Source: Candidatus Krumholzibacteriia bacterium (GTDB lineage Bacteria > Krumholzibacteriota > Krumholzibacteriia > JAJRXK01). From it: a DNA stretch of 57,209 bases. Both the position numbers and the translations under genes were made by a program. Below the pieces are notes generated by a model. It saw only the letters and a program-made list of their open reading frames with translations, was not told the origin of the DNA and made no database searches. The stretch's first letter is position 1. The number at the start of each line of letters is the position of its first letter. Shown in pieces: positions 1 through 57,209 of the stretch. The stretch lies in contig DATFKK010000050.1 in NCBI GenBank assembly GCA_035268685.1, forward strand, positions 1-57,209, given 5' to 3'.

Positions 1-318
1 CTTCTCGCGCGCACGGAAGGCGCCGGTGGCCTCGACGACCACGTCGACGTCGTGGTCGGACCAGCGGATCGACGACGGGTCCTTCTCCGAACTCACCGCC
101 ACGCGTAGATCGCCCACGCGGAGCTGTCCGTCCTCGAGAGCGACGTCCGAGCCCAGACGCCCGTAGACGGTGTCGTAGCGCAACAGGTAGGCCAGGTCGT
201 CGGCACCGACGAGGTCGTTGATCGCCACCACCGTGACGTCGTCGCGGTCGAGGGCCTGACGGAAGGCGGCGCGGCCGATGCGTCCGAAACCATTGATTCC
301 CACACGTGTCTCGCTCAT
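1..318 (-). CDS. gap: Type I glyceraldehyde-3-phosphate dehydrogenase, N-terminal part (cut by window edge)
   Basis: Catalyses NAD-dependent oxidation and phosphorylation of glyceraldehyde 3-phosphate in glycolysis, in the cytoplasm. The first 106 codons are present and begin MSETRVGINGFGRIGR, the Rossmann-fold nucleotide-binding start of bacterial GAPDH. They continue through the 'VVAINDL' strand and the 'YDTVYGRL' segment to 'VVVEATGAF'. The catalytic Cys lies beyond the left edge. The ATG is preceded by a strong Shine-Dalgarno (AGGAAAGGAG), which fixes the start. A second, unrelated-class GAPDH-like gene lies at 28664-29734. Confidence 0.93.
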   Translation of the reverse strand, partial: MSETRVGINGFGRIGRAAFRQALDRDDVTVVAINDLVGADDLAYLLRYDTVYGRLGSDVALEDGQLRVGDLRVAVSSEKDPSSIRWSDHDVDVVVEATGAFRAREK

Positions 319-413
319 GACGACTCCTTTCCTGGTGGGGTTGGAGGCTAGACCCGACGGGACGCGCCGGGCGTTCGGGTCGATTCCGCTCGTGGGGGCG
401 GGGGTCTGCCCCA

Positions 414-3095
414 TCAGACCCAGCGCAGCGCCTTCAGGACCTGTCCGAGCAGCAGGGGCACCAGGCTGATGCCCAGGATCAGCCCCCAGGTCGACGGGTC
501 GGGCGGGACGACGTCGAGCACCCGGGCCAGCACGGGCACGTGGGCGGCGGCCAGGAGCAGCCCCACGCACAGCACGAGCGCACCCCACACCCAGCGGTTG
601 GTGGTCACGCGGTTGCGCCAGAGATCGGAGTCGGCCTCGCGCATGTTGAACACGTGCCACAGCCGCGCGAAGGCCACGGCCAGGAAGCTGACGGTGGTGG
701 CCTCGGCGGGCGGCATGTCGAGCACGGTCAGGCAGAAGGCGAAGCCGCCGAGCACGGGGAGCCCGACCACGGCGCCGAGCACCGCCAGCGAGATCCAGTG
801 CCGGCGGGTGAGGATCGGCTCGCCCGGAGCGCGGGGTGGGCCGTCCATCTCGTGGCCGCCGCCGGGGCCCACGCCGAGGGCCAGGGCGGGGAAGATGTCG
901 TTGACCGCGTTGATGTAGAGGATCTGCAGGGGAAGCAGGGGCAGCGGCGCGCCGACCAGCGCGGCCAGGAGCACCATGAGGATCTCTCCGATGTTCCCCG
1001 AGATCATGTACACCACGAAGTTGCGGACGTTGTCGAAGATGATCCGGCCCTGTTCGATGGCCATGGCCACCGTGTCGAGGCGGTCGTCCTCGAGGATGAT
1101 GTCGGCGGCATCGGCGGCGACGGGTTCACCGCGCTCTCCCATGGCGATTCCGATGTCGGCCTTCTCGAGGGCCGGAGCGTCGTTCACGCCGTCGCCGGTC
1201 ATGCCGACGACCGATCCCGCCGACTGGTGCAGGGCGATCAGGTCGAGCTTCTGCTCGGGCGAGGCGCGGTGGAAGACCGTGGCGTCGAGCAGGCGCTCGC
1301 GGGTGGAGTCGTCGGCGTCGTCGGGACCGAGGATCTCGCTACCGGCCACGTCCTCGCGCTCGTCCTCGAGCAGCTCGAGGTCGCGGGCCACGGCGACAGC
1401 CGTCTCCTGCTGATCGCCGGTGATCATCACCACGCGGATCCCGGCGTGGCGGGCGGTCTCGATCGGTGCCCGCACCTCGTCGCGCACGGGGTCGAGCAGT
1501 CCGACCAGTCCGATCAGATCGAGATCGCGGTACACGTCGTCGGTGTCGGGATCGTCGAGATCGCGCCGGGCCAGGGCCAGGACGCGGCGGCCCTGCGAGG
1601 CCAGGCGGTGGTTCTCGTCGCGCCACCACTCGCGCGCCTCGTCGTCGAGTTCGCGGGAACCCTCGGCGGTCACCACGCGGGAGCACACCTCGAGCACCGC
1701 CTCGGGGGCGCCCTTGACGGCCGCGAAGTGAGCCTCGCCGGCGCGGTGGACGGTCGCCATCATCTTGATCGACGGATCGAAGGCGTGCTCGCGGACCTCT
1801 TCGTTCTCGGCGAGCAGGTCGTCCCGGGTGAGGCCGGCCTTGGCGCCGAGGACGAGAAGGGCGACCTCGGTCGGATCGCCCGTCGCCTCGCCGTCGTCGC
1901 CCAGGCTGGCATTCGTGCACAGCGTGCCCACGCGCAGGGCCTCGCGCAGCCGGTCGTCGTCGGGTTCGATCTCGTCGCCGTCGACGCGGAACTCCCCGCG
2001 GGTCGACAGACCGGTTCCGCCGATCTCGACGTGGCGGTCGTCGAGGCGCAGGTCGGTGGCGGTCATCAGGTTCTCAGTGAGCGTGCCCGTCTTGTCGGTG
2101 AGCAGCACGTTGGTCGAGCCCAGCGTCTGCACGGCTGACAGGCGGCGCACCAGGGCGTGGCGCTCGGCCATGCGATGCATGCCGCGGGCCAGGGCCAGGG
2201 TGGCCACGATCGGCAGACCCTCGGGGACGGCGGCCACGAAGAGGGCGACCGCGGTCTCGATCATGAACACCAGTTCCTTGCCGGCGAGCAGCCCGGCGCC
2301 GCCGGCGATCACCACCACGGCCACGATGCCCTGGACCAGGCGCGAGGCCAGCGCGTCCAGACGCTGGCTCAAGGGGTCCTCTTCGCTCTCGGCCTCCTTC
2401 ACCAGCGAGGTCACGCCGCCGATCTCGGTCTGCATGCCGGTGGCCACGGCCACGCCGCGCCCGGATCCCTGCGTGATCGCGGTGCCCTTGTAGAGCATGC
2501 AGCTGCGTTCGGACAGCGGGGTCTCGGGCTCGACCGCATCGCGGTGCTTGCCCACGGGGACCGATTCGCCGGTGAGCGCGGACTCGTCGACCTGCAGGTT
2601 GTTCGCCTCGACCAGCCGGATGTCGGCGGTGACCACGTCGCCGGCCTCGACCAGCACGACGTCGCCGGGGACCAGGTCCTCGGCCTCGATCTCGTTCTGG
2701 TCGCCCTCGCGCAGCACGGTGGCGAAACGACGGTCGAGTTCCTGCAGCGCTTCCATCGAACGCAACGCCCGCAGCTCGGTGAGGAAGCCGATGCCGGCGT
2801 TGATCAGCATGGCCACGGCGATGGCCGCCGCGTCGATGGCGTTGCCGAACGCGGCCGACAGGACGACGGCGGCGAACAGCACGAGCATGATCAGGCTGCG
2901 GAACTGACGGACGAGGATCCCGAGGGTGCTCTCGTGCTCGACGTCGTGCAGCTGGTTCGGGCCGTGCTCCCGACGGCGTTCCTCGACGGCACGCGCGTCG
3001 AGCCCCTGCTCGGAGTCGACGTCGAAGGACGCGAGGACGTCGTCGACGTCCCTCTGCCAGGGAGGGGCGGCGGTGCGCTCGGCGGTGGTGTCCAT
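414..3095 (-). CDS. P2-type cation-transporting ATPase (Ca2+-ATPase-like)
   Basis: An 893-residue inner-membrane pump expected to export Ca2+ or Mn2+ at the cost of ATP. Visible in order: N-terminal cation-ATPase domain ('RREHGPNQL'), TM1-2, actuator domain with TGES, TM4 'PEGLP', phosphorylation motif DKTGTLT, 'MITGDQ', hinge TGDGVNDAPALEKADIG, and a C-terminal membrane block. TM5 keeps 'SGNIGE' and TM6 reads 'NAVND', so the Asn/Glu/Asn/Asp calcium ligands of SERCA-type pumps are mostly kept, with Thr replaced by Asn. The reading frame is open upstream to 4100, but that part is antisense to the next gene. The ATG at 3095 begins MDTTAERTAAP, the usual family N-terminus. Confidence 0.92.
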   Translation of the reverse strand: MDTTAERTAAPPWQRDVDDVLASFDVDSEQGLDARAVEERRREHGPNQLHDVEHESTLGILVRQFRSLIMLVLFAAVVLSAAFGNAIDAAAIAVAMLINAGIGFLTELRALRSMEALQELDRRFATVLREGDQNEIEAEDLVPGDVVLVEAGDVVTADIRLVEANNLQVDESALTGESVPVGKHRDAVEPETPLSERSCMLYKGTAITQGSGRGVAVATGMQTEIGGVTSLVKEAESEEDPLSQRLDALASRLVQGIVAVVVIAGGAGLLAGKELVFMIETAVALFVAAVPEGLPIVATLALARGMHRMAERHALVRRLSAVQTLGSTNVLLTDKTGTLTENLMTATDLRLDDRHVEIGGTGLSTRGEFRVDGDEIEPDDDRLREALRVGTLCTNASLGDDGEATGDPTEVALLVLGAKAGLTRDDLLAENEEVREHAFDPSIKMMATVHRAGEAHFAAVKGAPEAVLEVCSRVVTAEGSRELDDEAREWWRDENHRLASQGRRVLALARRDLDDPDTDDVYRDLDLIGLVGLLDPVRDEVRAPIETARHAGIRVVMITGDQQETAVAVARDLELLEDEREDVAGSEILGPDDADDSTRERLLDATVFHRASPEQKLDLIALHQSAGSVVGMTGDGVNDAPALEKADIGIAMGERGEPVAADAADIILEDDRLDTVAMAIEQGRIIFDNVRNFVVYMISGNIGEILMVLLAALVGAPLPLLPLQILYINAVNDIFPALALGVGPGGGHEMDGPPRAPGEPILTRRHWISLAVLGAVVGLPVLGGFAFCLTVLDMPPAEATTVSFLAVAFARLWHVFNMREADSDLWRNRVTTNRWVWGALVLCVGLLLAAAHVPVLARVLDVVPPDPSTWGLILGISLVPLLLGQVLKALRWV

Positions 3096-3296
3096 GGGAC
3101 AGGACGGTCGCAGGCACCGCACCCGACCGCGACCGGGGAGCGCCCGACCCGAGGGCGGGTCGTCGCACGACGGGCCCGGGTGTCGCCTCCGGACCGGCTC
3201 CTCGGGAGATCCCCCCTCGGACTTCCCGGTGTCGCGGGGCCATCCTGGGACTCCACCCCAGACCGGCCCGTCTCCGGGCCGAAACGGACCGAGACC

Positions 3297-4691
3297 GTGG
3301 ACCTGCGTTCGTACTACGGCGATCCCCATGTGCGCCGGCGCATGCGGGAGTTCCTGGGTGGTCCCTCCGACGGCGAGGCGACCTGCGCGTACCTGTGCCG
3401 TTGCGACAGCGCCGACGGCGGCGTGCACCGGCACGGGTCGGAGCGGCTCGACGCGTTCCTCGAGGCGGGATGGGAGGTCGGCCGGTCGCTGTGGGACCAC
3501 GAGGGGCTGATCGCGCACCTCGACATCGAGTACGTGAACTACGACTATCCCGGTGAGGCCATCAAGGACCCGCAGCGCGCGTTCCGGATCCAGCAGCCCC
3601 TGGTGGATGCCATCGAAGAGGTGCTGGCCGACTACGGCGTCTCCGCTCTGCACCTGCTCACCGGCCGCGGACACCACTTCGTGTGGCGCATCCCGTACGG
3701 CACGCCGGCGGCCTCCTCGCTCGTCGCCGTGGGCCGGATGCCGCGCCACATGGCCCTGACGAATGCGACGATCCGCTCGCCGCGGGGGGACCAACTCCCG
3801 GTGGAGGCGTGCCGGGGTCACGCCGGGCTGGGGCTGGTCATGGAGCGTCTTTCGCATCGCTTCGTGGAGAAGGCGGCGCCGAAGTGCGAGATCCCCGTCG
3901 AGTTGACCGACGTCCGGGTGGGTCCCGGAGAGCGGGGACGCGAAGGGCTGTCGATCGATCTCTCCGAGTACGGCGATCCGGTGCACACGCGCATGATCCG
4001 CCTGCCGTTCTCGGCCTACCTCAAGCCCTGGCTGAAGCCGGGGTTGTTCTCGCCCGATCAACACGCCGAACTGCCCCTGCTCTTCGCCGTACCCCAGCAC
4101 GAGTTCGACACGCGGGCGGCGATCGACGTCATGCGGGATCCCGAGCGGGCCCGGGACCTGGCGCGGCGGGTGTCGGCCCGCATTCCCGACGGATCCGACG
4201 GAACCCGTCGACTGATCGAGGACTACCGCGACTCACCGCTGGCCCGGTTCCACGACTGGTACTACGACCACCAGCCCGAGGCGCCGGAGCGCTGGGCCGA
4301 GACCTACGACACGCTGGACCTCGACCGATTGCCACCCTGTGTGGCCGAATCGGTCCGGAGGCCGAACGACGTTCTTCTGCAACCGGCGGGGATCCGTCGC
4401 CTGGTGGCCACCCTGTGGGCCGACGGCTGGCATCCCCGCGACGTGGCCGGACTGATCCGCTCGAAGTACGAGCGCGACCACGGATGGGGCGGCCGCTGGT
4501 ACTACTACGACGCCGCGACTCGTGCCGACTTCTACACCCGGCTCTTCGCGAGCTGGATCGCCGTCGGCAACGACGAACTCGTCGACTACAACTGCCAGTC
4601 GGAGAAGGAGAAGGGCCTGTGCGCGCGGCCCTTCGGGGATTGCGACCTCACCGACTGGCGACGGCGCGCGCTGGAGAGGAGATGGACATGA
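3297..4691 (+). CDS. Archaeo-eukaryotic primase (AEP)-like protein
   Basis: 464 residues, not a well-known gene. Three signatures of the AEP polymerase/primase fold appear in order: an acidic pair in 'HLDIEY' (D76, E78), 'TGRGHHFVW' near 122-130 (family form SGGRGxHhW), and 'SIDLSEY' (D221) followed by 'MIRLPFSAY' (compare 'RLPGSLH' of archaeal-type primases). Cysteines cluster at the N-terminus (CAYLCRC) and C-terminus (three Cys in the last 35 residues), so a metal or Fe-S site is possible. Start taken at GTG 3297; ATG 3342 is an alternative. The stop overlaps the next start (ATGA), so translation is coupled to the TIM-barrel gene. The biochemical role is inferred only from motifs. Confidence 0.6.
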   Translation: MDLRSYYGDPHVRRRMREFLGGPSDGEATCAYLCRCDSADGGVHRHGSERLDAFLEAGWEVGRSLWDHEGLIAHLDIEYVNYDYPGEAIKDPQRAFRIQQPLVDAIEEVLADYGVSALHLLTGRGHHFVWRIPYGTPAASSLVAVGRMPRHMALTNATIRSPRGDQLPVEACRGHAGLGLVMERLSHRFVEKAAPKCEIPVELTDVRVGPGERGREGLSIDLSEYGDPVHTRMIRLPFSAYLKPWLKPGLFSPDQHAELPLLFAVPQHEFDTRAAIDVMRDPERARDLARRVSARIPDGSDGTRRLIEDYRDSPLARFHDWYYDHQPEAPERWAETYDTLDLDRLPPCVAESVRRPNDVLLQPAGIRRLVATLWADGWHPRDVAGLIRSKYERDHGWGGRWYYYDAATRADFYTRLFASWIAVGNDELVDYNCQSEKEKGLCARPFGDCDLTDWRRRALERRWT

Positions 4692-5584
4692 GCGACTGGC
4701 CGGTGGGTCTGTCGACGGGCTGCTTCTACGACCGGAGCATCTTCGACGTCCTCGAGCCCATCTACCACGGTGGATTCTCCATGCTGGAGATCTGTTCCGC
4801 CGAGAAGCACTTCGACTACCACGACCGCGACGCGCTCGAGTCCCTGGTGCGCAGACTCCGCGACCTGGATCTGGAGGCCTACTCCTTCCACGCGCCCTAC
4901 GGACGGGACATCGACATCACGTCGCTCGACGACGAGCGGCGAGCCTACTCGCGTGAGGAGATCCTGCGATCGGCCGAGGCGGCCGCGCAGCTGAACGTGC
5001 GGTACTTCGTGATCCACCCCGGGCCGGAGATGTCCGAGGAGCCCCCGGCCGAGGAACGCCTGCACCGTCTGCGGAACGCGGCCTCGGTGCTCGACGTGGT
5101 GTCGCAGCGCTGCGCGCAGCTCGGGATCGGCTTCTGTCTCGAGAACATGTTGCCGCACCTGTTGTTCGGCAACGCCAGCGACATGCTGTGGATCCTGGGC
5201 GACATCCGGCGGGTCGAGGTCGGCGTGTGCCTCGACACCGGCCACGCGCACCTCGCGCGCGACATCACCGAGATCGTGCGCAAGTTCGCCGGGCACCTCC
5301 GCATGCTGCACGTCCACGACAACCGCGGCGACTACGACGACCACCTGCCGCCGGGCGAGGGCGAGATCGACTGGTTGCGTCTGGTGGGCGAGCTGCGGAG
5401 GATCCGCTTCGCGGGCGGGCTGGTGCTCGAGCTGTCCGGCGACCTCGACCTCGAACCCGACGAGATGCTCGCGCGTGCTCGCCACGCCCGGTGGTTCCTG
5501 CGCGACCTGTCGCGTCGGGTCGCGCTCTTCGGCACGACCGGCCAGGGTCCGCTGCAGAGCATGGACATCGAGGAGAAGGCCTGA
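4688..5584 (+). CDS. TIM-barrel sugar-phosphate isomerase / endonuclease IV-like metalloenzyme
   Basis: 298 residues of the xylose-isomerase-like TIM-barrel superfamily (COG1082 / AP endonuclease 2). Putative metal ligands sit on successive strands: H68 (SFHAPYG), H110 (VIHPGP), E152 (CLENM), D183 and H186 (CLDTGHAH), H208/H210 and D211 (LHVHDN), then 'DDHLPPGEGEIDW' with H219 and E224. The last motif is typical of sugar-phosphate isomerases/epimerases, but endonuclease IV shares the same fold and ligand order. ATG 4688 is chosen over ATG 4682 because it has the better spacing from GGAG. It overlaps the stop of the primase-like gene by four bases, suggesting a shared function. Confidence 0.8.
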   Translation: MSDWPVGLSTGCFYDRSIFDVLEPIYHGGFSMLEICSAEKHFDYHDRDALESLVRRLRDLDLEAYSFHAPYGRDIDITSLDDERRAYSREEILRSAEAAAQLNVRYFVIHPGPEMSEEPPAEERLHRLRNAASVLDVVSQRCAQLGIGFCLENMLPHLLFGNASDMLWILGDIRRVEVGVCLDTGHAHLARDITEIVRKFAGHLRMLHVHDNRGDYDDHLPPGEGEIDWLRLVGELRRIRFAGGLVLELSGDLDLEPDEMLARARHARWFLRDLSRRVALFGTTGQGPLQSMDIEEKA

Positions 5585-5597
5585 TCGGCGGGTGCGA

Positions 5598-7844
5598 TCA
5601 GCGGCTCAGGATCGCCTTCTGGACCCGACTGCGGCCGTCGGCCTGCAGCCGCACGAAGTACACGCCACTGCCCAGACGACGTCGGCGGTCGTCGCGGCCG
5701 GACCAGTGCACCGTGTGGGTTCCGGCCACGACCGATCCTTCGTGCAGGCGGGCGACCTCGCGCCCGGCGAGGTCGTACACGGCCAACCGCACCTGCGTCG
5801 TCTCGCTCAGCGTGTAGCGGATCGTCGTCGAGCCGTCGAAGGGATTGGGGCGCAGGGGCCGCAGGTGGAAGCCCGTCTCGGGATCGCCGGTCGGCTCGTC
5901 CACACCCGTGGCTCGCGTGACCTCGTAGATCCGCACGTCGTGGGCGTCGAGGTCGAGGCCGGCCAGGTCGAAGGACGCGTCGATGACCGTGTCGACGTCC
6001 GGACCGGTGCCCAGGAGATCGCGCAGGGCCACGTCTCCGGCCGCCCACCGGTCGCTGGTGCCGTCCAGCGTGACTCCACTGCGTGCGGTGTCGCCCACGT
6101 TGATCACGCAGAGCACCGTCTGCGCCTCGTAGCGGCGCAGGTAGGCCAGCACCGCCGGATCCCCCGTGGCGAGCGGCAGGTACTCTCCACGCCGCAGGGC
6201 CGGCGTGGCGTTGCGCACGCCCACGAGGTCGCGGTACCAGCTCCACAGCGAATTCGGGGCCTGCCGCAGGTCGGCGACGTTGAAGTCCGCGGCGTTCGGG
6301 CCGATCTCGTTCCAAGGAACGCCGGTGGTGAAGCCGGCGTTCGGACCGCCGGTCCACTGCATCGGACGCCGGATCTCGGGATCGGGCTTGGTGCCGAGCA
6401 TGCCCACTTCCTCGCCGTAGTAGAGGAAGGGCACCCCGGGCTGCGTGAGGTAGATGCCCGCGGCCACCTTCATGCGGTCGACGTCCTCGCCGACCACGTT
6501 CATCACACGGTCCTGGTCGTGGTTGGTGAGGAAGGTGGCGTACTGCAGGTAGGGGTAGAGTCCGTAGACCTGGTCCGCCTTGTAGGCCAGGCCCTGCGCG
6601 TCGCCGCTGTTCACCGCTCCGAGCATGGCGCTGGCCAGCTCGAACTCGAAGCAGAAGTCCAGGCGGTCCTCGATCACGTACTGGCGTACGGTGGAGGAGT
6701 TGGTCCAGGCCTCGCCCACGGACATCGCCTCGGGATCCACCGACTTCACGTGCAGGTTGAAGTCGCGCCAGAAGTCGAAGGTCTCCGGCGTGTTCTGCAG
6801 CTGCCCGTCGTTCTCGTCGATGTACAGGACCGCGTCGAGCCGGAAGCCGTCGATGCCGATCGTGTCGAGCCACCACGCGGCCGTGTCGAACATCGCGGTG
6901 CGCACCGCCGGCTCGTCGTAGTTGAGGTCGGGCATGCCGCTCCAGAACAGCCCGTAGTAGTAGTACCCCGAGGCATCGCGATGCCACACCGGCTGACCCC
7001 ACGGTCCGGTCTGGCCGGGATCCGTCGGCGACCACACGAAATGGTCGCGGTAGGTCGGGTTCCCCTGCCGTGCGGCGACGAACCACGGGTGCTGTGTCGA
7101 CGCGTGGTTCATGACGTAGTCGATGATCACGCGGATCCCGCGGGCGTGGGCGGCGTCGAGGAAGGTGCGGAAGTCGTCGAGCGTGCCGTAGTCCGGGTTG
7201 ATCGAGCGGTAGTCGATCGTGTCGTAGCCGTGATAGGTCGGCGACTCGTGGATCGGCATCAGCCAGATCCCCGTCACGCCCAGGTCGTCGTCGGTGCTCG
7301 GGTCGCCGTCGTTCAGGTAGTCGAGCTTGTCGGTCAGGCCCTGGAAGTCTCCGATGCCGTCGCCGTCGCTGTCGTGGAAGCTGCGCACGAAGATCTCGTA
7401 GAAGACCGTGTCGTTCCACCACGACAGCTCGCCCACGCCGGCGTCGGGCGCGCGGTCGCCGTACCACACGAGGATCTCGTCGTCGCTCGACCGGACCGTG
7501 TAGCGACGGTTGGGTCCGCCGCCCGGGAACTCCTCGCGGCCGTCCCACTCGCCGTTCAGGCGGAACTTGAACTCGATGGTCTCGCCCGGGGTGAAGCCGT
7601 CGACGGTGACCTCGTGGATCGAGTCTCCGTCGGCGTCCGACAGGACGATCAGCTCTTCGGTACCCCAGCCGTTGAAGGGTCCGGCGAGATCGACGAACTC
7701 GGTGGTGGGATCGAAGTTCCCGAGTTCGATCTGGTGGGACATGCGCACGCGGAAGTCGATCGACACCGCGTGCGCCGCCGTGGGCACGACGACGGCGGTG
7801 AGCAGGCAGAGGAACGCCGAGAAACGAGCCACGGCTCCGGACAC
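5598..7844 (-). CDS. Secreted GH13 alpha-amylase-family enzyme with FlgD-like C-terminal domain
   Basis: 748 residues with a signal peptide (cleavage near A26). An E-set starch-binding-like domain (about 27-128, 'LAGPFNGWG') precedes a GH13 catalytic barrel. Conserved GH13 regions: DYVMNH (242-247), FRLDAV with nucleophile D337, GEAW with acid E378, and NHD (441-443). The last roughly 85 residues ('NPFDGSTTIRYTL' to 'VQKAILSR') form the FlgD/T9SS-like Ig domain, also seen at the ends of the proteins at 8769-10481 and 37826-40063. Probable role: hydrolysis of alpha-glucans outside the cell or at the surface. It converges with the TIM-barrel gene, 13 bases away. Confidence 0.9.
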   Translation of the reverse strand: MSGAVARFSAFLCLLTAVVVPTAAHAVSIDFRVRMSHQIELGNFDPTTEFVDLAGPFNGWGTEELIVLSDADGDSIHEVTVDGFTPGETIEFKFRLNGEWDGREEFPGGGPNRRYTVRSSDDEILVWYGDRAPDAGVGELSWWNDTVFYEIFVRSFHDSDGDGIGDFQGLTDKLDYLNDGDPSTDDDLGVTGIWLMPIHESPTYHGYDTIDYRSINPDYGTLDDFRTFLDAAHARGIRVIIDYVMNHASTQHPWFVAARQGNPTYRDHFVWSPTDPGQTGPWGQPVWHRDASGYYYYGLFWSGMPDLNYDEPAVRTAMFDTAAWWLDTIGIDGFRLDAVLYIDENDGQLQNTPETFDFWRDFNLHVKSVDPEAMSVGEAWTNSSTVRQYVIEDRLDFCFEFELASAMLGAVNSGDAQGLAYKADQVYGLYPYLQYATFLTNHDQDRVMNVVGEDVDRMKVAAGIYLTQPGVPFLYYGEEVGMLGTKPDPEIRRPMQWTGGPNAGFTTGVPWNEIGPNAADFNVADLRQAPNSLWSWYRDLVGVRNATPALRRGEYLPLATGDPAVLAYLRRYEAQTVLCVINVGDTARSGVTLDGTSDRWAAGDVALRDLLGTGPDVDTVIDASFDLAGLDLDAHDVRIYEVTRATGVDEPTGDPETGFHLRPLRPNPFDGSTTIRYTLSETTQVRLAVYDLAGREVARLHEGSVVAGTHTVHWSGRDDRRRRLGSGVYFVRLQADGRSRVQKAILSR

Positions 7845-7895
7845 GGGATTCGCCTTCCACGGGGGTGTCCGCGCGGGATGCGCGTTCGACGGTTC

Positions 7896-7924
7896 AGTCT
7901 AACACCAGGTCCGGGGCCGGACAA
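7896..7924 (-). promoter_or_regulatory. Sigma70-like promoter for the amylase gene
   Basis: On the minus strand TTGTCC (7919-7924), a 17-base spacer and TAGACT (7896-7901). It lies about 50 bases upstream of the amylase ATG at 7844. The same -10 type and spacing recur at other genes in the window. Confidence 0.55.
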
Positions 7925-7937
7925 ACCGGCGCCCGCG

Positions 7938-8543
7938 TCACTGCTCCCCGGCATCCTCCCGGAGTTCCTCGCGACCGGGGCCACCGACACGGGCGACCAC
8001 CTGCACGGTGCTCGCCTGGGGTCCCTGCTCGCCCATCTCCTCGACGTAGCGCACGCCGGTTCCCACCACGAGATCCTCGAGGTCCTCGTTCACGACCGCG
8101 TTGCGATGGAAGTAGACGCTTTCGCCTTCCGGCGTCTTGAGGAAGCCGTGATCCTCGTCGGGGAACAACTGGTCGACGATGCCGACCATGTCCTGCGAGG
8201 GGTGCGCCTTCACGTCGCGGCGCTGCTTCGCCACGAGTTGCTCCAACTGGCTTCGCATGGCGTCGAAGGTGCGATGTATCACCGTCTCGAGGGTGTCGTT
8301 CACCGTGCCCTGGCTCGGCTCGCGGACGGCGACCAGTTCGTGGCCGCGGGGAACCTGCACCGCCACCCGCACGCGGTAGGAACTCCCGGTCGACGGGTTG
8401 CCCTGCGGCCGTTCCACCGCGACGCGGCAACTGGTGAGGTAGTCGCACACGCGGTGCAGCTTCTCGACCTTGTCGCGTACGAGGTCGTCGAGGGCCTCGG
8501 TCTTCTTCACGCCGCGGAAGGTCAGTTCGAGTGGGACCTGCAC
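7938..8543 (-). CDS. HPF/RaiA-type ribosome-associated protein fused to a cold-shock domain
   Basis: 201 residues. Residues 1 to about 110 match the sigma54-modulation/hibernation-promoting-factor fold ('VPLELTFRGVKKTEALDDLV', 'CRVAVERP', 'YRVRVAVQVP'). Residues of about 130-190 look like an S1-type cold-shock nucleic-acid-binding domain ('VGIVDQLF', 'HGFLKT', 'SVYFHRNAV'). It probably binds ribosomes and RNA in stationary phase or cold. GTG 8543 is chosen because AGGAGGTGG lies six bases upstream. The gene is divergent from the secreted-protein gene at 8769. Confidence 0.85.
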   Translation of the reverse strand: MQVPLELTFRGVKKTEALDDLVRDKVEKLHRVCDYLTSCRVAVERPQGNPSTGSSYRVRVAVQVPRGHELVAVREPSQGTVNDTLETVIHRTFDAMRSQLEQLVAKQRRDVKAHPSQDMVGIVDQLFPDEDHGFLKTPEGESVYFHRNAVVNEDLEDLVVGTGVRYVEEMGEQGPQASTVQVVARVGGPGREELREDAGEQ

Positions 8544-8687
8544 GGTTCCACCTCCTGGGTCGGGTCGGATCCCGTTCACGGGTCGACGTGTGTCGTCCCG
8601 ATACTCTAGCCGCGTGCGATCACGACGAGATGGGGAGCGTCCCCAACGCTCTCCCCGGGCCGGACAGAAGTGGTGCCGCTGTACGAT

Positions 8688-8716
8688 GGGACACGGATGC
8701 GGTTCCGGGCTAGAAT
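8688..8716 (+). promoter_or_regulatory. Sigma70-like promoter upstream of the FlgD-tailed secreted protein
   Basis: GGGACA (8688-8693), a 17-base spacer and TAGAAT (8711-8716), about 50 bases before the ATG at 8769. Confidence 0.55.
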
Positions 8717-8768
8717 CCCCGCCGTGGGTCCCTCTCGGCCTGGACAAATGATTCCTGGGAGGGAAGTC

Positions 8769-10481
8769 ATGGCTCATCGCGCCCTGACCGCATCGCTGAC
8801 GATCGTCTGGATCCTCGGTGCGGTCGTTCCGGCGACGGCGGCGGCCGTCGTCTATTCCACCGATTTCGAGGACTGCACCGTCGGGGATCTCACTGGCCAC
8901 CCCGGCGCGGCCGATCAGGACTGGTGGTACCGGTCGCTGAGCGGCGATGCGACCGCCCAGATCCTCGGCAGTGGCGGTGACCCCGGCCGTTGCCTCGAAC
9001 TCTACGCTCCGATCACGAGCGCCTCCGGCGTGCAGACCTACGGCTACCGCGAATTCGACGAGTGGGTGGACCTGACGCAGGTGGCGATCGTGCGATTGTC
9101 CTTCGACGTCTTCTGCCGCTCGAGCGCCGTCACGACCCAGAACCGCTACCGCGCCGACGTCGAAGCCGTCGGCGGACCGCACCCGGGCTTTCTCATCGGT
9201 GGCGTCCGTTTGGTGTCGGGCCATCAGGCCCCCCGCGACGTCACCGGCCTCGACGTCCAGATCTTCCATTCGCCCGTGGGCTCGGGGGGACTTCCGGTTC
9301 CCCTGACCGTCGGCCAGGACCTGGCCTGGGACACGTGGCACCGCGTGGAACTGGTGATCGACCACGCCGGTGACGAGTACGTGTCGATCACCGTGAACGG
9401 CGAGACCCAGGACATCGCGGGATACCGGCCGCCGCGCTCCTGGTACGAAGGGGAGTACCTGCGCGGCCAACGCCTGGAGAAGATCCAGGGGGTGATCTAC
9501 GCGGGCGAGTGGGGGGATCCGGTCCAGGAGACGGACGACTGGGTCCGCTACGACGACCTCGACGTCCAGGTCGAGTACTCCGAGGCTCCGCGCCTGCTGT
9601 CGGTGACCGACGTCGGCAACGACCAGGGCCGTCAGGTACGCCTGGAGTGGCTGCGTTCGGAGTACGACGGTCCGACCGCGCCCACGATCCTCTCCTACGA
9701 CGTCTACCGTCGCGAGGACAGCGGGGCCAAGCTCGCCGGCTGGGACTACGTGGCCAGCGTTCCCGCCGCCGGCGACGACTTCTATCAGTGCGTCGTGCCC
9801 ACGCTGGGTGATTCCACGTCGGCCGGCATCTGGTGGTCGAGCTTCCTGCTGCGGGCGATGACCGACGACCCGCTGGTGTACTTCCAGTCCGCACCGGACA
9901 GCGGCTACTCGGTCGACGATCTCGTTCCCGAACCGACTTCGGGCTTCGCCGTGTCGTACACGACCGACGGCGTGGGCCTGAGCTGGGCACCGAGCACGGC
10001 TCCGGACTTCCTGGTGTTCCGCCTGTACCGGACGCGCGCGGCGAAGGCACAGGAGCTGGTGTGCGAGACGACGGCGACGTCGTGGTACGACGACACGGGT
10101 ACGTGGGGGGACACCTACCGACTGGCGGTGGTGGACGACGCGGGCAACGAGTGCGAGGCGGCGGCGCCGACCACGACGACCGACGCGCCGGTGCCGTTGC
10201 GTTCGTTGGTGCTGCACGCGCCGGTGCCCAATCCCTTCAACCCGGCGACCGAACTGTCGTTCGAGCTGCCGGTCGACGGCACGCCGGTCCGACTGGACGT
10301 GTACGACACCGCGGGGCGTCGAGTTCGCACGCTGGTGGACGACGTGCTCGACCACGGTCGGCACGAGGTGGTGTGGCGCGGTGTCGACGACGCCGGACGC
10401 GCAGCGGCCTCGGGCACCTACCACGCGCGGCTGAGCACGCCCGACGCCACGCGGGTGGTCAAGCTGACGCTGGTCCGCTGA
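8769..10481 (+). CDS. Secreted protein with FlgD-like C-terminal domain, function unknown
   Basis: 570 residues. An N-terminal signal peptide ('SLTIVWILGAVVPATAAA') precedes a region beginning 'YSTDFEDCTVGDLTG', which resembles concanavalin/laminin-G-like jelly rolls of surface proteins. A fibronectin-III-like segment ('LLSVTDVGNDQGRQVRLEW') follows. The last roughly 80 residues ('PVPNPFNPATELSFELP' to 'VVKLTLVR') are the FlgD-like Ig domain, likely for sorting or anchoring. ATG 8769 has GGGAGGG at suitable distance; the longer open frame from 8670 lacks a signal at its start. No catalytic motif was recognised, so it may be an adhesin or carbohydrate-binding protein. Confidence 0.8.
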   Translation: MAHRALTASLTIVWILGAVVPATAAAVVYSTDFEDCTVGDLTGHPGAADQDWWYRSLSGDATAQILGSGGDPGRCLELYAPITSASGVQTYGYREFDEWVDLTQVAIVRLSFDVFCRSSAVTTQNRYRADVEAVGGPHPGFLIGGVRLVSGHQAPRDVTGLDVQIFHSPVGSGGLPVPLTVGQDLAWDTWHRVELVIDHAGDEYVSITVNGETQDIAGYRPPRSWYEGEYLRGQRLEKIQGVIYAGEWGDPVQETDDWVRYDDLDVQVEYSEAPRLLSVTDVGNDQGRQVRLEWLRSEYDGPTAPTILSYDVYRREDSGAKLAGWDYVASVPAAGDDFYQCVVPTLGDSTSAGIWWSSFLLRAMTDDPLVYFQSAPDSGYSVDDLVPEPTSGFAVSYTTDGVGLSWAPSTAPDFLVFRLYRTRAAKAQELVCETTATSWYDDTGTWGDTYRLAVVDDAGNECEAAAPTTTTDAPVPLRSLVLHAPVPNPFNPATELSFELPVDGTPVRLDVYDTAGRRVRTLVDDVLDHGRHEVVWRGVDDAGRAAASGTYHARLSTPDATRVVKLTLVR

Positions 10482-10514
10482 GCCGCGGGACGAGGGGTGG
10501 CCGCTCCGGTCCGG

Positions 10515-11225
10515 TCACCCTCGGTCCTCGCAGGGCTCCACGTCGCCGCGTCGGTGGTCGTGCACGATCTTCGCGACCAGCCCGAGCAGGCTGGCGGCGG
10601 AGATCCACACCAGACCGGTGCGCATGGTCTGTGCGTTGCGGCCGAAGGCGGCGATGAGCACGATCAGCGGGAGGATCCCGGCCACCGTCGCCGTGAGGAA
10701 GCGCTTGTACCCCATGCGCAGCAGGCCACCGACGAAACTGATCGCATCGTTCGAGAACAGCGGCGACAGGCGGGCGATCACCACGGCCCACACGCCGTAG
10801 CGGCAGGCCTCGTACCGGACGCGCGCTTCGGTCCGGGGACCGAGCAGGCGCCGCACCGAATGCCGGCCGATCACCGCGCCGACGCCGTAGCCCACCGACG
10901 ATGCGGTCACCACCGCGACGAGCGAGATCAGCGAGCCGAGGACCTCTCCGTACACCAGCACCGCGAGGACCATCAGCAGCCACGAGGGGACGACGATCAG
11001 GAACATCTGTGCGGTCATCAGGCACACGATCAACACGGGGCCGCGCCAGCCGAAGGGCTCGACCCATCGCCGGGCCCGATCGGGATCTTCGCTGGTCAGC
11101 ACACTCAGCATCTCGTCGACGAAGTCGTGGAAGCCGGGGATCGTGAGATAGGCCCCACCGACGCTCGCCACCATGAGCGCACTCAGGACGAGGACGGATC
11201 GGCTCCGGCGGTCGGCTCGCGCCAC
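10515..11225 (-). CDS. TVP38/TMEM64 (VTT/DedA-like) membrane protein
   Basis: 236 residues with about six hydrophobic segments. The family core is visible: 'PSWLLMVLAVLVYG', 'SSVGYGVGAVIGR' and 'VVIARLSPLFSNDAISFVGGLLRMGYKRFL', matching the VTT-domain signature (R.SP..pn...G...M....F). Such proteins sit in the inner membrane and are linked to lipid scrambling and envelope stability. GTG 11225 is preceded by GAAGGAG. It faces the secreted-protein gene tail to tail and is divergent from guaA. Confidence 0.85.
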   Translation of the reverse strand: MARADRRSRSVLVLSALMVASVGGAYLTIPGFHDFVDEMLSVLTSEDPDRARRWVEPFGWRGPVLIVCLMTAQMFLIVVPSWLLMVLAVLVYGEVLGSLISLVAVVTASSVGYGVGAVIGRHSVRRLLGPRTEARVRYEACRYGVWAVVIARLSPLFSNDAISFVGGLLRMGYKRFLTATVAGILPLIVLIAAFGRNAQTMRTGLVWISAASLLGLVAKIVHDHRRGDVEPCEDRG

Positions 11226-11383
11226 GGTCGACTCCTTCGGGACGGAGACGCCAGGAAAGCCCCGGCCGCCCTCGCCGACCATCGGGGAGGCCTGGATCCC
11301 GGCCCCGATCCGGCTCTGTCCCCCGTGGCCCGATCGCGCTACATTCTCGGTTCCCACCGCTCCAGCCGTCCGGGGAGTCCCCC

Positions 11384-13204
11384 ATGCAGCACGACCTGAT
11401 CGCCGTCGTCGACTTCGGCGGGCAGTACGCCCACCTGATCGCGGCCAAGGTGCGCCGCCAGGGCGTCCTGGCCGAGATCCGCCAGCCCGAGGACCCGATC
11501 GAGGCCTACGCGGGCGTCAAGGGCGTGATCCTGTCGGGCAGCCCGGCGCTGTCGTCGCAAGACGAGGACTCCGGCTACGAGAAGCGTCTGTTCGATCTGG
11601 AGCAGCCGATCCTGGGCTTCTGTTTCGGCCACCAGGAGATCGCCAAGTACTACGGCGGCAGCATCGTGAACGGCGGCAAGGAGTGGGGGCACAGCGATCT
11701 CCACCTCACCGGTGAGCATCCGCTCTTCGCCGGGCTGGGACCGGTCGAGACGGTGTGGATGAGTCACAACGACTCGGTCACCGGATTGGGGCCCGGGTTC
11801 CGCGAGCTCGGCTACACCACCGGTGCGCACGGGGCCACCGACCACCGCTACGCCGCCATCGGCAACGACGACCTGCGCCGCTACGGCTTCCAGTTCCACG
11901 CCGAGGTCGACGACACCGAGCACGGCGATCGCATGATCGCCAACTTCGTCTTCGAGATCTGCGGCTGCCGGCCCACCTGGGACATGGACGCCTTCCTCGC
12001 CGAGGAGATCGAGCGACTGAAGGAACAGGTGGGGGACCGGTCGGTCTTCCTGCTGGCCAGTGGCGGCGTCGACTCGACGGTCGCTGCCGCCCTCCTGGGC
12101 GAGGCGCTGGGACCGGAGCGCGTGAACCTGCTGCACGTGGACAACGGACTCATGCGCAAGGACGAGAGCCGGCAGGTCCTCGATCTGTTCCGCGAACTCG
12201 GCCTGGACGAACACCTGCACTTCGTCGATGCCAACGCCACCTTCCTGGACGCGCTCGCGGGCGTGACCGATCCCGAGCGCAAGCGCGCCATCATCGGCGA
12301 GACCTTCGTCCGGGTCTTCGAGGACAAGGCGCGCGAGCTTGGGGTCGAGGACCACCTGCTCGGACAGGGCACCATCTATCCCGACACGATCGAGACCGGG
12401 GGCACCAAACGCGCCGACGTGATCAAGACCCACCACAACCGCGTGCCGGTGATCGAGGAGATGATCGCCGCCGGACGGGTGGTGGAGCCCTTGAAGGAGC
12501 TGTACAAGGTCGAGGTCCGCGAGCTGGGCGAGAAGCTGGGCATTCCGCACGCGGCGCTGTGGCGGCATCCCTTCCCCGGGCCCGGTCTGGGCGTGCGCCT
12601 GCTGTGCAGCGACGGCCGCCCCGACGACCATCACTTCGATCAGATCCGCGCGAAGCTCCCGGAAGTCGCCGCGCGCTTCGGTGTGCAGGCCGTCGTTCTG
12701 CCGATCCGTTCGGTCGGCGTGAAGGCCGACCTGCGCGCCTACGAGCACCCGGCCCTGATCACGGGCGACGTCGACGACGCCACGGCCGGGGCAGTCGTGA
12801 AGGCGATCTGTGCCGAGGTTCCGCACGTGAACCGCTGCGTGTGGAATCTGGGCGGGGGGCATCCGGCCTCGGTCGCCCCGGTTCCGGGATTCATGAGCCG
12901 CGACCGCCTCGACACCCTGCGCGAGGCCGACGCCCTGGTCATGCGGGGTCTCGAGCGACACGGCCTGTACGACGAGGTCTGGCAGTGCCCGACGGTGCTC
13001 GTGCCCTTGGCCTGGGAGGGACGCGCGGGCGAGATGGTCGTGCTGCGCCCGGTTCGTTCCCAGCGCGCCATGACCGCCGCGCCGGTCACCCTGCCGGCCG
13101 GGCTCGTGGCCGAACTCCGCGAATCGATCCTCGACCTACCCGGTGTGGGCAGCCTGACGCTGGACCTGACCTCGAAGCCGCCGGGAACCATCGAGTGGGA
13201 GTAG
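11384..13204 (+). CDS. guaA: GMP synthase (glutamine-hydrolysing), eukaryote-like long form
   Basis: 606 residues, against about 525 in most bacteria. Converts XMP to GMP using glutamine and ATP in cytoplasmic purine synthesis. The class I amidotransferase triad is C80 (GFCFGHQ) with H172 and E174 (FQFHAEV). The ATP-pyrophosphatase P-loop is SGGVDS at 226-231, and 'RHPFPGPGLGVR' is at 394-405. After it, residues of about 408-505 form an extra segment with 'AVVLPIRSVGVKADLRAYE', like the additional dimerisation subdomain of human GMPS. The C-terminus 'TSKPPGTIEWE' is also closer to the eukaryotic form. GGGGAG lies six bases before the ATG; TACATT at 11340 may be the -10. Confidence 0.95.
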   Translation: MQHDLIAVVDFGGQYAHLIAAKVRRQGVLAEIRQPEDPIEAYAGVKGVILSGSPALSSQDEDSGYEKRLFDLEQPILGFCFGHQEIAKYYGGSIVNGGKEWGHSDLHLTGEHPLFAGLGPVETVWMSHNDSVTGLGPGFRELGYTTGAHGATDHRYAAIGNDDLRRYGFQFHAEVDDTEHGDRMIANFVFEICGCRPTWDMDAFLAEEIERLKEQVGDRSVFLLASGGVDSTVAAALLGEALGPERVNLLHVDNGLMRKDESRQVLDLFRELGLDEHLHFVDANATFLDALAGVTDPERKRAIIGETFVRVFEDKARELGVEDHLLGQGTIYPDTIETGGTKRADVIKTHHNRVPVIEEMIAAGRVVEPLKELYKVEVRELGEKLGIPHAALWRHPFPGPGLGVRLLCSDGRPDDHHFDQIRAKLPEVAARFGVQAVVLPIRSVGVKADLRAYEHPALITGDVDDATAGAVVKAICAEVPHVNRCVWNLGGGHPASVAPVPGFMSRDRLDTLREADALVMRGLERHGLYDEVWQCPTVLVPLAWEGRAGEMVVLRPVRSQRAMTAAPVTLPAGLVAELRESILDLPGVGSLTLDLTSKPPGTIEWE

Positions 13205-13308
13205 AGGGGCCCACCTGCCTCCACTTGATTGGTACCAACGAATCACAGCAATGTGGCGTCGGACTGCTTAGAGTCGAGGGCGACGACGGGATCATGGTGG
13301 ATTCCGCC

Positions 13309-13335
13309 TTGCGACCTGCCCGCAACTTGTATAGT
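13309..13335 (+). promoter_or_regulatory. Possible promoter of the perR operon
   Basis: TTGCGA (13309-13314) and TATAGT (13330-13335), separated by a short 15-base spacer, in an AT-richer stretch before the perR ATG. The -10 overlaps the candidate operator at 13332-13346. Confidence 0.4.
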
Positions 13336-13346
13336 AATCATTCCTA
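13332..13346. promoter_or_regulatory. Candidate PerR/Fur box (7-1-7 inverted repeat)
   Basis: TAGTAAT-C-ATTCCTA is a 7-1-7 inverted repeat with one mismatch, the architecture of PerR boxes (TTATAAT-N-ATTATAA). It overlaps the probable -10 and ends 13 bases before the perR start, which suggests autorepression of the operon. Confidence 0.6.
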
Positions 13347-13359
13347 GATCGGAGCGATT

Positions 13360-13866
13360 ATGAAAAGGTTGGACGACCAGCAACCGCAGATCGACCGCAT
13401 CCGCGAGGCCGGGCTGCGCGCCACGGCGTCCCGCGTCGCGATCCTGGACCATCTGCAGGAGGATCGGCGGCATCCCACCGCCGAAATGGTCTACGAGTCC
13501 CTCCGGACCACGCATCCCAGCCTGTCGCTGTCGACGGTCTACTCCACGCTCGAGAGCTTCATCGACCGCGGTCTGCTCCGGCGCGTGCACACGCCCGAAG
13601 GTCGACTCCGTGTCGACGGCACGCTGCAGGATCACGATCACGCCGTCTGCCGGCACTGCGGGGCCGTCTACGACGTCGCCCGGAGCGGTCTCCGGCCGCA
13701 GGAAGCGCCGATGCTGCCCGAGGGGGTCGCATTGGTCGCCGTGAACATCGAGTACGAAGTCCTGTGCTCCGAGTGTCAGGAGCACACCGCTGTCGGGGTG
13801 GGCGGATCCGGCCGCCCCGGTGAAACCAACCACCCGGGAGACCCCGGTATCTCCAAGGAGTCCTGA
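13360..13866 (+). CDS. perR: PerR-like peroxide-sensing Fur-family repressor
   Basis: 168 residues. A winged-helix DNA-binding part ('TASRVAILDHLQ', 'LSTVYSTLESF') is followed by a metal-binding part. Structural zinc motifs are CRHC (97-100) and CSEC (136-139). The regulatory site of B. subtilis PerR (H37, D85, H91, H93, D104) is matched with a constant offset of one by H38, D86, H92, H94 and D105. The Asp in place of the usual Fur Glu favours PerR over Fur. ATG 13360 follows GGAG at five bases. It is first in an apparent operon with rubrerythrin four bases downstream. Confidence 0.85.
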   Translation: MKRLDDQQPQIDRIREAGLRATASRVAILDHLQEDRRHPTAEMVYESLRTTHPSLSLSTVYSTLESFIDRGLLRRVHTPEGRLRVDGTLQDHDHAVCRHCGAVYDVARSGLRPQEAPMLPEGVALVAVNIEYEVLCSECQEHTAVGVGGSGRPGETNHPGDPGISKES

Positions 13867-13870
13867 ATCC

Positions 13871-14290
13871 ATGGCCGAGCTGAAGGGCAGCAAGACCCAC
13901 ATGAACCTGAAGGAAGCCTTCGCGGGAGAGTCGCAGGCGAACCGTCGTTACCTGTGGATGGCGAAGATGGCCGACGTCGAGGGATATCCCGAGGTCGCCG
14001 GCAACTTCCGCGAGACCGCCGAGGGCGAGACCGGCCACGCGCACGGACACCTCGACTACCTGAAGAACGTGGGTGACCCCGCGACGGATCAGCCGATCGG
14101 CGACACCGAGGACAACCTCAAGAGCGCCATCGCCGGCGAGACACACGAGTACACCGACATGTACCCGGGCATGGCCAAGACCGCGCGCGACGAGGGCTTC
14201 GCCGAGATCGCCGATTGGTTCGAGACGCTGGCCAAGGCCGAGAAGAGCCACGCCGGTCGCTTCCAGCAGATGCTCGACGGCATCGGCTAG
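13871..14290 (+). CDS. Rubrerythrin without rubredoxin domain (diiron peroxidase)
   Basis: 139 residues made only of the ferritin-like four-helix diiron domain. Ligands: E20, E53, H56, E90 (with E93), E124 and H127, matching E20/E53/H56/E94/E97/E127/H130 of Desulfovibrio rubrerythrin. The C-terminal rubredoxin is absent, so electrons must come from a separate donor; the Fe-S protein encoded next is a candidate. It likely reduces H2O2 in the cytoplasm. It lies four bases after perR, consistent with co-transcription and peroxide induction. Confidence 0.92.
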
Positions 14291-14415
14291 TTCCGGTTCG
14301 GTCGTGTCGGGGCGGGGCGTGAGCACCGTGCGCACCCACCCCGACACACCGTCTTCCCACCACAACCGGATCTCGTTCCCCCTGAGCGCACGCGCCGACG
14401 GCGAGGTTCTGCTTC

Positions 14416-15777
14416 GTGAGTTCCGACAAGCCCATCAGCTATTCGCCCACCGAAGGCCTCACCTACGACCCCAGCGACCCGAAGTACTGGGATCCCGACG
14501 GTCTGCAGGCCGAGATCACCCGCACCTTCGAGATCTGTCACGGCTGTCGCATGTGCTTCAAGTTCTGCGACAGTTTCCCGCGGTTGTTCGATCTGCTCGA
14601 CGAGCACTACGACGGCGACGTCCGGCAGGTGAACGCGCGGGACACCCAGCAGATCATGGACGACTGCTTCCAGTGCAAGTTGTGCGAGGTGCAGTGTCCC
14701 TACACGGTGCGTGACGGTCACGAGTACCAGCTCGACTTCCCGAAGCTGGTGCACCGCTACAAGGCGCAGCGCGCGAAGGAGCACGGGATTCCCCTGCGCG
14801 ACAAAGTGCTCAGCCAGCCCGACCGGAGCGCCGCCGCCGCGCGCGCGAGCGGAGGACTGGCCAACACCATGAACCGCGTGAAGATCCACCGCGTGTTCAT
14901 GGAGAAGGCCCTGGGCATCCACCGCGACAAGCTCCTGCCCGACTTCGCACCGGTCACCTTCGAGCAGTGGGCCGAGAAGAGCGGACGGAACTTCGACGTG
15001 GGTGGAGAGGCCGTCCTGTTCCAGACCTGCTACGTGCAGAACAACGAGCCGCACGTGGGCAAGGACACCTGCGAGGTCTTCGATCGCAACCAGGTCGATC
15101 TGCGCTGCGCCAGGGGTCTGCAGTGCTGCGGCATGCCGGCGTGGGAGAAGGGCGACCTCGAGAGCGTGCGCAAGCAGGCCGCGAACAACCTCGACGTGCT
15201 GATGCCCTACGTCGAGCAGGGCGCGAAGATCCTGGCGATCAACCCGACGTGTTCCATGATGATGCGCCGCGAGTACCCCGAACTGCTCGAGGGCGCCGAC
15301 CGCGAGCGTGGGAAGAAGCTCGCCGAAGCCGTCATGGATCCCAGCGAGTTCCTGTGGGGCATCCGCAAGGAAGAGCGCTTCGACACCGACTTCAAGAGCA
15401 CGCCGGGCGAACAGGTGGCCTACCACGCGCCGTGTCACCTGCGCGCGCAGGGCATCGGATTCAAGGGTCGTGACCTGCTGCGCAAGATCCCCGGCACCAA
15501 GCCGCACACCACCATGGAGTGCTGCGGCCACGACGGCACCTACGCCATGAGCGTCGAGGGCTTCGAACCGAGCCAACGCGTCGGGAAGCGCGCCTTCGAC
15601 GGCGTGAAGAGCGCCGAGAAGGCCGAGGTGTGGAGCACCGACTGCCCGCTGGCCGCGCTGCAGTTCCAGCAGCACGCCGGACGCAAGCCCATGCACCCCA
15701 TGAGCATTCTCGCGGCCGCCTACCGCGAGGACGGATTCCCCACGAAGATCGAGACCCCGGCCGAGGAGACGGACTGA
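14416..15777 (+). CDS. GlpC/HdrD-like Fe-S oxidoreductase (two 4Fe-4S, CCG domains)
   Basis: 453 residues. Two ferredoxin-type 4Fe-4S motifs lie near the N-terminus (C41, C44, C47, C51 and C84, C87, C90, C94). Two cysteine-rich CCG domains follow ('LQCCGMPAWEKGD' and 'MECCGHDGTYAM'), as in heterodisulfide reductase D and GlpC. Such proteins pass electrons between quinones or flavoproteins and thiol or diiron partners. GTG 14416 is the likely start, with GAGG upstream. The gene follows rubrerythrin by 125 bases and overlaps the DUF3501 start by one base, so it is probably a dedicated partner of those proteins. Confidence 0.88.
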   Translation: MSSDKPISYSPTEGLTYDPSDPKYWDPDGLQAEITRTFEICHGCRMCFKFCDSFPRLFDLLDEHYDGDVRQVNARDTQQIMDDCFQCKLCEVQCPYTVRDGHEYQLDFPKLVHRYKAQRAKEHGIPLRDKVLSQPDRSAAAARASGGLANTMNRVKIHRVFMEKALGIHRDKLLPDFAPVTFEQWAEKSGRNFDVGGEAVLFQTCYVQNNEPHVGKDTCEVFDRNQVDLRCARGLQCCGMPAWEKGDLESVRKQAANNLDVLMPYVEQGAKILAINPTCSMMMRREYPELLEGADRERGKKLAEAVMDPSEFLWGIRKEERFDTDFKSTPGEQVAYHAPCHLRAQGIGFKGRDLLRKIPGTKPHTTMECCGHDGTYAMSVEGFEPSQRVGKRAFDGVKSAEKAEVWSTDCPLAALQFQQHAGRKPMHPMSILAAAYREDGFPTKIETPAEETD

Positions 15778-16346
15778 TGGCCCGCAAGGTCGACCGCAAG
15801 GACATCGTCGACTACCAGACCTGGATCGAGCGCCGCGACACCGAGCGCGAGAAGATCATGAAGACGAAGGAGCCCCGCCGTGTGCACGTCGGTGAGCACC
15901 TGACCTTCCTGTTCGAGAACACCGACACGGTACGCTACCAGATCCAGGAGATGATGCGCGCCGAGGAGATCGTGAAGGAAGAGGCGATCCAGCACGAGAT
16001 CGACACCTACAACGAACTGCTCGGCCGCCCCGACGAGATCGGTTGCGTGTTGCTGATCGAGGTCGAGACGCCCGAGGAGCGCGCGGTGAAACTGGTCGAG
16101 TGGCTCGACCTGCCCAGGCACCTCTACGCCGAGCTCGAGGACGGGACCAGGGTCCGTCCGAAGTACGACGAACGGCAGGTGGGCGAGACCCGCGTGTCGA
16201 GCGTGCAGTACATGACCTTCGACACCGGCGGTGAGGTGCCCGTGGCCCTGGGGAGCGACCTTCCCGCGCTCGAGGTCCGGGTCGAGCTGACCGACGAGCA
16301 GCGCAAGGCGATCGAGGAGGACCTGAAGGACGGGGCCGTCGCCTGA
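15777..16346 (+). CDS. DUF3501 family protein
   Basis: 189 residues, soluble, rich in charged residues, no signal or membrane segment. It matches the DUF3501 pattern: 'MARKVDRKDIVDYQTWIERR', 'RRVHVGEHLTFLFENTDTVRYQIQEMMRAE', 'YNELLGR...CVLLIEV'. No catalytic motif is known. The start overlaps the preceding stop (TGATG). From recall, this family often sits beside rubrerythrin and a CCG Fe-S protein, so a role in the same peroxide-reducing pathway is likely but untested. Confidence 0.85.
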   Translation: MARKVDRKDIVDYQTWIERRDTEREKIMKTKEPRRVHVGEHLTFLFENTDTVRYQIQEMMRAEEIVKEEAIQHEIDTYNELLGRPDEIGCVLLIEVETPEERAVKLVEWLDLPRHLYAELEDGTRVRPKYDERQVGETRVSSVQYMTFDTGGEVPVALGSDLPALEVRVELTDEQRKAIEEDLKDGAVA

Positions 16347-16372
16347 GCGGCGCCCCGATTCCGTGATCCGCG

Positions 16373-16399
16373 ACCGCGTCCGGAGGCTCCGGGCGCGGT
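16373..16399 (+). terminator. Likely intrinsic terminator of the perR-DUF3501 operon
   Basis: A 12-bp stem (ACCGCGTCCGGA, one G-T pair) with a three-base loop lies 27 bases after the DUF3501 stop. It is followed by a modest T-rich tail (TTCCGCGTTTCC). Confidence 0.55.
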
Positions 16400-16499
16400 T
16401 CCGCGTTTCCGGGGTTCAAGTCGGAGCGCCGATCTGCCGATCTTCCGGGCACCGCTCGTGAGTGGTACGGCTCCCGCCTGTGTCGTCCCCGGAGAGCTC

Positions 16500-18038
16500 A
16501 TGTCGTTCCCGCGCGCCCGCTTCCGATACCACCTCTGGTTCCCCGTCCTGGCGTGGTCCCTCGCGATCGGGACCTCGTTGCTGTGGAACCTCGACCAGCA
16601 CGATCGCACCGTGCAGCGGCTCGCCGTGTGTCACGCCGAGGAGATGCACGACGGGGCCAGCCATGCCTCCGGGGCCGCGCTCCCGCCCTCGATGCCCGAT
16701 GCGGGTCGCGAGGCACGGGATTCCCTGCTCGCCTGGCACGTGGGCCTCTGGGCGATCGGCCTCCTGGCCGTCGTCGTCGTCCATCGCGTCGTCCGCCGCT
16801 CGATGCGGGAGCACGAGCGCACGGCCGCTCATCTCGCGCAGGTGGCTCGCTCGACCGAGGGACTCGTCGAATCGGTCCCCTTCGGCATCATGATCGTCGG
16901 GACCGACCGCCGCGTGCGCCGGATCAACCGCACCGCGCAGGCGATCGTGGGGCGCACCGAGGGCGAACTCGTCGACCGGCGCTGCCACCAGATGGTGTGT
17001 CCGGCCCAGGAGGACGAGTGTCCGGTGGTGGACCTCGGACACGAGGTGGATCACTCCGAGCGGGTGGCGCTCGGGGCCGACGGCTCGAGGGTCCCGATCC
17101 TCAAGACGGTGATCCCCTTCGTGTGGCAGGGCGAGGACGTACTGCTCGAGGCCTTCGTCGACATCTCGAAGCAGAAGCAGCAGGAGCGCGAACTGGCCGA
17201 GCGGGTGCGTGAACTGACCGACGCACGGGCCGCGCTGATCGAGGCCAAGAACGACGCCGAGGCGGCCCGCGATGTCGCCGAGTGTGCCAACCGCGCCAAG
17301 AGCGACTTCCTGGCGAACATGAGCCACGAGATCCGCACGCCCGTGAACGGCGTGGTCGGGATGACCGAGCTGTTGTTGCAGACCGAACTCGATGCCGACC
17401 AACGCGACTACGCCGAGGTCGCGGTGAAGAGCGCCGAGATCCTCCTCAGGGTCATCGACGACATTCTCGACTTCTCCAAGATCGAGGCAGGCCGGCTCGA
17501 CCTCGAGTCCCTGGACTTCGATCCGGCCGAGCAGGTGCGCACGGTCACGCGGGTGCTGGAGTTCGCGGCTCGGGGCAAGGGACTGGAACTGACCGAGGAG
17601 ATCGCCCCCGACGTACCGACGGTGGTCCGGGGCGATCCCACGCGTCTGCGGCAGGTGATCACCAATCTGGTGAACAACGCCGTGAAGTTCACCGAGCGCG
17701 GCGGGGTGACGGTCACGCTCGAGCCGTGCGCGCGGAGCGACGACGGAGTTCGTCTGCGCTTCGTCGTGCGCGACACGGGGGTCGGGATCCCCCCCGAACG
17801 CTGTGCGTCGCTGTTCGACGCCTTCGTCCAGGCGGACAGCTCGACCACCCGCCGCCACGGCGGGACCGGCCTCGGGCTGTCGATCTGCCGACAGCTCGTC
17901 CAGCTGATGAACGGCGCGATCGGTGTCGACAGCGAGCCCGGGCAGGGCTCGGAGTTCTGGTTCGAGGTCGAGTTCGGCGTCGCCGAAGGTGTTGCCGCGC
18001 CGGAGAAGGCCGCCGAACCCGCCGCTCCGGCAGTCTGA
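16500..18038 (+). CDS. Membrane PAS sensor histidine kinase
   Basis: 512 residues. Two TM segments (about 12-30 and 80-97) enclose a short periplasmic loop with Cys/His residues ('VCHAEEMH'). A PAS domain follows (about 120-220) with a cysteine motif '[17 protein letters not shown]', then a coiled coil and the kinase core: H-box SHEIRTP with H276, N-box '[10 protein letters not shown]', G1 'DTGVGIP' and G2 'GTGLGLS'. There is no receiver domain and no response regulator nearby, so the partner is elsewhere. The PAS cysteines could bind a metal or sense redox. ATG 16500 has GGAG five bases upstream; GTG 16458 is an alternative. Confidence 0.88.
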
Positions 18039-18084
18039 GGCCCTTTCCGGCCGATCGCACAAAACCGCACCCCACGGCCACGTT

Positions 18085-18101
18085 CGATCGTTGTACGATC
18101 G
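18085..18101. promoter_or_regulatory. Perfect 7-3-7 inverted repeat over a possible -10 element
   Basis: CGATCGT-TGT-ACGATCG is a perfect dyad 57 bases before the lipoprotein start at 18158. It covers a TACGAT hexamer (18094-18099) that could be the -10, so it may be an operator. No matching regulator is identified. Confidence 0.4.
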
Positions 18102-18157
18102 CACCAGGAGCGGCCGTGGGCCTCGCCGCCCCGGCCGCCGAGACAAGGAGGCCGGAC

Positions 18158-18898
18158 ATGGCTCGACGTTTCCCCACTCACGTCGTGCTGCTGCCCGTGC
18201 TGGCCGCCTGTGCGACCACGGCTCCCGTGGACGTCGACACCCGACAGGACGATGGCCGCATCGTCTACCTGGACGGGATGACGACGCGCTACGCGGTGAA
18301 GGTCGACGAGCTCCCGGCCGCCAAGCGGCCGAAGCACGACCGCCTGATCAACGCCGTCGTCGCCGGAGACGCCAGCATGACTGCCGCCGCCTCGCTGTAC
18401 CGCTGCGAGAGCGTGTACACGCTCGATCTCGTCCTTCACAATCACGGAGAGACTCCGCTCGCGATCGATCGCGGGCAGATCAAGCTGTACGATCGTGACG
18501 GCGTGCCGCTCACTCCACTGCTGGACTGGGCGGACGGAATCGATCACGGATTGCGGGCCGAGCAGGCGACCATTGCCGCCTACGAGATCATCAGCGCCGA
18601 ACAGCGCACGGACGGGGGTGGTGCCGCCGGCATTCAGGGCAAGGGCGACACCGGACTCGGTGTCGCCGAACCCACACCCGTGACGTCCGGATCGGCCTCG
18701 GCCTGGGACACCGATCTCAGGCTCGTGCAGCGGACCGTCACGCTGCCCGCCGTGGTGACCGTTTCGCCCGACCGCCATGCGCCCTACTGGGCCTACTGGA
18801 AGACCGAGGACGCGGAGTTCCCGCTCACGGCCACGATCCGGGTCGGAGACAAGCGCATGGTCATGCAGTTCGACGAGCCGCCACGCATGGCGCGCTGA
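18158..18898 (+). CDS. Putative lipoprotein, function unknown
   Basis: 246 residues. Short signal sequence ending in the lipobox LAAC at about residues 15-18, so probably membrane-anchored. The body is beta-rich with 'YTLDLVLHNHGETPLAIDRGQIKLYDRDG', resembling small DUF-type Ig-like domains that tolerate 'vary by context' additions, and a Gly/Ser-rich stretch near 150-185. No enzymatic motif. ATG 18158 is preceded by AAGGAGG at seven bases. A perfect dyad lies just upstream at 18085-18101. Confidence 0.75.
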   Translation: MARRFPTHVVLLPVLAACATTAPVDVDTRQDDGRIVYLDGMTTRYAVKVDELPAAKRPKHDRLINAVVAGDASMTAAASLYRCESVYTLDLVLHNHGETPLAIDRGQIKLYDRDGVPLTPLLDWADGIDHGLRAEQATIAAYEIISAEQRTDGGGAAGIQGKGDTGLGVAEPTPVTSGSASAWDTDLRLVQRTVTLPAVVTVSPDRHAPYWAYWKTEDAEFPLTATIRVGDKRMVMQFDEPPRMAR

Positions 18899-19106
18899 GA
18901 CGAACCGCTCGCCGCCGCCGTGTGGCCCGGCAGCCATGCGCTCGCCGGTCGCGGTTGCGGTCGCGGTGCCCGAAGTCGCAGCGCACCGGTATGTCTTCGC
19001 CGGGGGACCCCCGTCCCGGAGTGTTCCCCGGCTCACGTCATTTCCTCGATCGATCGTCGAGGACGGGTGCGTGTCTTCCTGCTCGGAATCGGCAGCCGTC
19101 GGTGGG

Positions 19107-19991
19107 TCAGTTCGGCATTCCGATCGCGCGCTTCCGCTGCGCGCGGATCACGAGCCACAGACTGGAGCCGATCACCATGGCGCCGCCGGGAAGGGCCCAC
19201 CAGGTCGGATGCTCGCCGAAGAGCAGCAGGTCGTACACCAGCGCGAACAGGACGCCCGCATACGACGCCGACGCCACGAGCGACGCGCGTTCCACGCGGT
19301 AGGCCCGGGTCATGAGCAGTTGGCCGACGGTCGCGAAGAGGCCAACGCCGAGCACCGGCCACAGGATCGCCGCGGTGGGCAGGGTCGGAGCTCCCCCGTG
19401 ACCCAGGGCGGTCCCGCCCAGCGCGAGCGGGATCATGATCAGATGGAACCAGGTGACGATCGCCGTTCCGCTGTTGTGCGGGGCCACGCGGCGTAGAGCG
19501 AGGTGCGCGCCGGCCGAGAAGACGGGGGCGCCCAGGGCGAAGAGGATCATCCACGAGCCGGCCTGCAGCTTCGGGGCAGCGAGCAGGGCACTCCCGGCGA
19601 AGCCGAAGAGCGCCGCCACGATCGCACCGCGTCCGGCGTACTCGGTACTGTCGAGGACCACGGGAGCGGCCAGGGTCACCAGGATCGGCTGCAGACGCAT
19701 GACGAGTGACAGCGTGAGCAGGTCGACCTCGAGCGCGGCCACGTAGAAACAGGTCATGGCGCAGAAGCCGAGGGCGGAGCGCAGGAGCAGGGCGCCGCGT
19801 CCCGGGCCGATCGCCAGGTGCACGCCGCGTGCGGCGAGCACCAGGAGCGGCAGGGAGATCACCGCTCTCCAGAAGACGAGCTCGACCCCGGCCATCTCCT
19901 GCCGGGCGAAGCGGGCGCAGGCCACCATCGTGGTGAAGGCCAGTGAGGCCAGCACCATGAGCAGGGGGCCGGAGCCGAGCAATCGGTTCAT
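19107..19991 (-). CDS. EamA/DMT-superfamily transporter
   Basis: 294 residues with ten predicted TM segments in two repeated halves, the layout of drug/metabolite transporters. 'ELVFWRAVISLP' and 'RSALGFCAMTCFYVAALEVDLLTLSLVMRLQPILV' match the first EamA repeat, and 'MTRAYRVERASLVASASYAGVLFALVYDLLLFGE' matches the second. The substrate cannot be told from sequence. It follows the DinB gene by 40 bases on the same strand and may be co-transcribed. Confidence 0.9.
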   Translation of the reverse strand: MNRLLGSGPLLMVLASLAFTTMVACARFARQEMAGVELVFWRAVISLPLLVLAARGVHLAIGPGRGALLLRSALGFCAMTCFYVAALEVDLLTLSLVMRLQPILVTLAAPVVLDSTEYAGRGAIVAALFGFAGSALLAAPKLQAGSWMILFALGAPVFSAGAHLALRRVAPHNSGTAIVTWFHLIMIPLALGGTALGHGGAPTLPTAAILWPVLGVGLFATVGQLLMTRAYRVERASLVASASYAGVLFALVYDLLLFGEHPTWWALPGGAMVIGSSLWLVIRAQRKRAIGMPN

Positions 19992-20031
19992 CGGACCTCG
20001 AGCGGGTGGAGGGGGAATCCGGCCGGTCGGA

Positions 20032-20526
20032 TCACGCGGCGTCGTCGGCCGAGGGCCCGTACACGCCTGGCACCGGGACGTCGATCAGTCGCAGGTACAC
20101 GGTGAGCTGTCCGCGGTGGTGGTAGAGGTGGTTGAGAACGAAAGTCCGCAGCACCGCGGCCCGTGGAAGGGTGAAGTGGGCCTGGTCACCGGTCCGCAGC
20201 GTCCAGGGGACCATCAGGGCTTCCGGGCTGCTCGTCGACAGGGCTTCGCGGAACGCTTTCGTGTTTTCTTCGAACAGCGAGAGGAAGTCGTCGGGCGTCT
20301 TCGGGCTCTGGGGCATCACGAAGGTCGCGGTGTCGAGCTCCTCGGTCTGGAGGGTCGTCGCTCCCCAGCCCACGGTGTTCGCCACGTGCAGACACAGGTC
20401 GCCCAGAGGGAAACTCTTGTCGTGAGGACGGTACGACAGTCGATCGGCGGGGACGGCCTGCAGGACACTGCGGGTCGAGGCGAATTCCTGGTCGAGCTCG
20501 GCGACGAGGGCGTCGGTCGGCGACAT
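20032..20526 (-). CDS. DinB-family four-helix protein
   Basis: 164 residues of the DinB/YfiT-like metal-binding four-helix bundle. The three-His pattern appears as 'DLCLHVANTVGW' and 'FVLNHLYHHRGQLTVYLRL', with 'ALSTSSPEALMVPW' between. Some relatives are bacillithiol- or mycothiol-dependent transferases; the substrate here is unknown. The ATG at 20526 follows AAGGA. The EamA transporter gene is next on the strand. Confidence 0.85.
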   Translation of the reverse strand: MSPTDALVAELDQEFASTRSVLQAVPADRLSYRPHDKSFPLGDLCLHVANTVGWGATTLQTEELDTATFVMPQSPKTPDDFLSLFEENTKAFREALSTSSPEALMVPWTLRTGDQAHFTLPRAAVLRTFVLNHLYHHRGQLTVYLRLIDVPVPGVYGPSADDAA

Positions 20527-20989
20527 GGTGAATCCTTTTGCAAGAGCCGGCTGGTTTCCGGCGGGGCCGGACGGCCGGGGATGGCGTGCGCAGTGCCCCG
20601 GCGGAGTCGTCGACGATGACCGATCCCGGCCCGGGTCGCCAGTCCGGAAGCCGCACGGGGCCCGAAGGCCGCATCTGCGTCCGGGACTCGAACCCACGCT
20701 GGCCGAAACCCGCTGTCGGGTCTATGGTTTGCCGCGAGGGAGCCGTGTGGCCGCTCCATCGATTCCGTTGCGCCGCAGCCCCCGGCGGGTTTCCCGCGGG
20801 CGCAACCCCGGCCTGGAGGCACGAGGCCTCGTCCGGGTGCGGAATCGGACCGCGTGCCGCCTGCCGTGCGTCGGATCGCGCGCTCGCCGTCTGCTCGGTC
20901 ACACCTCCTGCCGTGGATCGCCGAGCGCGCCGTGAGCGCTGCTGCCGATCCGTAGTCGAGACACTCGTAGACCTGGACCGGTCCCGCTC
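20527..20989. other. 463-base stretch without a supported gene
   Basis: Short open frames cross it but none has protein-like composition or a ribosome binding site. It contains one tRNA T-arm-like hairpin (about 20678-20700) without the rest of a tRNA, and GC-rich inverted segments near 20775-20810. It should carry the promoters of the divergent DinB gene and the radical-SAM-like gene, but no clear pair of hexamers stood out. Confidence 0.5.
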
Positions 20990-23254
20990 GTGATCGAGGA
21001 CCACCGCGGGGTGGTCAGCGGAGAGGGAGCCGTCGCGGTCCGCGCGGAGCGCCTGGCGGAGCTGCTCGACCGGGAGATCCTTCCCCGTCTTGAGCGCCCG
21101 AGCCGGCTGCTGGGCCCCTTCGAAGGGGACTTCCGGTCCGCGGACGGCGCGCCCGATATCGCGTGGATCTGGCCGTCCCTCGCCGAGGGACCCGATTTGC
21201 CCGAGGCCTTGCGGCCGCTCTTCGAATCCGCACTTCTCCCGCCCGAAATCCGAATCGGACTCGCATGTGCTCCCGCGCCCGACGTCGAGCGCGCATTGGC
21301 GCATCACGAGATCCCGTGGTTCGCGCGCCCGAGCCTGCAACCGCTGGCCGACGTGCCCGTTTGGCTCGTCTGGCTCGACAGCCCCTTGCAGCTGCTCGGT
21401 CTGTTGAGCGTGTTCGTCGGTGCCGGGGTCGAACCCCGCGCGCTGCGGCGCGGGAGTGTGCCGCGAGTGATCCTCAGCGGGCCGGGGGCCGAGCGGGTTC
21501 CCGAGGTCGCGGCCGTCCTGGCCGACGCCGTCCTGGCCGTCGAGTTCCTGTTCCGCGAGGGAGCGCTCTCCGGGTGCCTCGAGGCCAGGCCGGAAGCGGA
21601 CGCGCAGATCGTGACGGTGCGTTCGGCACCGGACGGTCCACCCCTCGACCGAACCGGTGACGAAGTACTCCTCACCTCGCGGGGCCCGCGTCGGGACGAA
21701 TCGTCGTCGTGGCTCGTGGTCGACGGGGTCGCTTCGCTGGACCGGCCGCCGCGAAACCGGCTTCCAGGGCGCGCGGACTCCTTCACCGAGCGAATCTTCG
21801 TGGGCAGTGGCTCCGCGGCCCTGCGGGAGCGTCACGGTCTGATCGACGCCGAAGCCCTGGCCACCGCCGTTGCCGAGGCCTTCGCCGAAGACGGAGGCGC
21901 GGTGCAGCTGGACTTCGTGCTCGGCCTGCCCGGCGAGGCCGAGACCGACCGAGCCTCGATCGCCCGGCTGGTCCAGGACGTCGCGGCCATCGCACCCCGG
22001 GGTGCGCGCCAGGTCCGGGTGCGGGTGGGATGCTTCGTACCCGACGATGGTCCGGCCATCGCGCCCGCGGTCGCCGCGGCGACGCTCGATCGGCTCCGGG
22101 ATCAGCTACCGACCAAGCGCATGAGCGTCGAGACGGCGCCTGCGGCCCTGGCTGCCATCGAGAGCCTGTTGCGTCGCGCCGGATCGGCGGCGGCGCCGGT
22201 TCTCGAGCGCGTCCACCGGCTGGGTGGTCGACGGGCCGACAGTGACGCCGCCGTGGACCCCGCGACCTGGCGCGACGCGCTCGCCGACGGGCCGCCACTC
22301 CTCGGTGCCGAGGTCTTCCACGACGCCGCGCCCGCCGAACCCACGGGGGTCTGTGCTCCCACCGGCTTCCGGCCCCCGGTCGTCGACGCGCCGGCCGCGG
22401 ACCAGACCGGGCCGTCGTCCCGATCGCGCCGTCGTCGTTCGCGTCGGAGCGGCAAGAAGAGCCGCGCCGATCGCTGGACGCGCTGGCAGGCGTTGGTCCC
22501 GCGACAGTTCGATCACCGTGTCGAGTTCGCCAAGCGCGGCCGGCTGCGGTTCCTCGGTGCCGGCGAGGTCACCGAGCTCTTCCTGCGCGCCTGTGCGCGC
22601 GCGGAAGTTCCCCTGGCCACCTCCGGGGTGGCCCAACCCCGCCCGAAGCTCAGCTTCGGCCCTTCGTTGCCCACGGGGATCGAGGGGCTGGCCGAGGTCG
22701 TCGACCTGGGTCTGGTCCACCGTGTTCCCGATCTTCTGGAGCGCCTGCGCCCCCACCTGCCGGACGACCTGCAGTTGCACCGCATGCTCTTCGTTCCCAC
22801 CCACGGGAACGGCGTGGCGCTCTCCCGCGTGGCGTTGACCGAATACGAGGCACGCCTCGCTCCGTCCGTGTGGAAGGACGAGCCGGCCCGCGCGAGCAGT
22901 CGCGCGCGGCTCGAGGCCTGGAGTCGTCGGATCCGTGCGGGTGAGTCCTGCACGGACGATCCCGACGACGCGATCAATCAGCTCCGTGACGTCCGGATCT
23001 CGGGCGACCCCGACGCCGAGCAACGCCTTGCGTTCACGCTCGACGTCCGGGGCTCCGGATCCCGCTGCCGCCCGCACGACGTGTTGCGTCGTGGTCTGGA
23101 GGAAGCCGCGGTCGACGTCCGATGCATTCCCCTGCAGCGCCTTCGCCTGCTGACGATCGAGAACGACGCGGGTCGTGAACGACTCGTCACGCCGATCGAG
23201 CAGGCCGTCGGAGTCGAACGGAGACTCCGCGCGAAGGCGAAGCTCTGCGCTTGA
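20990..23254 (+). CDS. Degenerate TIGR03960-type radical SAM-like protein fused to DUF2344
   Basis: 754 residues. The N-terminal half follows the B12-binding/radical-SAM family TIGR03960: 'IPWFARPSLQPL', 'LDFVLGLPGEAETDRASIARLV', 'VRVGCFVPDDGPAI', 'APVLERVHRLGGRR'. The CxxxCxxC motif that binds the SAM cluster is absent; no such Cys spacing occurs anywhere in the protein. After a basic linker (RSRRRRSRRSGKK) comes the DUF2344 domain ('HRVEFAKRGRLRFLGAGEVTELF', 'RPKLSFGPSLPTGIEG'). This family commonly precedes the RNase E/G gene, as here, and the stop overlaps the TTG at 23251. Start at GTG 20990 is uncertain, as no strong ribosome site is seen. Confidence 0.75.
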   Translation: MIEDHRGVVSGEGAVAVRAERLAELLDREILPRLERPSRLLGPFEGDFRSADGAPDIAWIWPSLAEGPDLPEALRPLFESALLPPEIRIGLACAPAPDVERALAHHEIPWFARPSLQPLADVPVWLVWLDSPLQLLGLLSVFVGAGVEPRALRRGSVPRVILSGPGAERVPEVAAVLADAVLAVEFLFREGALSGCLEARPEADAQIVTVRSAPDGPPLDRTGDEVLLTSRGPRRDESSSWLVVDGVASLDRPPRNRLPGRADSFTERIFVGSGSAALRERHGLIDAEALATAVAEAFAEDGGAVQLDFVLGLPGEAETDRASIARLVQDVAAIAPRGARQVRVRVGCFVPDDGPAIAPAVAAATLDRLRDQLPTKRMSVETAPAALAAIESLLRRAGSAAAPVLERVHRLGGRRADSDAAVDPATWRDALADGPPLLGAEVFHDAAPAEPTGVCAPTGFRPPVVDAPAADQTGPSSRSRRRRSRRSGKKSRADRWTRWQALVPRQFDHRVEFAKRGRLRFLGAGEVTELFLRACARAEVPLATSGVAQPRPKLSFGPSLPTGIEGLAEVVDLGLVHRVPDLLERLRPHLPDDLQLHRMLFVPTHGNGVALSRVALTEYEARLAPSVWKDEPARASSRARLEAWSRRIRAGESCTDDPDDAINQLRDVRISGDPDAEQRLAFTLDVRGSGSRCRPHDVLRRGLEEAAVDVRCIPLQRLRLLTIENDAGRERLVTPIEQAVGVERRLRAKAKLCA

Positions 23255-23274
23255 ACGAGGTCGAGACAGCCGTC

Positions 23275-26274
23275 ATGCACAAAGAGATCGTCATCAACTC
23301 CAGTCCCAACGAAGTCCGCGTCGCGCTCCTCGAGGACAGAGACGTCGTCGAGTTCATGATGGAGCGCGCCGACCACAAGCGAGCGGTCGGCAACGTGTAC
23401 AAGGGTGTGGTCACCGCCGTCCGTCCCGGTCTGCAGGCCGCCTTCGTCGACATCGGCATGGAGAAGGGGGGCTTCCTCCACGTCTCCGACCTGGTCCACG
23501 ACGACCCCGTCGACGACGACGACCGCGGCCGCGGCCGCGGTCGGGGACGGGGACGCCGCCGTGAGGGCCTCCGTCCCATCGAGACCATGCTCAAGGAGGG
23601 CGACGAGATCCTGGTACAGGTGACCAAGGAGGTCATCGGCACCAAGGGTCCGCGTCTGACCGCCGACATCAGCCTGCCGGGTCGCTTCATGGTGCTCATG
23701 CCCAAGGGCGACCACGTGGGCGTGAGCCGCAAGATCGAGGACCGCAAGGAACGCGGCCGACTCAAGGGCATCCTGTCGGACCTCAAGCCCGAGGACGAAG
23801 CGGGTGCGTTCATCATCCGCACGGCCGCGATCGATCAGGACGCCAAGATGATCGAGCGGGACATGCAGTACCTGCGCGACCTCTGGAAGGAGATCCAGCA
23901 CCGCGCGCACGACTCCAAGGCTCCGGCCGTGGTCCACGAGGACGTCGGCCTGATCGTCAGCCTGATCCGGGACATCTTCAAGGACGACGTCGACTCGGTG
24001 GTGGTCGACAGCAAGGAAGACCACCAGCGGCTGATGCAGTACGTGAAGACCTTCTCGCCCGACCTGCGCGACCGCATCCATTTGTACCAGGGCGATCTTC
24101 CGGTCTTCGACAAGTTCGGCATCGAGGCCGAGCTGAAGAAGAGCCTCGACAAGAAGGTCTGGATGAAGCGCGGGGGCTTCCTCGTGATCGAACAGACCGA
24201 GGCCCTGGTCGCGATCGACGTCAACACCGGCCGGTTCATCGGCAAGAAGAACCAGGCCGAGACCATCTTCAAGACGAACATGCTCGCAGCCAAGGAGATC
24301 GCGCGTCAGCTCCGTCTGCGCGACGTCGGCGGGATCATCGTCCTCGACTTCATCGACATGGACAGCGAGGACGACAAGCGCAAGGTCCTGGCCGAGCTGC
24401 GCCAGCACCTCAAGCGCGACCGCAGCCGCACGAAGACCTTCGCGGTGAGCGAACTCGGTCTGATCGAGATGAGCCGCCAGCGCGTGCAGGAATCGCTCAA
24501 GGATCGTCTGAGCGACAACTGTCCCTACTGCAACGGCTCGGGGCAGGTGTTGTCGGTCGACACCCTGGCGAACAAGGTCGAGCGCCTGCTCACCAAGCTG
24601 GGCGCCACGCGCAACGAGAAGGCGGTGCAGGTCCGCGCCAACCCGACGCTGGCGCTGCAGCTCATGTCCGAGCGCGCGAACACCGTCCAGCAGATCGAGC
24701 GGTCGACCGGGATCCAGATCGACGTGGTCGACGACGCCCGCCTGCACCGCGAGGAGTTCCAGATCGTGTCGCTGCAGCGGCGCAAGGATCTCGTGGCCGA
24801 GATCGAGAAGTCCGATCAGCGGGGAGGCGGCGGCGAGCCGCGCCGTGACCGCGCGGAGCCGGAGCGCGAGCGTGGGGGGCGCCGCCGCCGCGGCCGCGAT
24901 CGTGAAGAAGAACCGGCCGCGGCCGAGAGCCGCGAGGGGCGCGAGAGCCGTGAAGGGCGCGAGAGCCGCGAGGGGCGCGAGAGCCGCCGTGGCCGCCGCC
25001 GCCGCCCGGAATCCGGAGCGGGCGAGCCCGAGCGCCGCGGAGACGGACGCGAAGAGTCCCGTGAACGGCCGGCGAGCCGCGAGAACGGCGAGCGTCGCCG
25101 TCGCCGGCGCCGCCGACCCGACGCGGAGACCAAGGCCGAGACTCCGGCGAGGGCCACCCGTGACACGGAAGCCGCGGCCGGGGAGCAGGCCGAGGCCACT
25201 GCCACCCCCGCCGGGGGCGAGGGACAATCGCAGCAGGAGGGTGAGCGTCCGAAGCGTCGCCGCCGCCGCGGGCGCCGCGGAGGCCGGGGGCGTCGCCGTG
25301 GAGGCCGCGGTGAGGAGATTACGGCGAGCGGGAGTGCCCCCGAGTCGCCTGCGGAGGAAGGCGTCGAGAGGCGGGCCGCGAAGGGCGAAGACGCGGTTCC
25401 GGCCGAGCGCGGAGAGACCCGCCCCGCCGAGCGTGGAGAGACGCGTCCCGCGGAGCGTGGAGAGACGCGTCCCGCGGAGCGCGGAGAGACCCGGCCCGCG
25501 GAGCGCGGAGAGACCCGCCCCGCCGAGGCCGCGGAGGCAGGTGCAGACGTGAAGCCGTCCGAAGACGGGCCCCGCTCCGAACGCCGGACCACCCGACGGC
25601 GCCGACGGTCACGCAGCCGCCGGCCCGAGGCCGCGGCCGACGAGACGTCCAAGGAGACTTCCGAGAGCCCGCGCACGGAGCATCCGCCCCGCGAGGAACG
25701 CCCGCGGAGCGAGGAGCGCCCGCGGCGCGAAGAACGTCCGCGGCGCGAGGATCGTGCTCCGCGTGAGGAACGCCCATCCCGTGAACGGCGGTCGCGGCGA
25801 GGCCGGGATCGTTCGCGCGAGAGCTTCGACGAGACCGAATCCGCCCCGACGGATACCGAGGGTACGATCGACACGCGCGAGAGTTACTTGCGCCCCGTGC
25901 CCGAGACCGAGCCCTCCACGGAACCGGCCGGGAGCACCGCCGAGGACAGCGCTCCGGCCCCGCCGTCGGAGAGTCCGGAGCGTCGTGAAGAGGACGAGAG
26001 CTCTCGCGCCCCGGAGCGCGAGGAGCCGAAGCCCGCACCCGCGTCGGCCGAGGCGCCGCAGTCGCAGGAGCCGGAACCGGAGGCCGAACCCGAGAGCGAG
26101 CCCGAGGGCGAGTCCCGGGGCGAGAGCGAGTCCCAGGCCGAGGGTGAGTCCCAGGCCGAGGGTGAGGACGACCCGAGGTCCCGGCGACGCCGCCGCCGGC
26201 GTCGCACGCGAGCGGTCGGCACGCCGACCCGCATGATCGGGACCGGCAAGACGCTCGACCAGAAGAAGCGCTGA
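23275..26274 (+). CDS. rng: Ribonuclease E/G with long low-complexity charged tail
   Basis: 999 residues. Residues 1 to about 520 are the catalytic RNase E/G unit: 'KEIVINSSPNEVRVALLEDRDVVEF', S1 domain 'GNVYKGVVTAVRPGLQAAFVDIG', metal-binding DVNTGRF and 'IIVLDFIDM', and the Zn-link CPYCNGSG. An Asp/Arg-Gly insert (DDDDRGRGRGRGRGRR) interrupts the S1 domain. The remaining roughly 480 residues are Arg/Glu-rich and disordered, with tandem ESREGR and PAERGETR repeats. Such tails often scaffold RNA-degradation partners. ATG 23275 matches the usual RNase G start; an in-frame TTG at 23251 overlaps the previous stop. Confidence 0.93.
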   Translation: MHKEIVINSSPNEVRVALLEDRDVVEFMMERADHKRAVGNVYKGVVTAVRPGLQAAFVDIGMEKGGFLHVSDLVHDDPVDDDDRGRGRGRGRGRRREGLRPIETMLKEGDEILVQVTKEVIGTKGPRLTADISLPGRFMVLMPKGDHVGVSRKIEDRKERGRLKGILSDLKPEDEAGAFIIRTAAIDQDAKMIERDMQYLRDLWKEIQHRAHDSKAPAVVHEDVGLIVSLIRDIFKDDVDSVVVDSKEDHQRLMQYVKTFSPDLRDRIHLYQGDLPVFDKFGIEAELKKSLDKKVWMKRGGFLVIEQTEALVAIDVNTGRFIGKKNQAETIFKTNMLAAKEIARQLRLRDVGGIIVLDFIDMDSEDDKRKVLAELRQHLKRDRSRTKTFAVSELGLIEMSRQRVQESLKDRLSDNCPYCNGSGQVLSVDTLANKVERLLTKLGATRNEKAVQVRANPTLALQLMSERANTVQQIERSTGIQIDVVDDARLHREEFQIVSLQRRKDLVAEIEKSDQRGGGGEPRRDRAEPERERGGRRRRGRDREEEPAAAESREGRESREGRESREGRESRRGRRRRPESGAGEPERRGDGREESRERPASRENGERRRRRRRRPDAETKAETPARATRDTEAAAGEQAEATATPAGGEGQSQQEGERPKRRRRRGRRGGRGRRRGGRGEEITASGSAPESPAEEGVERRAAKGEDAVPAERGETRPAERGETRPAERGETRPAERGETRPAERGETRPAEAAEAGADVKPSEDGPRSERRTTRRRRRSRSRRPEAAADETSKETSESPRTEHPPREERPRSEERPRREERPRREDRAPREERPSRERRSRRGRDRSRESFDETESAPTDTEGTIDTRESYLRPVPETEPSTEPAGSTAEDSAPAPPSESPERREEDESSRAPEREEPKPAPASAEAPQSQEPEPEAEPESEPEGESRGESESQAEGESQAEGEDDPRSRRRRRRRRTRAVGTPTRMIGTGKTLDQKKR
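24925..24987 (+). repeat. 18-base tandem repeat (ESREGR) in the RNase E/G tail
   Basis: Three full copies and part of a fourth of an 18-base unit encode ESREGR. It lies in the disordered tail of the RNase. Confidence 0.85.
25399..25518 (+). repeat. 24-base tandem repeat (PAERGETR x5) in the RNase E/G tail
   Basis: Five consecutive 24-base units encode PAERGETR, differing only at silent positions. They are likely length-variable among strains. Confidence 0.9.
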
Positions 26275-26278
26275 TCGC

Positions 26279-26902
26279 TCAGTCGGGGGTCGCCTCGAAC
26301 AATCCGCGCTGGGGCGGCCGGTCGTCGGACCGGTCGTCCAGCCTCGCGCGCAGCCGCACGGGGGCGACCTCTCCCAGCCGGTCGGAATGCTCCAGCGCCT
26401 CGAGGTATCCCTGGGCCCGGTCGTGGTCGGGGTTCCTGCGGACCAGCTCCTGGAAGTGCGGACCGTGATCGGGCACGAGCAGGTGCGCGATCTCGTGGTG
26501 CAGGACGGCGTCGATCAGCCACACGGGGTGACCCATCAGGTGCGCGCTGATCCGGATCCGACCCGTGCGGCCGTCGTACGTGCAGCTTCCCCACCGCTTG
26601 TGCTGCCGTCGGCTGAACCGCACCCGGAAGGGTGGGAGCTCGATTCTCGGGAACCACGCACGGCAGACCTCCAGCGAACGCTCGCACAGACCGTGGTCGT
26701 CGAACACCGACTCCCGCTGCAGCCGCTGCCACACCTGCGTGCGCAGCCGGTCGATCAGTGCGTCGAGCTCGGGGCCGCCTGCGCTCCGGGGCACGCGCGC
26801 CACGAACCGTCCGTTCTCGAGCGCCACCTCGACGGTGCGCCGGCGCCCACGGCGGATCTCGACGGTGTCCGGGAAGGGATCAGTGATGGCGTGATGCTTC
26901 AC
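26279..26902 (-). CDS. YgjP-like (M48-related) metallopeptidase domain protein
   Basis: 207 residues of the YgjP/DUF45 family. Signatures: 'FRVRFSRRQHKRWGSCTYDGRTGRIRIS' and zinc site HHEIAHLLVPDHGPHF (HExxH plus a downstream His). N-terminal 'VEIRRGRRRTVEVALENG' is also family-typical. No signal peptide, so cytoplasmic. The GTG start at 26902 lies within the last codons of the rhomboid gene (23-base overlap), indicating co-translation with it. Convergent with the RNase gene, four bases apart. Confidence 0.88.
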   Translation of the reverse strand: MKHHAITDPFPDTVEIRRGRRRTVEVALENGRFVARVPRSAGGPELDALIDRLRTQVWQRLQRESVFDDHGLCERSLEVCRAWFPRIELPPFRVRFSRRQHKRWGSCTYDGRTGRIRISAHLMGHPVWLIDAVLHHEIAHLLVPDHGPHFQELVRRNPDHDRAQGYLEALEHSDRLGEVAPVRLRARLDDRSDDRPPQRGLFEATPD

Positions 26903-27788
26903 GGAGCGTCTTCAGCTCTTCCTGGGTGAGGCTGTCCATTCCATGTGCGGAGATCTTCTCGAGGATCCGGTCGATCTCCTCCTGATTCGCCTTGGCCGAC
27001 TGCTGCGCGCGCTCCTGACGCTCGGTCTGCTTCCGCATGGTGCGCCGCGCACGCGATGCGCGCACCTTGCGGCCGAGGGACCCCAGTCTCCAGTCCTGCT
27101 TCAGGAAGAGGAAGCCGGTGGCCATGCCGCCCAGATGGGCGAAGTGCGCCGTGCCGCCCTGCGACCCGCTGAACGCACCGAGGAGGTCGATCGCCACGAG
27201 CACCCAGATCAGGTACTTCATCTTGATCGGGAACAGGAAGTAGATCAGCACCTGGCGGTCGGGATACATCAGCGTGTAGGCCACGAGCACGCCCAGCACC
27301 GCACCGCTGGCGCCGATGGTGGCCACCTGCGAACTCGGACCGGTGATCCAGCTCAGCAGCGCGCCGCCCACCCCGCACATCATGTAGTAGGTGAGGAAGT
27401 CCCGGCTGCCCCAACGCGCCTCGACCGACGAGCCGAACATCCACAGGATCAGCATGTTGAACAGGATGTGGAACAGTCCGCCGTGGAGGAACATGTACGT
27501 GACCAGCTGCCACACCCGGCCGCTGGCGAAGACGTCGGCGGGGACCAGTCCGAAGATCCGATTCAGTTCGGCGCTCTCGACGCCGGGCAGCCACTCGATC
27601 ACGAACACGGCCACGTTGATGATCAGCAGCTGCTTGACGACCGGCGGGAGGGGGACGCCGGGTCCGAAGCGGACACCGCCGCCACCGAAGCCGCCACCAC
27701 CGCCGAAGCCGCCGGGACGGCCGAAGCCTCCGGGACGGCCGAAGCCTCCGGGACGGCGGTAGGGTCCTCCTCCGGGTGGGACACGCAT
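26880..27788 (-). CDS. Rhomboid-family intramembrane serine protease with Gly-Phe-Arg-rich N-terminus
   Basis: 302 residues. Catalytic Ser in 'IGASGAVLG' and His in 'AHFAHLGGMATG', with 'MFLHGGLFHILFNMLILWMFG' as the TM2 signature, so the active dyad is complete. About six TM segments. The first roughly 40 residues carry PGGFGR-type repeats not seen in standard rhomboids. A cytoplasmic C-terminal tail (about 85 residues) is basic with a coiled-coil-like Gln/Glu stretch. ATG 27788 follows GGAG. Overlaps the YgjP-like gene; a promoter is visible at 27907-27935. Confidence 0.9.
   Translation of the reverse strand: MRVPPGGGPYRRPGGFGRPGGFGRPGGFGGGGGFGGGGVRFGPGVPLPPVVKQLLIINVAVFVIEWLPGVESAELNRIFGLVPADVFASGRVWQLVTYMFLHGGLFHILFNMLILWMFGSSVEARWGSRDFLTYYMMCGVGGALLSWITGPSSQVATIGASGAVLGVLVAYTLMYPDRQVLIYFLFPIKMKYLIWVLVAIDLLGAFSGSQGGTAHFAHLGGMATGFLFLKQDWRLGSLGRKVRASRARRTMRKQTERQERAQQSAKANQEEIDRILEKISAHGMDSLTQEELKTLREASRHH
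27703..27765 (-). repeat. 18-base tandem repeats coding PGGFGR in the rhomboid N-terminus
   Basis: Consecutive near-identical 18-base units encode PGGFGR (about three copies), followed by degenerate GGGGF units. Glycine-rich low-complexity DNA. Confidence 0.8.
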
Positions 27789-27832
27789 GGGTCGGACTCC
27801 AGGGGCGCGGTCGGATCGTCGGGGCCGTGTTG

Positions 27833-27861
27833 CTGACGTCGGACCGCGCGGCGAGTAGACT
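27833..27861 (+). promoter_or_regulatory. Sigma70-like promoter for the LOG-family gene
   Basis: CTGACG (27833-27838), a 17-base spacer and TAGACT (27856-27861), about 90 bases before the TTG start at 27951. Confidence 0.5.
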
Positions 27862-27906
27862 CTTCCGCTCCGGCGTGGACGCAGTTCCCTCGGCCGGTCC
27901 TCCATG

Positions 27907-27935
27907 ATAATCGGCAAAGCGGGCCGCGCCCTCAA
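27907..27935 (-). promoter_or_regulatory. Sigma70-like promoter for the rhomboid-YgjP pair
   Basis: On the minus strand TTGAGG (27930-27935), a 17-base spacer and GATTAT (27907-27912), about 120 bases before the rhomboid ATG at 27788. Confidence 0.5.
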
Positions 27936-27950
27936 CCTGGGAGTCGATTC

Positions 27951-28496
27951 TTGTCACCAACCACCCGCCGAGAGCGACGTTTCGTGTGTTTCGGGAGTTC
28001 GCGGGTCGGAGCCGAGTCCCCCGCCGCCCGGTCCGCGGAGACCGTGGGCCGGATCCTCGCCGAGCGCGGGATCACCGTCCTGTCCGGCGGTTACGACGGC
28101 GTCATGGACGCGGTCAGCCGCGGCGCGACCGAGGCGGGCGGTGCTGCCATCGGGGTCACCACCCCGATCTTCCCCCGGCGTGACCCCAGCCGTCATCTCA
28201 CCGCCCAGTGGACCGAGCCCGACTACCTGGCGCGCCTGGCCACGCTCGTCCGTCAGGCCCATGGCTTCGTCGCGCTCCCCGGAGGGCTCGGCACCCTCTC
28301 GGAGTGGGTGACCGCCTGGGTCCTGCTGACGATCCGCCAGGCTCCCGGCCCCTTGTTCCTCTTCGAGGATCCGTGGCGGCCCGTGTTCGAAGCGATCCTC
28401 GCCGTCGACGAGGTCGATCCCGCGCACGCCGAACACGTGCACTGGCTGCGCGATGCGGCCGATCTGGCCCCGGCCCTCGACGCCGGAGTGCGCTGA
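27951..28496 (+). CDS. LOG-family protein (nucleoside 5'-monophosphate phosphoribohydrolase-like)
   Basis: 181 residues. Rossmann-like LOG/'lysine decarboxylase' fold with 'VCFGSSRVGAESPAARSAETVG', 'VLSGGYDGVMDAVSRGA' and the nucleotide-binding motif PGGLGTLSEW (usual form PGGxGTxxE). Family members cleave the N-glycosidic bond of AMP-type nucleotides, including cytokinin precursors in some organisms. TTG 27951 is the likely start, with GGGAG seven bases upstream. The in-frame sequence begins MSPTTRRERRFVCFGSS. Confidence 0.85.
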   Translation: MSPTTRRERRFVCFGSSRVGAESPAARSAETVGRILAERGITVLSGGYDGVMDAVSRGATEAGGAAIGVTTPIFPRRDPSRHLTAQWTEPDYLARLATLVRQAHGFVALPGGLGTLSEWVTAWVLLTIRQAPGPLFLFEDPWRPVFEAILAVDEVDPAHAEHVHWLRDAADLAPALDAGVR

Positions 28497-28663
28497 ACGG
28501 GGAGAGATCGACCGTGAGCCCTGGCTGTCGGGCGCGATCGCGCTAGACTCCGATCCTGCGTCGGAACCCCCTGTAGGGGTGTGCTATCCTCGTGGACATC
28601 GCCCGTCCGGATCCCGCGAGGATGTCCCCAGTCGTTTTCTGAACACAACCGGAGGAACGGTCC
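28497..28663 (+). promoter_or_regulatory. Upstream region of the type II GAPDH-like gene
   Basis: Two -10-like hexamers, TAGACT (28544-28549) and TATCCT (about 28590), lack convincing -35 partners. A short ACCCC/GGGGT inverted repeat precedes the second. The gene's ribosome site is GGAGGAA. Confidence 0.3.
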
Positions 28664-29734
28664 ATGAGCCGCGAGAAGAAAGTCCTGGTGATCGGCACCG
28701 GGACCATCGGCGAACCCCTGATCGGTCTGCTCAGTGCCTACGGCAAGGAACTGGGGATCGACGAGGTCCTGTTCCACAAGCGCACGCCGCTGCTGACCGA
28801 CCGCTCGAAGGTGCGCGATCTGATCCGCAAGGGCGCCAAGCTCGTGACCGACGCCGACCGCATGGATGCCTTCGAGGACCTCGAGGTCGGCACTCCGGTC
28901 ATGGCCACCGAGGCCGCGCTCGAAGAAGCCAGCGTGGTGATCGACTGCACGCCCGCCGGCAACAAGATGAAGGAAGAGCTGTACAACGACTTCGCGGCCA
29001 ACACCGATCTGTTCATCGCGCAGGGCAGTGAGTTCGGATTCGGCAAGATGTACGCCCGAGGGATCAACGACCGCGCCCTGATCCACGGCGAGGACAAGTT
29101 CGTCCAGGTGGTCAGTTGCAACACGCACAACATCTCGGTGTTGATCGAGACTCTGGCCCTGGGCGACGGCAAGGACAATCTCGATCACGGCCGCTTCGTC
29201 TGCATCCGCCGCTCGAACGATCTCAGTCAGGACACCGGATTCCTCCCGAGTCCCGAGGTCGGCAAGCACAAGGATCCCGAATTCGGGACGCACCACGCGC
29301 GCGATGCCTACCACCTGTTCAAGACGCTGGGCCTGGAGCTCGACCTGTTCTCGAGTGCGTTGAAGCTCAACACGCAGTACATGCACATCATCCAGTTCCA
29401 CCTTCGGCTGAAGAAGAAGACCACCATGGACGCTCTGCTCGAGCGGATCCACGAGAACGACCGGGTCGCCGTCACGTACAAGAAGACGGCGAACAGCGTG
29501 TTCAGCTTCGGGCGCGACCACGGTTACTTCGGGCGGATCCTGAACCAGACGGTGATTCCTCCCGACACCCTCGCCCTGACCGAGGACGGCACCGAGGTCG
29601 TCGGCTACTGCTTCACGCCGCAGGACGGCAATTCCATCCTCAGCTCGATCGCGGCCAGCGTCTGGGCGCTCTATCCCGACGACTACGAGCAGCGGATCCA
29701 GGCGCTGCAGGAGTGGTTCTTCGACGAGGTCTGA
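28664..29734 (+). CDS. Archaeal-type (type II) GAPDH-like dehydrogenase
   Basis: 356 residues. NAD(P)-binding start 'KVLVIGTGTIGEPL', then 'VVIDCTPAGNKMK' and 'VVSCNTHNISV' with candidate catalytic C152, and 'FVCIRRSNDLSQ' (compare 'RRAADP' in archaeal enzymes). The order matches archaeal type II glyceraldehyde-3-phosphate dehydrogenase, not the type I enzyme at the left edge. It may be a gluconeogenic or NADP-dependent GAPDH or act on another aldehyde phosphate; a change from SCNTTG to SCNTHN in the active site leaves this open. ATG 28664 has GGAGGAA at seven bases. A terminator hairpin follows. Confidence 0.75.
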   Translation: MSREKKVLVIGTGTIGEPLIGLLSAYGKELGIDEVLFHKRTPLLTDRSKVRDLIRKGAKLVTDADRMDAFEDLEVGTPVMATEAALEEASVVIDCTPAGNKMKEELYNDFAANTDLFIAQGSEFGFGKMYARGINDRALIHGEDKFVQVVSCNTHNISVLIETLALGDGKDNLDHGRFVCIRRSNDLSQDTGFLPSPEVGKHKDPEFGTHHARDAYHLFKTLGLELDLFSSALKLNTQYMHIIQFHLRLKKKTTMDALLERIHENDRVAVTYKKTANSVFSFGRDHGYFGRILNQTVIPPDTLALTEDGTEVVGYCFTPQDGNSILSSIAASVWALYPDDYEQRIQALQEWFFDEV

Positions 29735-29772
29735 GGCGGTCACGACCGCGCGCAGCCACCGACGACAGGGAC

Positions 29773-29799
29773 GCGCTCACGGTTCGCCGTGGGCGCTTT
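29773..29799 (+). terminator. Intrinsic terminator after the type II GAPDH-like gene
   Basis: Ten-base-pair stem GCGCTCACGG/CCGTGGGCGC with a TTCG tetraloop, then TTTCT, 39 bases after the stop codon. Confidence 0.75.
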
Positions 29800-29820
29800 C
29801 TCCGTCCTGCTCCGCTCGAC

Positions 29821-30240
29821 TCAGTCCACGTCGAGCACGTGGGTGGGTGGTGGGGCTTCGCGCTCCTCGACGATCAGCTGCAACTCGACTGCACCCACGC
29901 GCACGTGGTCGCCGTGCTCGAGTTCGCGCACGCCGATTGCGTCGCACCCGACCTTCGTGCCGTTCGCCGAGTCGAGGTCCTCCACGTGGAAGTGCCCGGC
30001 GCGGAAGCCGATGACGGCGTGGGTCCGCGACACGGTGGCGTCGGCCAGGACCAGGTCGGCCTCCGTTCCGCGCCCGATCACGATGCGCGGACGATCCAGG
30101 GGGATCTCGGTGCCCCGATGGGGACCGCTGAGGATGACCAGGGCCGCGTGGTACCGCGCCAGGAAGACCGACAGATCGTCGGACGTGGCGGACTGCGCTG
30201 CCTCGACGGGAGTGGATCGCGTCGATCGGGACCGGTTCAT
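29821..30240 (-). CDS. FHA-domain protein
   Basis: 139 residues, a single forkhead-associated phosphothreonine-binding domain: 'IVIGRGTEADLVLADATVSRTHAVI' and 'DLDSANGTKV' carry the conserved GR, S/R-H and N-G residues. No signal peptide or TM. ATG 30240 follows AGGAAGGA. It is the last gene of a co-directional group that starts with a PP2C-type phosphatase, so it may bind a phosphoprotein acted on by that enzyme; no Ser/Thr kinase is seen in the window. Confidence 0.9.
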   Translation of the reverse strand: MNRSRSTRSTPVEAAQSATSDDLSVFLARYHAALVILSGPHRGTEIPLDRPRIVIGRGTEADLVLADATVSRTHAVIGFRAGHFHVEDLDSANGTKVGCDAIGVRELEHGDHVRVGAVELQLIVEEREAPPPTHVLDVD

Positions 30241-30300
30241 GACGAGTCCTTCCTCAACGAGGAGAGCCCGTCGATCGAACTGCAGGAACGATGCCGTCGT

Positions 30301-30927
30301 TCAGAGCGTGCGCAGGACCGCGCGCACGGGCGACGCGTCGAGCCCCTGCCATCGTAGCGGCAGGGCGATCAACTCGTAGGGTCCGGGCTCGACGTGGGCG
30401 AGCTGCAGGTTCTCGAGGATCGCCGTTCGCGCCGGCAGGAGCGTGTGGTGCGACGGGAGCTCGCGACTGTCGACGGGGTCGATCGAAGGCGTGTCCAGAC
30501 CGATCAGCCGGATCTCGTGGTCCACGAGCCAACGGGCGGCCGAAGGATCGAGCGCCACGAACTCGTCGGGGAAGCCGGTACGGGCGTCGTCGCGTGTGCG
30601 TACGAGCAGCCGCGGATAGGTGTCGACGTCGATGCTTCGAAGGTGTTCCGGCTGCAGCAGCCCTTCGCGGGGGCCGTCGACGACCCAGCACGGTCCGACG
30701 TAGCGGTCGAGCTCGACGTCTCCGATCCCCGTGGCTCCGTCCTCGAAGTGCAGGGGGGCGTCGGCGTGGGTGCCGTTGTGTGGACTCGTCACCACGCGCG
30801 ACACGTTGCACGAGTCCCCGGCGGCGAGGCTCCAGGTGAATTCCCACGAGAAGGGGGTATCGCCCGGAAAGGTGCCGATCGACGGGTCCACGGGCTGGCT
30901 GATGTCGATGAGACGTCCGCGATCCAC
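30301..30927 (-). CDS. kynB: Cyclase-family hydrolase, kynurenine formamidase (KynB)-like
   Basis: 208 residues. N-terminus 'LIDISQPVDPSIGTFPGDTPF', then 'SPHNGTHADAPLHF' with metal ligands H50, H54, D56 and H60, and 'VELDRYVGPCWVVD'. This arrangement is closest to bacterial KynB, which hydrolyses N-formylkynurenine in tryptophan breakdown. No other kynurenine-pathway gene is nearby, so another cyclic amide or ester substrate is possible. GTG 30927 is preceded by GAGGAG and lies two bases after the stop of the TPR gene. Confidence 0.8.
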   Translation of the reverse strand: MDRGRLIDISQPVDPSIGTFPGDTPFSWEFTWSLAAGDSCNVSRVVTSPHNGTHADAPLHFEDGATGIGDVELDRYVGPCWVVDGPREGLLQPEHLRSIDVDTYPRLLVRTRDDARTGFPDEFVALDPSAARWLVDHEIRLIGLDTPSIDPVDSRELPSHHTLLPARTAILENLQLAHVEPGPYELIALPLRWQGLDASPVRAVLRTL

Positions 30928-30929
30928 GC

Positions 30930-32435
30930 TCAGCTCCTCGGAACCAGCCGTTGCAGCATGCGCTGCGCCTGCACCACGTGCGGGTGCCCCTCGTCGGCGT
31001 AGCGCATCACTTCGAGGTGCGTGCGCAGGTGCGCCAGGGCTTCGTCGCGCCGGCCGAGGTCCGCCGCGATCCGCGCGGCCAGTAGGTTCATGCGCGGCAG
31101 CGTCGGGATCTCGCTCAGCGCGGCGTCCACGGTCGCGGCGGCTTCCTCGGGTCGTTCGTCCGCGAGTTGGCACCGCGCCAGCTCGTAGCGGAAGAAGGTC
31201 AGCTCGTGGGGGCCGATCGACTCGGCCTCCTCGATCGCGGTGGACAGTGCATCGATCCCTCGCGCGGGCTCGCCCTCGGCGCGTCCGAGACGGGCGCGGA
31301 CCAGGGCTTCGTGCAGGCGTTCGGATTCCGCGTAGCGGGGAGAGTCGCCGATCGCGTCGTGGAGTTCCGTCGAGGTCGCGGCCAGGGGCTCGATCGATTC
31401 GCGTGCCTCGTCCAGCCGACCCAGCTCCAGGAACGCCATCGTTCGCATGAACTTCGCGAACAGCAGGAACTCGTCCGCTCGACCCTTGGCGGAATCGGCA
31501 CGTGCGATGCGCGCCTTCGCTCGGGTCAGGACCGCTTCCCATCGATCCGCGCGCAGGTCGATCATCATGCGCTGCTGCGCCATCCAGTCGCTCCAACCGC
31601 GCTCTTCGAACACCGGTTCGAGCTCGTCGAGCACCCGGTGCGCACGTTCCACCTGTCCGGTCACACTCAGGACGTCGGCCAGGTGCACGCCCGCCCACAC
31701 GAAGCCCGGATCGATGTCGAGGGCCCGCAGGAACTCCCGGGTCGCCTCCTCGAACTGCCCGGTGTAGAAGAAGGCCTCGCCCAGGCTGTCGTGCGGGTTG
31801 GCCTGGTCGGGGGCGTAGAAGGCGTAGCGCTGGAAACTCTGGACGGCCTTCTCGTACTCGCCCATGCCGAGGTAGATGTAGCCCTTCTTGTTGTGGATGT
31901 CGACGGCCTCGGGATCGAGCTCCAGGGCGCGTTCGAAGGCGGTCAGGGCCTTCCGGTACTCGCCCCGCTGCCGGGCCTGCTCGCCGAGCAGCCGGAGCAC
32001 CCACGGGTGTTCGGGGTGGGTCTCGGCCAGCTCCGCGGTGATCTCACGAACCCGCTCCGGCCGATCGGTGTAGCGGGCGTGCGTGCGTTCGATCCACATA
32101 CGCTCGATCTCCGACACCCCCGCGCTCAGGTCGACCGCGCGCTCGAGGTGCCGCTGGGCGTCGTCGCGTCGCCCGAGTTGCCACAGCACTCCGGAGAGCT
32201 GCAGGTGCGCCATGGCGAAGGTCGAGTCGGCCTCGACGGCGGCTTCGAAGGCCGCGGCCGCGGGCTCGAGGGCGTAGCGTTCGACGTATCCCTCGCCCTC
32301 CTGGTAGGACTCGTAGGCGACTTCGGAGGTGGTCGTGACCTCACGGGGAGCGTCGCCGAGCCACGTGCTCGCGCCCCAGACGCCGGCGGCGATCAGGGCG
32401 ATCGTTCCGGCCACGATGATCAGGCCTCGTGTCAT
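30930..32435 (-). CDS. Membrane-anchored TPR-repeat protein
   Basis: 501 residues. One N-terminal TM segment ('GLIIVAGTIALIAAGVWGASTWL'), then about eight TPR units, for example 'MAHLQLSGVLWQLGRRDDAQRHLERAVDL' and 'KALTAFERALELDPEAVDIHNKKGYIYLGMGEYEKAVQSF'. The repeat domain is probably periplasmic. ATG 32435 has AGGAGG six bases upstream; the longer frame from 32552 would run into the phosphatase gene. It lies between the PP2C phosphatase and KynB genes and is likely co-transcribed. Likely a protein-interaction scaffold; partner unknown. Confidence 0.85.
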   Translation of the reverse strand: MTRGLIIVAGTIALIAAGVWGASTWLGDAPREVTTTSEVAYESYQEGEGYVERYALEPAAAAFEAAVEADSTFAMAHLQLSGVLWQLGRRDDAQRHLERAVDLSAGVSEIERMWIERTHARYTDRPERVREITAELAETHPEHPWVLRLLGEQARQRGEYRKALTAFERALELDPEAVDIHNKKGYIYLGMGEYEKAVQSFQRYAFYAPDQANPHDSLGEAFFYTGQFEEATREFLRALDIDPGFVWAGVHLADVLSVTGQVERAHRVLDELEPVFEERGWSDWMAQQRMMIDLRADRWEAVLTRAKARIARADSAKGRADEFLLFAKFMRTMAFLELGRLDEARESIEPLAATSTELHDAIGDSPRYAESERLHEALVRARLGRAEGEPARGIDALSTAIEEAESIGPHELTFFRYELARCQLADERPEEAAATVDAALSEIPTLPRMNLLAARIAADLGRRDEALAHLRTHLEVMRYADEGHPHVVQAQRMLQRLVPRS

Positions 32436-32490
32436 GCGAATCCTCCTGCGGAGTTCGTGGTCGCTCCGCTCCGGTCGTCTACGAGTCTCT

Positions 32491-35022
32491 TCACGTTCTG
32501 GTTGCCTCGGCGTGTATTCGCTCGTCGGCGGGTTCCCGACCGATTCCGTCACCCAGACGACGGACCACGATCAGGGTCATGTCGTCGGCGGCCGCGCCGT
32601 CGGCGTAGTCGTCGACGGCGCTCCGGATGCAGTCGACGATGGTTCCCGAGTCCTGCCCGTGGCACTGCTCGACCACCCGTTGCAGGCCCTCTTCGCCGAA
32701 GAATTCCCCGGTCGCATCGGCCGCCTCGGTGATGCCATCGGTGAACAGCACCAGGGTGTCGCCGGGCTCGAGGTCGACGGTGGCCTCGTCGTAGACCATG
32801 TCTGGAAAGGCTCCGAGCGGGGTGGCGCCGACGTCGAGCCAATGGATCCGACCGTCGGCGCGACGCAACAGGGGTGGATTGTGCCCAGCGTTGCTGTAGG
32901 TCAGACGCCCGCCCTCGGGGTCGAGCGTGGCCATGAAGGCGGTGGCGAATCGCTCGGGGTCGGTGCTCTCGTACAGCGAGGTGTTCACCGCCCCGAAGAT
33001 CGAACCCGGCCCCGAGGCGTGGCGCACCAGCGCGCGGATCGAGGCCTGCAGGTTGCTGGCGAGCAGCGAGGCCGGCAGCCCCTTGCCCGAGACGTCGGCG
33101 ATCACGAGCCCGCACTGATCGCCGGCGGTCAGGAAGTCGAAGTAGTCGCCGCTGACCTGGGCCGACGCGTGGTTCAGGGCCGACAGATCGAAGCCGGTGA
33201 GTTCGGGCACGGTGGCCGGCAGCAGACGCTGCTGGATCGACCGCGCGACCTCGAGCTCCTCTTCGAGGCGCTGGCGCTCGATCGCCTCTCGGTACAGGCG
33301 CGTGTTCTCGACCTGCACGCCCATCTGTCCGGCCACGATCTGCAGCACCTCGAGTTCGGCGCCGTCGTAGGCGACCTCGCTGCGCTTCGGTCCCAGGGCG
33401 AGCCCTCCGACCAGGCGTTCTCCGGCAAAGGCCGGCACCAGGATCTCGAGACCGGTCTCGCGGAGGTGCTCGACCTCGCGCTCGAGGTCCTCGCGTTGGC
33501 GCTGCCGCTCGGGGTCGGCCCCGCGCTGGAGGCGGGCGAGCTCGCCGGCCACCACTTCGGGTGTCACCGTCGCGCCTCGTCGTCGCACGAGTCGCGTCAT
33601 GCGGGGCAGGGCCACGGTCTCGTCGGACTCGTCGTGGATCAGCGCCCCGTCGGGGCACTCCAGGAACTCGAAACGAGTGGGGTGGAGCAGACCGCCCACG
33701 CGCGCACGCACCAGCGTGACCAGGGTCGAGGTCTCGAGCGTGTGCGGGATCGCCTTGGCCAGGTCCTGCAGCGCCTGCTGCAGGTCGTGCTTCTCACGAA
33801 AGAACCGCCGTTCGAGGAAACCCTGGATCCGCTCGCGGGCGGGGGCGAAGGCGGCCGCGATCAGCAGCGTGGCGATGATCGCGACCAGCTGACTGTTCTG
33901 GCCGCTCAGGTCGAGCACGACGTTGCCGACGAGCACCACCAGCACGAAGTAGGCGCCGACCACCAGCCCGGTGAGCACCGCGTAGATCAGCGACCGGCGG
34001 ATGAACACCTCGATGTCCATCAGCCGGTAGCGTGCGATCGTGTACCCGAAACTCACCGGGACCAGCACCATGGGGATCGCGCCGAGCAGGGCCAGGTCCT
34101 CGCGACCCAGGAGCTTGCCCAGGGCGATGTTGAACACCAGGAAGGGAAGTGTTCCCAGAACGGTTCCGAGGGTCAGGAACTTCACCCGCTGGCGCAGCGC
34201 CGAGTCCTGGCTCGACAGGTAGATCGACACCAGGCTCGCCAGGCCTGCCGTGAAGTAGAAGCCCAGGGTCATCTGTTCGACCGGCCCGATCGAGGCCATC
34301 TGTCGCTCGAAGAACTGATCGTAGGTGAACGACAGGTAGTACAGCACCGGGACCAGGTAGAGCGCGGGAGCGACCCATCGATTGCGGTCGAGGACGGTGC
34401 GTCGTTTCGGGAAGACCAAGAAGAAGTGCAGGAACAGCGGTGGCACCATGAGGCTCGCGAAGGTGCCCGCGTTCTGCACGAAGGTGTCGGACCAGTAGTA
34501 GATGCTACTGCGGTCGCTGGCCGAGAAGAAGTACACCAGGAACAACGTACACAGCAGGTAGAACAGCCGGGCCTGCACGAGCACGGGGTTGCGCCAGAAG
34601 ACGTAGGCGCCGGCGAGCAGGTAGATCAGCCCCAGCCCGCAGTACACCAGATAGGTGGTCACGTCGGTGATGCGCGTGCTGCCGAGTTCGATGTCGGCCG
34701 TGAGGACCTCGCCCCCCCGGCGCACCAGATAGGGCACCACCTCGCCCACGTCCCGGCTCTGCAGCAGGCCCGAGGCGTGCCGCGGATCGCGGATCGCCTG
34801 CCGGTCGATGCCTTCGATCACGTCGCCCGCTCGGAGCCCGGCGCGGTGGGCAGGGCCGTCGTCCACCACGTCCATCACGCGGATCTGCTCGCCACCGAGT
34901 CGCCAGAGCGCTCCGTCGGTCGGTCTCGATCGCGTGGCGTCGTAGGCGCTGAACGAGGCCACGAGCAGCGTGAAGACACCCCACGCGACGAGCAGGTTGC
35001 GGGTCGTGGTCGGTTTCGTCAT
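32491..35022 (-). CDS. PDZ - multi-TM - GAF - SpoIIE/PP2C phosphatase
   Basis: 843 residues. TM1 (about 10-25), a PDZ domain (about 35-115, 'IRVMDVVDDGPAHRAGLRAGDVIEGIDRQ') placed outside the membrane, then about eight TM segments to residue 395. A linker, a GAF-like domain (about 440-590) and a coiled coil 'LEEELEVARSIQQRLLP' lead to a PP2C/RsbU phosphatase with 'GDYFDFL', 'GLVIADVSGKGLPASLLAS', 'SNAGHNPPLL', 'LFTDGITEA' and 'ADDMTLIVVR'. It probably controls an anti-sigma or STAS-type switch in response to an envelope signal. ATG 35022 lacks a strong ribosome site. A promoter is visible at 35110-35138. Confidence 0.9.
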   Translation of the reverse strand: MTKPTTTRNLLVAWGVFTLLVASFSAYDATRSRPTDGALWRLGGEQIRVMDVVDDGPAHRAGLRAGDVIEGIDRQAIRDPRHASGLLQSRDVGEVVPYLVRRGGEVLTADIELGSTRITDVTTYLVYCGLGLIYLLAGAYVFWRNPVLVQARLFYLLCTLFLVYFFSASDRSSIYYWSDTFVQNAGTFASLMVPPLFLHFFLVFPKRRTVLDRNRWVAPALYLVPVLYYLSFTYDQFFERQMASIGPVEQMTLGFYFTAGLASLVSIYLSSQDSALRQRVKFLTLGTVLGTLPFLVFNIALGKLLGREDLALLGAIPMVLVPVSFGYTIARYRLMDIEVFIRRSLIYAVLTGLVVGAYFVLVVLVGNVVLDLSGQNSQLVAIIATLLIAAAFAPARERIQGFLERRFFREKHDLQQALQDLAKAIPHTLETSTLVTLVRARVGGLLHPTRFEFLECPDGALIHDESDETVALPRMTRLVRRRGATVTPEVVAGELARLQRGADPERQRQREDLEREVEHLRETGLEILVPAFAGERLVGGLALGPKRSEVAYDGAELEVLQIVAGQMGVQVENTRLYREAIERQRLEEELEVARSIQQRLLPATVPELTGFDLSALNHASAQVSGDYFDFLTAGDQCGLVIADVSGKGLPASLLASNLQASIRALVRHASGPGSIFGAVNTSLYESTDPERFATAFMATLDPEGGRLTYSNAGHNPPLLRRADGRIHWLDVGATPLGAFPDMVYDEATVDLEPGDTLVLFTDGITEAADATGEFFGEEGLQRVVEQCHGQDSGTIVDCIRSAVDDYADGAAADDMTLIVVRRLGDGIGREPADERIHAEATRT

Positions 35023-35109
35023 GGTCCCGGTGCGCACTGCGGTCGGACTCCGCCCCTCTGCGGCGCGACGGCCGCGCGGGTGGGCCGGTCCTCCGCCAGG
35101 GTCCGACCC

Positions 35110-35138
35110 ATTATCGCGATGGGTCCGGGGGATGGAAA
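35110..35138 (-). promoter_or_regulatory. Sigma70-like promoter for the phosphatase cluster
   Basis: On the minus strand TTTCCA (35133-35138), 17 bases, GATAAT (35110-35115), about 90 bases before the ATG at 35022. Confidence 0.55.
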
Positions 35139-35187
35139 GGGAACTGTTCCACGTCGGGTGATCCCTACGTATCCGGGGCCGGTCCTG

Positions 35188-35216
35188 TTGCCCGGCTGCC
35201 GATGGGGCGCTAGCCT
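35188..35216 (+). promoter_or_regulatory. Sigma70-like promoter for the inositol-phosphatase family gene
   Basis: TTGCCC (35188-35193), 17 bases, TAGCCT (35211-35216), 36 bases before the GTG at 35252. Confidence 0.55.
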
Positions 35217-35251
35217 GGACATTCCGTGCCACCCTCCGGAGGAACGTCCCG

Positions 35252-36052
35252 GTGTCGGATTCCGACTGGCGCTCCCGCCTCGTCTCACTGCTCGAACCGG
35301 TCGGCGCCCGTGTCGTCGAGGCCTACGGCCGTACCGGACCGCTCCGCTACAAGGTCGGGCGCGAGGCCGTGACCCACGTCGACGCCGAGATCGAGTCCTT
35401 CCTCGCCGCCCGGATTCACTCCGAATTCCCCGATCACGCCATCGTGGGCGAGGAACACGGCCGCAGTGGTCCGGAGGGGGCCGCGTTCGAGTGGCACGTC
35501 GACCCCGTGGATGGGACGCTCAACTACGCCCTGGGGTTACCGGTGTTCAGCGTGGCCGTGGCCGTGGTGCACGACGGGGTCATCGAGGCGGGGGCAGTGG
35601 TCGACCCGTTGCGCGGGGATCTGTACGTGGCGGCGCGCGGCGAGGGGGCCTGGAGGGGCGACGAGCGCCTCGTCGTCAGCGACCGGAGCACCCTTCGCGA
35701 GGCCATCGCCAGCTTCCAGTCGTCGCGGCAGGGCCGCTTCGTGCGCGACGCGGAGATCCTCCAGCGGGTGTTCTCGTCGATCTCGAAGGTCCGGCGTCTG
35801 GGGAGCGTCGCCCTGGAGCTGGCCTTCGTCGCCGACGGCCGTCTCGACCTGCTGCTGGCCAGCAAGCACCGGCCGCAGAACCTGTACGACGTGGCCGCCG
35901 GGATGCTGCTGGTGGAGGAAGCCGGGGGGGCCGTCACCGACGGACGGGGCGCTCCCTTCCGCGAAGGGGCCAACGAACTCGTGGTGAGCAACGGCCACGT
36001 ACACGCGGCCGCCCTCGAGCTGGTCCGCCCGTCGGAGGGAGGCGGGTCGTGA
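35252..36052 (+). CDS. Inositol monophosphatase-family sugar phosphatase
   Basis: 266 residues. Metal site motifs: 'VTHVDAEIE', 'IVGEEHG', 'DPVDGTLNYALGLPVFSV' (family DPxDGTxNF) and 'NLYDVAAGMLLVEEAGG' (family WDxAAG). It acts on inositol-1-phosphate, PAP or a related phosphate; the exact substrate cannot be assigned. GTG 35252 follows GGAGGAA at eight bases. The stop overlaps the glycosyltransferase start (GTGA), so the two are translationally coupled. Confidence 0.88.
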   Translation: MSDSDWRSRLVSLLEPVGARVVEAYGRTGPLRYKVGREAVTHVDAEIESFLAARIHSEFPDHAIVGEEHGRSGPEGAAFEWHVDPVDGTLNYALGLPVFSVAVAVVHDGVIEAGAVVDPLRGDLYVAARGEGAWRGDERLVVSDRSTLREAIASFQSSRQGRFVRDAEILQRVFSSISKVRRLGSVALELAFVADGRLDLLLASKHRPQNLYDVAAGMLLVEEAGGAVTDGRGAPFREGANELVVSNGHVHAAALELVRPSEGGGS

Positions 36053-37761
36053 GCCGGGCCCGCATCGCACTCCTGGCCGTGGCGCTCGCCGCGGTGCTCG
36101 TGCGGGTGTGGGTGGTCCTCGATGCCGGGGACGCCCCTTTCTGGACGGTTCCGATCGTCGACGAGATCGCCTACATGCAGATGAGCGAGCGCGTGGTCCT
36201 GGGCCAGGATCCGCCGCACGGTGCCTACTACATGACCCCGGGCTACGCCTGGTTCCTGGCGGCGTTGGTCGCGATGGGAGCCCAGCTGCCGGCCGTGAAG
36301 TCGGTCCAGCTCGCGCTCGGTGTCCTGAACGCGGTGCTGGTCTTTGCTCTGGCCCGTCGCTTCTTCGACACGCGTGTCGGAGTGGTCGCGGGACTGCTGT
36401 GGGCAGTGGCGCCCACGGTGTTGCTGCACGAGATCCTGATCCTGAAGCCGACGCTGACGGTGTTCCTGGCGCTGCTCGCCCTCTGGCTGGTGGCGCGCGA
36501 GGGCGCCGGGCGGCTCGCCTGGGGGGTCGCCGGTCTGCTGCTCGGGGCGGCGGCCACGGTTCGAGGCGAGATGCTGGTGGTGGGTCTGGCTCTCGTCGTC
36601 GGGGCTCTGTTGGCGGCCCGTCGTGGGATCCGCCTCGCACCGGCCGGAGGCGCCGCTCCGCTCGTCGGTCTGGTCGCGATCCTCGCGGTGGTCGCCGTGC
36701 CCACCGCGCAGAACCATGCGCGCGGCGGCGGGCTGGTGGTGATCGCCTACAGCGGCGGTCCGAACTTCTACATCGGCAACCACGAAAGGGCCGACGGCAG
36801 CTACCTCCCGCTTCGGCCCGGACGCAGCGACGCGATGGTCGAGGAGGACGACGCCGTGCGGCTCGCGCGTGAGCAGTCCCCGCTCGCGCTCGACGCGGCC
36901 GGGGTGTCGCGCTTCTGGTGGCGTCAGGGGCTCGACTGGTGGGCACGCGAGCCCGCCGATGCCTTCGTGCTCACGGTGAAGAAGGCCGTGCTCCTGTGGG
37001 GCGCGTGGGAGGGCAACGACGTCCACTCGCTACCGATCGCCGGACGCTGGATCACTGCCCTGCACAATCCGCTGGTGCGTCCGTGGTTGATCTTCCCGCT
37101 GGCGCTGGCGGGCCTGGTGTTCCTGCGACCGTGGCGGCGAGGCTGGCCGCTGGTGGTGTTCCTGCTGGCCAGTTGGATCTCGTTGATCCCGTTCTTCGTG
37201 TTCGAGCGCTTCCGGATCCCCATGATGGCGGCAGCCACCGTCCTGGCGGCAGCGGTGGTGGTGCGGGCGTTCGATGCGTGGCGCGAGGGTCGCCGGCAGA
37301 CGGTGATCGCAGGGGTCCTCGCCACGGGGGCGGCGGCCGGATTGCTGGCGCTGCCGTCGGTTCCGCGCGACGAATCGGCCCTGCACGTCAACGTGGGCTC
37401 GATGCTCTTGCAGCAGAGCCGATGGGAGGAGGCCCTGCGCGAGTTCGACGCGGTACGGCGCGATGCTCCGGGCGCGAAGCGGGTCGAGATCAACCGGGCC
37501 ACGGCCCTCGACCGGCTCGGACGCCACCAGGAGGCTCTGCGCGCGCTGGCGACGGCCATGGAGGCCCTCTACGCCGAAGCGCGCGGGACGGGCCGGCCAC
37601 CGGTCGAGGAGCTGACGTACTGCCACGAGCTGGCCGGCGACATCGAACGTCGACGCGGGCGGCTGGACGAGGCCGCCCGGCAGTACGAGGCCGCGCTGGG
37701 GCTGGCGCCCGGCCATCCGCGGGTGCGGCAGAAGCTCGGTGCACTGCGTCGCGGGCCGTGA
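36049..37761 (+). CDS. GT39/ArnT-like membrane glycosyltransferase with TPR C-terminus
   Basis: 570 residues. About ten to twelve TM segments with an early acidic motif in the first outer loop ('VDEIAYMQMSERV', D and E) and 'YMTPGYAWFLAAL', typical of PMT/ArnT-like enzymes that transfer sugars from polyprenyl phosphate on the outer face of the inner membrane. From about residue 440 a soluble TPR region follows ('NVGSMLLQQSRWEEALREFDAV', 'YCHELAGDIERRRGRLDEAARQYEAALGLAPGHPRVRQKLGAL'). GTG 36049 overlaps the preceding stop. Acceptor unknown. A much longer open frame from 32329 is antisense noise. Confidence 0.83.
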   Translation: MSRARIALLAVALAAVLVRVWVVLDAGDAPFWTVPIVDEIAYMQMSERVVLGQDPPHGAYYMTPGYAWFLAALVAMGAQLPAVKSVQLALGVLNAVLVFALARRFFDTRVGVVAGLLWAVAPTVLLHEILILKPTLTVFLALLALWLVAREGAGRLAWGVAGLLLGAAATVRGEMLVVGLALVVGALLAARRGIRLAPAGGAAPLVGLVAILAVVAVPTAQNHARGGGLVVIAYSGGPNFYIGNHERADGSYLPLRPGRSDAMVEEDDAVRLAREQSPLALDAAGVSRFWWRQGLDWWAREPADAFVLTVKKAVLLWGAWEGNDVHSLPIAGRWITALHNPLVRPWLIFPLALAGLVFLRPWRRGWPLVVFLLASWISLIPFFVFERFRIPMMAAATVLAAAVVVRAFDAWREGRRQTVIAGVLATGAAAGLLALPSVPRDESALHVNVGSMLLQQSRWEEALREFDAVRRDAPGAKRVEINRATALDRLGRHQEALRALATAMEALYAEARGTGRPPVEELTYCHELAGDIERRRGRLDEAARQYEAALGLAPGHPRVRQKLGALRRGP

Positions 37762-37825
37762 GCTTGCCCCGGGCCCGTTCGCCCGGGTAGCCTTCGATCG
37801 TCGCCTTCCCCTTCCGGAGCGTTCC

Positions 37826-40063
37826 ATGCGCATCTCGGTGCCGTGCCTCGTCCTCGTCGCAGTGTTCGCGGCATGCCCGGCCACGGCCGCGGACACGTGG
37901 ACGGGTGGGGGGCCCGATCTGGCCTGGGTGACCACGTACCTGCGCCCCACCGGTCCCGGGGGTCCGCTCTACGCCGGCACCTACGGCGGAGGGATCTGGC
38001 GTAGCGACGACGACGGCGCCACGTGGCGCGAGGCGACCGAGACGGTCGGCGACGCGGTGGTGTGGGACCTGGCCGCCAGCGGAGACATCCGCAGCAGTCT
38101 GTACGCCGCCACCGAGGACCGCGGCGTGCTGCGCAACGAGGACGGCGGATCGCGCTGGTCGGCGGTCAATGCGGGTCTGGCCGATTCCGGACTCCCCCTG
38201 GTCTTCGACGTCGAGACGTTTCCGTTCGACCCTCGGCGCATCGTCGCGGGCACCAGCCTGGGGACCTTCGTGAGCCGCACGCGGGGCAGCGTGTGGGAGG
38301 ACTCGTTGCGCGTGGGCCCGGTGGCTCCGGTGCGCGCCGTCGAGGTGTTGCCGGAGCGGCCACGGACCGTGGTCTACCTGGTCTTCGATGCCCTGGGTCT
38401 GCAGAGCGGCGACACCAGCACCAACCGCGAGATCACGGCCGGTCTGCCGGCCCGGCGCTTCCTCTTCGACCTCGCACCGTGGCCGGCGAGCGACGACAGC
38501 CTGGTGGTGGCCGACTTCGAGGGCTCGGTCTGGCAGCTGCGCGACCGCGAGCGCTTCGTGCCGATCACACCCACGGTCGACGGTCCCCGCCCGCGGTACT
38601 ACCGCAGCGTGGTGGTACCCGGGGAGCCGCGCCCCACGATCCTCGTGGGCGCCGACCGTGGTTTGTTCCGATCGAGCGACGGGGGCACCACCTGGCAACG
38701 CTCCACGGGCGGCCGCGGCCGCGACGCCCCGGAGATCTGGGAGATCCATCCCGACGACCAGGGCCTGTTGCTCGGCAGCTTCGTCGACGGAGTTCTGCGC
38801 GAAGGTGACGACGGTCTCTGGTCGCCGTCGAACACCGGACTGCGCGCGGCCTGGGTGCGCTCGGTCGCCGCGGCCTCCGGTCGGATCCTGGCGGGCACGG
38901 CCCACGGCCGCGTCTTCCGCAGCGACGACGGGGCGGCGAGCTGGACGGAGGTGACCGGTGATCTGGTGGAGCTGCAGATCGGAGCCCTGCACGTCGTGTC
39001 TGGACGATGGCTCCTGGGCGCGGCCGGCGGCGTGTACACCTCCGACGACGAGGGGGAGACCTGGATCGCGGCGAAGCTCCCCCGGCCGGGGATGCGGGTC
39101 GGCGACTTCGCCAGCCTCGACGACGGGCGACTGCTCGCGACCAGCGACTCGGGCCCGATCGCGAGCGACGACGACGGACGGTCGTGGAGTCGGGTCGAAG
39201 GCCTTCCGGACGACCGCCCGACCTTCGCGTTGACGGTCGAGGGGGACCGCGCCGCGGTGGGCTACGATCCGCAGGGAGGCGAAGCCGCTGCCTTGTACGT
39301 GGGCGACGGGCGCTCGGCCTGGGGGTCGATTCCCCTTCCCGATGCGGGATCGATCCGCGTACGGGGATTGGCCTTCCGCGGTCCGCATGCCCTCTCGCTG
39401 CTCGTGGCCGTGCGCCCGGGGCCCGACGGCAACCTGCTCGTGGTCGAGGGACTCGATGCTGCATCGCGTCCGACGGTCACGCCACTGCGCGCCGGACCGG
39501 CCGGAGAGGTGGTCGAACCGACCGACCTGCTGCGCATCGCGGGTTCCCCGAGGTTGGTGCTCGCGACGAGTGCCCACGGAGTGTTCGTGTCCGACGACGG
39601 CGGATCCACCTGGGGGGAGTTCTCGGACGGACTCGACACTCCGCGTGTCGAGGATCTGGCCTTCGATCCGGGACCGGTGCCCCGGCTCGCCGCGGGGACT
39701 CTCGCGCGGGGGGCCTACGCGCGCGATGTCGACACCGCGCTCGCCCTCGACGACGCACCGGCCGACGGCCCACAGGTCGTTCCCGCGGCCACCCGGTTGC
39801 TGCCCGCGGCGCCGAACCCCTTCAATCCGCGGACGTCGATCCGCTGGGAGCAGGCGCATCGAGCCGACGTCAGGGTCGACCTCTTCGACCTCCGTGGACG
39901 CCGGGTACGATCCCTGCTGCAGACGCGCACCGAGGCCGGCCGGCACGGGGTGACCTGGGACGGCACCGACGACCAGGGCCGCGTCGTGGCTTCGGGTAGC
40001 TATCTCGTGCGCCTGCGGGTCGGTGCGCGCGCGCTGACCGGCCGGGTCACCCTCGTCCGCTGA
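37826..40063 (+). CDS. Secreted BNR/sialidase-like beta-propeller with FlgD-like C-terminal domain
   Basis: 745 residues. Signal peptide ('LVLVAVFAACPATAAD'), then many 'SDDGGxTW' (BNR/Asp-box) motifs such as 'RSDDDGATW', 'NEDGGSRW', 'RSSDGGTTW' and 'VSDDGGSTW', as in HCF136/YCF48-like and sortilin-like beta-propellers. The C-terminus 'APNPFNPRTSIRWEQ' to 'LTGRVTLVR' is the same FlgD-like tail found in two other secreted proteins here. Probably a surface or secreted propeller; no catalytic residues identified. ATG 37826 has GGAG seven bases upstream. Confidence 0.85.
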   Translation: MRISVPCLVLVAVFAACPATAADTWTGGGPDLAWVTTYLRPTGPGGPLYAGTYGGGIWRSDDDGATWREATETVGDAVVWDLAASGDIRSSLYAATEDRGVLRNEDGGSRWSAVNAGLADSGLPLVFDVETFPFDPRRIVAGTSLGTFVSRTRGSVWEDSLRVGPVAPVRAVEVLPERPRTVVYLVFDALGLQSGDTSTNREITAGLPARRFLFDLAPWPASDDSLVVADFEGSVWQLRDRERFVPITPTVDGPRPRYYRSVVVPGEPRPTILVGADRGLFRSSDGGTTWQRSTGGRGRDAPEIWEIHPDDQGLLLGSFVDGVLREGDDGLWSPSNTGLRAAWVRSVAAASGRILAGTAHGRVFRSDDGAASWTEVTGDLVELQIGALHVVSGRWLLGAAGGVYTSDDEGETWIAAKLPRPGMRVGDFASLDDGRLLATSDSGPIASDDDGRSWSRVEGLPDDRPTFALTVEGDRAAVGYDPQGGEAAALYVGDGRSAWGSIPLPDAGSIRVRGLAFRGPHALSLLVAVRPGPDGNLLVVEGLDAASRPTVTPLRAGPAGEVVEPTDLLRIAGSPRLVLATSAHGVFVSDDGGSTWGEFSDGLDTPRVEDLAFDPGPVPRLAAGTLARGAYARDVDTALALDDAPADGPQVVPAATRLLPAAPNPFNPRTSIRWEQAHRADVRVDLFDLRGRRVRSLLQTRTEAGRHGVTWDGTDDQGRVVASGSYLVRLRVGARALTGRVTLVR

Positions 40064-40074
40064 TCGGAGCCGTC

Positions 40075-41364
40075 GTGCGTGCGTGGCCGCGAGTTCTCCT
40101 GCCGGCCGTGATCGCGATGCTGGTCACCGGTTGTGCCGACGGGCCTCCGCCCGAGGTGGACGAGCCGGTCGTGTTCATCGGCGTCGACAGTGCGGACTGG
40201 ACCTGGATCGATCCCCTGATCGAAGCCGGTCGCATGCCGAACCTGCAGGGATTGATCGAGCAGGGGACCCGCGGTCCTCTGCGCAGCCTCGAGCCCCTGG
40301 ACAAGTCGCCCACGATCTGGACCACCATCGCCACCGGCAAGCGCCCCGTCGAGCACGGCGTGGTCGGCTTCATCGACCGCGGCGGCGCACCGAGCGCGTC
40401 GGACATGCGCACGGCGGTCACGTACTGGGAGATCCTGGGGCACCTGGGCCGTCGGCAGGCCGTGCTGGGGTGGTGGGTCACGCATCCGGCGCCGCCGCTG
40501 AACGGCGTGCTGGTGTCGGACTTCCTCCCGTACTTCGACCTGCGGACCAAGCAGGGCGAGGACGCGGCCTACCCGCCGCAGGAATGGGAAGCGCTGGCGC
40601 CCCACGTGGTCCATCCCGAAGACGTGGACGACGCCATGCTGGCCCGCTTCGTCGACGAGGCGGTCTGGCGCGCACACGGAGACGACGCCGACGCGCTCCT
40701 GGCCGATCTGCGCGCGATCGTGGCCGGCGATCTCACCTACCTGGCCATGGCCGAGGCCCTGCTCGCACGCGGTGGCTTCGACGTCTTCACCGTCTACTTC
40801 CGCGGGCTCGATCTCGTGAGCCACGACTACTGGCGGTGGTTCGAGCCGCGGTACTCGGGCCTGGAGCCGGAGGACTGGAGGGTGCGCATGCTCGGGTCGG
40901 TGATCGACGAGTACCACGTGTTCGTCGACGAACTGATCGGCCGCGTGCTCGACGGCGTCGACCCCCGCAGTCGCGTGCTGGTGGTGAGCGACCACGGCTT
41001 CGTCGGTCATCGTCGTGTCCGCGGGCGACGCACACTGGGGGTGCAGATGCACCGTCTCGAGGGACTCGTGGTGATGAAGGGTCCGGGCCTGCGCCGCGGG
41101 CACGTTCTCGAGGGAGGCGGCGTGAAGGACGTCATGCCCACCGTCCTGGCCCTGTGCGGGGTACCACCGGCGCGCGATCTCGACGGTGTCGTCCTGCACG
41201 ATGCCTTCACGGCCGACCTGCGGCGGTGGTCGGGAGTCCTCGTCGAGCAGTCGATCGCGTCGTACGAAGGCATCGTTCCGCGCACGGGACGTGAGGCCGA
41301 ACCCGATCCCGAAGCCGAAGCCGCCACTCTGGAGAAGCTGCGGGCGCTGGGCTACGTGGACTGA
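40075..41364 (+). CDS. Lipoprotein type I phosphodiesterase / alkaline-phosphatase-superfamily enzyme
   Basis: 429 residues. Signal with lipobox 'MLVTGC', then metal-site motifs of the nucleotide pyrophosphatase/phosphodiesterase family: 'VFIGVDSADW' (Asp), 'SPTIWTTIATGK' (candidate Thr nucleophile), 'YFRGLDLVSHDYWRWFEP' (Asp, His) and 'VVSDHGF' (Asp, His), with a His near 'GVQMHRLEG'. 'KDVMPTVLALCGVP' is typical of the family. Substrate unknown; anchored to a membrane. GTG 40075 follows GGAG, 11 bases after the propeller gene. Confidence 0.87.
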   Translation: MRAWPRVLLPAVIAMLVTGCADGPPPEVDEPVVFIGVDSADWTWIDPLIEAGRMPNLQGLIEQGTRGPLRSLEPLDKSPTIWTTIATGKRPVEHGVVGFIDRGGAPSASDMRTAVTYWEILGHLGRRQAVLGWWVTHPAPPLNGVLVSDFLPYFDLRTKQGEDAAYPPQEWEALAPHVVHPEDVDDAMLARFVDEAVWRAHGDDADALLADLRAIVAGDLTYLAMAEALLARGGFDVFTVYFRGLDLVSHDYWRWFEPRYSGLEPEDWRVRMLGSVIDEYHVFVDELIGRVLDGVDPRSRVLVVSDHGFVGHRRVRGRRTLGVQMHRLEGLVVMKGPGLRRGHVLEGGGVKDVMPTVLALCGVPPARDLDGVVLHDAFTADLRRWSGVLVEQSIASYEGIVPRTGREAEPDPEAEAATLEKLRALGYVD

Positions 41365-41786
41365 TCGTCGAGCCAGCGGTCGAAGGCGACGCGTCGGGCC
41401 GCGGCCCGGTCCGGGTCGTCGGGCGTGCCCGGCGGCGCGCCAGTCGCCGCAGCGTCGGCCGCCGCGACCACGTGCCCGAATTCCTTGCGCAGGGCACGCC
41501 AGGCACCGGCCAGGGCACGCTCGTCGCCGTGGCTCCAGTCGTGCTCGATCTCCACGGCCATGTCCTCGGCCCGATCGGCCCCGGCCTCGAAGGCCAGGTC
41601 GAACCAGTGGCGGAGCAGCCGGCGCGCGGCGGGATGTCGCGGATCGTGGAAGAATCCCCGGACCTGCGAGCGCAGGCTGTAGCCGAGCAGGCGGGCGGAG
41701 CGCACGTAGGGGTCGGTGGCCAGCTCCGAAGCCAGGTCCCGGCTGCGGGCCCGTGCCCAGTCACGGATCGGGTCGGCTGTGTCCAT
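41352..41786 (-). CDS. Hypothetical protein
   Basis: 144 residues, soluble, helical and Ala/Arg-rich: 'DPIRDWARARSRDLASELATDPYVRSARLLGYSLRSQVRGFFHDPRHPAARRLLRHWFDLAFEAG'. No family recognised. It overlaps the phosphodiesterase gene tail to tail by 13 bases. The ATG at 41786 was chosen because upstream codons look non-protein-like. Codon use matches neighbours. Confidence 0.6.
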   Translation of the reverse strand: MDTADPIRDWARARSRDLASELATDPYVRSARLLGYSLRSQVRGFFHDPRHPAARRLLRHWFDLAFEAGADRAEDMAVEIEHDWSHGDERALAGAWRALRKEFGHVVAAADAAATGAPPGTPDDPDRAAARRVAFDRWLDDQST

Positions 41787-41931
41787 GCGGCAGCATCGCG
41801 CTCGAGGTCTTGCCCCGCGACTCCACCGGGTCGACATTGGTGCGGATCGCGGTCGGCGCGATGGAAGCACGGACTCCGCCGCCCTGACCAGCCCGAATCC
41901 CGTTTCCGTGGATCCGATCGCCGAGGTGGTC

Positions 41932-42570
41932 ATGCCGAGTCCACGACTCGTGTCGTGTGTGCTCTTCGCCGTGCTCGCAGTCGGCGGAGCCACGCCGGCA
42001 ACGCCGCAGGACCGTGGACCGGGCGACCCCTACGACGTGCTCGACGACACCGGCGCGCCAGACCCCCGGCAGCCGTGGGAGGGCTGGTACGGCCCCCTGG
42101 CCGACGGTCTGATCGGTCTGCGCTTCGGCATGGACCGCTTCGTGGTCCTGCGCACGATGGCCGACCGCGAGGACCTCGAGAGCAGCGCCGCCCGCGACGG
42201 GCAGCTCCGCTTCGAGGGTCGGTTCCTGGGCCAGGCGGCCGAGGTCCTGCTGGACTTCACCGAGCCGACCCCCGGCGACCACACCGGCCGGCTGCACCGG
42301 ATCCAGGTGCAGTGGAGGCTGTTCGGTCTTCCGAGCCGGCCCCTGCGCCTGTACGAACAGCTCGACGGGCTGCTCGCGGCCCGCTACGGCGATCCGGTCT
42401 CGGAACACGACGACGGATTTGCGGCACTCGACAGCGGCGACGGTCTGGTGCGGCGCGTGTACGTGGGGCCGGAGGCCCGGGCCCAGGTCCAGATCGAGGC
42501 CTATCGGTCGCAGCGATACTGGGTGATCCTGGCGCTCGAGAGCCCACAGCTCACGCCGTCGACGCCCTAG
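41932..42570 (+). CDS. Hypothetical secreted protein
   Basis: 212 residues with an N-terminal signal-like segment ('LVSCVLFAVLAVGGATPA'). The rest ('ADGLIGLRFGMDRFVVLRTMADRED', 'LRLYEQLDGLLAARYGDPVSEHDD') suggests a small alpha/beta periplasmic domain, but no family was recognised. ATG 41932 lies after GAGGTGG. The last codons fall in a 22-base tandem duplication (42553-42596). Confidence 0.65.
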   Translation: MPSPRLVSCVLFAVLAVGGATPATPQDRGPGDPYDVLDDTGAPDPRQPWEGWYGPLADGLIGLRFGMDRFVVLRTMADREDLESSAARDGQLRFEGRFLGQAAEVLLDFTEPTPGDHTGRLHRIQVQWRLFGLPSRPLRLYEQLDGLLAARYGDPVSEHDDGFAALDSGDGLVRRVYVGPEARAQVQIEAYRSQRYWVILALESPQLTPSTP

Positions 42571-42596
42571 CTCCACGCCGTCGACGCCCTGGCTCC
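42553..42596 (+). repeat. 22-base tandem duplication spanning the stop codon of the 41932 gene
   Basis: Two adjacent 22-base copies (42553-42574 and 42575-42596) differ at one base. The first copy has TAG, the stop of the hypothetical gene; the second has TGG at the same place. Confidence 0.85.
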
Positions 42597-42890
42597 CGGA
42601 AAGCGGAGATCCCGGCCCAGGCAAGGGAGGACCGGGATCTTGGCGAGATCCGCCCCCGTCGGTGGGAGCCGGCGAAGCTCCCGGGCGAGACCCGACGGGA
42701 CCTGAGTCGATCGTCGAGCCGGATCCGGGCGGCTGGCGAGCCGCCGTGGTTCCCGACTGCGAGATGAAGAGACGATAAGTGTTCCGAATTCGTGAAGTCA
42801 AGCGGCTTGTAAAGAGAGTTTACAGACGTCGAACGGCCCCCGGTGTCACCCGGGGGCCGTTCGTACACCGCTCACCGGCGGACTCGGGCC
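42571..42890. other. 320-base convergent intergenic region with multiple hairpins
   Basis: No gene. From left to right: the second copy of a 22-base duplication; a GATCCCGG/CCGGGATC hairpin near 42610-42641; GGGAGC/GCTCCC nested in GTCGG/CCGAC near 42660-42702; GGCGGCT-GGCG-AGCCGCC near 42727-42744; an AT-richer stretch with TGTAAA-GAGAG-TTTACA (42808-42824); and a 14-bp hairpin (42830-42863). This could be a structured non-coding RNA or paired terminators. Confidence 0.5.
42830..42863. terminator. Strong 14-bp hairpin downstream of the DHODH-like gene
   Basis: CGAACGGCCCCCGG pairs perfectly with CCGGGGGCCGTTCG around a six-base loop. It lies 28 bases past the stop of the minus-strand DHODH-like gene. 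No T-run follows on either strand, so termination is inferred from stem strength only. Confidence 0.5.
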
Positions 42891-43898
42891 CTAGACGTAG
42901 GGGCCGGTGTAGCTGATCAGGGTCTTCACGTAGTTCGCTCGCTCGAAGGCACCCGGTTGGGGGGACTTCTCGCGGCTCATGCTGCCCTTCATCTGCTCGA
43001 CGCTCTCGTACTCGTTCTCCTCGAGCCAGCTGCGCACGCCGTGCAGCACGTTGGCAACGTGCGTCGGCCCGCGGCGTAGCAGGGCCGAGGTCATCATGAC
43101 CGTGTCGGCCCCGGCCAGCAGGAGCTTGATCACGTCGGGTGCTCCCTGCACACCGCTGGTCGCTGCCAGAGACACACCCAGCTCGTCGCGCAGAAGGGCG
43201 ATCCAGCGCAGCGGCAGACGGCTCTCGAACGACGTGCTCAGCTCGACGTTCGGGTGCACCTGCAGGGCCTCGAGGTCGATGTCGGGCTGCAGGAAGCGGT
43301 TGAACAGCACCAGGCCGTTCGCACCGGCGTCCTGCAGACGCAGCATCATGTTCCCGATCGAGCTGAAGTAGGGCCCGACCTTCACCGACAGCGGGATCGA
43401 GACCTCCTTCTTCACCGCCTGCACCAGGTCGATGTACTGCTGTTCGACCTCGGCGCCGCTGACCTTCGGGTCGGCGGCGATCAGGTAGATGTTCAGCTCG
43501 AGCGCGTCGGCCCCGGCTTCCTCCATGAGCTTCGCGTAGCGCAGCCATCCGCCGGTGGTCGTGCCGTTCAGGCTGGCGATCACCGGCACCTTCAGCGCCT
43601 TCTTCGCGTCGCGCAGCAGGTCGAGGTACAACTCGGTGCCCGTGTTGTAGCCCTCGAGTGGCGGGAAGTAGTCCAGCGCCTCGGCGAAGGACTCCGCCCC
43701 GTACTCGTCCATGCGGACGCGTTCGGTCTCCTCGTGGATGATCTGCTCCTCGAAGAGCGACGGGAGCACGATGGCGCCCACGCCGGCCTCTTCGAGGCGC
43801 TGCAGGTTCTCGAGCTTGCCGGTCATCGGCGAGGCCGAGGCCACCACCGGGTTCGCCAGGCTCAGCCCGAGGTACTTGGTCTTCAGATCGACGGCCAT
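42891..43898 (-). CDS. Dihydroorotate dehydrogenase-like protein in the PFOR operon
   Basis: 335 residues of the FMN-binding DHODH TIM-barrel family, with 'LSLANPVVASASPMTGKLENLQRLEEAGVGAIVLPSLFEEQI', 'VPVIASLNGTTTGGWLRYAKLMEEAGADALELNIY', 'SVKVGPYFSS' and 'SGVQGAPDVIKLLLAGADTVMMTSALL'. This branch is commonly found next to pyruvate:ferredoxin oxidoreductase genes, as here (25 bases downstream), and may not make pyrimidines; it could pass electrons between ferredoxin and a flavin substrate. The hairpin at 42830-42863 follows. Confidence 0.85.
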   Translation of the reverse strand: MAVDLKTKYLGLSLANPVVASASPMTGKLENLQRLEEAGVGAIVLPSLFEEQIIHEETERVRMDEYGAESFAEALDYFPPLEGYNTGTELYLDLLRDAKKALKVPVIASLNGTTTGGWLRYAKLMEEAGADALELNIYLIAADPKVSGAEVEQQYIDLVQAVKKEVSIPLSVKVGPYFSSIGNMMLRLQDAGANGLVLFNRFLQPDIDLEALQVHPNVELSTSFESRLPLRWIALLRDELGVSLAATSGVQGAPDVIKLLLAGADTVMMTSALLRRGPTHVANVLHGVRSWLEENEYESVEQMKGSMSREKSPQPGAFERANYVKTLISYTGPYV

Positions 43899-43923
43899 TC
43901 GTCTTCCTCCGATGGTCTCGGGC

Positions 43924-47550
<3,627 letters not shown>

Positions 47551-47698
47551 GACGCCTCCTGCTCGATTCTCTGGTGGAAGAAGGGGGATCGCCGAACTAC
47601 GAGCAGCCGTTCGAGTTCACGGCCGTGAGGCGCGACCCGGGCGCAGGTTCGGTGTGGGTTCAGTACACGGCCGCACCCGTCGGCAGACCAGATCGAAT

Positions 47699-47713
47699 CT
47701 GTGAGGGTCACAG
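47699..47713. promoter_or_regulatory. Perfect 6-3-6 inverted repeat upstream of PFOR
   Basis: CTGTGA-GGG-TCACAG lies about 150 bases upstream of the PFOR start and 43 bases after the MFS gene's end (minus strand). The half-sites resemble CRP/FNR TGTGA/TCACA, but the spacing is three rather than six. Operator or hairpin; undecided. Confidence 0.35.
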
Positions 47714-47756
47714 CTCAGGCGGGGGTCGTCGCGGCGGGTGCGGCCGTCGTTCCGGC

Positions 47757-49058
47757 TCAGTCCGCTTCGACCTCACGGAGACGCAGGGCGACGAGGCTTC
47801 CCGCGACCCCCAGGACGGCCAGAAGGGCGACCAGCGTGCGTTCGCTGTAGGCCGACGCCACCGCCCCCAGGGCGGTACTCAGGACGAGGACCGACCCCAT
47901 CACGGTGTTGGCCACGGCCACGTACAGCGGGCGCAGGTCGTCGGGAGCCAGATCGACCACGTAGGTCTTGCGGCCCTGACGGATGCCCTCGTGGGCGAGG
48001 GCCAGCAGGAAGTACAGGATGCCGAACACCACGGCGGCGGGTGTTCCCGCGAGGCCGAGTCCGGCCACCACGAAGACCGTGGCCAGGACGGTGGCGGCGG
48101 CCAGGCCGCCGACGACCAGGGTCCGCCGGCTCGACAGGTCGGCGGCGCGTCCCCACAGCCATCCGCTGACGAACTGCGCGGCGGAGGCGGCCACGAGCAG
48201 CGCGCCGAGTCCGGCGCTGGCCCCGTCGGTGCCGCGGCTGGCGAGCATGGTCACGTAGGGCATCGACAGCACGGTTCCGGCGAGCAGCCCGCGCGCGAGG
48301 CAGAAGCGGCCGAAGTCGGGGTCGTCGCGCAGCAGCCGCAGGCCGTAGCGGATCGACGCACCGTTGCCGTCCACCGCGGCGGGCGGTTCCTCGATCGAGC
48401 GGGCCAGCCAGCCGGCCACGGCCCAGGCGACCACGGCCCCGACGACGAGCACCAGCGGGGCGATTCCGGGGTCCTCGGAGCGTCGCAGGCCCAGGGTGAG
48501 GCCGGCGGCCAGGGTCAGCAGACCCGCTACGCTCGAGGCGGTCCCTCCGAGACGCCCGCGCCGACCGTTGGGCACGGTGCGCCCGAGCAGGTCCTTCGAC
48601 GACAGGGAGGCCGCCGCCCGACCGACCGAGAACACCCCGATCGAGACGACGGCGAGCACGCCGAGGAGGACGCCGCGGCTCGACGACGCCGCCAGGGCGA
48701 TCGCACCGATCGCCGCGGCCTGCACGAACAGTCCCGTGACGTACACCCCGCGCCGGTACGCGCGCCGGGCCATGAAGCGTCCGAGCCACAATTGGGGGAG
48801 CAGGGCACCCGCTTCGCGGATCGGAACCAGCGCACCGAGCAAGCCCGACGGCACGCCCAGAGCCGCCAACCACCACGTGAGCACGTGGCGTGGGCTGGCC
48901 AGGACGTCGCCGATCTTGCTCGCGGTGCGCGCCACGAGCTGGGCCGCGAAGTTGTCGGGCCAGCTCTCGCGCACGTCGACGTGCAGGTCGTCGACGTGCT
49001 CGGCGTCGTCGGCCGCGGCGAGGCGGCGGCCGAGCGTGCGCAGGAAGGGGTCGGTCAC
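47757..49058 (-). CDS. Major facilitator superfamily transporter
   Basis: 433 residues with about twelve TM segments in two six-helix halves. The N-terminal 50 residues are hydrophilic ('DDAEHVDDLHVDVRESWPDNF'). 'LLPQLWLGRFMARRAYRRGVYVTG' and 'SGWLWGRAADLSSRRTLVVGG' have the MFS loop features. Substrate unknown. GTG 49058 is a likely start with GGAG upstream. It lies between the PFOR gene and the rhodanese gene on the same strand, but with gaps, so it is probably a separate unit. Confidence 0.82.
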   Translation of the reverse strand: MTDPFLRTLGRRLAAADDAEHVDDLHVDVRESWPDNFAAQLVARTASKIGDVLASPRHVLTWWLAALGVPSGLLGALVPIREAGALLPQLWLGRFMARRAYRRGVYVTGLFVQAAAIGAIALAASSSRGVLLGVLAVVSIGVFSVGRAAASLSSKDLLGRTVPNGRRGRLGGTASSVAGLLTLAAGLTLGLRRSEDPGIAPLVLVVGAVVAWAVAGWLARSIEEPPAAVDGNGASIRYGLRLLRDDPDFGRFCLARGLLAGTVLSMPYVTMLASRGTDGASAGLGALLVAASAAQFVSGWLWGRAADLSSRRTLVVGGLAAATVLATVFVVAGLGLAGTPAAVVFGILYFLLALAHEGIRQGRKTYVVDLAPDDLRPLYVAVANTVMGSVLVLSTALGAVASAYSERTLVALLAVLGVAGSLVALRLREVEAD

Positions 49059-49119
49059 CCGCGGAGGCTCCGGGATCGGGGACGGTGCCGATCGATGGAA
49101 GCCCCCGGCACGGGATCTG

Positions 49120-49803
49120 TCAACCGCAGCCGCCGCTCAGCTTCGGCGCCTTGACCGTGCGCTTCACCTTGTCCTGGTAGTCGAGGGGCTCGAGGCGGTG
49201 TGCGTCGGGCAACGACGCGGGATGGCGATCGCCGAGTGCGGCCGAGAGGCCCCACGCGAAGGGCTCCTCGGACAGGCAGCTCTCGGTCTGCACCGGCAAC
49301 AACAACGCGGCCGCGGCACTCGCGACGGATGCCGTGGGTTCGTGCGGCTGCGGCTCGGGCTCGCTGAACAGTTCCACCCACCGGTTCAGCCCGCCGGCCA
49401 GCACGTACACGTTGCGGACTCCGCGCGCGCGCAGCATGCGCCAGGCGGACTCGGCGCGGGCCTCGTCGTTGCCGGTGATCACGACGATCGCGTCGTCGAC
49501 CAGGTCATGGCCCCAGGTCGACTGCAGGGCGTCGCAGTCCACGCGTTCCGCATCGGCGAGGTGGAACAGGTTGAAGTCCGACTCGTCGCGCACGTCGACG
49601 ATGCGCAGACGCACCAGGTCGTCGTGCATCAGCTCGAGCAGCTCGCCGGGGTGTACGTGCACGTCGCGCGACACGAGGGTCTCCTCGAGCTGGTCGTGCT
49701 GCCAGGCGAGCCGGTCGTCGAGGGTCGGATCGCCGACCAGGGTCATGGCCATGGTCGTGCCGATCAGCGCCGCGGCCGCCAGGAACTTCCAGGGGGCTCT
49801 CAT
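49120..49803 (-). CDS. Exported rhodanese-fold protein lacking the catalytic Cys
   Basis: 227 residues. N-terminal hydrophobic segment ('FLAAAALIGTTMAMTLVG') as signal or anchor, then a rhodanese fold: 'RIVDVRDESDFNLFHLADAERVD' and 'AWRMLRARGVRNVYVLAGGLNRW'. At the active-site loop, where rhodaneses have Cys after 'VVY', the sequence is 'IVVITGNDEARAESAW', so the persulfide-carrying Cys is missing. The C-terminus ends 'LSGGCG', whose Cys might substitute. ATG 49803 overlaps the YeeE stop (ATGA). Last gene of the sulfur/cytochrome operon; probably a sulfur-binding or interaction role. Confidence 0.83.
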   Translation of the reverse strand: MRAPWKFLAAAALIGTTMAMTLVGDPTLDDRLAWQHDQLEETLVSRDVHVHPGELLELMHDDLVRLRIVDVRDESDFNLFHLADAERVDCDALQSTWGHDLVDDAIVVITGNDEARAESAWRMLRARGVRNVYVLAGGLNRWVELFSEPEPQPHEPTASVASAAAALLLPVQTESCLSEEPFAWGLSAALGDRHPASLPDAHRLEPLDYQDKVKRTVKAPKLSGGCG

Positions 49804-50426
49804 CGCGCGACCTCCGTGGTGGCATCCGGGGTCTCGGTGGTCTCTTCGCGCGGGGCGTCGCCGAACACGGCCTCGAGCCGTTCGGCGCCCCAGAACATGA
49901 ACACCGCCATGCACCCTACGAGGAAGGTCACGAGCACGGTGGGGATCCCCAGCCAGTCGGCCAGCGTGAAGCGGCCCATGGCCCCGGCGTTCTGGAAGAA
50001 GTCCCAGAAGGACGGCACGACCTCACCGAACACGAACACCCCGAGGGTGACGCCGAGTACGAAGAACACACCGTCGAGCTTCAGCGTGGCGGCGGCGACC
50101 AGGCTCGTCCCGGGGCAGTAGCCGCCGACGATGAAACCGACGCCCATGATCAGTCCACCGACCACGCCCGAGGCCAGGTAGGTGGGATTGACGAACACGC
50201 GCGACAGGTCGACCCAGCCGATCGCCCACGCGAAGTGCACCAGCACCATGGCCGTGACGATGGCGGTGAACATGACCTTGAGCACGGTCATGTCGCGCAG
50301 GTAGAACTGCGCGGCCAGCCGCCGCGAGTCGCCGAAGCCGGCGCGTTCGAGCACGAAGCCGAAGCCGAAGCCGATGGCCAGGTGGACCAGGATCGAAGTG
50401 ATTCCGTCGAGTGCGAAGGGACCCAT
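49800..50426 (-). CDS. YeeE/YedE-family sulfur transport membrane protein (second subunit)
   Basis: 208 residues with about five TM segments. 'LAIGFGFGFVLERAGFGDSRRLAAQFYLRDMTVLKVMFTAIVTAM' and 'FIVGGYCPGTSLVAAATLKLDGVFF' match the DUF6691/YeeE-YedE group, with a conserved Cys in GGYCPGT. Characterised relatives (TsuA, PmpA/B) import thiosulfate or other sulfur species. The gene is followed by the rhodanese-fold gene with an ATGA overlap and preceded by a second YeeE/YedE gene nine bases away, suggesting a two-part transporter. Confidence 0.88.
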   Translation of the reverse strand: MGPFALDGITSILVHLAIGFGFGFVLERAGFGDSRRLAAQFYLRDMTVLKVMFTAIVTAMVLVHFAWAIGWVDLSRVFVNPTYLASGVVGGLIMGVGFIVGGYCPGTSLVAAATLKLDGVFFVLGVTLGVFVFGEVVPSFWDFFQNAGAMGRFTLADWLGIPTVLVTFLVGCMAVFMFWGAERLEAVFGDAPREETTETPDATTEVAR

Positions 50427-50435
50427 GATCGTCTC

Positions 50436-50957
50436 CTAGTCGTTCCAGAGCCGGCGCACGAAGTACGCCAGGGCGTAGCCACCGATGAACACGCTGAACA
50501 TGAAGGCCCAGCTTCCCACCGAGAGCATCGCTCCGCCGCTCAGTGCCTGTCCGCTGGTGCAGCCGCGCGCGAGCCGCGCACCGAAGCCCATGATCGTTCC
50601 GCCGATCAGCGCGAACATCCATCGCTGCTGCGGTGTGATCCGCGCCCCGCGGAAGGTCTCGACCTTCATGCGTCCGGCCGTCAGGCCCGACACCAGGCCA
50701 CCGGCGATCGCGCCGAGGACCATCCACGTGATCCAGTGGTCGAAGGGATTCGTGTCGCCGCCGGCCATCGGCGCCAGGTAGGGATTGGTGTCGACCTGCG
50801 CGGGGGCGACGGCGTCGACGCCGGCCGCCACGACCCGGCCGACCGCCCCCGACGCCCCGAGCCCGTGCCCGGCGATCACGAAGGACGCGGTCAACACCAG
50901 GCCGAGCGCGAAGCCGGCCACGTAGGGATTCCAGGAAGCACGCGGCAGCGTCGTCAT
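50436..50957 (-). CDS. YeeE/YedE-family sulfur transport membrane protein (first subunit)
   Basis: 173 residues with about four TM segments. 'WNPYVAGFALGLVLTASFVIAGHGLGASGAVGR' and 'GFGARLARGCTSGQALSGGAMLSVGSWAFMFS' hold the family core with the conserved Cys in RGCTSGQ. With the neighbouring subunit it gives the two Cys-containing halves found in full-length sulfur transporters. ATG 50957 overlaps the cytochrome b stop. Likely to move thiosulfate or sulfite-type anions, consistent with the octaheme cytochrome in the same operon. Confidence 0.88.
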   Translation of the reverse strand: MTTLPRASWNPYVAGFALGLVLTASFVIAGHGLGASGAVGRVVAAGVDAVAPAQVDTNPYLAPMAGGDTNPFDHWITWMVLGAIAGGLVSGLTAGRMKVETFRGARITPQQRWMFALIGGTIMGFGARLARGCTSGQALSGGAMLSVGSWAFMFSVFIGGYALAYFVRRLWND

Positions 50958-51619
50958 CGGGCCGCCTCCTCGGTGGTCGTGTCGTGTCGGGTCTTCAGGT
51001 CGCCGTGGACCATGGCTTCGAGGTTCGTCGTGGGCGTCTCGCCGGTCGTGGTCAGGTAGAGGTGCATGATCGTGAAGGCGAGGAACAGCCAGGCGCACAG
51101 CGCGTGGATCGGCACCAGCCAGCCCAGGCCGCCGATCGAGGCCACCAGCTCGGGCCAGCGCGACGCGCTCCAGATCAACAAGCCGGTGATCACCTGCAGC
51201 GGCAGCAGCACGTTCAGGATCACGAGATAGGTGACCTGCTGCAGCGGGTTGAGCTTGTGCTCGGCGTCGTGCTGCATGGGGTGCGGCTCGCCGCGGAAGA
51301 TCCCGTAGGCGTAGAACCGCACCTGCGCGAGCGACATGGTCACGAAGTCGCGCGGCTGCGGACCGAACTGCCGGATCATGCCGCTGGTGACGAAGTAGAA
51401 CAGACCCATGGCCGCGTTCAGCAGGAGCAACACGGCGAAGGCGTTGTGCACGAGCACCGCGGTGCGGAAGCCGAAGATCGACACTGCCTCGGGCGCGTGG
51501 ATCTCGGCGCCCGTCACCAGCAGGGCGAGGATGGTCACGGCCTGCACCCAGTGCCACGCGCGCTCGTGGAAGGTGTACAGGGGGATGCGGCGGATGCCGT
51601 CGATCGGGTTCGCGCTCAT
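50954..51619 (-). CDS. Cytochrome b561/NiFe-hydrogenase-type membrane cytochrome b
   Basis: 221 residues with four TM segments. Candidate heme-ligand histidines are in 'YTFHERAWHWVQAV' (H18, H23), 'VLVHNAFAVLLLLNA', 'HALCAWLFLAFTIMHLYL' and 'MVHGDLK'. This is the di-heme b-type subunit used to exchange electrons between quinones and periplasmic multiheme cytochromes, as in thiosulfate reductase and hydrogenase. Both ends overlap neighbours (ATGA-type), so it is tightly coupled to the heptaheme cytochrome upstream and the YeeE subunit downstream. Confidence 0.87.
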   Translation of the reverse strand: MSANPIDGIRRIPLYTFHERAWHWVQAVTILALLVTGAEIHAPEAVSIFGFRTAVLVHNAFAVLLLLNAAMGLFYFVTSGMIRQFGPQPRDFVTMSLAQVRFYAYGIFRGEPHPMQHDAEHKLNPLQQVTYLVILNVLLPLQVITGLLIWSASRWPELVASIGGLGWLVPIHALCAWLFLAFTIMHLYLTTTGETPTTNLEAMVHGDLKTRHDTTTEEAAR

Positions 51620-53805
51620 CGGGCCGCCTCCGTCCGGGGTTCGAGTTCGGGGGTCGTGGCGCGCTGCCGCCGCGCCGCCCACAGGACCACGCGCAGACCG
51701 CCGTGCAGGACGACACCGGCGATCACCATGAGCACGGCCAGCACGCCGATCCGGTCGACCCACGGCGCGCGCGAGAAGCCGAGCAGGTACAGTCCGGCGA
51801 TGTCGGGGTCGGGGGTCACCACGACGTGGCCGCAGCTGGTCGTGTGGACCTCGCCGGGCATTTCGACGCCGCCGTCGCCGACGAGCGTGGGGAGCACGCC
51901 ACCCGGCGCGAAGTCGGCCAGGACGAAGTCCTCGCCCACGCGCGAGGTCTCGCCGTGGCAGGTCGAGCAGTCGCGGGTCGCGCCGCCACGCCCGGCCACG
52001 CCGTGCGACACGCGGTAGGCCTGGGTCTCGGCGCGGATCTTGGGATCGCGAACGCCTGTGGCGCGCAGCCGCGCGGCGACGGCCTCGATCTGGTGATCGT
52101 GGAGCAGTCCGAGTTCGATCGGTTCGAGGGTGCCGTTGCCGGTGGCGTCGAGCACGCGACGGATCTCGGGGCGGACGTCGTCGCCGTCGAACCACGCGGC
52201 GTGGAGTTCCTCGCGGGTCACGGGACGCTCACGGGCGGTGTCGTACCAGTACCAGGTGCTCACCAGGTTGTGCGGTGCGAGCCGGCGCTCGCCGTCGGGT
52301 CCGGTGCGCGGGAGCAGGACGGGGCGGAAGCCCTCGAGCAGGGTCGACGCCGACTGCGGGTCGCCGTGCGCGCCGCGGTGCAGCACGCGGGGTTCGCCGT
52401 CGGCGGTGAGGACGGTCCAGTCGGTGGTCTGGCGCGCCGGGCCCATGCTGCGCGGCACGTGGCAGGCGGCGCACTCGAGCGCGTCGAAGTGACGGTCGCG
52501 GTAGGGCAGCCACTCGTGGGCGGCCGAGGCGTCGTGGCAGTCGGCGCAGGTGCGGATGCTGCCGTCGAGATGATCGCGCATGGTGCCCTGCGCGCTGCGG
52601 CCCTTGGCCAGGTCGTGGCTCGGGCGCTTCAGGTACTCCTGCACGTCGAGCCGACGGGCGTCGAAGCGCAGGTGGTCGGGGCGGTCGGCGTTGGCCTCGG
52701 CGTAGGCGCCGGGGTTGTTGGTGGAGGCGTGGCAGTCGGTGCAGTCGACCAGGCGCTCGGCGTGCACGTCCCAGGCGCGGGCGAGGGTGTCGCGGCCGGC
52801 CACGTTCATGCCGCTGCGCGCGATGCGTCCGGGCGCGAAGATCGCGCCAGTGGTCTCGGTCTGACGACGTCGAGGATCGGGTGCCACGAAGAAGGGATCG
52901 GCGGCGGAGGTCACGACCGCGCCGTGGCACTGACCGCAGTTCTCGGCGGTGGCGCTCCGCAGACCGAGCGTGGCGGCGCTCACCGCTCCCTTCTCGTCGA
53001 ACAGTGCGTCGACCCACTCCCAGGCCTCGCCATCGCGTTCGACGAGTCCGGTGTTCGCGAGCGTCGCGATGGCGGCGGTGCCGAAGCGGCCGGCGCTCAG
53101 CTCGGCGATGCGCGCTTCGTTCGCGGGATCGTCGCCGTGGCACAGGAAGCAGTTCAGCTCGGCCACGCCACTCTCGTTCCAGTCCCAGGCGGTGATCGCG
53201 CCGTCGTCGGTGCGGGCGTGGGTGAACGCAGCGGGTTCGTCGCCGGCTTCGAGATCGAGCAGCGAGCGCCCTTCGGTGTCGACGGTGGCGAAGCCGCCGC
53301 CCACGTGCCGTGCACCGTGGCGTCGCAGCCAGTCGGCGATGCCGATCGTGAAGTCGCCGTCGAAGTCCACGCGGTCGTAGGTGATCGGATCCCAGCGGTT
53401 GATCGGGCCGGTGCCGCCGTCGAAGGCGCGCCCACTGCGGGCGAGACCGGCTTCGTCCAGGCCGAGCCAGGCGTGGGCGTTGTGCTCTTCGATCCACGCG
53501 GTGTCGTGGCAGCGGTTGCAGCTCTGCATGGGCGAGACGGGGTTGCCGGAGGCGACCACCGGCGTGCCGTCGCGGTCGCGGAGGACGACGTCGGGGTGGA
53601 GGCCGGGGTGGAGGAACGGCGAGGCGGGGTTCTCGGGCGATGTGGTCGCGGCGTCGTCGGTCGACTGGACGGCCGCCGCGGGGGCGCTGGCCGCAGGGGC
53701 GCTGGCCACGGTCATGCTGGCCGCGATGACGCTCGCGGTGGGGGCGCTGGCCGCGATGACGCTCGCTGCGGTGACGACGAGCACGGACAGGGCGAACGAC
53801 TTCAT
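51616..53805 (-). CDS. Exported heptaheme c-type cytochrome with C-terminal membrane anchor
   Basis: 729 residues. Ala/Ser-rich signal region with repeated 'ASVIAAS' and 'APAASAPAA'. Seven CxxCH heme motifs: CNRCH (96-100), CFLCH, CGQCH, CTDCH, CADCH, CAACH, CSTCH. One TM segment near 690-712 ('IGVLAVLMVIAGVVLHGGLRVVLWAA') anchors it to the membrane. It probably bridges the membrane cytochrome b and the octaheme cytochrome. No exact family named. Start ATG 53805 overlaps the octaheme stop (ATGA). Confidence 0.87.
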   Translation of the reverse strand: MKSFALSVLVVTAASVIAASAPTASVIAASMTVASAPAASAPAAAVQSTDDAATTSPENPASPFLHPGLHPDVVLRDRDGTPVVASGNPVSPMQSCNRCHDTAWIEEHNAHAWLGLDEAGLARSGRAFDGGTGPINRWDPITYDRVDFDGDFTIGIADWLRRHGARHVGGGFATVDTEGRSLLDLEAGDEPAAFTHARTDDGAITAWDWNESGVAELNCFLCHGDDPANEARIAELSAGRFGTAAIATLANTGLVERDGEAWEWVDALFDEKGAVSAATLGLRSATAENCGQCHGAVVTSAADPFFVAPDPRRRQTETTGAIFAPGRIARSGMNVAGRDTLARAWDVHAERLVDCTDCHASTNNPGAYAEANADRPDHLRFDARRLDVQEYLKRPSHDLAKGRSAQGTMRDHLDGSIRTCADCHDASAAHEWLPYRDRHFDALECAACHVPRSMGPARQTTDWTVLTADGEPRVLHRGAHGDPQSASTLLEGFRPVLLPRTGPDGERRLAPHNLVSTWYWYDTARERPVTREELHAAWFDGDDVRPEIRRVLDATGNGTLEPIELGLLHDHQIEAVAARLRATGVRDPKIRAETQAYRVSHGVAGRGGATRDCSTCHGETSRVGEDFVLADFAPGGVLPTLVGDGGVEMPGEVHTTSCGHVVVTPDPDIAGLYLLGFSRAPWVDRIGVLAVLMVIAGVVLHGGLRVVLWAARRQRATTPELEPRTEAAR

Positions 53806-55289
53806 CGCGTGCCTCCCTGGTGATCGGTCGTGGTGGTGCTGGACGCGGTTCGGGTGATGCCGGCGCGCCGGCGGCCGCCGCGTTCGGCGGGGTCGCCGTC
53901 GTAGCCCAGTGCGGGCCAGTCCATGCGGCCGTCGTCGCCGTGGCAGTCGGCGCACTGCAGGGACTCGTCGGCGGGAACGACCATGTGCGACAGCGGCCAG
54001 TACATCTCCGTGCGCGCAAAGCCGTACGAGCCGCTGTACTCCAGACCGCTGGCCTCGGCGCCCAGGCGCAGGGCCTGGTCCCAGTCGAAGGTCTCCCAGT
54101 AACCGCCCTCACCGTAGGTCTTGGGGTTCACGAAGTGGCCGAGTTCGGCATCGTAGGGCTGCCGACCACGGTGGATCTTGAAGGGCCAGATCTTCGCGCG
54201 CGGATCAGCGGCGTCGCCGTGCGGGCGGTTCATGGCCGTGATGCCATCGGGATCGATCGGATCGCCCTTGAGGTAGCGATCGCTCGTTCCGTTGTACCAG
54301 GCGTAGTCGGGGGCGACGTCGGTGTCGTAGACGAAGCTCCCCTTGCCCTTCATGTACTCGTGTGGATCGGGATCGGGGCGGTCCTCGCCGGCCGTCGACC
54401 AGTCCCACTGCATCTTTGTGGCCACGCGTGGGGCCATGCGGGGGATGTGGCAGGTCTGGCAGGCGACGGCTTCGACGTGCGAGTTCAGGCGCTCGTCGCG
54501 GTGCGGGGCCGCGGCGTGGCAGTCGGTGCAGCCGATGCGCTTGGTGTTGCTCACGCTCACGCTCATGCTGCGACCGGGAATGTCGTGGTCCTCGGTGCGG
54601 TGGCAGTCGACGCACTGCAGGTCGTGACGGCCCATGTGCACGTCGATGGCGGCGGTCGGGAACATCATGCTGCCGTCGAGGTCACCGTGCTTGACCGCGT
54701 TGCCGCCACCACCGTTGAAGTGGCAGGTGCCGCAGTTCGCGCGCGTGGGTCGGCCCACGCTGCGCGCGGCCTCGAGCAGGTCGACGTGTTCGGCCGGACG
54801 ACCGGCGCCGGTCGGATCCTTCTGGTACTGACCGCTGCGATCGTGGCAGATCAGGCAGTCGATCTTCGTGGCGTCGGCGAAGTCGAAGTCGGCGTCGTCC
54901 CAGCCGTAGCCGGCGTGGCAGCTCGTGCAGCGCGGCCAGTTGCTCTCGATCGAGATGCAGAAGTTGTTCAGCAGGTTCTTCTTGCCGATCTCCTGCGTAC
55001 CGTCGGCCGTCTCGACGTGATCGCCCGCCCAGGTCCAGTGCGCGGTGTGCAGGAAGTCCTGCGCCGCGTCGGCGTGGCACTCCATGCAGGCCTGCGTGAC
55101 CGCGGGCCCGTCGGCGAAGTCGGTGTCGAAGAAGGTGGAGTGGTCCACGTGCGCGGCGACCTCGGGCAGCTGCGACCAGGGATCGTCGAGCTCCGGCGCG
55201 CGCGGCTTCTGCAGTTCGACGAGCACCACGGCGAGCCCGACGACGGTGACGATGACGAGAGCGAGTACCAGACTGGGATGCGGTCGCAT
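53802..55289 (-). CDS. Octaheme c-type cytochrome, tetrathionate reductase family (OTR)
   Basis: 495 residues. An N-terminal hydrophobic segment ('LVLALVIVTVVGLAVVLV') anchors or exports it. Eight CxxCH motifs at 68, 121, 145, 186, 226, 254, 277 and 446. 'NNFCISIESNWPRCTSCHAGYGW' and 'KIDCLICHDRSGQYQKDPTGAG' are hallmarks of the OTR family; K157 is a candidate for the Lys ligand of the catalytic heme described in Shewanella OTR. OTR reduces tetrathionate, nitrite or hydroxylamine in vitro, so the natural substrate here is open. ATG 55289 has GGAGGAGG. It heads the six-gene operon. Confidence 0.9.
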   Translation of the reverse strand: MRPHPSLVLALVIVTVVGLAVVLVELQKPRAPELDDPWSQLPEVAAHVDHSTFFDTDFADGPAVTQACMECHADAAQDFLHTAHWTWAGDHVETADGTQEIGKKNLLNNFCISIESNWPRCTSCHAGYGWDDADFDFADATKIDCLICHDRSGQYQKDPTGAGRPAEHVDLLEAARSVGRPTRANCGTCHFNGGGGNAVKHGDLDGSMMFPTAAIDVHMGRHDLQCVDCHRTEDHDIPGRSMSVSVSNTKRIGCTDCHAAAPHRDERLNSHVEAVACQTCHIPRMAPRVATKMQWDWSTAGEDRPDPDPHEYMKGKGSFVYDTDVAPDYAWYNGTSDRYLKGDPIDPDGITAMNRPHGDAADPRAKIWPFKIHRGRQPYDAELGHFVNPKTYGEGGYWETFDWDQALRLGAEASGLEYSGSYGFARTEMYWPLSHMVVPADESLQCADCHGDDGRMDWPALGYDGDPAERGGRRRAGITRTASSTTTTDHQGGTR

Positions 55290-55868
55290 CGACGGGCCTC
55301 CTCCGAGGACGCGTGCGGCTCCGGTGCGGGTGGTGGCGGAGCCTCTCGGTGTCGGAGAGAGAGATATCGCCGTGTCGATTCGATCACAGCAGTAAATATG
55401 TGACTATGAGTATATGCTCCGAAAAGCAAGTAGTTGGATGTGTTGGAGTTGTGGTCGATTCCCGTGCTGTCGGATGCTCCGTTCGTCGTTCGGGGGAGGC
55501 CGGATCCCGGGCTCCCGGCGCTGCGCGCGACGACGCCCGGCCGATGTTCCGGTCGGATTCCGGACATTCTGCCCTCGATCCCCGGCAGGATTCGGTCTGA
55601 TGCACGTGGATCGGTGATTCCCGATACGCCTCGGCGTCACGATTTCGGAGCAGGCTTTCCGGTTCTGATTCCAGGGCCCAATCGGCTGTCCCGGGGCGAA
55701 TTCGGCGCATTCGAAACCCAGGCTGCGTGGACCCCGCGCGCGAACCGGAACTGGTCCGAAGTCGGACGAAGGTGAGCACGGCTCCTGCTGAGGCTCGCGG
55801 ACCAGCGCGGCGGATGTCCGATTCCGCTCCCGCGCGTCGTCGTTGACTCGTCCGAGAGGGTGTTCGGG
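55290..55868. other. 579-base divergent region between the OTR operon and the porin-like gene
   Basis: No gene supported. An unusually AT-rich stretch (about 55380-55440) contains TATACT on the minus strand (55409-55414), without a good -35, and a TCACA-N10-TGTGA inverted repeat over the predicted start of transcription. The remaining roughly 420 bases hold only shadow frames and no clear hairpins. Confidence 0.5.
55384..55403. promoter_or_regulatory. TCACA-N10-TGTGA inverted repeat at the OTR operon promoter
   Basis: The repeat overlaps the region expected to be +1 from the TATACT at 55409-55414, so it could be a repressor site. The regulator is unknown. The half-sites resemble CRP/FNR-type boxes, but in everted order with unusual spacing. 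Confidence 0.35.
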
Positions 55869-57110
55869 ATGGATCGTCGAAACGTGGATCGTCGGACCGG
55901 GAAGCTCGCTGCCCGTTCGTGGGCAGGATTCGGTCTGGGGTGCCTGGTGGTGTCCCTCGTGCTGGGCACGGTGATGCCCGTCGCGGCCCAGACCGTCGAC
56001 ATCGGAGGCTTCCTCAAGTCGTCCTACTACTACGACACGCGACAGATGGTCGCGGCGCGGGAGGGGGACCATGCCTTCTATCCGCTCCCCGAGTCGATCG
56101 AGGACGGCCAGGACGTCAACGAGACCGGCAACCTCCTGTTCTTCCCGTTCTTCTCACGGATGACCTTCTCGATCGGCGATCTGCCCGAGGTGGGTGGCGC
56201 GATCGTGAGCGGATATTTCGAGGCCGACTTCTTCGGGGCGAGCAACGCCGTGCTCAACTCCCTCCGGATGCGCCGCGGTTTCGTGAAACTCGAGTGGGAG
56301 CGGCACGAGGCCGTGTTCGGCATGGACTGGTCGCCCACCTTCGCCGGCGTGTGGCCGCGGACCGTGGCCACCGAGGCCGGCTCGCCGTACCAGACCTTTG
56401 CGCGTCTGCCGCAGGCGCGGTACACGTTCGCGCCCGACGGCTATCGCTTCCACGTGGTGGCCGCCCAGCAGCGCGACGCCTTCTCCGACATCGGCGGTCG
56501 GAAGCAACAGCAGCAGGCGGAGCTGCCCACCCTGATGGGCTTCGCCGAGCTGCGCCGAGAGCGCTTCGTGCTCGGTGCCGGTGGTTGGGTGAAGTGGATC
56601 CGTCCCGACCTCGCGGCCGATCGCTTCGAGGCCTTCGCGGTGCAGGGGTACTTCGACTGGCAGCCCTCTGGCTTCGCCCTGCGCGGCAAGGCGACCTGGG
56701 GCGAGGACATGGCCGACCAACTTCTCACCGGCGGCTACGTGCTCGAGGACGACGGAACCGCGACCCCGTTGCAGACCTTCGCCACGTGGTTGGACGTCGA
56801 GTCCACCGGCCGTGGCGTCGGCTTCGGCGTGTTCGGCGGCTACTTCACGAACCTCGGCGCCGGGACCGCGGTCGAGTTCGGTGGTGACGCACAGCAGTTG
56901 TTCGCCCGCGGGGCCGACATCGAGTACGGGTGGCGCGTGTCGCCTCGCGTGGTGTGGAACGCCGAGCCTCTGCGCTTCGCCTTCGAGCTTCCCGTCGACA
57001 CCGCGTTGTACGCATCGTCCTTCGACGAAGAGCTGACGCCGACGTCGACCGACGACGACGATCCGGTGACCAACGTGCGTGCGGATCTCTCGGTGTTCCT
57101 GTTCTTCTAG
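55869..57110 (+). CDS. Outer-membrane beta-barrel (porin-like) protein
   Basis: 413 residues. Long signal region (to about 'VAAQTV', residue 40), then 'IGGFLKSSYYYDTR' and alternating hydrophobic/aromatic beta strands ('RMTFSIGDLPEVGGAIVSGYFEADFFG', 'FRMHVVAAQQ'-like patterns), ending in 'LSVFLFF' with a terminal Phe, as in BAM-inserted outer-membrane proteins. No family assigned; DcaP- or alginate-porin-like barrels are possible. ATG 55869 is preferred over GTG 55860 by spacing from GAGAGGG. Divergent from the OTR operon, so it could admit its sulfur substrate; this is inference. Confidence 0.75.
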   Translation: MDRRNVDRRTGKLAARSWAGFGLGCLVVSLVLGTVMPVAAQTVDIGGFLKSSYYYDTRQMVAAREGDHAFYPLPESIEDGQDVNETGNLLFFPFFSRMTFSIGDLPEVGGAIVSGYFEADFFGASNAVLNSLRMRRGFVKLEWERHEAVFGMDWSPTFAGVWPRTVATEAGSPYQTFARLPQARYTFAPDGYRFHVVAAQQRDAFSDIGGRKQQQQAELPTLMGFAELRRERFVLGAGGWVKWIRPDLAADRFEAFAVQGYFDWQPSGFALRGKATWGEDMADQLLTGGYVLEDDGTATPLQTFATWLDVESTGRGVGFGVFGGYFTNLGAGTAVEFGGDAQQLFARGADIEYGWRVSPRVVWNAEPLRFAFELPVDTALYASSFDEELTPTSTDDDDPVTNVRADLSVFLFF

Positions 57111-57209
57111 GTTCGTCCCGGCAGCGGCTTCTCGAGGGGCACGGGTTCGGGGTCTCGGTGTGGAGGGGCTTCGGGCTCGGGCGGGGCATCGAGTTCTGGC
57201 GGGGTGTCG
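57107..57209 (-). CDS. C-terminal fragment of a Pro/Glu-rich protein (cut by window edge)
   Basis: 33 codons and a stop (57107-57109) on the minus strand read 'DTPPELDAPPEPEAP', ending 'PLEKPLPGRT'. The stop overlaps the porin-like stop codon. Short, so only moderately supported; composition suggests a flexible periplasmic or linker tail. Confidence 0.4.
   Translation of the reverse strand, partial: DTPPELDAPPEPEAPPHRDPEPVPLEKPLPGRT

Follow-up and report, generated by a model that had tools for sequence, protein, structure and literature searches.

Few chromosomal archaeo-eukaryotic primases (AEPs) of bacteria have a known cellular role (LigD, Prim-PolC and CAPP). Mycobacterial Prim-PolC, the repair-type AEP of the Prim-PolC/LigC apparatus, acts in base excision repair by filling short gaps, and was found to be most efficient in vitro when endonuclease IV processed the ends (PMC5663958). 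The gene of Prim-PolC accompanies that of a ligase and, in some cases, that of a glycosylase, and the endonuclease IV gene lies elsewhere. The polymerase domain of LigD (PolDom), which belongs to bacterial non-homologous end joining, has the same AEP fold. In PolpTN2, from the Thermococcus plasmid pTN2, and the PrimPol-PV1 supergroup, a helical domain bearing four conserved Cys residues comes after the AEP (PMC3973330, PMC5862659). These proteins are mobile-element replicases, many of them fused to helicases or PriCT. Endonuclease IV (Nfo), a PF01261 TIM barrel, has nine metal-ligand positions, CbiR is a phosphodiesterase of cobamide remodelling (PMC7733943) and MJ1311 (3wqo) has been deposited as an uncharacterised protein.

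The locus described here, consisting of two adjacent genes (CDS1 and CDS2, Table 1), lies in a window of 57,209 nucleotides, the whole stretch of DNA analysed, from a Candidatus Krumholzibacteriia bacterium. CDS1 has only fold and motifs in common with the known AEPs. Unlike Prim-PolC, it is coupled directly to an endonuclease IV-like TIM barrel and carries an extra C-terminal Cys domain; unlike LigD, it has no linked ligase or Ku that could be seen; and unlike the PolpTN2/PrimPol-PV1 replicases, whose AEP and four-Cys helical layout it resembles, it is chromosomal and has a TIM-barrel partner. CDS2 shares with Nfo the PF01261 barrel and all nine metal-ligand positions, but not the long loop between the ligands corresponding to H208 and D217. 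No description of the CDS1–CDS2 pairing was found in the open PMC literature. A single copy of the pair is present in the host genome, which amounts to 4.59 Mb in 202 contigs at 99.3% completeness. The start of CDS2 is the ATG within the ATGA overlap, with a second in-frame ATG at 4682, and a search for sigma-70 promoter or intrinsic terminator consensus sequences around the pair found none.

Table 1. Features of the CDS1–CDS2 locus and its surroundings (positions in the window).
Feature	Position	Strand	Description and basis
CDS1	3297..4691	+	GTG start, 464 aa; predicted AEP (Prim-Pol) fold protein; open frame, relatives, AlphaFold2 and Foldseek
CDS1 motif residues			Motif I D76xE78; motif II G125-H126-H127; motif III D221; basic/Pro signature R232xxR235xP237...K243
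CDS1 C-terminal helical region with Cys quartet C348/C433/C442/C449	4338..4643	+	PriL Fe-S-like by architecture
CDS2	4688..5584	+	PF01261 TIM barrel, Pfam E 7e-36; AlphaFold2 pLDDT 93.2
CDS2 ligand positions			H68, H110, E152, D183, H186, H208, D217, H219, E248
ATGA stop/start overlap of CDS1 and CDS2	4688..4691	+	Sequence; same overlap in homologous pairs
P-type cation ATPase	414..3155	-	Divergent, upstream of CDS1; Pfam E1-E2_ATPase, Cation_ATPase_N/C
Alpha-amylase	5598-7844	-	Convergent, downstream of CDS2
S30AE (HPF/RaiA ribosome-hibernation) domain, then cold-shock domain	7941-8600	-	One protein near the module

The preliminary description had recognised three AEP motifs in order in CDS1, and this was borne out by the comparison of 67 aligned relatives (34–48% identity). 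The motifs are LDIEY (D76 and E78), GRGHHFVW (G123, G125, H126 and H127) and IDLSEY...RLPFSAY (D221, R232, R235, P237 and K243). All relatives (67/67) keep D76, E78, G123, G125, D221, R232, P237 and K243, and H127 and R235 are each kept in 66/67; such near-invariance is not due to chance. The published AEP signature (motif I hhhDhD/E, motif II sxH, motif III hD/E; PMC10345425) is represented by D76/E78 (67/67), G125 (67/67), H127 (66/67) and D221 (67/67). The AlphaFold2 model of CDS1, built from the 67-row alignment (pLDDT 93.5, pTM 0.93), has an AEP catalytic fold, the fold defined by an N-terminal alpha/beta part and an RRM-like palm. When the model was searched against the PDB with Foldseek, the best match was the LigD polymerase domain (2r9l, E = 4e-4, probability 1.00), followed by Prim-PolC from M. 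smegmatis (6sa0, E = 6e-4, probability 1.00) and, more weakly, by CAPP; these matches had probabilities of 0.99–1.00, with moderate TM-scores of about 0.5 by target length. The model also matched phage and viral primases in BFVD. No meaningful match of CDS1 was obtained with the Pfam, NCBIfam, PHROGs or PADLOC models. HMMER searches of PDB sequences with CDS1 alone and with the 67-member profile gave nothing relevant; the fold was visible through structure only. Similarly, HHalign found no profile similarity between CDS1 and a LigD_pol alignment of the carrier genomes (probability 0.07%), and neither HMM nor HHalign comparison gave a significant link to PolpTN2. Since no sequence profile links it to LigD_pol or PolpTN2, CDS1 is classed as a predicted AEP on the strength of its modelled fold and its motifs and is given a separate family. 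Membership of the LigD polymerase or Prim-PolC families was rejected on the same HHalign value and on the lack of an NCBIfam match. A LigD polymerase domain occurs in the host as well (G000:C102:7383-8123), which gives it at least two different AEPs.

The Cys clusters that had been noted at both ends of CDS1 fared unequally. The N-terminal cluster (C30, C34 and C36) was not conserved among the 67 relatives, whereas the C-terminal quartet (C348, C433, C442 and C449) behaved as a block. At least C348 and C442 were kept in 54/67 relatives, C433 as well in 52, and all four were absent in 13/67; all four alignment columns were filled in 42/67, the fourth column being disturbed in the alignment. The members without the quartet are spread over at least four tree branches (L012, L018, L044 and a Spartobacteria/Chthoniobacter clade). 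Conservation and loss as a block fit the prediction for a dispensable metal or Fe-S site. Pfam scans of the CDS1 consensus and of single members gave nothing convincing; PF04104 (PriL) was touched in 3/67 members with a best E of 0.0097, about what 67 scans would give by chance. Kinship of this domain with the PriL Fe-S domain is only suggestive and may serve as a lead.

For CDS2, a complete divalent-metal site in a TIM barrel with the AP endonuclease fold had been proposed. The metal site was confirmed: alignment with E. coli Nfo showed 9/9 endonuclease IV metal-ligand positions, all of them invariant in a 35-row alignment. In the comparison alignment of Nfo and four characterised E. coli epimerases or isomerases (UlaE, FrlC, Hyi and YcjR), the equivalents of H68 and H110 were missing from all four; beyond these two, other extra-metal ligands are missing from each, or H186 in the case of FrlC. 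The fold claim was supported, with the qualification that the nearest overall folds are MJ1311 and ketose epimerases, not endonuclease IV. MJ1311 is the closest solved structure, and the same ligand motifs align in it; ketose epimerases come next and dominate the Foldseek list. CDS2 is not endonuclease IV itself, as it scored 31.7 bits against TIGR00587 (cut-off 129.65) and its loop between H208 and D217 is short (GDYDDHLPP), compared with the long GSRVDRHE-type loop of Nfo. CbiR (NF041277) was the best NCBIfam match and the closest characterised family, but the score of 61.7 bits was below the cut-off of 105 and no cobamide gene context was seen among the recurrent neighbours, and this assignment was rejected. 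A sugar (ketose) epimerase or isomerase with a single-metal E/D/H/E site was rejected as well, all the extra His and Asp ligands being present. Orphan TIM barrels of Verrucomicrobiota (L111–L114, and L134–L137), with 189–197 bits to the CDS2 profile and no CDS1 nearby, were found to carry 9/9 endonuclease IV ligand positions. The nine-ligand set therefore points to phosphoester chemistry and is no proof of a DNA substrate. In the host genome, CDS2 was the sole PF01261 protein found.

The scan of the whole collection gave 80 loci homologous to CDS1, of which 78 could be tested for linkage, their contigs extending beyond CDS1. The expected linkage was seen in all of them, CDS2 following CDS1 on the same strand in 78/78 loci, with just a CDS2 fragment detected at L009. 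The ATGA overlap of the preliminary description was likewise upheld, the overlap being exactly -4 nt in 43/73 measurable pairs and the spacing negative in 61/73; it is predicted to couple the translation of the two genes. CDS1 was split over frames or truncated, with CDS2 detected, at L074, L079, L080, L081 and L082, either through sequencing errors or through decay of CDS1. At L042, loss of the CDS1 stop fuses CDS1 and CDS2 into one ORF of 775 aa, although an error of assembly might, in theory, account for this single MAG instance. The pairwise identities of CDS1 and CDS2 were found to correlate (r = 0.69), and 0/10,000 permutations gave a value as high. In 241 Verrucomicrobiota genomes, full-strength CDS1 occurred in 7 genomes (8 copies), and all 8 TIM barrels above 400 bits adjoin CDS1. 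These barrels carry the endonuclease IV ligand set that is absent from UlaE, FrlC, Hyi and YcjR of E. coli, and a clustering with sugar isomerases in genomes lacking the primase-like gene was not seen. The next TIM barrels of the same genomes scored below 200 bits to the CDS2 profile, and no CDS1 homologue was found near the five best of them. Two complete pairs were present in genome G199 (contigs C8 and C16). The coupling is near-obligate, and the pairing of an AEP-like CDS1 with an endonuclease IV-fold CDS2 is supported by the models and alignments, with DNA as the putative substrate. CDS1 also has a more distant sister group (E about 1e-38), detected at L102:6148-7512 (+), L102:7843-9156 (-) and L103:154-1443 (-), with the motifs DxE, GGH, D..S and RSIRSPFSLHKK. 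Its members lack both the Cys quartet and the TIM-barrel partner, and two copies adjoin in one genome; the AEP part can thus occur alone.

Linkage of CDS1 and CDS2 extends across at least seven phyla, the carriers besides the host belonging to Verrucomicrobiota, Planctomycetota, Fibrobacterota, Omnitrophota, Myxococcota, Thermodesulfobacteriota and Gemmatimonadota. Among the carrier genomes, true Nfo was also found in 8/36 (only carriers were counted) and LigD in 13/37; a replacement of Nfo by CDS2 was weighed in the light of the Nfo count and not adopted. The module is patchy, a sample of 98 genomes around the host having yielded a single further match, and phyla are intermixed in the tree (e.g., at L042). 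No homologues were found in the phage, plasmid and viral-contig collections searched, and no third gene was found to be universal beside the pair among the loci. Stress genes make up most of the recurrent neighbours to which a name could be given, which include HSP20, universal stress protein (Usp), cation P-type ATPase, glycogen synthase and sensor kinases. Compared with expectations from family gene numbers in 37 carrier genomes, the module had HSP20 at a distance of 10 kb or less in 10 genomes against an expected 0.5, cation P-type ATPase in 7 against 0.24 and Usp in 5 against 0.81, figures to be read with the families having been chosen after they were seen and with related genomes not being independent. 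The ATPase accompanies the module in the host, in Omnitrophota and in several verrucomicrobial lineages, and hsp20 lies immediately upstream on the same strand in several Spartobacteria. By way of analogy, Usp, Hsp20 and P-type ATPase are also markers of the mycobacterial dormancy regulon. Neither a ligase nor a glycosylase, Ku or helicase was seen to be conserved among these recurrent neighbours.

With about an even chance of being correct, the reading put forward here is that CDS1 and CDS2 form a two-component DNA excision and gap-repair module. CDS2, through its three-metal site of the endonuclease IV type, would hydrolyse a phosphoester, whether at a site of damage or base loss or where the 3' end is blocked, and so yield a short gap with a usable 3'-OH. 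CDS1, whose C-terminal Cys domain may resemble the PriL Fe-S domain, would then bind the gap and add one or a few nucleotides, and a host ligase would close the nick. The two proteins may be in physical contact, and the module would be used in stress or dormancy. This repair reading is supported by the best PDB matches of CDS1, both of them repair AEPs (LigD PolDom and Prim-PolC), by the nine endonuclease IV ligands of CDS2 that true epimerases lack, by the linkage in 78/78 loci together with the -4 nt overlap, the fusion, the co-divergence and the stress-gene enrichment, and by the precedent of Prim-PolC with endonuclease IV, CDS2 being the only PF01261 protein of the host. It is weakened by the lack of a conserved ligase, glycosylase, Ku or helicase among the recurrent neighbours, by the absence of the Nfo loop from CDS2, its scores below the cut-offs and its nearest folds (MJ1311 and ketose epimerases), by the nine-ligand set of the orphan barrels and the true Nfo of 8/36 carriers, and by the HHalign result for LigD_pol and the post hoc choice of neighbour families in related genomes. 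Only tentatively can the claim be extended to a new chromosomal AEP family with a PriL-like Fe-S domain and a three-metal TIM-barrel nuclease as obligate partner, which would make up a self-contained incise-and-fill base-excision unit in stress or dormancy islands of at least seven phyla.

Four other explanations were weighed against the repair reading. It is unlikely, on present evidence, that the pair serves nucleotide signalling or metabolism, with CDS1 making a short oligonucleotide, a dinucleotide or a modified nucleotide and CDS2 hydrolysing the product or a nucleotide-bearing cofactor in the manner of CbiR. The best NCBIfam match of CDS2 is indeed this non-DNA phosphodiesterase (61.7 bits, cut-off 105), no DNA-repair partner is conserved near the module, and a coupled synthase and hydrolase would account for the obligate pairing and the fusion; nevertheless, CDS1 is structurally closest to repair polymerases that depend on a template, and the recurrent neighbours showed neither an effector nor a cobamide gene. 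Repriming or damage tolerance, in which CDS1 would be a fused PriS–PriL-like primase that primes past lesions and CDS2 would process the primer or 3' ends, appears rather improbable. The PriS-like motif III region (D..S..R.IR.PFS...K), clearest as RSIRSPFSLHKK in the divergent relatives, and the possible resemblance of the block-conserved Cys quartet to the PriL domain of the PolpTN2 PriS–PriL fusion (PMC3973330) suggested such a role. However, the pair persists on at least four branches where the quartet was lost, the HMM and HHalign comparisons gave no link to PolpTN2, PF04104 was merely touched (3/67, best E 0.0097) and the best PDB matches of CDS1 are gap-filling polymerases, not PriS.

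Less likely than either of these, and very improbable in itself, is an anti-phage defence or mobile-element module. Its rarity and patchiness (one match in the 98-genome sample, and 7 strong carriers out of 241 Verrucomicrobiota) and the intermixed phyla of the tree, as at L042, are what such a module might show, but it has no homologue in the phages, plasmids and viral contigs searched and no meaningful PADLOC or PHROGs match, and the recurrent neighbours checked serve housekeeping and stress functions, without an integrase or a defence family among them. That CDS2 is an ordinary sugar isomerase or epimerase and CDS1 an unrelated neighbour, as the predominance of ketose epimerases in the Foldseek list of CDS2 would suggest, is largely refuted and can be given hardly any weight, since all nine endonuclease IV ligands are invariant in CDS2, the extra-metal ones being missing from UlaE, FrlC, Hyi and YcjR, and since the pairing is near-obligate, with one fusion.

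CDS1 would add a distinct family to the few chromosomal bacterial AEPs with a known cellular role. The family is invisible to Pfam, NCBIfam, PHROGs and PADLOC, and its partner was fixed through the near-obligate linkage and the fusion. If the repair reading is true, base-excision incision and gap filling are packaged in one module. A hypothesis is also supplied for CDS2-type proteins, for which annotation as sugar phosphate isomerases is a likely error, and it is directly testable, both proteins being confidently modelled and of tractable size. Beside the module, the alpha-amylase carries a C-terminal sorting tail of the FlgD-Ig/Por type, and an FlgD_ig tail is also present on another protein of the window (8670-10481, + strand).
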